From Pelodictyon luteolum (GTDB lineage: Bacteria; Bacteroidota; Chlorobiia; Chlorobiales; Chlorobiaceae): DNA of 42,471 nucleotides. Position numbers and translations under genes: made by a program. The notes under the pieces are model-generated. The model was not told the DNA's origin. It searched no databases and saw nothing but the letters and a program-made list of their open reading frames with translations. The stretch is from contig DYNE01000019.1 in assembly GCA_020721225.1 (NCBI GenBank), positions 1 through 42,471 on the forward strand. The letters are read 5' to 3'. Below, one piece after another: positions 1 through 42,471 of the stretch (position 1 is the stretch's first letter; each line of letters begins with the position of its first letter).

Positions 1-107
1 AGATATTCTCGTCGACTCGTTTTCGGAAATCAGAATTTATAGAGGTTCCCTTATGAAAACTGGTCGAAGTAAGGTACGGGATGCAATCGACAGGTTTTGC
101 TGCAGCT
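1..107. other. Left-edge non-coding stretch
   Basis: No gene can be supported here. A short plus-strand reading frame starts at 53 but runs only about 25 codons into the sigma-54 activator on the other strand and resembles nothing I know. The bases at 35-50 (ATTTATAGAGGTTCCC) resemble the right end of the folded repeat at 35486-35628 (ACTTTTTAGAGGTACCC), so this may be the tail of another copy lying mostly outside the window. That link is tentative. Confidence 0.25.
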
Positions 108-1274
108 TCAGCGGAGCCCGTACGCATTGATTTTTCTGTAGAGCGTCCGTTCGGTGATGCCGAGGGCTTTTGCTGTATTTCTTTTATTGCCGTTGTGGGC
201 AAGAAGAGCCTCGGTGATTGTTTTTTTCTCGGTTTCTTCCAGTGAGAGCGTTGCATCAGGGATTGCGGGTAAAGACGACGGGTACTTATCCTGCCGATAG
301 CGGTCGGGAGAATCGTTTTTTGTCTGCGCGGTCGGCCCTGGCAGAAGCAGCGGCGGCTGTTGCGGACGGTTCTGCAGCAGCATCTGAAGAAGGTGTCGGA
401 TTTCGCTCATTTCCTGACGGAGCTGAATGATGCTGCTGTAGAGAAGATTGAGTTCCTGTTTTTCCGATTGAGATGGGTCGTGTATGAGGCTTTTATGGCG
501 GCTGCGCTGAATGAGATGTTTTTGAAGAATCTCTGGCGAGATTTTATTGCCTTTTTCAAGCACAAGGAGTGAGTCGATAAGATTTCTCAGTTCCCGTACA
601 TTTCCCGGCCAGGGGTAGCGGAGAAGCATTTCGACGGCATCCGCGGTGAATCCTTCAAAAATAATACCGTGTCGGCGTTCGGAGGCCCGGACAAAATGTT
701 CAATAAGCAGCAGTATATCGCGACCTCTTTCTCTCAGGGGAGGCAGGTACAGTTCGACGCTTCTCAGGCGGTAGTAGAGATCTTCACGGAACTTGTTTTC
801 AGCGACCTCCTGATAGAGGTTGCGGTTGGTTGCCGCTATGACCCGCGCATCTGATCGTATGGTTTCTGAAGAACCCACTCTCTGGAATTCACCGGTTTCA
901 AGTACGCGAAGGAATTTGACCTGTGTTTCAGGGGGCATTTCTCCGATTTCGTCGAGAAAAATGGTGCCGCGGTCGGCACTTTCAAAATAGCCTTTTCGAG
1001 CCTGTATGGCTCCGGTAAAGGAGCCTTTTTCATGGCCGAACAGCTCGGATTCGAGCAGTCCGGAGGGGATCGCTCCGCAGTTGACAGGAATAAAGGTGTG
1101 TGCAGCTCGTTTACTGTTCGCATGAATGAATCGCGCAAGCACATCCTTGCCGGAACCGGTTTCACCGGTAATAAGTACTGTGATGTCAGTTTCGGCGACC
1201 TGCAGGGCACGTTCCTTGAGTTCGGTGATCAGGGTTGATTGGCCGATCAGGGTGCTTTGTTGTTTCATGCTCAT
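108..1274 (-). CDS. Sigma-54-dependent transcriptional activator without receiver domain
   Basis: Activator of RpoN-dependent promoters that uses ATP hydrolysis to open the sigma-54 closed complex. From the chosen ATG the protein is 388 residues. It opens almost directly with the AAA+ domain: Walker A GETGSGKD at about residues 37-44, the sigma-54 contact loop GSFTGA at about 84-89, and the Walker B region IFLDEIGE following. A polar and proline-rich linker leads to a Fis-type helix-turn-helix in the last 45 residues ([20 protein letters not shown]). No response-regulator or GAF domain precedes the AAA+ domain, so it is PspF-like in layout and its input signal is not visible. The frame is open further upstream, but that extension would run through the SPOR gene. 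The ATG at 1274, with GGAAGAGAAG just ahead, fits better; a second ATG lies at 1268. It sits 25 bp after the SPOR gene on the same strand, so the two are probably co-transcribed. Confidence 0.9.
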
Positions 1275-1299
1275 AGGTAGCTTCTCTTCCGATTGCTTT

Positions 1300-2013
1300 T
1301 TATTGCAAGGGAACAGCAACTGCTGTGACCGGCAGGTTTCGGGCTGCGGTTTCAGCTTCGCTGCGAGAGCGGTAGGTTTTCTGCTGCTGTACCTTGTGCA
1401 TTCCTTCCTTGTCGATAATCGATATCTGGCCGTATACGGAAACTCTGTCGGCCAGTCTCTCCGCGTTTTCCCTGTTACCGAAACTGCCAAACTGCAGAAC
1501 GAAGAGGCCTGCATCTGAAGCCGGCGATGTGAGGGTCGTTTTTTCCTGCTGGGTGTTGGTCGGTATTGTTACAGGGGGCTTTGCTTTTACGGCCGGGTTA
1601 CTAATGGCAGGCTGAATTTGTTGTGTGACAGTTTGCTCCGATTTTATAACGGGCACGGCCTCAGGGAAGGCGAGAGGCTGATTCAGTGCGTACTGGTATG
1701 CGGAGAGTCTTGATCTGCTGAGTTCATCGAGAGACGGATCCGGGTACTCGGCAAGCTGTTTCCGGTAGAGGTAGGCGGCCTGAGGACCATCCTCCGAAAA
1801 TAAGGCATCGACAACAAGTTTTTCGGACGGGATCGTGATGTTCTTTCGGATATTTTCTAATAAATAAACCTTATCTTCACTCACATGCTGCAGAATTTGA
1901 GGAGCATAGGAGGTTTGGGCGGCTCTGAGATCTCCCTGTATCGTGCATATGTACAGGAGCAGCAGGATGACCGGTAGTATAAAGACTTTGTGAAAAGAGA
2001 GCATCGTTTTCAC
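1300..2013 (-). CDS. Secreted SPOR-domain protein
   Basis: Exported protein of 237 residues. A hydrophobic signal or anchor lies at about residues 8-26, followed by a roughly 100-residue region of unknown fold, a Thr/Pro/Lys/Gln-rich linker (about 120-165), and a C-terminal SPOR domain (about 168-236, starting [20 protein letters not shown]). SPOR domains bind denuded peptidoglycan glycan strands, typically at the division septum, so a role in the cell wall is inferred. The first codon is GTG at 2013; an ATG three codons in, at 2004, is an equally good start. It is the first gene of a probable two-gene unit with the downstream sigma-54 activator. It could instead be a divisome or lytic-transglycosylase helper; nothing in the sequence decides this. 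Confidence 0.8.
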
Positions 2014-2117
2014 TTCTGGTATGGTTGATGATCGGATACCGTTTTTCTCAATATGACGGTTTTATAAACCCAATATGACAAATATTTTATTTTTCCTCTT
2101 AAAATCAAATCTCCAGT

Positions 2118-2984
2118 ATGCTTCCTGTTTCTGTTAAATCTTTTGCAAAGATCAATCTCGGTCTTCTGATCACGTCAAAAAGGTCTGATGGATATCATAC
2201 ACTTGAAACGGTATTCGCTCCGATCGACTGGTATGATACCCTTGAGTTTTCGTCTTCCGATACGCTTTCGATGTGCTGTACGGACTCCGCTCTGCCTGTC
2301 GATGAGAACAATCTCTGTATGCGTGCGGCAAAAGCTTTACAGGAATCGGCAGGTTGTTCCTCTGGCGTTTCCATAACGCTGGACAAGCGGATTCCTTTCG
2401 GGGCAGGTCTTGGCGGTGGCAGCAGTGACGCTGCCACCGTGCTCGGAATGCTCAATGAATTCTGGAATGTTCGGGCCTCTCTTGCTGATCTGCATGCCCT
2501 TGCTGTTCGGCTTGGTGCGGATGTTCCATATTTTCTCGAGATGACAGGGCTTGCGTTTGCCAAAGGGATCGGGGATGAGCTTGAAGATCTTTCTCTGAAA
2601 CTCCCGTTTCATATCGTAACGGTTTTTCCTGAAGAGCATATATCAACAGTCTGGGCCTATAAGCATTTCTATCCCCGGTTCGAACGTACCCCGCCCGATC
2701 TGAAACAGCTTGTCAGGGCATTTTGTCTTGAGGGAGAACGCTCATGTCTCGGCGCTTTTGAAAATGATTTCGAACCAGCAGTGTTTGATCATTATCCCCG
2801 GGTAAAAAAGGTCAAGCAGGAGCTTCTCGATTCAGGCAGTTTTTTCGCTTCACTTTCAGGCAGCGGCTCCGCAGTGTTCGGCTTTTTCGACAATCGTGAA
2901 GATGCGGACGGCGCACTCATGAAGATGCAGCAGCAGCGCTTCCGCACCAGCATGACCGCGCCAAATTTTTCCATGGAGCGGTGA
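2118..2984 (+). CDS. ispE: 4-diphosphocytidyl-2-C-methyl-D-erythritol kinase (IspE)
   Basis: Phosphorylates the 2-hydroxyl of CDP-methylerythritol in the MEP pathway, which supplies isoprenoid precursors, including those for chlorophyll tails, carotenoids and quinones in a phototroph. The 288-residue length is typical. The GHMP-kinase signature PFGAGLGGGSSDAA is at residues 93-106. Catalytic candidates are Lys11 in the N-terminal FAKINLGL motif and Asp135 in LGADVPYF. A C-terminal glycine-rich GHMP segment (SLSGSGSAVFGFF) is present. The upstream region is AT-rich and no strong ribosome-binding site is visible. It converges with the nitrilase-fold gene, with only four bases between the stop codons. 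Confidence 0.96.
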   Translation: MLPVSVKSFAKINLGLLITSKRSDGYHTLETVFAPIDWYDTLEFSSSDTLSMCCTDSALPVDENNLCMRAAKALQESAGCSSGVSITLDKRIPFGAGLGGGSSDAATVLGMLNEFWNVRASLADLHALAVRLGADVPYFLEMTGLAFAKGIGDELEDLSLKLPFHIVTVFPEEHISTVWAYKHFYPRFERTPPDLKQLVRAFCLEGERSCLGAFENDFEPAVFDHYPRVKKVKQELLDSGSFFASLSGSGSAVFGFFDNREDADGALMKMQQQRFRTSMTAPNFSMER

Positions 2985-2988
2985 CAAC

Positions 2989-3849
2989 TCAGACAGGTCT
3001 GTTTTTCCATGTGATTCGCTCCAGTTCGGATGAGAAGAGCCGAAGGTCTTCGTCAAGAAAGTGCGATGAGTGAAGTCGGGTGCGTTTGACCTCGGTAAAA
3101 TCAATTGGCACATCGAGGAACTCTTCCCTGAAAAGCGGAGCTGCAGCAATAAGTCTGCCATCAGGCCCCGTGAGCGAAGAGTTTCCCCAGTAGGTAAAGC
3201 TGTCTTCATTGCCGGTACGGTTCACACACGCGACATAGGTGCTGAACAGAAAGGCGTAGGTTCCGGCAATAGTCTGCCATTGTGATACTATTGCCGGAAC
3301 ACCGGTGCCGGGGGAGATGCGAAGCGGGCTTGACATTAAGACAAAGAGCAGTTTCGCTCCCTGATGAGCCAGCAGGTAGGGAACGGATACATGCCAGAAA
3401 TCTTCGCAGATCGCCACGCCGATTCTTCCCAGACGTTTCGAGTCAATGGCCCGGATATGCTGACCTGCAGAAAAGTATCGGAGTTCTTCGAACATGCCGT
3501 AAGTCGGCAGATAGATTTTTCGGTGAATGCTTTCTGCCCGGCCATCCTCGAACATGAATGCAGAGTTGTAAACGCCGTAATCATCGCTCAGTTCAATGCC
3601 TCCGCAGATGATGCAGATTTTTCTGCTCAGCATCCGAAGCTCATCAAGGCGTGAATCCTCGATATGCATGGCAATATCCTGTGCGGCATCCTGTACGTTG
3701 TATCCGGTCAGAGAGAGTTCCGGAAACGCAATGGCGTCTGCACCTGCTTTTATGGCATTTTCGACGGCACTGCAGTGACGGGAAAGGTTTTCGTCGAAGT
3801 TAGCCAGCACGCTGTCGGTCTGAGCGATTCTTATCGTGACGTTATGCAT
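2989..3849 (-). CDS. Nitrilase-superfamily amidohydrolase (NAD synthetase glutaminase-like)
   Basis: Carbon-nitrogen hydrolase of 286 residues that should hydrolyse an amide or a glutamine-like substrate in the cytoplasm. The Glu-Lys-Cys triad is visible: Glu44 in AFPELSLTGY, Lys111 in HRKIYLPTYGMFEE, and Cys148 in GVAICEDFWH. The spacing and the LTGYNVQD and CEDFWH motifs resemble the glutaminase domain of glutamine-dependent NAD synthetase. The synthetase domain itself is absent, so this is a stand-alone amidase. It starts 12 bp after the purine permease stop on the same strand, which suggests an operon with a role in nitrogen or nucleobase salvage; that is inference. An omega-amidase or a partner glutaminase subunit are other possibilities. 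Confidence 0.82.
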   Translation of the reverse strand: MHNVTIRIAQTDSVLANFDENLSRHCSAVENAIKAGADAIAFPELSLTGYNVQDAAQDIAMHIEDSRLDELRMLSRKICIICGGIELSDDYGVYNSAFMFEDGRAESIHRKIYLPTYGMFEELRYFSAGQHIRAIDSKRLGRIGVAICEDFWHVSVPYLLAHQGAKLLFVLMSSPLRISPGTGVPAIVSQWQTIAGTYAFLFSTYVACVNRTGNEDSFTYWGNSSLTGPDGRLIAAAPLFREEFLDVPIDFTEVKRTRLHSSHFLDEDLRLFSSELERITWKNRPV

Positions 3850-3861
3850 TGTTTCAGGCTT

Positions 3862-5163
3862 TCATTGGTAAGGATAGAACAGATAAAAGGTCAGAGAAAA
3901 AAGGGCAAGAATCCACATGCCGGGATGCACCTCCCTGATTCTGCCGGTAAATGTTTTTATGACTGTATAGGTAATAAATCCGGCTGTAATTCCCACACCG
4001 ATATTGTATGTAAAGATGATGAGCGTAATGGTGAGAAATGCCGGCAGCAGTTCGCTGTAATCATTGAAATCAAGTTTTGTGATCGATTGCAACATGAACA
4101 TGCCTACAATCACCAGTGCCGGCCCGTATGCAAACGGAGGCACGATAGTCAGTATCGGGGAGAAAAAAAGCGCAAGAAAAAACAGCATGGCTACCACCAA
4201 TGCCGTGAAACCGGTTTTGCCTCCCTGTTCTATACCTGCTGCCGACTCTATATAGACTCCGGCGGTTGTGGTTCCCAGAAGGGAGGCGGCAACCGTCGAT
4301 AGAGCGTCAACCAGCATGGGTTTTTCGATTTCAGGAAGGTTGTCGTCGGCATCGAGCAGATCTGCACGTGAAGAGAGCCCGAAGAGCGTTCCCATGGTAT
4401 CGACAAAGTCCATGACCAATGTGCTGACAATGACGCCCGTGAATCCCCAGGTAAGCGCTCCCTGCATATCGATGTTCATGAAAATCGGAGCTATCGACGG
4501 GGGCATGCTGAAAACGCTCACAGGCAGCGGTACAAGTCCGAACATGATGCACGCGGCGGTGGTGGAGGCCATTCCGGCAAGTATGGCGCCCGGAACCCGT
4601 TGTACAAGGAGCATGGCCGTGAAAAGCAGACCTCCGAGACTGATGAGTATTTCCGGTTTTGCCAGATTGGCAAGTTTTACCGGTGCTCCGGGAACGCCAA
4701 GTGCAACGATTCCCATGTCGTTAAGGCCCAGAAAGGCCAGAAAAAGGCCGATACCTGCAGAAAAGCTGTGTTTAAGTGATCGCGGAATCGATTTTGCCAG
4801 CCACTGACGGAGTCCGCCGAGCGTGATAAGGGTAAAGAGCACTCCGCTGATGAAGATGGCAGCCATGGCCGTTTGCCATGAGTATCCCATGGTCTGAACT
4901 ACCGTATAGGCGATAAAAGCGTTTTCTCCCATGTAGGGTGCAACGGCAAATGGTCGTTTTGCATAGACGGCCATCAGAATGGTTCCGAAAATCGCGGTAA
5001 GTATGGTTGCTGTCATCGAAGCCCCTTTCGGGATTCCGGCTGCCGCAAGAATTGCAGGATTGACGATGATGATATAGGAAAGCGTAAAGAACGTTGTTAC
5101 GCCTGCCAGCGTTTCCTGCCGGTAACTGGTTCGGTGGGCCTGAAAGTTGAAAAAAGATTGCAT
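3862..5163 (-). CDS. NCS2-family purine (hypoxanthine/guanine/adenine) permease, AzgA-like
   Basis: Inner-membrane symporter for purine bases. The protein is about 433 residues and almost entirely hydrophobic, with 12 or more predicted membrane segments. The N-terminal stretch TLAGVTTFFTLSYIIIVNPAIL followed by AAAGIPKGA is characteristic of the AzgA/PbuG branch, and the conserved central region has VDFVDTMGTLFGLS and TTTAGVYIESAAGIEQGGKTG. An upstream in-frame TTG at 5223 would add 20 non-conserved residues; the ATG at 5163 (MQSFFNFQAHRTSYRQE) matches the family start better. The nitrilase-fold gene follows after 12 bp. The gene diverges from the peroxiredoxin across about 210 bp. Which purine is carried cannot be read from the sequence. 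Confidence 0.9.
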   Translation of the reverse strand: MQSFFNFQAHRTSYRQETLAGVTTFFTLSYIIIVNPAILAAAGIPKGASMTATILTAIFGTILMAVYAKRPFAVAPYMGENAFIAYTVVQTMGYSWQTAMAAIFISGVLFTLITLGGLRQWLAKSIPRSLKHSFSAGIGLFLAFLGLNDMGIVALGVPGAPVKLANLAKPEILISLGGLLFTAMLLVQRVPGAILAGMASTTAACIMFGLVPLPVSVFSMPPSIAPIFMNIDMQGALTWGFTGVIVSTLVMDFVDTMGTLFGLSSRADLLDADDNLPEIEKPMLVDALSTVAASLLGTTTAGVYIESAAGIEQGGKTGFTALVVAMLFFLALFFSPILTIVPPFAYGPALVIVGMFMLQSITKLDFNDYSELLPAFLTITLIIFTYNIGVGITAGFITYTVIKTFTGRIREVHPGMWILALFSLTFYLFYPYQ

Positions 5164-5265
5164 TGTTTTGCGGGATTGAGGTAACAATCTGTTAAAAAAC
5201 AAGATACGAATAACAGAAAACAACAGTGCCCAGGATCGGGTTGTTTTTTTGTTTCGAAAAAACTT

Positions 5266-5280
5266 TTATATTGGATAAAA
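5266..5280. promoter_or_regulatory. Candidate PerR-like operator upstream of peroxiredoxin
   Basis: The 15-mer TTATATTGGATAAAA matches the published PerR box (TTATAATNATTATAA) at 11 of 14 informative positions by hand count. It lies about 95 bp upstream of the peroxiredoxin start, in an AT-rich stretch that could hold the promoter. A Fur-family regulator is encoded at 24384-24887. In AT-rich DNA such a match can arise by chance. Confidence 0.25.
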
Positions 5281-5373
5281 TTAGTCCTGTTATTTTTCTT
5301 TGCTCTGATGCAGTGCGGATAATGGGAAATTAATTTAGGTTTGATGGTAACTTTAGAAAAAAAGGAGAACGAT

Positions 5374-5961
5374 ATGGGTGTATTGGTAGGGCGTAAGGCG
5401 CCGGAGTTCAATGTTGAGGCTGTAACCGGAGGGTCTCAGTTCGTCGATTCCTGTAAATTGACGGATTACCGCGGCAAGTATGTTGTGCTGTTTTTTTATC
5501 CTCTTGATTTTACCTTCGTTTGCCCGACAGAGCTGCATGCATTTCAGGAGAAGCTCAACGAGTTTATAAAACGAAATGTGGAGGTGATCGGCTGTTCCGT
5601 CGATTCCAAGTTTTCACATCACGCATGGCTGCGTACACCGAAAAATCTTGGAGGTATCGAAGGGGTAACATATACCCTGCTTTCGGATATAAATAAAACG
5701 GTTTCGAGGGATTACGATGTGTTGGCCGAAGGTGCCGGTGTATCGCTCAGAGGACTGTTTCTGATCGATAAGGAGGGAGTGGTACGCCATCAGGTGGTAA
5801 ACGATCTCGGGCTTGGCAGAAATGTGGATGAGGTTCTCAGAATGGTTGACGCCCTGCAGTTTACCGAGGAGTTCGGCGAAGTCTGCCCGGCTAACTGGAA
5901 TAAAGGCGATAAAACCATGAAACCCGACGATGCCGGGTTGAAAGCTTTTTTCAGCGAATAA
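5374..5961 (+). CDS. Typical 2-Cys peroxiredoxin (AhpC/TSA family)
   Basis: Thiol peroxidase that reduces hydrogen peroxide and organic hydroperoxides, using thioredoxin or AhpF-type reductants. The protein has 195 residues. The peroxidatic Cys50 lies in FYPLDFTFVCPTEL, the conserved Arg is in SLRGLFLIDKEG, and the resolving Cys171 is in EVCPANWNKG, so it is a typical two-cysteine enzyme that works as a dimer or decamer. The start is decided by a strong ribosome-binding site, AAAGGAGAAC, a few bases before the ATG at 5374; an in-frame TTG further upstream at 5341 is less likely. It is monocistronic, ending at a strong hairpin. In an anaerobe such an enzyme serves oxygen defence. A PerR-like box lies upstream. 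Confidence 0.95.
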   Translation: MGVLVGRKAPEFNVEAVTGGSQFVDSCKLTDYRGKYVVLFFYPLDFTFVCPTELHAFQEKLNEFIKRNVEVIGCSVDSKFSHHAWLRTPKNLGGIEGVTYTLLSDINKTVSRDYDVLAEGAGVSLRGLFLIDKEGVVRHQVVNDLGLGRNVDEVLRMVDALQFTEEFGEVCPANWNKGDKTMKPDDAGLKAFFSE

Positions 5962-5971
5962 TAACCGTTCC

Positions 5972-6018
5972 AAAAGGTGAAGCTTCCTGTATGTTTCATA
6001 CAGGAAGCTTCACCTTTT
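5972..6018. terminator. Bidirectional hairpin terminator, 22-bp perfect stem
   Basis: The arms 5972-5993 and 5997-6018 are perfectly complementary over 22 bp with a three-base loop (TTT). The outer ends are AAAAGG and CCTTTT, giving a short U-tract in either direction. It lies between the convergent peroxiredoxin and proS genes and can serve both. Confidence 0.85.
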
Positions 6019-6045
6019 ATTCTCTGAACTTTCAGGCGGGTTTTC

Positions 6046-7491
6046 TCAGTAGGCTTTTGCGAAAACAACCTTGCGCGCTGCGGGCCGTCCCGTGTAGATG
6101 CAGACTCCAGGTTCCATCATTGTATATCTGTCAATGTACTCCTGTTCTTCCGGGAGCACTCTTATTGTTGCTTTGGTTTCTTCCTTGATTTTGGCTTCGG
6201 TTTCATCCGTGCCGTCCCAGTGTGCTATGACAAAACCGTTTTCAACGGCGGTTTTGAACTCTTTGTAGCTGTTGACTTCAACTGTTTTTTCATTGCGGAA
6301 CGAGAGAGCCCGGTCGTAAAGGTTCTGCTGAATGCTGTTCAGAATTTCGCTTACCTGCATGGAAAAGGTGTCATCCAGGGGAAGTTCTGTTTTTTCGAGG
6401 GTGTCGCGACGTGCGACCACGCATTTTTTGCCTGCTATATCTCTCGGTCCGAGTTCGATTCTCAGCGGAATGCCCTGAAGTTCATACTCGGCAAACTTCC
6501 ATCCCGGCGAGTTCTGTTCACTGCTGTCGACAAATGCGGGAATTCCGTGTTTTTTCAGTGTACAGACAATGGCGTCAGCCTGTTCAAGCACGGCTGTTTT
6601 GTCTCCGCGGAGAATGGGAATGACTACTACCTGACGCGAAGCGAGTTTAGGAGGCAGAACCAGTCCCCGGTCATCGGAATGAGCCATGATCAGAGCACCG
6701 ATCAGCCTGGTCGATACGCCCCAGCTGGTTGCCCAGACATAGTCGAGTTCTCCTGCACTGGTCTGGAACTGGCAGTCGAACGCTTTTGCGAAATTCTGTC
6801 CGAGGTGGTGGGATGTTCCTGCCTGAAGCGCTTTCCCATCCTGCATCATCGCCTCGATGCAGAATGTTTCGTCCGCACCGGCAAACTTCTCGCTGTCGGT
6901 TTTTCTTCCCATGATAACCGGCAGAGCCATATACTCCTCGGCAAATTTCTTGTAGATGGTGATCATACGCAGTACCTCTTCCGATGCCTCTTCTTTCGTG
7001 GCGTGTGCGGTATGCCCTTCCTGCCAGAGAAACTCGGTTGTTCGCAGAAACAGACGGGTTCTCATCTCCCAGCGCACGACGTTGGCCCATTGATTGATCA
7101 GGATCGGAAGGTCGCGGTAGGACTGGATCCATTTTTTATAGGAGGCCCAGATAATGGTTTCAGAGGTTGGGCGTACATAGAGTTTTTCAGCCAGCTCTTC
7201 GCCTCCTCCATGGGTTACGACAGCGCATTCGGGGGCAAAACCCTCGATATGCTCGGCCTCCCTGGCTATGTAGCTTTCGGGAATAAAGAGCGGAAAGTAG
7301 GCATTGACATGGCCCGTATCCTTGAACATGGCGTCAAGCGCCGCCTGCATTTTTTCCCAGATCGCATAGCCGTTTGGCCGGATGACCATACAGCCGCGAA
7401 CATCGGAATAATCGGCAAGCTTTGCAGAACGGACAAGGTCGATATACCATTGGGAGTAGTCCTGACTTCGTGAAGTGATTTTATCTGCCAC
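6046..7491 (-). CDS. proS: Prolyl-tRNA synthetase, archaeal/eukaryote-like short form
   Basis: Class II aminoacyl-tRNA synthetase charging tRNA-Pro with proline. At 481 residues it lacks the large insertion editing domain of the usual bacterial form. Visible motifs are RPTSETIIW (about 107-115), motif 2 around [24 protein letters not shown] (about 140-163), and motif 3 near [22 protein letters not shown]. An anticodon-binding domain follows, and the C-terminal extension ends in a tyrosine (VVFAKAY) as in archaeal and eukaryotic ProS. The start is GTG at 7491, preceded by CAGGAAAAAG. It is 51 bp downstream of nothing but spacer on its own strand: the DUF4412-like gene lies further along the same strand and ends upstream of it at 7543. 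Translation start and family assignment are firm. Confidence 0.95.
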
Positions 7492-7542
7492 GGTACTTTT
7501 TCCTGGTTATTTATTAGAGATAAAGGGTAAAAATAAAAAAAC

Positions 7543-8283
7543 CTACTCTTCAAATTTTTTCATTTTTTCCATAAGATTTCGCAAGTGCTCTTTCTGTTTG
7601 CCGGTAGCCTGTTTCTGTTTTGCTTCGATTTTTTTATACCCTTTAGGGATAGTGAAGAGTGATGAGGCAACTGCTTTTGGCTTAATCGATGCAAGCTCCA
7701 TGGTCGTCAGTCCGTTGTCGTTCTGCTGCAGGATTTTTACGGGAAATCCTTCAATGCCGGCACTCTGCAGCGTACGGGAAAGAGCGGTGTTGGAAAGCCT
7801 CGGATTCTGCGACTGAAGAATTCTGAAAGTCGAGAAATCTCCAAGATCAGAAGTGACCCACAGTTCGAGTTTTTCAGTGGTGCTTGTCAGGCTTATATGT
7901 TCGCATTGATAGCCCTTGATGACGGTTTTGCCAAGTCGTTTGAGCTTGTAGTTGCTGTCGAAATCGAGCAGGGTTGCATTTTCGGCTGCGGTTCTGAGGT
8001 TAACGAAACTGTAGCTTTTCGTTTCATGATTGATTACCAGGGCTTCGTCGGGTCTCCCTGCTTTTGTGATAACGGTGGTTTTCAGCGGATCGGGGATTTT
8101 CGTCATGTTCATGACCATGTCCATTCGCTGGGCATCGTTCCCGAAGTAATAGGTGACATCTGCAGTTCCTCCGGGCATTTTCAGCATCATGTCCATGAGC
8201 CCGGTGAATTTACCGGAAGCTGTTGCGGTGCCTGAAAGGAGGTTTCCGCAAAGCAGGGTTATGAGTATCAGGACTTTTTTCAT
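7543..8283 (-). CDS. Exported DUF4412-like protein
   Basis: Protein of 246 residues with a clear signal peptide (MKKVLILITLLCGNLLSGTATAS, likely cleaved near residue 23). The mature part resembles periplasmic DUF4412/LolA-like beta-rich proteins: it has a MDMVMNM segment, an ETKSYSFVNL strand, the Cys-containing segment KTVIKGYQCEHISLTS, a WVTSDLG motif, and ends in a Lys/Gln-rich tail. The fold would suit a lipid- or lipoprotein-binding half-barrel, but no function is established. The gene ends 51 bp before proS on the same strand and diverges from prmC. Family recognition is by pattern and should be treated as probable. Confidence 0.7.
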   Translation of the reverse strand: MKKVLILITLLCGNLLSGTATASGKFTGLMDMMLKMPGGTADVTYYFGNDAQRMDMVMNMTKIPDPLKTTVITKAGRPDEALVINHETKSYSFVNLRTAAENATLLDFDSNYKLKRLGKTVIKGYQCEHISLTSTTEKLELWVTSDLGDFSTFRILQSQNPRLSNTALSRTLQSAGIEGFPVKILQQNDNGLTTMELASIKPKAVASSLFTIPKGYKKIEAKQKQATGKQKEHLRNLMEKMKKFEE

Positions 8284-8463
8284 CGTAACATCAGCTAATG
8301 ATTATTTAATTGTATCTTCTTTCAGCATGACCGGACACATGGTATCGACCTTAAAGCTAATGAATTATTTTCAAAGCTTTTCGCCGGCATCTGTTTTTCC
8401 GCTTATTTTGTTATTGTTTCCAATCGGCAGAGTTTCTGAATGGTTTCATTATATATGTAGTGC

Positions 8464-9354
8464 ATGGTAAAGGAGAGCGCACGGGAGTGGTGTGTTGTCG
8501 ATCTGTTGAAAACGACAACCGATTTTTTTGCCGCTAAAGAGGTCGATGAACCCCGAATGAGCGCTGAATTGCTTTTAGCCCATCTTTTCGGAGAAGACCG
8601 ACTCTGGCTCTACCTGAACCATAACCGGCCTCTATCCGGAAGTGAGCTGGCCGCTTTCAGGGTTCTCTGCAGAGATCGTCTTGATGGACGTCCGGTTCAA
8701 TATATTACCGGGGAGCAGTTTTTTTACGGTAAACCGTTTGCCGTTGATGAACGGGTGTTGATTCCCCGGCCTGAGACGGAGTTGCTTGTTGAGCATGCGG
8801 CAGAGTTTCTTGCCGCCCGCAAGCGGTCGAGCCCTGAATGCCGGTTGCTTGATATCGGTACCGGGAGCGGTTGTATAGCTGTTACGCTCGCCGGACTTTT
8901 TCCGCATTCGGAAGTGACGGCTTTTGACCGTTCCGGAGACGCGATCGATGTTGCGCGAGGCAATGCCCTGAAACATGGGGTGTTTGACAGAATTCTTTTT
9001 TTTCAGGCTGACATGTATGCTCCTGATCTGGTTTCGCATTTTTCTTCGCCTTTTGATGTAATTGTTTCCAATCCGCCCTATATTCCGGAATGTGAATGGG
9101 ATGGACTTCAGAAGGAGATCAGAGGTTTTGAGCCGAAGGATGCACTGATAACACCGGAAGGGAGCGATGCTTATCTTCCCATCTGCCGGACAGCCGCATC
9201 GATACTGAAGCCCGGCGGAGCGCTTTGTCTTGAAATTCACGCAGAGGGCGCTGAGATGGTGAGGTCAATCATGGCCTCCGAACATTTCGGTTCTATCTCT
9301 GTACTGAAGGACTATTCGGGCTTTGACCGGATTGTCAGCGGTATCCTTGACTGA
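8464..9354 (+). CDS. prmC: Release factor glutamine methyltransferase (PrmC/HemK)
   Basis: SAM-dependent enzyme that N5-methylates the glutamine of the GGQ motif of RF1 and RF2 and so improves peptide release. The 296-residue protein has the N-terminal helical substrate-binding domain (about 1-80), the conserved QYITGEQFFYG segment, the IPRPETELLVE motif (100-110), the SAM-binding LLDIGTGSGCIAV (about 128-140) and the catalytic NPPY at 203-206. The ATG at 8464 is chosen because it gives the normal length; the site has no strong ribosome-binding sequence. It is followed about 100 bp later by the hrcA cluster and may be read into it. Confidence 0.95.
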   Translation: MVKESAREWCVVDLLKTTTDFFAAKEVDEPRMSAELLLAHLFGEDRLWLYLNHNRPLSGSELAAFRVLCRDRLDGRPVQYITGEQFFYGKPFAVDERVLIPRPETELLVEHAAEFLAARKRSSPECRLLDIGTGSGCIAVTLAGLFPHSEVTAFDRSGDAIDVARGNALKHGVFDRILFFQADMYAPDLVSHFSSPFDVIVSNPPYIPECEWDGLQKEIRGFEPKDALITPEGSDAYLPICRTAASILKPGGALCLEIHAEGAEMVRSIMASEHFGSISVLKDYSGFDRIVSGILD

Positions 9355-9434
9355 AATTTATTATCGGCTCTCTTTGTTACATCACGGCGTTTAAAGCCGG
9401 AGAGTGCTTAAGCTTCGATGAGCCAGGGAGAGAT

Positions 9435-9461
9435 ATGGTAAAAAAGATTTTCTTTTTATAA
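9435..9461 (+). other. Eight-codon leader ORF overlapping hrcA start
   Basis: ATG at 9435 opens an eight-codon frame (MVKKIFFL) whose TAA stop at 9459-9461 overlaps the hrcA ATG by one base (TAATG). AGGGAGAG lies a few bases before this ATG, whereas hrcA itself has no ribosome-binding site of its own. This suggests translational coupling. Whether the peptide is made or matters is unknown. Confidence 0.4.
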
Positions 9462-10534
9462 TGGATTCGTCTGAACTTACCTTGAGGGAGCGGCAGGTAC
9501 TGGGTATCGTTATCCAGTCCTATGTGGTCTCAGCCGCTCCTGTCGGGTCGAGATATATTGCAAGGAACTATAACCTTGGCCTTTCGGATGCCACCATTCG
9601 CAATGTGATGGCGGATCTTGAACGTGAGGGATTTATAAGTCAGCCGCATACTTCAGCCGGAAGGGTGCCGACAGACAAGGGATACCGTTACTATGTTGAC
9701 CTCATCATGCATGTTCAGCGGATCAATGATGAGGAAAAACGTCGCATCGATGCTGATTTCGGACAGCTGAACTGCGAGCGAAAGGGGACTTCGACCGAAG
9801 TCCTGTTTTCGGCAGCCAGGGTGCTCGGCACGATTTCCCGCCAGCTCAGTGTCGTTCTTTCGCCCGCATTTTCAAATGCGGTTTTCGAGAAGCTTGATAT
9901 GGTGCTGCTCAGTTCTTCGAGAATGATGGTTATTCTGTCGATCCGTTCGCTTTTTTTGAGGACGATCGTCATGGAACTTGATATCGAGGTTTCAAGGCAG
10001 ATGGTCGATGACGTCGTTGCTGTTCTTAATGAACGGCTTTCAGGATTGACGCTTGCCGAGATCAGGAGAACGCTTGTTGTTCGTTTGAGTGACTGCACCT
10101 GCGATAGCGCGCTTCTGGATCGGATAGTACGTTCTTCCGGTGAACTTTTTGATGAGACTCCGATGATCGAGAGGCTGTATATTTCCGGAGCTGAGTATAT
10201 TATCGACCAGCCGGAATTCAAGCAACCGGAAAAAGTTCGTGACCTGATTTCCATGATCGAGGATAAAACCAGTGTCGCGAAGCTCGTAGAGAATGCCACT
10301 GTTGCCGTTGAAACGGTAAAGCCGCAGGGTATGGATGTTTCGATCACTATCGGGAAAGAGAACATTGAGAGAAAAGCCGGAGAATTGACCATTTTATCAA
10401 CGCCCTACTATGTCGGTGATATGGTCGGCAAACTTGGGATTCTCGGCCCGACAAGAATGGATTATGAGCATGCAGTTCGCGTTCTGAACTATATGGCGGA
10501 CTGCCTGTCAACAACATTATCAGAAGTCCCGTAA
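9461..10534 (+). CDS. hrcA: Heat-inducible transcription repressor HrcA
   Basis: Represses chaperone operons by binding CIRCE elements; its activity depends on folding by GroEL. The 357-residue protein begins with the winged-helix domain ([17 protein letters not shown], then [39 protein letters not shown]), followed by the GAF-like and dimerisation regions; IGKEN and [11 protein letters not shown] near the C-terminus are typical. It heads hrcA-grpE-dnaJ. The start ATG overlaps the stop of a short upstream frame. No convincing CIRCE dyad was found upstream, so the cluster may not be self-repressed, or its operators may be elsewhere (groESL is not in this window). Confidence 0.96.
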
Positions 10535-10548
10535 CTTAACAGTGTTTC

Positions 10549-11178
10549 ATGTTTATGAGAAAAAAAGTGTCTGCCGATATTGATGTTCATGCAGAGAACA
10601 TGACGGATGCGGTCGTTGCCGGTCCAGGATCGAGTCCTCTTCCTGAAGATGCTTCTGCATCTGAAGCTGGTCGTGAGCAAGAGGCCGGGCAGTATGAGGT
10701 TAAAATTGCGGAACTCGAAGCCGAACTCGCGAAACAGAGAGATCAGCTTGATAAATTTCGTGATGAACTGTTGCGGAGAGCTGCCGATTTCGAGAATTTC
10801 CGGAAGCAGAAAGAGCGTGAATCCATGATGGCCGGAACGAGGGCTCTTGAATCGACGATCAGAGAGCTGTTGCCATTAATGGATGATGTCAAGAGGGTTC
10901 TTCAGAATGCTCCACGGATTCTTGAGATCACCTCCGAAGCAAAACCCTATGTTGATGGCGTTGAACTGCTGAAAAGAAATTTCGACAACTGGCTTGAGGG
11001 GAAAGGCGTAACGGAAATCAAGTCGCTCGGCATGAAACTCGATGTCCATTATCATGAAGCGATTTCCATGATCGAGGTTCCCGATGTCGAGTCCGAAACG
11101 ATTGTCGAGGAGTATCAGACCGGCTATCAGCTTGGGGATCGGGTTATCCGGCATGCCAGAGTGATTGTGGCAAGTTAG
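10549..11178 (+). CDS. grpE: Nucleotide exchange factor GrpE
   Basis: Releases ADP from DnaK, completing the Hsp70 cycle with DnaJ. The 209-residue protein has a disordered acidic N-terminus, a long charged coiled coil (about 38-95, [33 protein letters not shown]), and the C-terminal beta domain with the [20 protein letters not shown] and [18 protein letters not shown] motifs. It follows hrcA by 14 bp and precedes dnaJ by 63 bp, so all three are likely one transcript. An alternative ATG two codons in cannot be excluded. dnaK is not in the window. Confidence 0.96.
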
Positions 11179-11241
11179 TTAGAGATGTTATCGTTTTTAT
11201 TGAAATTTGATGGATTGTGAAGCAATACAGGGCATTGTACC

Positions 11242-12447
11242 ATGAAGAAAGATTATTATGAGGTGCTTGGCGTAAGTCGTTCTGCCTCGAAGGATGAAAT
11301 AAAAAAAGCGTATCGCCAACTGGCACTGCAGTACCATCCCGATAAAAACCCCGACAACAAGGATGCAGAGGAGCATTTCAAGGAGGTGAACGAGGCGTAC
11401 GAGGTGCTCAGCAACGATGATAAGCGTCGTCGATATGATCAGTTCGGACATGCCGGCGTAGGCTCATCAGCCGCTTCAGGAGCGGGAGGGGCATACGGTG
11501 GAGGCGCAACTGATTTCAATGATATTTTCAGCGCTTTCAACGATATGTTCGGTGGCGGACGTACGCGTGGCGGAGGAGCTCCGTTCGGTTTCGAGGAAGT
11601 GTTCGGTGGTGGCGGAGGAGCAGGACGGCGCGGGAGGACTTCTGTGGGGATTCCCGGTACGGATCTTAAGATCAGGTTGAAGCTTACTCTTGAGGAGATC
11701 GCCAAAGGAGTTGAGAAGACGCTTAAGATCAAGAAACAGATTGTCTGCAAGGAGTGTAACGGGAGCGGCTCAAAAACCGGTGCTACCGAACCATGCCAGA
11801 CCTGTCACGGTTCCGGAGAGGTTCGTCAGGCCTCTAAAACCATGTTTGGACAGTTTGTCAATATTACCGCCTGTCCGACATGCGGCGGTGAGGGGCGCGT
11901 TGTAAAGGACCGTTGCACGGCATGTTATGGTGAAGGGATAAAGCAGGGAGAGGTGACCGTCAAGGTGGCGGTGCCGGCAGGTGTTCAGGATGGTAATTAT
12001 CTGACTCTCAGAGGTCAGGGGAATGCCGGGCCAAGAGGTGGTGCACCGGGAGATCTTATAGTGGTTATCGAAGAGAAGCCTCATGAGCTGTTCCGAAGAG
12101 AGGGCAACGATGTGATCTATGAACTTGCTCTAAGTTATCCCGATCTCGTACTTGGGACGAAGATAGATGTTCCTACCCTGGATGGAGCCGTGAAGCTCAC
12201 GATTCCTCCGGCAACGCAGCCGGAAACAATGCTGCGAATTCCCGGACAGGGTATAGGTCATCTGCGAGGATCGGGAAAAGGTGATCAGCTGGTAAGGGTT
12301 AATGTATATGTACCGAAAGATCTTGCCCATCACGAGAAGGAGTTGCTGAAAGAGTTAAAAAAAACCTCCGTATTTTCACCTTCAGGCAGCAACAACGATA
12401 AGGAGGAAAAGAGTTTTTTTGAGAAAGCCCGTGACATTTTCAGTTAA
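11242..12447 (+). CDS. dnaJ: Chaperone protein DnaJ
   Basis: Hsp40 co-chaperone that delivers unfolded clients to DnaK and stimulates its ATPase. The 401-residue protein shows all class A parts in order: J domain with HPD at 32-34, Gly/Phe-rich linker (about 73-130), four zinc-finger CxxCxGxG-type repeats at about 169-176, 185-192, 211-218 and 225-232, then the C-terminal client-binding domains. The fourth repeat is CTACYGEG, a mild variant. It is the last gene of hrcA-grpE-dnaJ and is closed by a strong hairpin 20 bp later. Confidence 0.97.
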
Positions 12448-12466
12448 CGGGCGAATAAAAGGGGAT

Positions 12467-12498
12467 AAAAAAAGCCGGCAGATCGCTGGCTTTTTTTT
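12467..12498. terminator. Bidirectional terminator after dnaJ
   Basis: The arms 12467-12479 and 12485-12497 pair over 13 bp (one G-T) around the loop AGATC. Eight T follow on the plus strand and seven A precede, so it can end dnaJ transcripts and those of the convergent flavodoxin-like gene. Confidence 0.85.
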
Positions 12499-12514
12499 GT
12501 GTTCCTGAACGTTT

Positions 12515-13171
12515 TCAGAGTCCTCCGGTTTCAGATTTCGCCTCTTCGACAACTGCAAGGGTGATCTCACGGTATCCCATCTCTTCGGCATACTCCTCTG
12601 TTGCAATTTTGATCCTGTTTCTGAAAAAAGAGGGGATGGTATCGAGCAGTTCGATTGCCTCGTCAGTCCATGCAAGTGAAGCATTGCGTCTGCGGGTATC
12701 TTTTTTATAGGCATTGCAGAGTTCCTCGACAAATGATTCTATTATTTCAGGATCGGAAAGTTGCTGGGGCGAAAAAATTCGCTCGGCAAGAATTTTGTTC
12801 CGGACGAGGTGCATTTTCAACTGAGGAAGGTAGAGCAGGGTTGCCATCGGTTCCGGACTGCCGCAGGTGAGGAAAAGCGCTATTTTCTTGCGTTTGAGAT
12901 ATTTTTTCAGGTTGCTCTGAATAAGCGCACCGAGAAGCTGTGACGATACGAGCAGATAGTAGATCGGAGCTCCCATGATCACGACATCAAAATCCTGTAT
13001 GAAGCTGTAATCTCCGGTTGCCTTGCATTTCGCTTTTTCAACATAGGCTCCGTTATTGGCCAGTTCCAGGCCTATCGCATCGATAAGTCGGTCGGTAGAA
13101 CCTCCGGAACTCCTGCTGTCATAAAGAATAACCGCTCTCATTTGCTGCTGTTGCTGCGCTGAATGTGTCAT
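12515..13171 (-). CDS. Flavodoxin-like protein fused to a PCP_red (protochlorophyllide reductase C-terminal) domain
   Basis: From the ATG at 13171 the protein is 218 residues. Residues 11-145 form a flavodoxin-like fold: strand 1 and phosphate loop RAVILYDSRSSGGSTDRL, then DVVIMGAPIYYLLVSSQLL, then KIALFLTCGS, where FMN would bind. Residues about 168-212 (WTDEAIELLDTIPSFFRNRI and on through YREITLAVVEEAK) match the small helical PCP_red domain found at the C-terminus of ChlB/BchB, the 57-kDa subunit of dark-operative protochlorophyllide reductase. The pairing suggests an electron-transfer or redox protein linked to bacteriochlorophyll metabolism; this is inference. Starts further upstream (TTG at 13261) or downstream (ATG at 13141) are possible, and no ribosome-binding site decides between them. 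It is a single gene between two terminators. Confidence 0.75.
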   Translation of the reverse strand: MTHSAQQQQQMRAVILYDSRSSGGSTDRLIDAIGLELANNGAYVEKAKCKATGDYSFIQDFDVVIMGAPIYYLLVSSQLLGALIQSNLKKYLKRKKIALFLTCGSPEPMATLLYLPQLKMHLVRNKILAERIFSPQQLSDPEIIESFVEELCNAYKKDTRRRNASLAWTDEAIELLDTIPSFFRNRIKIATEEYAEEMGYREITLAVVEEAKSETGGL

Positions 13172-13361
13172 GAAAGGTATTTTGGTTACGGTACTGTTGT
13201 GCTTTAGGGCAATTCTTTTTCTATTGTTGCGATATTTTCTGACGTCGTCTGGATAGATCAAGCAGAAAAATAGAGCTGCCCGTGAATATATTTGTTTTTA
13301 ATTATAACACATTCAGCGAAAAAACTCTAATCGTGTGTTGGTTGAAAAAGGGGATGGTAGC

Positions 13362-13388
13362 AAAAAAAAGGGCGGATAAACCGCCCTT
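13362..13388 (-). terminator. Rho-independent terminator of gap
   Basis: Read on the minus strand, AAGGGCGG (13388-13381) and CCGCCCTT (13375-13368) form an 8-bp stem with a five-base loop, followed by a T-run complementary to the A-run at 13362-13369. It lies 33 bp after the gap stop codon. Confidence 0.9.
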
Positions 13389-13421
13389 CTGAATTCTTTA
13401 CCTGTATACCTACACTTGTTT

Positions 13422-14495
<1,074 letters not shown>

Positions 14496-14547
14496 TCAAT
14501 CTGAAAAAACATCACACAAGATATAACATCGAAATGAATATTCAGGG

Positions 14548-15972
14548 TTATTTCCCAAAATTGTCAAGAAAAAGTGTTTTCAGGTTACTGAAGCTTCCGT
14601 TGCTCATGAGCACGACGACATCGTTTTTCTTCAGGGTGGTTTCAAGAAACCTGACGATATCTGCAGGGTAATCTTCAGGTTGCGATCCGGCAAGAAAAAC
14701 AGTTTTTTCGCGTCCCTCAAGTTCCTGACGCAGTTTTTCTGTATCGAGCCGATCATCTGGCGCATATCGTTCCGGGCGATGCACCATACCCATCACGATA
14801 ACCGAGGCGGGACCGAAACAGCGAGCGAGTTCTTTCTGGAAGATGTTTCGTGTCGTTGTATTCGAGCGGGGCTCGAAACAGGCTACGATACGCCTGCCGC
14901 TGAAGAGTTCTGCAACGGCTTCCAGAGTGGCTTTGATTGCCGTCGGATGATGGGCGAAATCTTCGATCAGGGTTATTCCGGATTCAAATCCTTCAGTGAT
15001 TTCCATCCGGCGTTTCGGACGCTTGAAGAGAGGAAGGGCATCCGCAATCGTTTCCATCGACAGGCCGGCATGTCTGGCAGCAGCTACCGCACCGAGCGTG
15101 TTCATGATGTTGTGTTTTCCGAAGAGGGGAATGCTGACTCTTCCTTCCGGGTTGCCGAGATGGAAAATGCTGAAGGTTGTCATGTTTTCCGCACTGTTCA
15201 GGTCTTTTGCCGTCCATTCGCACTCCTGGCCGAAACCGAAGCGTTCGGTCCGGCAGAATGCTTTCGAAGCGACGGCACAGGCTTCAGGATCATCTCCGTT
15301 GACGAGAAGTATACCGTTTCCTGGAATAAGATTGACAAACAGTCTGAAGCTTTTCCGGATATCTTCGAGCGAATCGAAAATATCTGCGTGGTCGAATTCA
15401 ATATTGTTGATGATGGCAATATCGGGTCGGTAGAGCATGAATTTGCTGCGTTTGTCAAAAAAAGCCGTGTCATATTCGTCTCCTTCGGTAACGAAAAAGC
15501 CGGCATCCTCCCTTCCTGAAGGGCGACATCCGATCGCGAAGTTTTCAGGAATTCCTCCGACGAGAAATCCGGGTTTTAGATTGCCGTATTCAAGCAGCCA
15601 TGCAACCAGAGAGGTTGTTGTGGTTTTGCCGTGGGTGCCGGTTATCACCAGAGATGTATTATCGGCAATAAGCTCTTTGCGAACCAGTTCGGGCATCGAG
15701 ATCAGTTGGAGATGGCGCTCAAGCGCATATTCGAGTTCGCAGTTTCCCCTGCTGACCGCATTGCCGACAACGACAATGTCGGGATTCACCCGGGCGATGT
15801 TCTCTTCCGAAAATCCGTTGAAGTATCGGATATTATGGGCATCAAGGTAGGTGCTCATGGGAGGGTAAAGTGCGGAGTCGGAACCGCTGACGGCATGGCC
15901 GGAATGAGAGAGCGCGACAGCAACTGAGGCCATGGCTGTTCCCCCGATTCCAAGAAAGTAGATAGAACTCAT
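14548..15972 (-). CDS. mpl: UDP-N-acetylmuramate:L-alanyl-gamma-D-glutamyl-meso-diaminopimelate ligase (Mpl)
   Basis: Murein-recycling ligase that attaches the tripeptide L-Ala-D-Glu-mDAP directly to UDP-MurNAc. The 474-residue protein has the Mur-ligase layout: N-terminal Rossmann-like domain (FLGIGGTAMASVAVAL, GSDSALYPPMS), central ATPase with P-loop GTHGKTTTT (112-120) and EGDEYDTAFFDKRSKF, and a C-terminal domain with PKRRMEI, DFAHHPTAIKATL and FEPRSNTTTRN. The EGDEYDTAFFDKRSKF and FEPRSNT features separate Mpl from MurC. It implies diaminopimelate-type peptidoglycan and wall recycling. The neighbouring aminotransferase gene diverges from it across a 260-bp gap in which I see no clear element. 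Confidence 0.93.
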   Translation of the reverse strand: MSSIYFLGIGGTAMASVAVALSHSGHAVSGSDSALYPPMSTYLDAHNIRYFNGFSEENIARVNPDIVVVGNAVSRGNCELEYALERHLQLISMPELVRKELIADNTSLVITGTHGKTTTTSLVAWLLEYGNLKPGFLVGGIPENFAIGCRPSGREDAGFFVTEGDEYDTAFFDKRSKFMLYRPDIAIINNIEFDHADIFDSLEDIRKSFRLFVNLIPGNGILLVNGDDPEACAVASKAFCRTERFGFGQECEWTAKDLNSAENMTTFSIFHLGNPEGRVSIPLFGKHNIMNTLGAVAAARHAGLSMETIADALPLFKRPKRRMEITEGFESGITLIEDFAHHPTAIKATLEAVAELFSGRRIVACFEPRSNTTTRNIFQKELARCFGPASVIVMGMVHRPERYAPDDRLDTEKLRQELEGREKTVFLAGSQPEDYPADIVRFLETTLKKNDVVVLMSNGSFSNLKTLFLDNFGK

Positions 15973-16232
15973 GTAAAGTGAACGGTTTCTTCGCTGTTGA
16001 ACTGATATTTCCGGATAATTTCACGACGATGCGCTACATGATCCCTTTCGGGCAGGGAGTCGTTTTTTTATATACTCAAAATACGTTTCGGTCACAAGCT
16101 GTCAGCTCTAAAAGAAGACGCGATGAGCCTTATGCAGTGCCATTTCACAGAAATTACCGGTCCATGCTGAAAAAGATCGGGCGTAATCTGTATTTTACCA
16201 TCCTTTGATCATGTCCTCTAACTGAAAACCGT

Positions 16233-17351
16233 ATGCAATTCATCGATCTTATCACCCAGAAAAACAGAATCCGTGCATCACTGCTTCATCGCTTCGAAAA
16301 GATCGTCGATCACGGGCAGTATATTATGGGCCCTGAAGTCGGGGAACTTGAGTCGCGGCTTGCCGGATATACAGGAAGCCGTTTCTGTGTTTCATGCTCT
16401 TCGGGTACCGATGCCCTGCTCATGCCTCTTATGGCAAAAGGCCTTGGGCCGGGCGATGCAGTTATTACCACGCCGTTCACTTTTATCGCTACGGCCGAGG
16501 TTATCAGCCTTACCGGGGCGACACCGGCTTTTGCCGATATTTCTCCTGATACCTTCAATATCGATCCGGATCGAATTGCCGATGCGGCATGTCAGGCCAG
16601 GGATAAAGGGTTGCATCCGAAAGCGCTTATTCCTGTCGATCTGTTCGGCCTTCCTGCAGATTATGACCGTATTGAAGCTGTCGCCGATTCTCTCGGCCTC
16701 TGGATTCTTGAAGATGCGGCCCAGAGCTTTGGTTCCTCGTTGCGAAACAGACGGGCTGGACGTTTCGGACTTGCAGCGGCTACATCTTTTTTCCCGGCAA
16801 AACCTCTCGGTTGTTATGGCGATGGAGGAGCGGTCTTTACCGATGATGAAGAGCTTGATTTCCTTTTACGTTCGGTCAGGGTTCACGGAAGCGGGACCGA
16901 CAAGTACAGTAACGACCGGATAGGCATCAACGGCAGGCTCGATTCGATACAGGCGGCTGTTTTGCTTGAAAAACTTCAGATTTTTGATGAAGAGTTGGCA
17001 TCCCGACAGCGTGTTGCCGAAGCATACAGCTCCAGACTGAGAGGTAAACTGGTTGTGCCAGAAATTCCCGAAGGATATGTTTCCGCCTGGGCTCAGTACT
17101 CTCTTCTTGCCTCGTCGACAGCCGAGCGGACAACGATTATGGATACACTGCAGAAAGCGGGCATCCCTTCGGTTATTTATTATAAGATACCGCTGCACCT
17201 GCAGAAGGCTTTTGCTGGTCTGGGTTACGGTGAAGGGGACTTTCCTGTAACCGAAGAGATGAGCGGCAGAATATTTTCGCTGCCGATGCATCCCTATCTA
17301 TCCATTGAAGAGATCGAAACTATTTGTTCGGTTATCGGATCCTGCATATAA
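16233..17351 (+). CDS. DegT/DnrJ/EryC1/StrS-family PLP aminotransferase (WbpE-like)
   Basis: Sugar aminotransferase that converts a nucleotide-linked keto-sugar to an amino-sugar with glutamate, for surface polysaccharide or glycan synthesis. The 372-residue length is typical. It has the substrate and PLP-binding SCSSGTDALLMPLMA (54-68), PFTFIATAEVI, the EDAAQSFGSS motif with Asp161 holding the pyridine nitrogen, and Lys190 in SFFPAKPLGCYGDGGA forming the Schiff base. Overall sequence is closest in feel to WbpE/WlbE-type UDP-GlcNAc(3NH2)A aminotransferases, but the substrate cannot be fixed. No dehydrogenase or glycosyltransferase partner lies nearby, so its pathway genes must be elsewhere. 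Confidence 0.88.
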   Translation: MQFIDLITQKNRIRASLLHRFEKIVDHGQYIMGPEVGELESRLAGYTGSRFCVSCSSGTDALLMPLMAKGLGPGDAVITTPFTFIATAEVISLTGATPAFADISPDTFNIDPDRIADAACQARDKGLHPKALIPVDLFGLPADYDRIEAVADSLGLWILEDAAQSFGSSLRNRRAGRFGLAAATSFFPAKPLGCYGDGGAVFTDDEELDFLLRSVRVHGSGTDKYSNDRIGINGRLDSIQAAVLLEKLQIFDEELASRQRVAEAYSSRLRGKLVVPEIPEGYVSAWAQYSLLASSTAERTTIMDTLQKAGIPSVIYYKIPLHLQKAFAGLGYGEGDFPVTEEMSGRIFSLPMHPYLSIEEIETICSVIGSCI

Positions 17352-17396
17352 TTTTTCAAGCGAAGGCGCTGCGGAAGATTGTTGTGGGTGGCGCCT

Positions 17397-18734
17397 TCAT
17401 CCTTCACCCCCGGCAGCTTTTCCCGGGGCATGGATGCGTACGAAAATTCCGGCAATCATGACCAGCAGATTTATTGCCCCTACAACCAGAAAGGGGGCTT
17501 TTGGGCTCATTCCGTCAAAAAGCCGTCCTCCGGTAGAGGTAATGATCAGAATGCCGATCGCTCCGCTGATGTTGAACATGCCGATTACCGATCCCCTCTC
17601 GGCTTTAGGAGCCTCCTGGCCGATAAGTGATTGTGCTCCGAGGAAGGAACTGATCTGGCCGATTCCGAGAAGAATGAAAAAAAGGAGCGAGTACGGTTCA
17701 TGAGGATTGCCGATGAAGCCAAGTGACAGGTATCCCACACTGGCAAGAAACATGCAGAGCACCAGAGCGCTGACCCGGTTCATTCTGTCGATAACAGGGC
17801 CGATAACGGGAGCCCAGAGCAGCGCTGCTGCCTGGGAGATGATAAAGATGAGCGTGCCTTTTTTAACGGCTTCGGCAGGATCCATGCCCATGGCGATGCC
17901 GGCAGTCGTTCCCCAGAGAGGCAGAAAGGTGCCGATGATCGACTGATCTCCTCGTGCGACAAACGCCGCGCCGTATGAGAGCAGGATTCTCGGGTTTTTC
18001 ATATAGCTTATACCGCTGGTGAGTAACTTTTTAAGGGGCGGACGCTCTTCTTTTTTTACCGGGGTTCCGCTCTTAAGACCGATACCGACCACAACTGCCG
18101 AGATCAGTGCGATGCCGGCTATTCCGAAATGGGTATAGAGACCGGCATCAGTTCCGCTCATACCTCCGGCTGTCATCCTCTGGGGCAGGGCTCCGAAGAA
18201 CTGGTTAAGGACGACGATGCCAAGGCCATTGAGAAACCCGGTAATGGCAATAAGCTTGCCGCGCGACCGCTCGGCAGGATAATCAACCATGATTGTGGAG
18301 AGCGCTCCGGTAACCGCAACTATGCCAAGCGCATAAATGATACGGAAAAGGGTGAGTTCTCCGATCGATGACGCCGTAGGGTAAAGAGCGTAGGCAAGGG
18401 CAAGCAGGAGGAAACCGGCGCTAAAAACCTGTTTGCGTCCGATCCGGTCCATCAGGACGCCGGCCGGAACAAAAAAGAGAAGGGTGACGATTTCCGTCCA
18501 GAAAACAAGGTTGCCGCTGATGGTGCCCTGTTCCGATACGGGTATTTTCAGGTTTTCATTGAGAATATAGGCCTGCCCGATTGAAACGAAGGTGACAAGG
18601 CCGATGGAAAAAAACGCCGAAAAGAGAAACGTCAATCCATGGCGGGGCAGGATGGTCGGCGATAACTGAACCGGACCGAGACGATGAAGTTGTTCTTGAG
18701 AGGACATTGGGCGCTGGGGAGTCTTGCGATTCAT
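17397..18734 (-). CDS. Major facilitator superfamily transporter
   Basis: Inner-membrane transporter of about 445 residues with about 12 hydrophobic segments. The MFS A-motif region is present (GVLMDRIGRKQVFSAGF), as are LFRIIYALGIVAVTGALSTIMVDY and a second-half loop PVIGPVIDRMNRVSALV. The substrate is unknown; the overall look is that of a drug or metabolite exporter. The chosen ATG at 18734 overlaps the lolD stop as ATGA, pointing to translational coupling with lolD. Other ATGs lie at 18761 (inside lolD) and 18707. It ends 45 bp from the convergent aminotransferase; an inverted repeat (17363-17370 with 17392-17399) lies between the two but lacks a U-tract. Confidence 0.85.
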   Translation of the reverse strand: MNRKTPQRPMSSQEQLHRLGPVQLSPTILPRHGLTFLFSAFFSIGLVTFVSIGQAYILNENLKIPVSEQGTISGNLVFWTEIVTLLFFVPAGVLMDRIGRKQVFSAGFLLLALAYALYPTASSIGELTLFRIIYALGIVAVTGALSTIMVDYPAERSRGKLIAITGFLNGLGIVVLNQFFGALPQRMTAGGMSGTDAGLYTHFGIAGIALISAVVVGIGLKSGTPVKKEERPPLKKLLTSGISYMKNPRILLSYGAAFVARGDQSIIGTFLPLWGTTAGIAMGMDPAEAVKKGTLIFIISQAAALLWAPVIGPVIDRMNRVSALVLCMFLASVGYLSLGFIGNPHEPYSLLFFILLGIGQISSFLGAQSLIGQEAPKAERGSVIGMFNISGAIGILIITSTGGRLFDGMSPKAPFLVVGAINLLVMIAGIFVRIHAPGKAAGGEG

Positions 18735-19444
18735 GAAAATAGTTCGGAGCTGTCCATGCATTCATGCAGCAGTCCGTCCTGCATGTGCAGGCAGCGGTCC
18801 GCCATGGCGGCATATTCCTCGTTATGGGTGACAATGATAAACGATGTCTGACGTTCCCTGCAGAGATCGGCCATCAGTTCGTAGAGCATGCGGCTGTTCC
18901 TGCTGTCGAGGTTTCCGCTCGGTTCGTCGGCAAGAATCAGCCTTGGGTTGTTCATAATCGATCTCGCAATGGCAACCCGTTGCTGTTCGCCGCCCGACAG
19001 CTCCGACGGCAGGTGATCAAAACGGTTTTTCAGTCCCAGTTCGGCGAGAAGCGATTCGGCACGCTTTTTTGCCGCCGGCAGCTTTCCTGTGGCGATGAAT
19101 TCCGGCAGAGCGACATTTTCAACTGCGGAAAAGTCAGAGAGCAGATGATGAAACTGAAAGACGAATCCGATTTTTTTGTTGCGGAACACGGCCAGTTCTT
19201 TCTGGGAAAAGAGGTATCTGCCGTTACTGAACAGGGAGGTGTCTTCAAACAGCAATTCCCCGCTGTCCGGAGTATCGAGCGTTCCGAGCAGATTGAGCAG
19301 TGTTGTTTTTCCGCTTCCGGATGCACCGATTACCGTGAGCATTTCGCCTGGTTTTACGGAAAGATTGATCCCCTTGAGAATCGGAATCGGGGACTGTCCG
19401 GGAAGCGTGTAGGATTTTCTGATGTTTTTTGCGTCAAGCAGCAT
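18731..19444 (-). CDS. lolD: LolD-family ABC transporter ATP-binding protein
   Basis: ATPase of the MacB/LolD group, which powers lipoprotein release from the inner membrane or related extraction and export. The 237-residue protein has Walker A GASGSGKT (40-47), Q-loop Gln97 (FVFQFHHLL), signature LSGGEQQR (149-156), Walker [13 protein letters not shown] (169-180) and the switch His in IIVTHNEEY. The FQFHHLL and GNLDS features are typical of LolD. No LolC/LolE-type permease is next to it; instead it sits 4 bp after proA and overlaps an MFS gene by four bases. The permease partner is presumably encoded elsewhere, so LolD is the most likely but not the only identity. Confidence 0.85.
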
Positions 19445-19448
19445 GGAT

Positions 19449-20705
19449 TTATACGGATCTTGTTTGTCCCTCGCCCTCGATGACCCACTTGTAACTGGTC
19501 AGCTCTTTGAGAGCCATAGGGCCTCTCGCATGCAGTTTCTGCGTGCTTATACCGATCTCTGCGCCAAGTCCGAACTGCGCTCCGTCGGTAAAGGCCGTAG
19601 AGGTGTTGGCATAGACCACCGCAGCATCGACGCGCTTGAGGAACTCCGCTTTCGCTGCCGGATCATTGGTGATAATTGCTTCGCTGTGCCGCGAGCTGTA
19701 CTCTGCAATATGGTCGAGAGCTTCCTCAATGGATGAGACTGTTTTTACGGAGAGTTTCAGTGAGAGAAATTCAGTGCCGAAATGTTCAGGTCGGGCTCTT
19801 TCAAGAAGAGTTTTCGGATAGGTGCCCTGCAGCTTTGCATAGGCAGCCTCATCGGCATAAATAACGACTTCTTTCTCCTGAAGGGGAGCGGTGATTTGAG
19901 GCAGGTCGTCAAGCTTTGCGGCATGAACCAGCAGGGTGTCAAGTGCATTACAGACGCTCGGTCTTCGGGTTTTGGCATTGAAGACAACTTTTGCGGCTAT
20001 GCCGGTATCGGCAGTTTTGTCGATGTAGGTATGCACGATGCCTGCACCGGTTTCTATAACCGGGACTTTAGCGTTCTGGCGGACAAAATCGATCAGTTTC
20101 TGACTACCTCTGGGAATGATCATATCGATGGAATCGACGGCATTCAGCATGATTCCTGCAGCTTCCCGTTCGGAAGGCAGCAGGGAGAGGGTGTTATCGT
20201 TGATGCCATTGCGTCGCAGAACGGTTTTGATGCATTCGACGATTGCCGTGTTGGATTCATGCGCGTCGCTGCCTCCTTTCAGAACAGTTGCATTGCCGGA
20301 TTTCAGACAGAGTGCAAATACGTCGAAGGTTACATTCGGCCGCGCTTCGTAGATAATACCGATTACTCCGATCGGCACGGTAATTTTTTTCAGTTCGAGA
20401 CCGTTCGGAAGTCTCCGTTGCTCAAGCACGATATCGAGAGGTGAGGGGAGGGCCGCGACGTTGCGGATATCTCCTGCTATGATCTCAAGGCGCTTTTCAT
20501 CAAGAAGCAACCGGTCAAACATGGGATCGGCGGGATCCATTCGATCGAGGTCTCTGCGATTGGCTTCAAGTATCGAAGAGGAACAGTCCGGTATCGTTTC
20601 GGCGAGGTCGATGAGTATCGAGTTGATGGTCTGCTCCCCGATCATCACCAGTTCTCGGCTTGCCTGGCGAACGGCCTTGAATGTATTTCTGATAATCTCC
20701 TGCAT
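19449..20705 (-). CDS. proA: Gamma-glutamyl phosphate reductase
   Basis: Second step of proline synthesis: NADPH-dependent reduction of gamma-glutamyl phosphate to glutamate-5-semialdehyde. The 418 residues are the normal length. Aldehyde dehydrogenase-fold motifs are visible: [16 protein letters not shown] (111-126), [11 protein letters not shown] (142-152), the catalytic Cys252 in [15 protein letters not shown], and the C-terminal [25 protein letters not shown]. It follows proB by 37 bp and precedes lolD by 4 bp, making a proB-proA-lolD-MFS run on the minus strand. Confidence 0.97.
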
Positions 20706-20742
20706 ATTTTTTCGTTAACAGCGGAAGAGTGGAATGAATAAA

Positions 20743-21822
20743 TTACTGAATAATATAGAGATAGTCATAATGGATCAACGGTTTCTGTCCTTTCTGTCCC
20801 TTCAGTGTACGGATTTTTTCCGCACTGTAGCCTGCCATGCCGTATCCGACCACGACTCCATCCGTTGAACAGATTTTTATGATATCTCCTTTCATGAAAG
20901 TCCCTTCAACCGATTCAACGCCGACAGGCAGAAGGCTGTTGGCCGTTTCGCTGCAAGTCAGGGCAAGCCGGGCGCCTTCATTGATGACAACTGCTCCTTT
21001 TTCCATGCCTTCGGTATGTGCTATCCAGAGTTTTGGCCCGGAGATCGACTTCTTTTCAGGGAGGAAGGTCGTTCCGGGATGTTCTCCATTGAGAATCGAG
21101 AGCAGAATGCCGGGCGTTTTACCGTTTGCGATATGGACGGTTATGCCGAGACGCGACAGCTTCTGGGCAATATGGCATTTTGTCAGCATGCCGCCCCTGC
21201 CGAACTCTGATTTTCCCGGATTGATATACTGATGAAAATGCTTTGTCGAGGCTGGAATTTGCCTGATGATTTCACCTTTTCCTGTTTTGAAGTCGAAAAG
21301 CCCGTCAACATGGGAGAGAATGATATAGCCATCCACATGCATCATCGAAGCAATCAGTCCCGAAAGTTCGTCATTATCGGTAAACATAAGTTCCGTGACC
21401 GATACGGCATCATTTTCGTTGACTACGGGAATGATTTTCTGCTGTAAAAGGGATTCAAAACAGGTTCTCATATTGAGGTAGTGCAGCCGGTCACGGAAAT
21501 CGCCTTTGGTGACGAGAATCTGTGCGGTTACAAGACCATGAGCCGCAAAAAAATCGGTATAGATATTGATCAGCTTGATTTGCCCGGTTGCGGCCAGCAC
21601 CTGGCGCGTTGCTACCGGCGACAGATTATCCGTCAGATTGACGATGGAACGTCCGGCTCCAACGGCTCCTGAAGAGACCAGAATGATCTGGACGCCCTGA
21701 TCGTGCAATGTCGCTATCTGGGCAGTCAATTTTTCCAGAATATCAAGATCGATACGGCCCTCTTTATCGGTGATGACGTTGGTGCCGACTTTGATGACTA
21801 CGTTGCTGTAAAGATGGTTCAT
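20743..21822 (-). CDS. proB: Glutamate 5-kinase
   Basis: First committed step of proline synthesis, phosphorylating the gamma-carboxyl of glutamate, normally feedback-inhibited by proline. The 359-residue protein has an amino-acid-kinase domain in the first 255 residues (VVIKVGTNVIT, ILVSSGAVGAGR, VVNENDAVSV, FTDNDELSGLIA, GRGGMLTK) and a C-terminal PUA domain (about 275-350). The PUA domain is standard in the E. coli-type enzyme. It is the first gene of the proBA unit. The 349-bp gap to the divergent antiporter gene is described in separate entries. Confidence 0.97.
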   Translation of the reverse strand: MNHLYSNVVIKVGTNVITDKEGRIDLDILEKLTAQIATLHDQGVQIILVSSGAVGAGRSIVNLTDNLSPVATRQVLAATGQIKLINIYTDFFAAHGLVTAQILVTKGDFRDRLHYLNMRTCFESLLQQKIIPVVNENDAVSVTELMFTDNDELSGLIASMMHVDGYIILSHVDGLFDFKTGKGEIIRQIPASTKHFHQYINPGKSEFGRGGMLTKCHIAQKLSRLGITVHIANGKTPGILLSILNGEHPGTTFLPEKKSISGPKLWIAHTEGMEKGAVVINEGARLALTCSETANSLLPVGVESVEGTFMKGDIIKICSTDGVVVGYGMAGYSAEKIRTLKGQKGQKPLIHYDYLYIIQ

Positions 21823-22021
21823 TCAGTAGATGCAGTGAAGAGTTCCTGTCAGGTAATATCCGGCGCTTCTGTGCCGATAATAACGAAAATCGGGAAAAAA
21901 TCCTTCATGCCTTGCCCGTCAGCATGGCTTTGCTGTGATTAGGACGATCAATTCCGGCAGTTACCTTTAATTTATTGAAAAAAGCTGTCGCAGAGTCATT
22001 TCTCTTATGAAAATTCTGCAC

Positions 22022-22052
22022 CCGGAACCCGCGTTCAGGGATTCCGGTTTTT
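22022..22052 (+). terminator. Terminator-like hairpin in the antiporter leader
   Basis: CCGGAACCC (22022-22030) pairs with GGGATTCCGG (22038-22047, one bulged A) and is followed by TTTTT. It points in the plus direction, but no plus-strand gene precedes it; the upstream DNA is only the proB promoter side. It therefore either ends an unseen short transcript or acts as a leader attenuator for the antiporter 120 bp downstream. Confidence 0.55.
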
Positions 22053-22060
22053 CTTGAGAC

Positions 22061-22078
22061 CAAGATATACCTATCTTG
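22061..22078. promoter_or_regulatory. Operator-like perfect dyad in antiporter leader
   Basis: CAAGATA-TACC-TATCTTG is a perfect 7-bp inverted repeat with a four-base centre, 94 bp before the antiporter ATG. It could be a regulator site or the stem of a small RNA hairpin. No matching copy was noticed elsewhere in the window. Confidence 0.4.
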
Positions 22079-22093
22079 TCATAAATATATGAA

Positions 22094-22133
22094 GTAAAGG
22101 GTACTGCCGATAAAGGGCGTTCAGTACCTTTAC
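22094..22133 (+). promoter_or_regulatory. Stem-loop in the antiporter 5' region
   Basis: GTAAAGGGTACTG (22094-22106) pairs with CAGTACCTTTAC (22122-22133) over 12 bp with one bulged G and a 15-base loop. No U-tract follows, so it is more likely a structured leader element or a protein site than a terminator. It lies 38 bp before the start codon. I do not recognise a known riboswitch class. Confidence 0.4.
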
Positions 22134-22171
22134 CCAATCATGACAATCATAACCTCCAGAGAGCTGAAGCT

Positions 22172-24370
22172 ATGTTTTTAAACGGCCTAACGGAGATTAC
22201 ACTGCCTCTGAAGAATCCGGTTCTGCAGTTTTCGCTTATTCTTTTCATTATTCTTTTTGTACCGTTTTTTCTCAAACGACTGAGAATCCCGAGTCTTATC
22301 AGCCTTATCATTGCCGGAGCGGTAGCCGGACCTCACGGTTTGAACCTGATGCTTCGCGACAGCAGCATTATTCTTTTTGGTACGGTCGGATTGCTTTACA
22401 TCATGTTTCTTGCGGGTCTTGAGATCGATGTTGCCGATTTCAAGAAAAACAGCGGCAAGAGCATCCTGTTCGGTCTCTACACCTTTCTTATTTCTCAATT
22501 GCTTGGCTTTTTTGTGGCCTTGTATGTGCTTGGTTTTTCATTGCTCTCTTCGGTGCTTATCGGTAGTATTTTCGCTTCTCATACCCTGATCGTCTATCCT
22601 GTTGTCAGCCGGCTTGGTATTGCCAAAGATAAAGCGGTCAATATCGCCGTTGGCGGAACCATGATTACCGATACTCTGGCTCTTCTTGTGCTTGCCGTTG
22701 TTGCCGGAAGTTCGAGCGGTGAATTGACAGGCGCGTTCTGGATTAGGCTGCTTATCGGAATAACCATATTCAGCCTTATTGTGCTGTTGCTGTTTCCCTT
22801 TATCGCCAGATGGTTTTTCAAGCGCTTTGACGACAGCGTCCTGCAATATCTGTTTGTTCTGGGCATGGTTTTTTTTGCCGCGTTTCTTGCCGAAGTTGCC
22901 GGAGTTGAAGCCATTATCGGAGCTTTTCTCGGAGGACTCTCCCTCAACCGGCTCATACCGCACACCTCAGCCCTCATGAACAGGATCCGGTTTGCCGGAG
23001 ATGCGATTTTCATTCCTTTTTTTCTTATCGGTGTTGGTATGCTGATCGACTTTCGGGCATTTTTCAAGGATGCCGAAACAATCAAGGTGGCTTTGGTCAT
23101 AACGGTTGCCGCCACTGTAGCGAAATATTTTTCTGCATGGATCACCCAGAAAATTTATGGTTTTTCCCTTGATCAGAGACGGTTGATTTTTGGTCTCATC
23201 AGCGCTCATGCCGCCGTAGCCCTTGCAACGGTTCTGATCGGTTACAACAGCATCATCGGTTATACGCTTGATGGCGATCCGGTAAGGCTACTTGATAAAA
23301 GCGTGTTGAATGGGACGATTCTGTTTATTCTTGTGACCTGCACACTGGCCTCGATTGTCGGAGAGAAAGGCGCGCAGAATATCGCGTTCGCCGAACTTGC
23401 CGATGAGGCCTCGTCTCCGGACGTTCATGCTGCTCCCGAAAGAATTCTGATTCCAATGAATGATGTGAAAACGGTCGTTGAACTTGTCAATCTCGGCATA
23501 ACCATTAAATCGCCGAAAAATCGCGACGGACTTTTTGCCCTTCATGTTGCCGATAGTACAAATCCAGGCGGTGCAGTTGAAAAGCATGCGGAAAAACTTC
23601 TTGAAAAAGCTGTTATTACCGCTGCTTCAACCGATAACGATCTGACCGGAGTGTTTCGGTATGACACCAGCGTAGCCAATGGTATTGCCGGAGTTGCCCG
23701 GGAGCAGCGGGTGACTGATATTATTCTGGGTCTCCATCACAAGAGCAGCCTTGCCGATTCGTTTCTTGGAGGTTTATCGGAAATGCTGCTGGCTACCTGT
23801 AATGGCACGATTTTCATCTACAAGCCGGTTCAGCCGCTTGCAACCATCAAGCGTACCATAGCGGTTATTCCGGAGGGGGCGGAGAGTGAAGAGGGTTTCA
23901 TGTTCTGGAAAGACCGACTTTCGAACATGATTAATAATAGCTCTTCGAAACTGATTTTCTATGCTTCGAAGCAGACTCTGGGTTACCTTAAAGAGTACCA
24001 CTCGGCGAGTTTTCCCAATGCGGAGTACAAGATATTCAGAACTCTCGATGATTTTTCAGGCCTTGCCAAGGAGGTGCGCAGTGATGATAATATCGTTGTA
24101 GTGATGAGCCGGAGGAATTATCGCTCCTGGCATTCGCGAATGGCAAAGATTCCTGCGTATCTCGGCAGGTATTTCGGCAGGAACAGTTTTATTTTAATCT
24201 ATCCGGTTCAGAGCGGAGGGGTGGATGAGTCCATTGCTTTTTCGGAGAGCAGGATCCCGGGAGGCATTCAGTTTTCTATGGTGCCGCTGCGTACGCAGGT
24301 AGAATCCATACTGAAAAGAGTTGCGTTCAAAAGAATTTCGCGGCGTCGCAACCGTAAGGATCAGGAGTAG
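22172..24370 (+). CDS. CPA2-type cation/proton antiporter with C-terminal Usp-like domains
   Basis: Membrane antiporter of 732 residues exchanging Na+ or K+ for protons. Residues about 12-400 form the Na_H_Exchanger domain, with roughly 12 membrane segments; LIIAGAVAGPHGLNLM, LMFLAGLEIDVADFKK, DTLALLVLAVVAGSS and FIPFFLIGVGMLIDFRAFF are typical. The soluble C-terminal third has two universal-stress-protein-like regions (about 425-550, RILIPMNDVKTVVELVNLG; about 570-700, TIAVIPEGAESEEGF) in place of the TrkA-N domain of KefB/KefC. That layout is known in cyanobacterial and Bacteroidetes/Chlorobi antiporters. Ion specificity is not readable. It has a long structured leader and ends 13 bp from the convergent Fur-family gene. 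Confidence 0.88.
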   Translation: MFLNGLTEITLPLKNPVLQFSLILFIILFVPFFLKRLRIPSLISLIIAGAVAGPHGLNLMLRDSSIILFGTVGLLYIMFLAGLEIDVADFKKNSGKSILFGLYTFLISQLLGFFVALYVLGFSLLSSVLIGSIFASHTLIVYPVVSRLGIAKDKAVNIAVGGTMITDTLALLVLAVVAGSSSGELTGAFWIRLLIGITIFSLIVLLLFPFIARWFFKRFDDSVLQYLFVLGMVFFAAFLAEVAGVEAIIGAFLGGLSLNRLIPHTSALMNRIRFAGDAIFIPFFLIGVGMLIDFRAFFKDAETIKVALVITVAATVAKYFSAWITQKIYGFSLDQRRLIFGLISAHAAVALATVLIGYNSIIGYTLDGDPVRLLDKSVLNGTILFILVTCTLASIVGEKGAQNIAFAELADEASSPDVHAAPERILIPMNDVKTVVELVNLGITIKSPKNRDGLFALHVADSTNPGGAVEKHAEKLLEKAVITAASTDNDLTGVFRYDTSVANGIAGVAREQRVTDIILGLHHKSSLADSFLGGLSEMLLATCNGTIFIYKPVQPLATIKRTIAVIPEGAESEEGFMFWKDRLSNMINNSSSKLIFYASKQTLGYLKEYHSASFPNAEYKIFRTLDDFSGLAKEVRSDDNIVVVMSRRNYRSWHSRMAKIPAYLGRYFGRNSFILIYPVQSGGVDESIAFSESRIPGGIQFSMVPLRTQVESILKRVAFKRISRRRNRKDQE

Positions 24371-24383
24371 TTGGTTGCAGTTT

Positions 24384-24887
24384 CTATTCACTCTGATGAT
24401 TTTCTTTCCCGCACTCTTTGCCATCGTCAATGCACTTGCCGAAAACCTGAAGGCTGAAACTTCCAAGCTTGAAACCGTTCGCTTCACAAAGCTTTTCAAG
24501 CAGCGTAGCCAGTTCGTTGCTGGTTACCTCAACCACTTTTCCGCATTGCTCGCAGATAATGTGCAGGTGATTGGCTACTCCGTGTGCTTTTTCGTAATGG
24601 GTATGTTTGTGGCCCAGGTCTATTTTTGTAACCAGATGGCATTTAAAGAGCAGATCGAGCGTATGGTAAACGGTTGCCCGTGATATGCTCAATCCTTTTC
24701 TTTTCAGCCGGACAAATATTTCATCGGCATCGAGATGGTTGCCGGCCTTGTAGATTTCCCGGAGGACAATAATTCGTTCGGTTGTGCAGCGCATGGCGTT
24801 TTCTTTCATATACGCCTTGAAGAGCTCTTCGGCTTGCACGAGTTTCTCGTTATTTTCCTTTCTGTTCTGTGATGGTTGTCGTGTCAT
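24384..24887 (-). CDS. Fur-family transcriptional regulator (Fur/PerR)
   Basis: Metal-dependent repressor of 167 residues from the ATG at 24887; a TTG at 24926 would add 13 residues. The N-terminal winged helix is seen in MRCTTERIIVLREIYKAGNHLDADEIFVRLKRKGLSISRATVYHTLDLL (recognition helix SRATVYHTLDLL). The dimerisation domain has the metal ligands in GHKHTHYEKAHGVANHLHIICEQCGKVVE, including the structural CxxC, and a second Cys pair near the C-terminus (KCIDDGKEC). Whether it senses iron, peroxide or zinc cannot be told from sequence alone. A perfect TACAAA-T-TTTGTA dyad lies about 115 bp upstream and may be an autoregulatory site. Confidence 0.9.
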   Translation of the reverse strand: MTRQPSQNRKENNEKLVQAEELFKAYMKENAMRCTTERIIVLREIYKAGNHLDADEIFVRLKRKGLSISRATVYHTLDLLFKCHLVTKIDLGHKHTHYEKAHGVANHLHIICEQCGKVVEVTSNELATLLEKLCEANGFKLGSFSLQVFGKCIDDGKECGKENHQSE

Positions 24888-25001
24888 TGAATTTGACCGT
24901 GTAGCAATTATGTAAAAAACCTCCAACGTCCTCAGCTTCCGGCGTGATGCGAATTATGGAATGGTACTGGCAAAAAGCAATGTGTACTTTTTGAATAAAT
25001 T

Positions 25002-25014
25002 TACAAATTTTGTA
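25002..25014. promoter_or_regulatory. Perfect dyad between fur-like gene and def
   Basis: TACAAATTTTGTA is a perfect 6-1-6 inverted repeat in an AT-rich part of the 311-bp gap between the divergent Fur-family and def genes. Its place fits an operator for the Fur-family gene. It only loosely resembles known Fur or PerR boxes. Nothing else stands out in this gap. Confidence 0.35.
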
Positions 25015-25198
25015 TTGAATGTCAGCATTCGCTTATCGGCAGGACGACAAATTGGCAGAACGGGGTCTGCGGCAACTTTTTGTTTTTCCTGAAGGTTCGT
25101 TGGAGAGTGTATTGATTTTTATAGCAACAGGGCCGCTTTTTTTTCAACAGGAGCCATTTCATTGACAGGTCCATTCCAATATTTCTTGATGACAGATT

Positions 25199-25756
25199 AT
25201 GATAGTGCCGATCAATATATACAGCGACGATGTACTTCGTCAGCAGGCGCTCCCGCTGGAGGGCGTTGACAAAGAGGTTGAAGAGCTGCTGGGCAATATG
25301 TTTGAAACCATGTACAGTGCTCCGGGAATCGGACTTGCCGCTCCCCAGGTTGGTCGCTCGCTGCGTTTGCTTGTACTCGATATATCCTGTATGAGGGAGT
25401 ATGCGAATGTAAAGCCGATGGTGGTGATCAATCCTGAAATCGTTGCAGTTAAAGGGTACCGGTCGATGGAGGAGGGCTGCCTCAGCCTGCCTGGTCTGCA
25501 GGGTGATGTCGTCCGCCCCTCTTCAATCAGCATGAAATACAGGGATGAACATTTCGAAGGGCAAAGCGCCGAGTTCTCAGGGCTTCTTGCCAGGGTACTC
25601 CAGCATGAAATCGATCATCTCGATGGACGTCTTTTTGTTGACAGGCTTCAGAAAAAAGAGAGGAGAAAAGTTCAGAAAGAGCTGGACGCGCTGGCATCGG
25701 GCCGGTTTATAGCGTCATATCCGGTCGTTGTGCCTGCGACGGCAAATAATACGTAA
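25199..25756 (+). CDS. def: Peptide deformylase
   Basis: Metalloenzyme that removes the formyl group from the N-terminal methionine of new proteins. The 185-residue protein shows the three family motifs: GIGLAAPQVG (43-52), EEGCLS (91-96) with metal ligand Cys94, and QHEIDHLDG (135-143) with ligands His136 and His140 and catalytic Glu137. The adjacent fmt, 53 bp downstream, adds the formyl group that Def removes; def-fmt is a widely conserved pair. Confidence 0.97.
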   Translation: MIVPINIYSDDVLRQQALPLEGVDKEVEELLGNMFETMYSAPGIGLAAPQVGRSLRLLVLDISCMREYANVKPMVVINPEIVAVKGYRSMEEGCLSLPGLQGDVVRPSSISMKYRDEHFEGQSAEFSGLLARVLQHEIDHLDGRLFVDRLQKKERRKVQKELDALASGRFIASYPVVVPATANNT

Positions 25757-25809
25757 TTGTTTTATTACCGCTTGAAGTTTCAGATCATCATTATTATCCT
25801 TTACTGTTC

Positions 25810-26766
25810 ATGAGAATTGTTTTTATGGGAACTCCTGATTTCGCCGTTCCCTCCCTGCAGCGGATTGCATCCGAGAATCATGAGTTTGAAATAGTGCTTG
25901 TCGTCACCGGACGGGATAAACCGCGCAGAAAAAAAAACGCTCTTCCTGAACCGACGCCGGTCAAACAACATGCGCTGGAACTCGGGCTTCCGGTTTATGA
26001 GACCGATGATCCATCATCTGACGAATTTGTCGCCGTCGTTTCGGCCAGCCGGCCTGATGTGATCGTTGTCGCAGCTTTCCGCATTCTCCCGCCTGCAGTC
26101 TACTCGCTAGCCCGTCTCGGAGCGTTCAACCTTCACGCATCGCTTCTTCCCGCTTACAGAGGAGCAGCTCCGATCAACTGGGCCATAATCAGGGGAGAAA
26201 AGATAACGGGTGTGACCACTTTTTTTCTTCAGGAGAAGGTAGATACCGGCAGCATGATCCTGACGGAGGCCGTGACGATCTCTGAAGATGACAATGCTAC
26301 CCTGCTTGCCGATAAGCTTTCAATGACCGGAGCGACTCTGGTGGTTGAGACGCTTCGCCTGATCGATGCAGGAACCGTGTCCGTAAAGAGACAGGACGAT
26401 CGCCTTGCCTCAAAAGCGCCGAAACTGACGAAAGAGAATACCCGTATCCGCTGGAACAGCAGATCTGCAGAGCTATGCAATTTCATCAGGGGGCTGGCCA
26501 TGAAGCCTGCAGCATGGACGACGATGGACGGAAAAAATCTGAAAGTATACAAGGCGTTTCCAGTTGACAGCCAGATCTCTTTGCCTGAACGGGACAGTGA
26601 ACCCGGATCGGTTTATATCGATGATTCCGGACTGCTGGTCAGAACTGCGGATGGCTGGATTGCACTGCATCAGCTTCAGCTCGAAGGGAAAAAAAATATG
26701 GAGGTGCAGGAGTTTCTAAGGGGGTTCCGTTATGAAGATCGCGAACGACCGATCCGCCTCTTATGA
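25810..26766 (+). CDS. fmt: Methionyl-tRNA formyltransferase
   Basis: Transfers a formyl group from 10-formyl-THF to Met-tRNA-fMet for translation initiation. The 318-residue protein has the N-terminal formyltransferase fold with FMGTPDFAVPSL (5-16), the catalytic Asn107 and His109 in FNLHASLLPAYRGAAPINWAI, and the conserved Asp in EKVDTGSM. The C-terminal OB-like tRNA-binding domain begins near residue 210 (TRIRWNSRSAELCNFIRGL). It is downstream of def, and lepA follows after 72 bp. Confidence 0.97.
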   Translation: MRIVFMGTPDFAVPSLQRIASENHEFEIVLVVTGRDKPRRKKNALPEPTPVKQHALELGLPVYETDDPSSDEFVAVVSASRPDVIVVAAFRILPPAVYSLARLGAFNLHASLLPAYRGAAPINWAIIRGEKITGVTTFFLQEKVDTGSMILTEAVTISEDDNATLLADKLSMTGATLVVETLRLIDAGTVSVKRQDDRLASKAPKLTKENTRIRWNSRSAELCNFIRGLAMKPAAWTTMDGKNLKVYKAFPVDSQISLPERDSEPGSVYIDDSGLLVRTADGWIALHQLQLEGKKNMEVQEFLRGFRYEDRERPIRLL

Positions 26767-26838
26767 ATTCCATGCCTTCGGTATTTTTCATTATATTCCT
26801 CACCTTGAACCAGTTATACGAAACAAAAGATTTTTTTT

Positions 26839-28656
26839 ATGGCCCTGCCTTCCCAGGAAGTGAGCCGCACGCGCAACTTCTGCATTATCGCTCATATCGA
26901 TCACGGTAAATCAACCCTTGCCGACAGACTTCTTGAGGTAACCCATACTCTTGACCGTACCCAGATGAACTCGGCACAGGTTCTTGACGACATGGATCTT
27001 GAAAAGGAGAGGGGCATTACCATTAAAAGTCATGCTGTCCAGATGAAATTCAAGGCGGATGACGGTCAGGAGTATATTCTGAATCTTATCGATACTCCTG
27101 GTCATGTGGATTTCAGTTACGAGGTTTCCCGTTCACTTGCCGCCTGTGAAGGAGCCCTGCTTATTGTCGATGCTACTCAGGGAGTCGAAGCGCAGACCAT
27201 TGCCAATCTCTATCTTGCCCTCGAAGCCGGACTTGAAATCATTCCGGTGATGAATAAAATCGATCTGCCCTCTTCCGATGTTGAAGGGGTCGCTTCCCAG
27301 ATTATCGATCTTATCGGTGTCGAGCGGGATGAAATCCTGCAGGTTTCAGCCAAGGCCGGCACAGGAATCGATAAACTCATGGATGCCATCATCGCGAGGA
27401 TTCCTTCACCGAGGGATAACAAACATCTTCCCTTGAGAGCCCTGATTTTTGATTCGGTTTTCGATCCCTATCGCGGAGCCGTGGTCTATCTGAGAATTGT
27501 CGACGGAGTTCTCAACAAGGGAGACCGAGTTCGCTTTTTCGCCAATGACCACATCTATACCGCTGATGAGATCGGGACGATGAGCCTGAAGCGTCAGCCC
27601 AAAGAGACGCTTGCTTCAGGGAACGTGGGTTATCTGATCTGTTCCATCAAGGATGTCAAGGATGCCAAGGTAGGCGATACGGTTACCCATGCAGATACAC
27701 CGGCATCCGAACCGCTTTCCGGATACAAGGATGTCAAACCGATGGTTTACAGCGGTCTCTATCCTGTAAATTCAAATGAGTTCGAGGATCTGAGGGAGTC
27801 GCTCGAAAAGCTCTCGCTTAACGACGCTTCGCTTGTTTATACTCCGGAGACCTCCGTCGCGCTTGGTTTCGGTTTCCGCTGCGGTTTTCTCGGCCTGCTC
27901 CATATGGAGATCATTCAGGAGCGCCTGGAGCGGGAGTACGGGGTAAACATCATTACGACGGTTCCAAACGTAGAGTACCGGGTTGTGCTTACCAATTCGG
28001 ATGTAATCGAGGTAGATAATCCGTCCAAAATGCCGGATACTACTAAAATAAAACATGTTGAAGAGCCTTATGTCAGCATGCAGATCATTACGCTTTCCGA
28101 GTATATCGGCAACATCATGAAGCTCGGCATGGAACGGCGGGGCGAATATAAAAATACCGATTATCTCGATAGTTCGCGGGTGATCATGCACTTTGAATTT
28201 CCACTTGGTGAGATTGTTTTTGATTTTCATGATAAACTCAAATCCATTTCCAAAGGGTATGCCTCGATGGACTACGAGTATATCGGTTATCGGGAATCAG
28301 ACCTTGTCAAGCTCGATGTGCTGCTCAACGGCGAACCGGTCGATGCGCTTTCGATCATCGTACATCGTTCGAAAGCCTATGAGTGGGGCCGTAAACTCTG
28401 CCAGAAACTGAAGGGTATCATTCCGAAACAGATGTATGAAGTTGCTATTCAGGCGGCAATCGGCAGCAGGGTTATTTCAAGGGAGACCATTTCAGCCATG
28501 CGCAAGAACGTTCTTGCCAAATGTTACGGTGGAGATATCAGCCGTAAACGAAAACTCCTGGAAAAGCAGAAGGAGGGCAAGAAGCGCATGAAGCAGGTCG
28601 GCAGGGTCGAGGTACCGCAGGAGGCTTTCCTTGCCATTCTCAACATCGATGAGTGA
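26839..28656 (+). CDS. lepA: Elongation factor 4 (LepA)
   Basis: Ribosome-associated GTPase linked to back-translocation and to ribosome assembly under stress. The 605 residues are normal. The G1 motif AHIDHGKST is at 18-26, the switch region has [11 protein letters not shown], then G3 DTPGHVDF and G4 NKIDLP. The EF-G-like domains II, III and V follow, and the LepA-specific C-terminal domain has [26 protein letters not shown]-type sequence (here starting [16 protein letters not shown]). The stop codon at 28654-28656 overlaps the first copy of a 37-bp repeat. Confidence 0.97.
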
Positions 28657-28691
28657 AGATTGTGGGCCGTTAGCTGTGTGCGGTGGGCGGG
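28655..28691 (+). repeat. 37-bp direct repeat, copy 1
   Basis: Identical to 28944-28980. It begins within the lepA stop codon and contains the core GTGGGCCGTTAGCTGTGTGC. The similarity continues imperfectly beyond both copies (AGTC.GTA, then GGGGA.AGGAG.ATCGTTCGCGG), so the duplicated unit is probably about 90 bp. Confidence 0.9.
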
Positions 28692-29100
28692 AAGTCTGTA
28701 GTCGGGGAGAGGAGTATCGTTCGCGGGCGCCCGGGAGTATCGCTTCGCGGGAGAAGAGGGGCTGTCGGTATTCAGTAGCGGGGGAGAGGAGTATTGTTCG
28801 CGGTGCGAACGGGAGCCAGGGTTTGAAGAAAGAAAAATTCTTCTCCCGTGCGGAGCGCGATATTCCCGGAGCGAAGCTGCGATAATCCCATTCGCGAAGC
28901 GAATGATACTCCCGGATGCAGAGCATCCGATACTCCTGATCAAGAAGATTGTGGGCCGTTAGCTGTGTGCGGTGGGCGGGGAAGTCGGTATTCAGTAGCC
29001 TGTAGCCGGGGAAGAGGAGCATCGTTCGCGGTTCGAACGGGAGTATGCTCGCTTCGCATTGCGGAGTATTTGATGCGAAGCATCCGGAAGGCGGAATGGG
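28692..29100. repeat. Hairpin-repeat patch downstream of lepA
   Basis: The gap from lepA to lepB (604 bp) holds no credible gene. This part is built of small hairpin units separated by a conserved GATAnTCCC word or its complement GGGAGTATC. Four direct units lie at 28848-28937, with the word at about 28858, 28880, 28904 and 28928 (spacings 22, 24, 24). The centres differ in sequence but stay self-complementary, for example ATTCGC-GAA-GCGAAT and GGATGC-AGA-GCATCC. Inverted units occur near 28715-28750, 28785-28815 and 29020-29090. The rest of the gap (29101-29260) is AT-rich and shows no feature except the region just before lepB. Confidence 0.8.
28944..28980 (+). repeat. 37-bp direct repeat, copy 2
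   Basis: Identical to 28655-28691 and followed by a GTCGGTATTCAGTAG segment that also occurs at about 28764. The duplication brackets the tandem hairpin array. Confidence 0.9.
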
Positions 29101-29260
29101 ACGAATGAAATGCCCACAAGAATAAGTTCCCTGAACGATTCTTTAGGTTGTTGTACAGGAATTTTATGAAAATATCGTCCAACAACAGGGATTATTGGTG
29201 TCTGTTTTTGTGTGTAGTGGTGATTTAAAGGTATAATTCATTATTTAAACTGTTGATACC

Positions 29261-30091
29261 GTGAGTGCTGAACAGGAAAAAACGGTGAAAAAGCATTCGA
29301 GAGAGTGGTTTGACGCTCTTGTCATTGCTGCAATTTTTGCGACAATCCTCAGGATTTTTGTCGTAGAGTCCTATCGGATTCCTACCGGGTCGATGGAGCA
29401 GACGCTGCTTGCCGGTGATTTTCTGTTCGTCAACAAGTACGTTTATGGCGCAAAAGTGCCGTTTACCGATTTCAGGCTCCCAGCCGCAGATACCGTAGAA
29501 CGTGGAGATATTATTGTATTCAAATTTCCCAAAGATCGTTCGCTGAACTATATCAAACGATGCGTCGCTATCAGCGGAGATTTGCTCGAAATCAGGGATC
29601 GTCAACTCTTTGTGAATGGCAAGTCAGTCGCATTGCCTGAGCATGCGCAGTTTATCGGCCAGAAAATGCCGGCCGGGGCCGCTGATTTTCAGATTTTCCC
29701 GAGATTTTCAACCTTTAATAAAGATAATTACGGCCTTTTACGTATTCCTGCAAAAGGTGATGTCGTAGAACTCAATGCCCGAACTTATCAGTTGTACGGC
29801 GCTCTCATTGCAGACGAGGGGCATGATATTTCGATTTCAGGAGATCAGATTTACCTCGACGGCGTTCCGAAAAGGCAGTATACCGTTGAGGATAACTACT
29901 ATTTTGCCATGGGAGACAATCGTGACAACAGTCTTGACAGCCGTTACTGGGGGTTTCTGCCTGAACGTGATATACTTGGAGAGGCGATGTTGGTGTACTG
30001 GTCATGGGATCCTGACCGCAGTCTGTTTCTTGATCCTGGCGGAAAGCTCTCCTCGATCAGATGGCATCGAACAGGTATGATGGTTCATTGA
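29261..30091 (+). CDS. lepB: Signal peptidase I
   Basis: Inner-membrane serine protease that cleaves signal peptides of exported proteins. The 276-residue protein has an N-terminal membrane anchor (about 18-34), the catalytic Ser44 in PTGSMEQTLLAGDFL, the general-base Lys98 in NYIKRCVAISGDLLEI, and the box E motif MGDNRDNSLDSRYWG. It starts at GTG (29261) without a clear ribosome-binding site; a second GTG at 29285 (MKKHSREWF) is preceded by CAGGAAAAAA and may be the true start. Its last seven bases overlap the end of the convergent small membrane protein gene. Confidence 0.94.
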   Translation: MSAEQEKTVKKHSREWFDALVIAAIFATILRIFVVESYRIPTGSMEQTLLAGDFLFVNKYVYGAKVPFTDFRLPAADTVERGDIIVFKFPKDRSLNYIKRCVAISGDLLEIRDRQLFVNGKSVALPEHAQFIGQKMPAGAADFQIFPRFSTFNKDNYGLLRIPAKGDVVELNARTYQLYGALIADEGHDISISGDQIYLDGVPKRQYTVEDNYYFAMGDNRDNSLDSRYWGFLPERDILGEAMLVYWSWDPDRSLFLDPGGKLSSIRWHRTGMMVH

Positions 30092-30507
30092 TTGTCCTTT
30101 TGTATGTCATCTATTTTTTTGCAGATCAGGGTTGTTGATTCCTGAAGCATTCGTCTGCTGAATGGAATTTTTTCAAGTTCGGGAAAGCCCAGTTCAAGTT
30201 TTTTTAACCGCAGATGGTTTCGCTGATTCTGCGGACAGAGCGGAGTAGGTTTCAGTTCTATAGAGGAGATGGTAATCGCGTTCAATACGAATGCGGGCCG
30301 GATTGATTTAACACTGATCGTATAGGTGTTTCCGGTCGTTTGCGGGTAATGCCGGAGAAGCTGCTGCTTGAATGCGCTGTTCATGTAGAGCGATAGTGAG
30401 CCGTAGATTGCAAGGTACCCTGTAAGAAACAGTACCCCAGGGGAGAGAAACAGCGCAGTTATCCATGCAGCGGCGTTGAATTTTTTTTCGGATGGGGGCA
30501 AGGCCAT
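30085..30507 (-). CDS. Small single-pass membrane protein, unknown function
   Basis: Protein of 140 residues that I do not recognise as a named family. It has a cytoplasmic N-terminus (MALPPSEKKFNAAAW), one membrane segment (about 15-40, ITALFLSPGVLFLTGYLAIYG), and an extracytoplasmic part of about 95 residues with alternating hydrophobic strands (YTISVKSIRPAFVLNAITISSIEL) and a charged helical end. The membrane anchor followed by such strands recalls the N-terminus of AsmA-like proteins, but the protein is far shorter. The frame is intact, its coding sequence fits the neighbours, and it overlaps the convergent lepB by seven bases. It lies 113 bp from the divergent trpE. Confidence 0.65.
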   Translation of the reverse strand: MALPPSEKKFNAAAWITALFLSPGVLFLTGYLAIYGSLSLYMNSAFKQQLLRHYPQTTGNTYTISVKSIRPAFVLNAITISSIELKPTPLCPQNQRNHLRLKKLELGFPELEKIPFSRRMLQESTTLICKKIDDIQKDNQ

Positions 30508-30620
30508 GGTAATGATTCAAAGGCCAACATAAGGGCCGGATAGAGCATCAAAGCTGATTTTATGATACAAATATTTTTTCTTTATTAAGCAGTATTCATT
30601 ATCAATCCGGATCCATTTTT

Positions 30621-32111
30621 ATGTCTATACCGTTGAGGAGTTCTTCGTTTCTCCTGAAGCCGCTTGTAAGAGAGGTTCATGCCGATACGGAGACCCCTGT
30701 GTCAGTCTATCTCAAACTGCAGCGCCCCTATTCCTGTCTTCTTGAATCCGTTGAGGGCGAAGAGCATCTTGCACGGTTTTCCTATATTGCCATAGATCCC
30801 GTCGCTGTTCTGAAAGGTACCGTCGGAGGAGCGGTATCCCTTGAGGTTTTCAATGAACAGTTCATCTCGCTGAAAAAGATCGTCAATGAAGAAAGTGATT
30901 TAAGGAAGATCATCGACTTATGCCTGCAGGAGTTTGATACCGATGAAATTCAAGGCAGAAAAAATGGAACGGACCAGATGATTACCTCCGGTGTGTTCGG
31001 TTATTTCAGTTACGACGCCATGCATCTTGTCGAAAAAATACCTGTTGCGTTTCTGCCCGATCCGGCAGGAATGGACGATGTCGTACTGCTTTTCTGCGAT
31101 ACGCTTGTTGTGTTCGACAACATCATGCGAAAGGTTTTTATTATTGCGAATTATCTCGATGAGAGCGATGTTGCACGGGCTGAAGAGAAAATCGATGCCA
31201 TTGCCGGCCATATGCTGCGTCCTCTTGGCTCCGGGGAGATCCTGCTGAAACCTGAAAAACCGGAAGATGTGGTTTCCAATACCACAAGAGAGGAGTATCT
31301 GGCAAAGGTGAATCAGGCCAAGGAGTATATTCTGATGGGGGATATTTTTCAGGTGCAGATATCCCAGCGCCTGCGCCGTCCCCTTCATACGCGGCCGTTC
31401 GATGTCTACAGGATGTTGCGAACCATCAACCCTTCGCCCTATCTCTACTATTTCGATCTGGGAGAAGCGAAGATCGTCGGCTCTTCTCCCGAACTGCTCG
31501 TAAAGGTTCATCATGACTCGAATGGGCGGCGGATGGTAGATACCAGGCCTATTGCCGGAACCAGAAAGCGGGGCGCCACGTTTGAAGAGGACGAGCGCAT
31601 TGCAGAGGAACTGCTCGCCGATGAAAAGGAGTGCGCTGAACATCTCATGCTGATCGATCTGAGCCGGAACGATATCGGACGCATTGCCAAGGTTGGCACG
31701 GTCGATACCAATGAGATGATGATCATTGAAAAATACTCTCACGTTATGCACATCGTCAGCAATGTACGGGGTGAGCTCAGGGACGATCTCGGCACTATGG
31801 ATGCTTTCTGGTCATGTTTTCCGGCAGGAACGCTGACCGGCGCTCCGAAAGTGCGTGCCATGGAGATCATCTATGAGCTTGAACAGGAGAAACGTGGATT
31901 GTATGGCGGTGCGGTGGGTTTTCTCGATTTCAAGGGAAACCTGACCACCGCGATTGCAATACGTACGATGGTTGTGGAAAATGGGACAATCTATTTCCAG
32001 GCAGCCGGCGGGATTGTCGCAGACTCGAAACCGGAAAGTGAATATGAAGAGACGATGAGTAAAATGAGAGCAGGTTTGACTGCTGTTGAGAATATTGAGG
32101 CTTTACCGTAA
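30621..32111 (+). CDS. trpE: Anthranilate synthase component I
   Basis: Makes anthranilate from chorismate and ammonia or glutamine (with TrpG), the first step of tryptophan synthesis. The 496-residue protein has an N-terminal domain with the tryptophan feedback-site motif LLES at 40-43, and a C-terminal chorismate-binding domain: DIFQVQISQR, PSPYLYYFD, IVGSSPELLVK, TRPIAGTRKRGAT (308-320), LIDLSRNDIGR, FPAGTLTGAPKVRAMEII and QAAGGIVADSKPE. These features separate it from PabB and isochorismate synthases. trpG is not adjacent. htrA follows after 26 bp on the same strand. Confidence 0.96.
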   Translation: MSIPLRSSSFLLKPLVREVHADTETPVSVYLKLQRPYSCLLESVEGEEHLARFSYIAIDPVAVLKGTVGGAVSLEVFNEQFISLKKIVNEESDLRKIIDLCLQEFDTDEIQGRKNGTDQMITSGVFGYFSYDAMHLVEKIPVAFLPDPAGMDDVVLLFCDTLVVFDNIMRKVFIIANYLDESDVARAEEKIDAIAGHMLRPLGSGEILLKPEKPEDVVSNTTREEYLAKVNQAKEYILMGDIFQVQISQRLRRPLHTRPFDVYRMLRTINPSPYLYYFDLGEAKIVGSSPELLVKVHHDSNGRRMVDTRPIAGTRKRGATFEEDERIAEELLADEKECAEHLMLIDLSRNDIGRIAKVGTVDTNEMMIIEKYSHVMHIVSNVRGELRDDLGTMDAFWSCFPAGTLTGAPKVRAMEIIYELEQEKRGLYGGAVGFLDFKGNLTTAIAIRTMVVENGTIYFQAAGGIVADSKPESEYEETMSKMRAGLTAVENIEALP

Positions 32112-32137
32112 CGATCAACCAGGAAGAGAGAAGAGCT

Positions 32138-33655
32138 ATGAAAAAGAGAGGAAAAAGATTGAGATACCTGCTGCTGCTCCTTGTCGGAATAGCTGTGGGA
32201 GGGCTTGTTTTTGCCAATGTAGAGTTTAGTTTTCCTGGTCGGAATGCGGCCTTGAAGCTCAGTAACAAGCCCAATTATGCAACGGCAAAAAATAACTTCG
32301 AGAACTACCCGATACAGACGCTGAGAGATTTCAACGAGGCGTTCGTAAAGATTGCAGAGTCGGCAACGCCTTCGGTGGTGACCATTTTTACCGAAAAGAC
32401 CGTGAATCGAAGAGTGATCAGTCCGTTCGAGTTTTTCGGACGCAGCCCTTTCGATGATTTTTTCGGTATTCCGAAGGGAGGAAGCCCGAATGGACGCAAG
32501 GAGGTGCAGCGCGGCCTCGGTTCGGGTGTGATTGTAACGTCGGACGGCTATATCCTTACCAACAATCATGTAGTCGATAAGGCTGATGCCATCTACATCC
32601 GTACCTCGGATAACAGAAAAATCGAAGCTAAAATCATCGGTACGGATCCTAAAACCGATCTTGCCGTGATCAAGGTGAACGTGAAAGGACTTAAACCCAT
32701 CATGATTGGTGACAGCGACCGGCTTCGTGTAGGCGAGTGGGTTATCGCTATCGGCAGTCCTCTTGGAGAGAGTCTGGCCAGAACCGTTACCCAGGGTATT
32801 GTAAGCGCTATCGGACGTTCCAATGTCGGGCTGGCCGATTATGAGGATTTTATCCAGACCGATGCCGCGATCAATCCGGGGAACTCTGGAGGTCCGCTGG
32901 TCAATATCAACGGTGAGTTAGTAGGTATCAACACGGCAATCGCAAGCCGTACCGGAGGATTTGAGGGTATTGGTTTTGCGGTTCCTTCCAATATGGCTCA
33001 AAAAGTGCTGACTTCCCTGATTACGACTGGAAAGGTTACCCGGGGCTATCTTGGCGTGAGTATTCAGGATATTGACGAGAATATTGCAAAAGGTCTCCAG
33101 CTTCAGAGCGCATCCGGCGTTCTTGTCGGTACCGTTGTGGCTGGCAGTCCAGCCGCAAAATCAGGAATAAGAACCGGTGACGTTATTCTTGATTTCAACG
33201 ACAGGAAATCGACATCAAGCGTTGACCTTCGTAATGAGATTGCCGTGATGTCTCCGGGTTCCGTGGTTAAAATAAGGATTCTCAGGGATGGAGAGGTAAA
33301 GGTTTTCACTGTTCGTCTTGAAGAACAGCCAGCTCAGGCTTTGGCTTCTGCCGCGCCTGCACAGCAGAGTTCGGAGCTGTTCGGTTTCAGGTCGCAGGAA
33401 CTGACCCCGCAGCTCGCCCGTCAGTTTCAGTTGCAGACGGGTGCGGGAAAAGTGCTGATCACCGATATCGACCAGTTCAGCAACGCATTTCGTGCCGGTC
33501 TTCGTGTGGGGGACGTTATCGTTGCGGTCAACAAACAGACCATAAGCTCATATGCCCAGTATGCAGCGCTTCTGCAAAAGGTGAAAAGCGGTGACCTTGT
33601 TTTTCTGCTTATTGACCGGAGCGGCAGTAAGGTCTATTTTGCGTTTAATCTATAA
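32138..33655 (+). CDS. Periplasmic serine protease Do (DegP/HtrA) with two PDZ domains
   Basis: Envelope protease and chaperone that degrades misfolded exported proteins. It has 505 residues. A positively charged N-terminus and a hydrophobic segment (about 9-26) serve as signal or anchor. The trypsin-like domain has His144 (LTNNHVVDKAD), Asp174 (TDPKTDLAVIKV) and Ser250 (NPGNSGGPLVN), a complete catalytic triad. Two PDZ domains follow, at about 305-395 (GYLGVSIQDID, SGIRTGDVILDFN) and 420-500. A good ribosome-binding site (GGAAGAGAGAAG) precedes the ATG. It sits 26 bp after trpE and may be co-transcribed; it is closed by a hairpin terminator. Confidence 0.96.
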   Translation: MKKRGKRLRYLLLLLVGIAVGGLVFANVEFSFPGRNAALKLSNKPNYATAKNNFENYPIQTLRDFNEAFVKIAESATPSVVTIFTEKTVNRRVISPFEFFGRSPFDDFFGIPKGGSPNGRKEVQRGLGSGVIVTSDGYILTNNHVVDKADAIYIRTSDNRKIEAKIIGTDPKTDLAVIKVNVKGLKPIMIGDSDRLRVGEWVIAIGSPLGESLARTVTQGIVSAIGRSNVGLADYEDFIQTDAAINPGNSGGPLVNINGELVGINTAIASRTGGFEGIGFAVPSNMAQKVLTSLITTGKVTRGYLGVSIQDIDENIAKGLQLQSASGVLVGTVVAGSPAAKSGIRTGDVILDFNDRKSTSSVDLRNEIAVMSPGSVVKIRILRDGEVKVFTVRLEEQPAQALASAAPAQQSSELFGFRSQELTPQLARQFQLQTGAGKVLITDIDQFSNAFRAGLRVGDVIVAVNKQTISSYAQYAALLQKVKSGDLVFLLIDRSGSKVYFAFNL

Positions 33656-33698
33656 AAGTTTCTTGCCCTGGAGAGTTTAGAATCGTACATTGACAGTG

Positions 33699-33737
33699 AA
33701 GTAAAGTCAGCCGTCGGCAGCTGGCTTTACTTTTTTT
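33699..33737 (+). terminator. Rho-independent terminator after htrA
   Basis: The arms 33699-33711 and 33720-33732 pair over 13 bp (one G-T) with an eight-base loop CGTCGGCA, followed by a run of T to 33737. It lies 44 bp after the htrA stop. Confidence 0.85.
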
Positions 33738-33831
33738 GTTTACCATTGACAAGCCTGCTATTGCCGGAACGTTTTTATGATCATCTGATGAAAAACGGTT
33801 CCTTTTCGTTAACAAACAAACAGCACAAGAC

Positions 33832-34311
33832 ATGAGTGACAGAATTTACCTGACAAGAGATGGATACAACCGGCTCAAAGAGGAGCTGTATGTGTTGATT
33901 CATCAAACCAGAAAGGAGGTTCTGGAGAAAATTGCGGAAGCCCGCTCTCATGGAGATCTGAGTGAAAATGCAGAATACGATGCGGCAAGGGAGCAGCAGT
34001 CGCAGACTGAAGCCCGTATAGCCGATCTTGAAAACAAGCTTTCCACGGCTACCATACTCGACCCCAAGCAGATCAAGACCGACAAGGTTTATATCCTGAC
34101 CTCGGTCAGGTTGAAAAACCTGCAGGTCGAAGATGAAATTATTGAATACACCCTCGTGTCGTCTGAAGAGGCTGATACCGATCTGGGAAAAATATCGGTA
34201 CGTTCTCCGGTCGGACGTTCTCTTATCGGAAAAACCGTAGGAGATAAAGTGCATATCACGGTTCCAAAAGGCGAGCTGGATTACGAGATTCTCGATATAT
34301 TTGTGAAGTAA
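33832..34311 (+). CDS. greA: Transcription elongation factor GreA
   Basis: Stimulates RNA polymerase to cleave backtracked transcripts and restart. The 159-residue protein has the N-terminal antiparallel coiled coil (about 1-76), with the GREA signature [42 protein letters not shown]; its tip bears the acidic Asp and Glu that reach the active site. The C-terminal FKBP-like domain has [20 protein letters not shown] and ILDIFVK. It is a single gene between terminators. Confidence 0.97.
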
Positions 34312-34353
34312 GCGCTCAGATTTCGTGCCGAAGTATTGCCGGTTATTAATTTG

Positions 34354-34387
34354 CCCTGTATTCCCGATACGGAGTGCAGGGTTTTTT
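34354..34387 (+). terminator. Rho-independent terminator after greA
   Basis: CCCTGTA (34354-34360) pairs with TGCAGGG (34375-34381), with one G-T pair, around a 14-base loop; six T follow (34382-34387). It lies 43 bp after greA. Confidence 0.75.
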
Positions 34388-34494
34388 AGTTTTTATATTG
34401 AACTGGGGGCGCACAGAGTGCGTCAAATAATAGCTCGGGAAAAACCGGGCTTTTATTATATTCAGGAGCTTGTTCAACCAACCATCGGTTACTT

Positions 34495-34719
34495 ATGGGT
34501 AAACGTCAAATAATCTACCGTCCGGCCCAGATCGGAGGTAATCAGACTCTTCTGAACCGGGAAATCAATCTTGTCACCAAAGAACAGCGCGTCTGGCATG
34601 GCGTGGTCACCTCTGTCGGCAGCAGCGAGATCGAATTGAAAGATGCCCGGAAAGGCAAACACACCTTCAGCCTTGAGCAGATCGACAAGATCTACGGCGA
34701 GGTAAAAACAGATTATTAA
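34495..34719 (+). CDS. Small conserved-looking protein with Sm-like strand pattern
   Basis: A 74-residue protein of unknown function. After a basic N-terminus (MGKRQIIYRPAQ), residues about 23-68 read as five short beta strands: INLVT, RVWHGVVTSVG, EIELKDA, HTFSLEQ and DKIYGEV. The G-V-V-T-S followed by I-E-L-K-D and a closing hydrophobic strand recalls the Sm1/Sm2 layout of Hfq and LSm proteins, but this is pattern-based and unproven. It ends three bases before tpiA, so the two are probably one unit. No strong ribosome-binding site precedes the ATG. Confidence 0.7.
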   Translation: MGKRQIIYRPAQIGGNQTLLNREINLVTKEQRVWHGVVTSVGSSEIELKDARKGKHTFSLEQIDKIYGEVKTDY

Positions 34720-34722
34720 CAT

Positions 34723-35478
34723 ATGAAGCGCACAAACATTGTTGTCGGCAACTGGAAAATGAATTTGACCATTGCCGAGTCTCTGGAACTTGCTTCTGCG
34801 GTTATTGCAGAGCTCGGAAACGGTTTATCAGGATGTGAGGCAGGTATCGCTCCTACCTGTCCCGCTCTTTACGAGACAGGAAAATTGCTTGCATCAGGTC
34901 CACTTTTTCTTGCTGCACAGAACTGCCATTACGAAAACGACGGTGCGTTCACGGGAGAGGTATCGGCAAGGATGATTCTCGGAGCGGGTTGCAGTCATGT
35001 CATTATCGGCCATTCTGAGCGACGTCAGCTTTTCGGTGAAACTGATGAGATCGTTAACCGCAAGGTCTCCAAAGCGATTCAGGAAGGGCTCAAGGTCATT
35101 CTCTGTGTCGGTGAAACGCTCGAAGAGCGCGAAAGCGGTATTACCGGCGATGTGGTGACCCGTCAGGTAAAGGCAGCTCTTGCCGGCATTGCCGGTATCG
35201 ATGATCTGGTGATCGCGTACGAACCGGTATGGGCCATCGGTACCGGTAAAACAGCTACTTCCGAGCAGGCGCAGGAAGTTCATGCTCTCATTCGAAAGAC
35301 GGTCAGCGATCTTTACGGAGCCGAGTCTGGCGACGGTCTGCGTATTCAGTACGGAGGAAGCGTGAAGCCATCGAACGCAGCGGAACTGTTTGCCATGCCG
35401 GACATCGACGGCGGGCTTATCGGTGGTGCGAGCCTCAACGCAGCGGATTTTGCAGCTATCGTCAAGGCTGCCTGCTGA
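34723..35478 (+). CDS. tpiA: Triosephosphate isomerase
   Basis: Interconverts dihydroxyacetone phosphate and glyceraldehyde-3-phosphate, joining the flow through Gap. The 251-residue TIM barrel has Lys12 in VGNWKMN, the electrophile His97 in IIGHSERR, the catalytic base Glu167 in [12 protein letters not shown], and the phosphate-binding end [16 protein letters not shown] and [15 protein letters not shown]. It starts three bases after the small Sm-like gene. A folded repeat and a bidirectional terminator follow. Confidence 0.97.
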
Positions 35479-35485
35479 TTACGAA

Positions 35486-35628
35486 GGCACCTCGAAAAAG
35501 TTATTCCACACCCGGATTGCTGCGTTGGTCGGTGCTCGAAATCCTCATCCCGAAAGCTTTCGGGACTCCGGTTTCTCCGCTCCGTCCGCCTTGCACTCCG
35601 GGTGCTCACAACACTTTTTAGAGGTACC
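35486..35628. repeat. MITE-like folded repeat between tpiA and thiC
   Basis: The 143-bp element has terminal inverted repeats: GGCACCTCGAAAAAGT (35486-35501) and ACTTTTTAGAGGTACC (35613-35628) match at 14 of 16 positions. A second pair, CACCCGG (35509-35515) and CCGGGTG (35598-35604), lies inside, and the centre has the perfect palindrome TCCCGAAAGCTTTCGGGA (35549-35566). The whole can fold as one long hairpin. No coding capacity or target-site duplication is clear. It is likely a non-autonomous repeat of the genome. Confidence 0.7.
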
Positions 35629-35690
35629 CACGAGTAACGATATTTCAATGTTCCTGCAGTGTGACAGGCCTTGCGTCGTGAAGAACAGAT

Positions 35691-35729
35691 AAACAGAAAA
35701 GGTGCTCCGAAAGGGCACCTTTTCTGTTT
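35691..35729. terminator. Bidirectional terminator between tpiA and thiC
   Basis: The arms 35691-35705 and 35715-35729 are complementary over 15 bp with a nine-base loop. The outer bases AAACAGAAAA and TTTTCTGTTT give U-rich ends in both directions. The 60 bp or so from here to thiC show nothing else. Confidence 0.85.
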
Positions 35730-35812
35730 CAACCGATTTATTTCCGGGACTGTCGAAGAATACAGGGGCCTCTTTTGCCGGGGTTTCGGTATGATACCGG
35801 AATTCCCGCTTT

Positions 35813-37504
<1,692 letters not shown>

Positions 37505-37514
37505 TTACACGTAG

Positions 37515-37534
37515 AAAAAGGCAGTTATACTGCC
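37515..37534 (-). terminator. Leader terminator, expression platform of the TPP riboswitch
   Basis: On the minus strand GGCAGT-ATA-ACTGCC (37534-37520) forms a 6-bp stem with a three-base loop, followed at once by TTTTT (37519-37515). It lies between the aptamer and the thiC ATG, in the place expected of a riboswitch-controlled attenuator. The stem is short, so control of translation is also possible. Confidence 0.6.
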
Positions 37535-37583
37535 CGGAAGGCAAAGAGAAGCTTCTGTAGGAAGAAAACCAGCTCCATCTTTT

Positions 37584-37676
37584 CTTGCGTCAGTATTACC
37601 TGCATCAAGTTACAAGGGTTTGATCTCAGCCTCCTTCCGGCTTTTGTAATACAGGCAGGAACAGGTGGCACCCCCA
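37584..37676 (-). promoter_or_regulatory. TPP riboswitch aptamer (THI element)
   Basis: Read on the minus strand, the region begins GGGGGTGCC, has GGCTGAGATCAAACCCTTG, then AACTTGATGCAGGTAATACTG and ends near GACGCAAG. The conserved CTGAGA, ACCC and the GAACCTGATCTGGGTAATACCAGCG-type block are the core of the thiamine-pyrophosphate aptamer. It lies about 90 bp upstream of thiC. The rest of the 405-bp gap to the divergent PucC-like gene (37677-37900) shows no firm element. Confidence 0.92.
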
Positions 37677-37900
37677 AGATGATTAATAGTAATAATGAGG
37701 ATAAAGAAAAACCCTTTGATTTACAAGCCTTGCTGATGGAGCATGTCTTGTGGGGGAAAGGGATTTATGTAAATTAAGGGCTTCGTGACGCAATTGATTA
37801 TTTTGCGTTTTCCCGTTTTGTCCTGAATGTATTTTCTGCACTGAATCCGCTTCGGATAGTTCCCATACAGGTGCGATCAACAAGTTTATCTGAACATTCC

Positions 37901-39247
37901 ATGAAGACATTGAACCTTATCCGCCTTTCGCTTTTCCAGATGGGTTTCGGTATCATGCTTGGTTTTCTGCACGATACCCTCAATCGGGTGATGACTACGG
38001 ATCTTGGGATATCTTCAACCATTGTGTTTGGTCTCATCAGCCTCAAGGAGCTACTTGCCATTTTCGGTGTGAAGGTTTGGGCCGGCAATATGTCGGATCG
38101 CTCGCAAATCTTCGGGCTGAGGCGTACGCCTTATATCCTGCTTGGTCTGATGAGTTGCGTGTTTTCATTCATATTTGCGCCTGCTGCCGCCTATGAGGTG
38201 AGTGTTGCAGGTAAAACCTTTTCCGACCTGTTCGTTGCGGTCATAACAGATATCGGGCTTCTGAAACTTGCAGTTATTTTTCTGGTTTTCGGATTCGGTC
38301 TTCAGGTTGCTACCACCGCTTACTACGCTCTGCTTGCCGATACGGTGGGAGAGGAACATATCGGCAAGGTTACCGGGGCGAGTTGGACGCTGATGGTGCT
38401 TACCACAATCGTCTCCACTCGAATTGTTGGTTCCTACCTCGATGTCTATACGCCCGAACGCCTCATTACCGTTGCCGAGGTTGGAGGCTTTGTCGCTCTC
38501 TGCATCGGCCTGTTTGCGGTGCTGGGTGTTGAAAAGCGCAATGTTCAATCAAAAGAGGGAAAGAGCAAGCACTCCATCAGTTTTTCCCAGTCGATCCGGC
38601 TGCTCTCCTCTTCGCCGAGAACCCTGCAGTTTGCCTTCTATATTTTTATATCCATTTTTGCGCTTTTTGCCAATGAGATCGTTATGGATCCTTTTGGAGG
38701 CGATGTATTCGGCATGCCTGTCGGCACCACAACGAAGCTGTTCCGACCGACAATGGGCGGTACGCAGCTGATTTTCATGCTGATCGTGGGATTTCTGCTC
38801 AACAGGATCGGTCAGAAGCGTGGCGCGCATATAGGCAATTTTTTCGGGATTATCGGCTTCAGCATGTTGATTGCCGCCGGCTTCATGCGCGATGAACAGT
38901 TCCTGCGCATTGCGCTCGTGGTTACCGGCATCGGTCTCGGCGCGGCAAGTGTTTCGAATATCTCCATGATGATGACCATGACGGCCGGCCGGAGCGGCAT
39001 CTATATCGGTCTTTGGGGAACCGCCCAAAGCCTTGCGATTTTTCTCGGACATTTCGGTGCCGGCATAATCCGGGACGTGGTTTACCATATATCGGGAACC
39101 TATGTCTGGGCCTATGCTGCGATATTCATGATGGAAATCATCGCTTTTACTATTTCAAGCCTTGTTTTGCCTCATATTTCGAAAGAGGCGTTCGAAGCTG
39201 AGAGTGAATTGAAAATCGCTGAACTGCAAACCGCAGGGGAGGCCTGA
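37901..39247 (+). CDS. PucC/BCD-family membrane protein (light-harvesting/bacteriochlorophyll transporter-like MFS)
   Basis: Member of the bacteriochlorophyll delivery (BCD) branch of the major facilitator superfamily, which in phototrophs helps assemble pigment-protein complexes. The protein is 448 residues with about 12 membrane segments. LIRLSLFQMGFGIMLGFLHDTLNRVMTTDLG, DRSQIFGLRRTPYILLG, FGFGLQVATTAYYALLADTVGEEHIGKVTGASW and VMDPFGGDVFGMPVGTTTKL are family hallmarks. An in-frame GTG at 37871 would add ten residues; the ATG at 37901 is preferred. A radical SAM gene follows after 6 bp. The exact pigment or complex served is not known from sequence. Confidence 0.88.
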   Translation: MKTLNLIRLSLFQMGFGIMLGFLHDTLNRVMTTDLGISSTIVFGLISLKELLAIFGVKVWAGNMSDRSQIFGLRRTPYILLGLMSCVFSFIFAPAAAYEVSVAGKTFSDLFVAVITDIGLLKLAVIFLVFGFGLQVATTAYYALLADTVGEEHIGKVTGASWTLMVLTTIVSTRIVGSYLDVYTPERLITVAEVGGFVALCIGLFAVLGVEKRNVQSKEGKSKHSISFSQSIRLLSSSPRTLQFAFYIFISIFALFANEIVMDPFGGDVFGMPVGTTTKLFRPTMGGTQLIFMLIVGFLLNRIGQKRGAHIGNFFGIIGFSMLIAAGFMRDEQFLRIALVVTGIGLGAASVSNISMMMTMTAGRSGIYIGLWGTAQSLAIFLGHFGAGIIRDVVYHISGTYVWAYAAIFMMEIIAFTISSLVLPHISKEAFEAESELKIAELQTAGEA

Positions 39248-39253
39248 AGGGCT

Positions 39254-40219
39254 ATGCCGCTCGACAGAAAAAGGGAACAGGGGCCTTTGAAGCATGTATT
39301 CGGGCCTGTATCGTCCAAACGGCTTGGGCAGTCGCTCGGTGTGGATCTGCTGCCAATGAAAAGCTGTACCTGGAACTGCGTTTACTGCCAGATCGGAAGA
39401 ACGAAGCACTATGTAACCGATCGCTGCGAGTTTTACCCAGCAGAAGAGATACTGAAAGAGATCCGTAACGCCCTTCAGACAGGCACGCATATAGACTGGA
39501 TAACTTTTGTCGGATCGGGAGAAACCCTTCTTTATAAAGATATCGGTTACCTGATCGAAGAAGTTAAAAAGATGACCGCAATTCCCGTTGCGGTCATAAC
39601 CAACGGCTCCCTTTTTCATCTGGAGGAAGTACGCAGGGAACTGCTGCACGCCGATGCAGTGCTTCCCTCCCTGAACGCGGGTTCTGAAGAGCTTTATGAG
39701 CGTATAGACCGCCCTGCGTCGGGATTCACTTTTCAGCAGCATCTCGACGGCCTGGTAAGGTTTCGCAGAGAGTACAATGGAAAGCTCTGGGTCGAGGTAA
39801 TGCTGCTGAAAGGTATCAACGACTCCGATGAAGCTTTGTATGAACTTGCCGGAGCGATGAAGCAGGTCGCTCCCGATATGGTACATCTTGTTCTTCCTAC
39901 ACGTCCTGCATCAGAACAGCAAGTCGCCCTGCCTGACGAAGAGCGCATCGATCGTGCTGTAGCGATCCTCTCAACTGCAGCTCCGGTTTTGCATCCGGCA
40001 AAAGGCAGCATGGACCTCAGCTGTGCGACCGATCTGCTTGAAGCCGTTACGGCTATTGTCTCGCGTCATCCGATTCAGGATAAGGAGTTATCAGACGCTT
40101 TATTTGCCCGTTTTTCCGGCGACCAAGCGCAGGTCGAACAGGTCATGAAAGAGCTTTCCTTCAGCGGCAGGTTCGGCACCGTGGAGCGGGGGGGAGACGT
40201 TTACTGGATTCCTTCATAG
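39254..40219 (+). CDS. Radical SAM protein of the TYW1-like (COG0731) group
   Basis: Radical SAM enzyme of 321 residues. The cluster motif is CTWNCVYC, with Cys38, Cys42 and Cys45 (CX3CX2C), followed by the SAM-binding segment ITFVGSGETLLY and AVITNGSLF. The N-terminal FGPVSSKRLGQSLGVDLLPMKSC is typical of the bacterial COG0731 proteins, whose archaeal and eukaryotic relatives make wyosine bases in tRNA-Phe. A C-terminal winged-helix-like tail (about 265-321) is present. The reaction in bacteria is unknown. The ATG follows AAGG and lies 6 bp after the PucC-like stop, so they are probably one operon. The 3' end overlaps the convergent queD by 19 bp. Confidence 0.87.
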   Translation: MPLDRKREQGPLKHVFGPVSSKRLGQSLGVDLLPMKSCTWNCVYCQIGRTKHYVTDRCEFYPAEEILKEIRNALQTGTHIDWITFVGSGETLLYKDIGYLIEEVKKMTAIPVAVITNGSLFHLEEVRRELLHADAVLPSLNAGSEELYERIDRPASGFTFQQHLDGLVRFRREYNGKLWVEVMLLKGINDSDEALYELAGAMKQVAPDMVHLVLPTRPASEQQVALPDEERIDRAVAILSTAAPVLHPAKGSMDLSCATDLLEAVTAIVSRHPIQDKELSDALFARFSGDQAQVEQVMKELSFSGRFGTVERGGDVYWIPS

Positions 40220-40632
40220 TCCGCCCAATTGTTCGGAGTTTCATACCACCGAACCTGTCTCAGTATCACTTCTTCCGGCAATTGGTCTTTTATCTGATAA
40301 AAAGCCCATTTTGCAAGGCATTCGGCGGTAGGAGGTTCATCGGTTATCAGTATCTGCGTATTGCGTTTTCTGATGAATTCCAGGTCTTCATAGTCATGCT
40401 TCCAGACCGCAAATCCATGGTCAAGCACGTCATGGATGTGACGGACCATGATTTCCTTGAGGAATTTAAAATCCATTACCATTCCCTCTTCTCCATCTCC
40501 TTCACGGCTGATTATCGGTCCTTCAACGGTGGCTACAATGACACCGCGATGTCCATGCAGCTGATTGCAGAAAGAAAAGATGTTCGGAAGCGTGTGGCCG
40601 TAATCGATCTCGATTTTACGTGATATGCGCAT
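40201..40632 (-). CDS. queD: 6-carboxy-5,6,7,8-tetrahydropterin synthase family protein (QueD)
   Basis: Converts dihydroneopterin triphosphate to 6-carboxytetrahydropterin on the path to preQ0 and queuosine. From the ATG at 40632 the protein is 143 residues. Zinc ligands are His13 (DYGHTLP), His26 and His28 (LHGHRG), and the catalytic Cys22 lies in FSFCNQLHGH, as in QueD. Later parts have MVMDFKFLKEI and LDHGFAV, and a TAECLAKWAFYQI segment bearing the Glu typical of the family. A TTG start at 40674 would add 14 residues. It could instead be a PTPS used for another pterin; the Cys and spacing favour QueD. Its end overlaps the convergent radical SAM gene. Confidence 0.86.
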   Translation of the reverse strand: MRISRKIEIDYGHTLPNIFSFCNQLHGHRGVIVATVEGPIISREGDGEEGMVMDFKFLKEIMVRHIHDVLDHGFAVWKHDYEDLEFIRKRNTQILITDEPPTAECLAKWAFYQIKDQLPEEVILRQVRWYETPNNWADYEGIQ

Positions 40633-40740
40633 TGTTGCAGAGTGTTCTCTTGAAAATTTCTGTTTTGCATGCAAAGTGTAATAAAAAAATCTTTTTTGGT
40701 AATACTATTGGCAAGATGTTGTGCGGAAATTTTGCGGGTT

Positions 40741-40768
40741 TTGTTTTTTTACCGACTGAAAATATAAT
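40741..40768 (+). promoter_or_regulatory. Sigma-70-like promoter of the YgjP-like gene
   Basis: TTGTTT (40741-40746), a 16-base spacer and a perfect TATAAT (40763-40768). The -10 box abuts an ATG at 40769, which would then not be on the transcript. This favours the downstream ATG at 40847 as the start of the gene. Confidence 0.5.
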
Positions 40769-40846
40769 ATGCTTAAAGAGGTTGGCCTGAAAAAGGGTTC
40801 TTTCGTTTCAGGATTTATTATCTATATCGAATTGCTGCTGAAGGGA

Positions 40847-41608
40847 ATGAAGAGTATTGCTGTGAAAGTCAGCCTGCATGAAAGTGCGGCGGTTCCAGGA
40901 CTGTTCTATACGGTCAGGGTCAGTTCAAGAGCGGTTCATCCCCGTCTGAAAATGGTTCCCCATGAAGGGCTTGTTGTAGTTGTGCCGCTGCGTTACGACA
41001 TGCGGCATGTCGACACGCTTGTCGTGCGCCACTGCGACTGGATAGGAAACGCCATGGCAAGAATAGAAAGTGTCCATGCCTCAATGGATCCCGCATCTTC
41101 GGCATTGCTTCCTGAGGTACTTACCTTTCAGTGCACGAAGGAGCGGTGGCGGGTGGTATATCATGAACAGGAAGGCATCAAGAGAGTGAAGATTGTCGAA
41201 AGGCCAGGCAGGGAGCTTGTGCTTCGAGGCAGAATTGAAAATGCCGAACTCTGCAGGTCAGCTCTCAGGGTGTGGGTGAACAAAAAAGCCGGACACGATC
41301 TGCTGCCGCTGCTTGGGGATCTTGCCGGAAAACACCGCTTCCGTTTTGAAAAGGCGGTCGTCCGCCTTCAGAAATCCCGATGGGGGAGCTGTACCTCGAA
41401 AGGCACCATATCGCTCAATTCGAAACTGCTTTTTCTGCCCCGGCCTCTTGCAGAATCGGTTATGCTGCACGAGCTGTGCCATACGGTTCATATGAACCAT
41501 TCGGTAACATTCAAAGAGCTTCTTACCGCCAGCGATCCATCATGGAAAGAGCACGATCGCGAACTGAAGACGGGATGGAAATTCGTGCCGCGCTGGGTGG
41601 AAGTCTGA
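40847..41608 (+). CDS. YgjP-like (DUF45) zinc metallopeptidase-fold protein
   Basis: Protein of about 253 residues from the ATG at 40847. The C-terminal region has SRWGSCTSKGTISLNSKLLFLP followed by the zinc motif HELCH (about 208-212) and HMNHS, which supplies a third His (about 218); this is the M48-like layout of the YgjP/DUF45 family. The N-terminal half is a beta-rich domain (VRVSSRAVHPRLKMVPHEGLVVVVPLRYD). A longer frame opens at 40769, but a TATAAT box directly abuts that ATG. AAGGGA lies immediately before the chosen ATG, closer than ideal. Cellular role in this family is poorly known; peptidase activity is assumed from the motif. Confidence 0.82.
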   Translation: MKSIAVKVSLHESAAVPGLFYTVRVSSRAVHPRLKMVPHEGLVVVVPLRYDMRHVDTLVVRHCDWIGNAMARIESVHASMDPASSALLPEVLTFQCTKERWRVVYHEQEGIKRVKIVERPGRELVLRGRIENAELCRSALRVWVNKKAGHDLLPLLGDLAGKHRFRFEKAVVRLQKSRWGSCTSKGTISLNSKLLFLPRPLAESVMLHELCHTVHMNHSVTFKELLTASDPSWKEHDRELKTGWKFVPRWVEV

Positions 41609-41880
41609 CGCGGCCTGAAAAAACGTTTTCCCCTTACGCATCATTCCTTCCCTGATTCGCTTCTAATCTTTTTCAAGTAAGTATAAAAAGCCTTACATTA
41701 CACTGCAAATTCTATCCCCCTGTTTTTCGAAAAGTTATAACTATGTCCGAACGCCCTGCGTTGTTCAGTCAACCATTTCGGCCTTAAAGGTCACCCTTGC
41801 GCCGGTTTCCGGGGCCTTTTCATTTCATTTGTCAGGCTTTATCGATAGTACCCCCCATTACACAGGAAATAAGTTGTTGT

Positions 41881-42462
41881 ATGAACATTGTTGATCTTCT
41901 CCGCTCATCTTCCAGACAGGGAACACAGGTTTCACGATTCAATATCATTGCTGCGGCAATCATAGGCGCTTCCGGACATTTCATGCTTTTTTTCGTCTAT
42001 AGGTACCTGCTGTATAACGATTGGGAGAACCTTCCGGTAAGGCTTGTCGGGGTTGCGCTCTGTATCGGAGTGCTTTTCAGGCTTAAAAACCCTGAGTTCC
42101 TGGGAAAGTATTTTGTCTTCTACTGGCACCTTATGCTCATTTACGTACTCCCGTTTATTATTACGCTCTTTCTTCTCAAGAATAATTTTCAGGATCCCTG
42201 GCTTAACTGGGAGATTTTCATGATTTTCGTCCTGATGTCCTTTGTGCCGAACTTCGTGATGTTCCTGTTCGATCTGATTATTGGCTTGGTCATGGCTTTT
42301 GTTGTTTTTCTCCTGCTTCCTCCTCCTGTCGAACTCGCCGTCCAGTTCAATGTTTTCCAGTATGGCATCGTTGCCGTATTTTCGATTTTTGCCGGTTACA
42401 TGTTCAGCCTGAGCAACATAAGGGCACCTCTATTTATTATGGGGGAGCTTAAATTATTATAA
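41881..42462 (+). CDS. Six-helix membrane sensor domain resembling CqsS/LuxN-type sensors, no kinase
   Basis: Protein of 193 residues from the ATG at 41881, almost all membrane: about six hydrophobic segments between residues 22 and 178. WENLPVRLVGVALCIGVLF, KYFVFYWHLMLIYVLPFIITLFLLKNNF and VPNFVMFLFDLIIGLVMAF recall the sensor half of CqsS, the CAI-1 autoinducer histidine kinase. In such kinases a HisKA domain follows directly; here the frame stops at 42462, nine bases before the window edge, in AT-rich sequence (AAATTATTATAAAATATAAAA). Either the kinase was lost or split off by a frameshift, or it is a separate protein. The 272-bp gap before the gene shows no clear element. The CqsS resemblance is from pattern and not from a search. 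Confidence 0.65.
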   Translation: MNIVDLLRSSSRQGTQVSRFNIIAAAIIGASGHFMLFFVYRYLLYNDWENLPVRLVGVALCIGVLFRLKNPEFLGKYFVFYWHLMLIYVLPFIITLFLLKNNFQDPWLNWEIFMIFVLMSFVPNFVMFLFDLIIGLVMAFVVFLLLPPPVELAVQFNVFQYGIVAVFSIFAGYMFSLSNIRAPLFIMGELKLL

Positions 42463-42471
42463 AATATAAAA

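Follow-up and report, generated by a model that had tools for sequence, protein, structure and literature searches.

The locus studied here raises the question of what a flavodoxin-like protein might do with the tail of the chlorophyll reductases. The gene lies in the window, by which we mean the whole stretch of 42,471 nucleotides of Pelodictyon luteolum DNA that was analysed, and it joins a flavodoxin-like half to PCP_red, a domain best known from BchB and ChlB. Both domains are familiar, and their pairing appears to be undescribed in the literature searched, mostly papers open without subscription, in which no account of such an architecture was found.

The gene and its surroundings

The interval given for the gene in the first-pass annotation, 12515-13171, is correct, with the gene read on the minus strand from 13171 to 12515. 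The locus comprises the following features.

12515..13171, minus strand: whole gene of the flavodoxin-PCP_red fusion, 218 aa, ATG at 13171, stop at 12517-12515, with full-length relatives
13422..14426, minus strand: gapA-like gene (glyceraldehyde-3-phosphate dehydrogenase), upstream and a recurrent neighbour, named from a reading of its sequence
11242..12447, plus strand: dnaJ-like gene, convergent and a recurrent neighbour, likewise named from its sequence
13366..13390, minus strand: terminator-like hairpin after gapA and upstream of the fusion gene, from the hairpin scan
12465..12500, no strand assigned: inverted repeat flanked by runs of A and T in the gap between the fusion gene and dnaJ, read by eye

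An in-frame TTG lies upstream of the ATG, at 13261, so that the start codon is a matter of choice; the alignment of relatives (26 rows) begins around the ATG region. To describe the gene as standing alone, as was done at first, is fair, given that gapA precedes it on the same strand and dnaJ converges on it. As to the terminators said to flank it, the hairpin scan found one hairpin where 1.4 were expected in shuffles, so that the one on the gapA side is weak evidence, and it did not call the inverted repeat on the dnaJ side, a possible two-way terminator.

Two domains in one chain

The first-pass annotation had proposed an N-terminal flavodoxin-like fold and a C-terminal PCP_red domain, and both were borne out.

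12707..13141, minus strand: flavodoxin-fold domain, approximately residues 11-155, from the Flavodoxin_5 match, the VIA structure comparison and invariant columns
Within this domain: SRSSGGST (residues 19-26), phosphate-loop-like; GAPIYY loop (67-72); TCGSPE loop with Cys103
12536..12670, minus strand: PCP_red domain, residues 168-212 (PF08369, E 3.2e-15; best match of the tail model 2kru)

In Pfam the PCP_red match reaches 56.3 bits (cut-off 32.5) and covers 45 of 45 positions. Flavodoxin_5 matches residues 15-105 with 28.1 bits, narrowly above the cut-off of 27, and as this sequence match is marginal, it is the structure model that settles the predicted fold. The full-length model, derived from 26 rows, has a mean pLDDT of 83.4. 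Its residues 11-155 are predicted to adopt the same five-stranded fold as the short-chain flavodoxins from Desulfovibrio vulgaris and D. gigas (VIA Z 16.7, rmsd 2.4, 138-140 residues), to which they are 17-18% identical over the aligned part and from which the fusion differs by its additional C-terminal domain. Note that two receptor crystal structures ranked above these flavodoxins, with Z values of 17.1 and 16.8.

The tail modelled alone (pLDDT 81.9) was matched best by 2kru, the solved PCP_red domain of Chlorobium BchB (Z 9.9, rmsd 1.2, 55 residues), which is also the closest solved sequence to the fusion protein. The unrelated RuvB chains gave Z 7.9, Asr4154 of Nostoc (2l09) gave Z 7.2 at 35% identity, and ChlB (2ynm chain D) gave Z 6.9 with an rmsd of 1.0 over 50 residues. 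Such values are modest for a small helical domain, and with RuvB at 7.9 the assignment as PCP_red rests on the sequence match. Asr4154 shares the tail fold, but its solved chain of 62 residues has no flavodoxin domain.

The window genome contains PCP_red three times, in BchB, in the fusion gene and in BchZ. Its BchB scores 971.9 and 743.7 bits with the two BchB/ChlB family models (cut-offs 509 and 490.35), whereas the fusion protein is matched by the same NCBIfam models over residues 133-217 only, with 49.5 and 44.6 bits, respectively. It thus carries the domain of BchB/ChlB joined to a flavodoxin, without the nitrogenase-like part. The single BchZ of chlorophyllide a reductase (locus L003; TIGR02014, 676.3 bits) has a nitrogenase-like body and a PCP_red tail as well, the latter with a weaker match of 39.5 bits.

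Across the 26 rows, Ser19 and Gly24 of the phosphate loop are invariant, as are Cys49 and Cys103, and Thr26 is nearly so. In a comparison of tailed with tail-less copies, Cys103 was found in 39 of 39 and 33 of 35 rows, and Cys49 in 39 of 39 and 25 of 35, so that the Cys49 of the Chlorobiaceae is absent from 10 of the 35 tail-less rows. With the phosphate-loop residues and the cysteines conserved, the fusion protein is likely to bind FMN.

A flavodoxin core with an added helical part recalls, in its layout, HmuF/FldH of Fusobacterium. HmuF and FldH are reported to share a flavodoxin fold, to possess a helical cap and to bind both FMN and heme (PMC10404700). By analogy, the fusion protein could be a tetrapyrrole carrier or reductase whose helical tail caps the flavin and holds chlorophyllide for handover or hydride reduction, and the radical SAM genes that neighbour some of its relatives would suit such a role. 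In the same report, however, the FldH cap is inserted between strands and contains a heme-ligand histidine (PMC10404700), while the additional helices of the fusion protein, residues 170-214 in the model, are predicted to follow the core, and they belong to another domain family. We therefore consider an HmuF-like function quite unlikely.

Distribution among the Chlorobiales

A full-length tailed copy was found in 78 of 86 Chlorobiaceae genomes. One further genome of the family (G051) has tandem copies, the tailed one of which is split by a contig end, and seven (G014, G019, G022, G062, G066, G083 and G094) are without an intact tailed copy. All seven are drafts, four of them (G022, G062, G066, G094) 96-100% and three 81-88% complete, so that the tailed copy could sit in a gap; G019 and G083 (81-82% complete) yielded a weak match alone. 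The 12 other Chlorobiales genomes gave tail-less matches only; PCP_red turned up there at the size of BchB or BchZ or as fragments on other contigs. A stop codon falls within the full-length matches of G008, G009, G068 and G073; in G008 and G009 the frame is intact, with 210 aa. The flavodoxin half itself was found in all but two (81-82% complete) of the 98 Chlorobiales genomes.

A scan of contigs with the single protein, the reach of which is close relatives, returned 25 loci, all from Chlorobium, Chlorobaculum, Chlorobiaceae, Chlorobiales or Chlorobiota, and among phages and plasmids the fusion protein had no match at E 0.01. The pairing of flavodoxin and PCP_red is real and is conserved across the Chlorobiaceae.

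In six genomes of families f2 and f4 (G025, G027, G030, G031, G034 and G035) a single PCP_red match each was obtained, 147-159 bases long and BchZ-like, and no match of BchB size was found. This hints at phototrophs that would possess chlorophyllide reductase but no dark-operative protochlorophyllide reductase.

The wide occurrence of the flavodoxin half would also be in line with a protoporphyrinogen dehydrogenase of the HemG type (PgdH1), an enzyme of the flavodoxin family; the tail would then direct protoporphyrin IX into the branch that leads to chlorophyll. No other protein of the window genome matches Flavodoxin_5 above cut-off, the control genomes with such a match include that of E. 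coli, and HemJ was not found in the window genome. Residues 11-100 also match the HemG model, but with 18.5 bits against a cut-off of 142, and the fusion differs from HemG in bearing the PCP_red tail. Moreover, contig C74 of the window genome encodes a HemY-like protein of 397 aa (L108:172-1365), with 76.4 bits to TIGR00562 and below its cut-off of 97.85. A HemY-like protein is present in 27 of 27 searched genomes of families f1 and f3, so that the protoporphyrinogen step probably has an enzyme, but at E 1e-20 it is absent from 10 of 10 genomes of f2 and f4, which leaves some room for the HemG-type assignment. We regard this assignment as very unlikely. The related idea that a protoporphyrinogen oxidase is missing, suggested by the absence of HemJ, is made less likely by the HemY-like gene, itself below the HemY cut-off. 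Neither HemG nor HmuF structures were among the VIA rows, which is no evidence either way.

PCP_red outside the Chlorobiales

PCP_red was detected at E 0.001 in 14 of 296 genomes of the phylum outside the Chlorobiales, and one locus from each of seven of these (L123-L129) was inspected; the observations apply to this phylum. In 7 of 7 loci the domain occurs on a universal-stress-type protein and on a small cysteine-rich protein, zinc-ribbon-like by eye, and in 6 of 7 it forms the C-terminus of a radical SAM protein resembling NirJ2/AhbD, which in L125 is matched best by the NirJ2 model (340.6 bits, cut-off 500). Each of the seven genomes has five PCP_red matches, and Pfam places five (1 + 3 + 1) in the L125 operon. 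As all five thus lie inside one operon, BchB and BchZ are probably absent there. The universal-stress-type protein of L125 contains three PCP_red copies along with a weak rubredoxin-like stretch, and the locus further encodes an Mrp-type ATPase and a protein similar to cytochrome c or the gamma subunit of DMSO reductase.

The domain is therefore a mobile module and is not specific to phototrophs. Its description as mainly the tail of ChlB/BchB is too narrow in the light of these other fusions. No flavodoxin domain was matched in the seven loci, taken from 7 of the 14 PCP_red genomes, and frequent occurrence of the same fusion in non-phototrophs, which had been named beforehand as an argument against a function in pigment synthesis, was not seen in these candidates (0 of 7). 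The other argument named beforehand, a C-terminus without a significant PCP_red match, is likewise contradicted by the strong match of the tail.

Genomic arrangements and neighbouring genes

In the window the tailed gene stands between gapA and dnaJ, an arrangement that recurs in L036, L037, L039, L079, L080, L117 and L118. Chlorobaculum and its kin carry a tail-less and a tailed copy in tandem (L040-L042, L044 and L055, and L119 between gapA and dnaJ). In genus g1, gapA adjoins the tail-less gene at 20 of 20 tail-less loci (L059-L078), and 18 of these 20 genomes have the tailed copy at another place. Among the matches listed, none of the ten genomes that carry a window-type copy has a tail-less one, so that in its clade the window gene occupies the place of the tail-less gene. 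Two window-type genomes, G065 and G080, have a second tailed copy, located elsewhere in G065.

Downstream of the relocated tailed copies a DUF1997-like gene was found in 18 of 19 loci, although its domain is matched weakly (23.4 bits against a cut-off of 27), with a B12-radical-SAM gene nearby in 12 of 19 and bchU in 5 of 19. Two of the B12-radical-SAM neighbours scored far below the BchE cut-off and received no name as BchE, BchQ, BchR or BciD. The identity of BchU is secure at the scanned loci (478.5 bits), and in 10 genomes bchU shares a contig with the tailed gene at a distance of 654-5229 bases, a count that contig breaks make a lower bound. In most genomes the two genes are on different contigs, among them the window genome (fusion gene on C52, bchU on C57). 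The linkage of relocated copies to bchU is suggestive and not general.

Some further observations concern the same regions. Several relocated loci among L043-L058 and L093-L098 have small neighbours in common that match neither Pfam nor NCBIfam (clusters 10 and 18), and an ArsA/GET3-type ATPase beside a radical SAM gene. In G094 (L113) and G018 (L114) a broken PCP_red tail fragment adjoins bchU; G018 also has an intact copy, and in L113 the frame upstream of the fragment resembles, by eye, the end of a transposase.

Selection and history of the tail

The PCP_red tail is under purifying selection. Pairwise dN/dS of the tail, a rough figure because many dS values exceed 1, is 0.02-0.11 for the window type (12 of 15 pairs, three saturated ones being left out) and 0.04-0.15 for the relocated type (12 of 15 pairs, leaving out two saturated ones and one without replacement changes in the tail). 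Faster evolution is seen in Chlorobaculum and its kin, with 0.14-0.33 in 6 of 6 pairs.

These data bear on the view that the protein is a general flavodoxin with a tail that is unconnected with pigments and either neutral or an interaction module related to stress. The universal-stress and zinc-ribbon-like carriers of PCP_red in all seven non-Chlorobiales loci, confirmed by Pfam in one of them, are in keeping with such a view, as is the seeming dispensability of the tailed form in some lineages. A neutral tail, however, fits poorly with the selection observed, and a function apart from pigments with the confinement of the fusion to the Chlorobiaceae in the genomes searched and with the presence of bchU and radical SAM genes beside some of the relocated copies. 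We judge this view to be highly improbable.

Tailed copies further share a signature in a loop of the flavodoxin half.

12782..12811, minus strand: loop signature of tailed copies, H-L-x-R-N-[KR]-I-L-A-E, residues 121-130, from the row counts of N125 and K/R126

Asn125 is found in 39 of 39 tailed against 2 of 35 tail-less rows, Lys or Arg126 in 39 of 39 against 1 of 35 (an Arg), His121 in 38 of 39 against 5 of 35, and Arg124 in 34 of 39 against 4 of 35; as the rows are related by descent, these counts are not independent. The loop may contact the tail or have a partner in common with it.

The signature also bears on the origin of the fusion. A tree of the flavodoxin half, calculated with the signature columns included, places the tailed copies in more than one group with three changes, but in the AU test a single clade of tailed copies was not rejected (p 0.22), and the shared signature favours one origin. 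Two or more origins of the fusion, as read from the tree, thus seem the less likely course. Recent decay of the tail in tail-less copies was discarded, since no PCP_red remnant was seen downstream of the stop in 35 tail-less genes, with translations judged by eye. Homology matches that extend beyond such a stop are consequently no evidence of a lost tail.

The basic residues of the loop would suit an electrostatic partner and in this respect speak for a dedicated electron donor to the nitrogenase-like reductases, in which the tail mimics that of BchB/BchZ and docks BchL/BchX, so that the flavin feeds the iron-sulfur cluster. BchB/ChlB chains are indeed among the best solved relatives of the tail. 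Against such a donor, ferredoxin is described as the source of electrons for DPOR (PMC7948495), and no tailed copy was seen in several genomes that have a BchB-size protein. A tailed copy is present in 22 of 25 genus-g1 genomes, and in none of these 22 does a BchB- or BchZ-size match, the matches covered by this count, lie within 20 kb of it on the same contig. The first-pass annotation had stated that the tail of ChlB docks the electron donor; in the literature searched, as far as its text was accessible, no statement of this kind was found. We consider the dedicated donor unlikely.

A possible role in bacteriochlorophyll synthesis

The initially proposed link to bacteriochlorophyll synthesis, be it as electron donor, assembly factor or regulator, is partly supported. 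What speaks for it is circumstantial, namely the presence of the tailed form in most Chlorobiaceae genomes and the position of some relocated copies near bchU and B12-radical-SAM genes. On the other side stand the PCP_red fusions to other proteins outside the Chlorobiales and four genomes (G022, G062, G066 and G094) that are without an intact tailed copy and yet possess a BchB-size PCP_red protein and bchU. The first three also have a BchZ-size match, which in G066 falls short of the cut-off. The tail-less genes that G022 and G062 carry in the interval from gapA to dnaJ are alike, so that the four genomes are not all independent of one another. G026 and G029 are examples of other Chlorobiales that encode proteins of both BchB and BchZ size and show the tail-less form only. 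As the untailed genomes retain the BchB-size protein and bchU, the tailed protein is apparently not strictly required for the pathway; apparently it is accessory, or replaceable.

Our preferred reading, held tentatively, is that of an accessory FMN redox protein directed by its tail to bacteriochlorophyll-modifying enzymes. Such a redox partner is favoured by the loop signature, by the purifying selection seen in the tail and, in some relatives, by the neighbourhood of bchU and radical SAM genes. The flavodoxin half is conserved in the Chlorobiales and occurs elsewhere in tail-less form, and in the Chlorobiaceae one copy would have acquired PCP_red, the C-terminal module of the nitrogenase-like BchB and BchZ. 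Through this tail the flavin would reach (bacterio)chlorophyllide intermediates, or the enzymes acting on them, where it could supply reducing equivalents, for example to B12-dependent radical SAM enzymes of the pathway. In this scheme the binding of FMN, the identity of the partner, the direction in which electrons flow and contact with any tetrapyrrole are inferred. A precedent for a redox partner of this type comes from another anaerobe, Fusobacterium, where HmuF partners a radical SAM enzyme (PMC10404700). The protein might instead be a chlorophyllide-handling flavoprotein, in which the tail would recognise either (bacterio)chlorophyllide or the enzymes acting on it, and the next step would be reduced or activated by the flavin; this we find improbable.

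Implications

The accessory redox protein that we favour would touch on a more general problem. To our knowledge, the source of electrons for several steps of bacteriochlorophyll synthesis in strict anaerobes, especially the B12-radical SAM steps, is poorly defined, and a nearly family-wide flavodoxin with the tail of the chlorophyll reductases is a concrete candidate. The fusion also offers a way into the function of PCP_red: the domain is attached here to no catalytic nitrogenase-like core that its deletion might disturb, and sister proteins with and without the tail occur naturally, which allows the effect of the domain to be compared. If the less probable, chlorophyllide-handling reading is true, green sulfur bacteria would possess a dedicated redox shuttle for the tailoring of bacteriochlorophyll, and PCP_red would be a general adaptor of tetrapyrrole pathways, a notion at which the NirJ2/AhbD-like radical SAM protein with PCP_red also hints.
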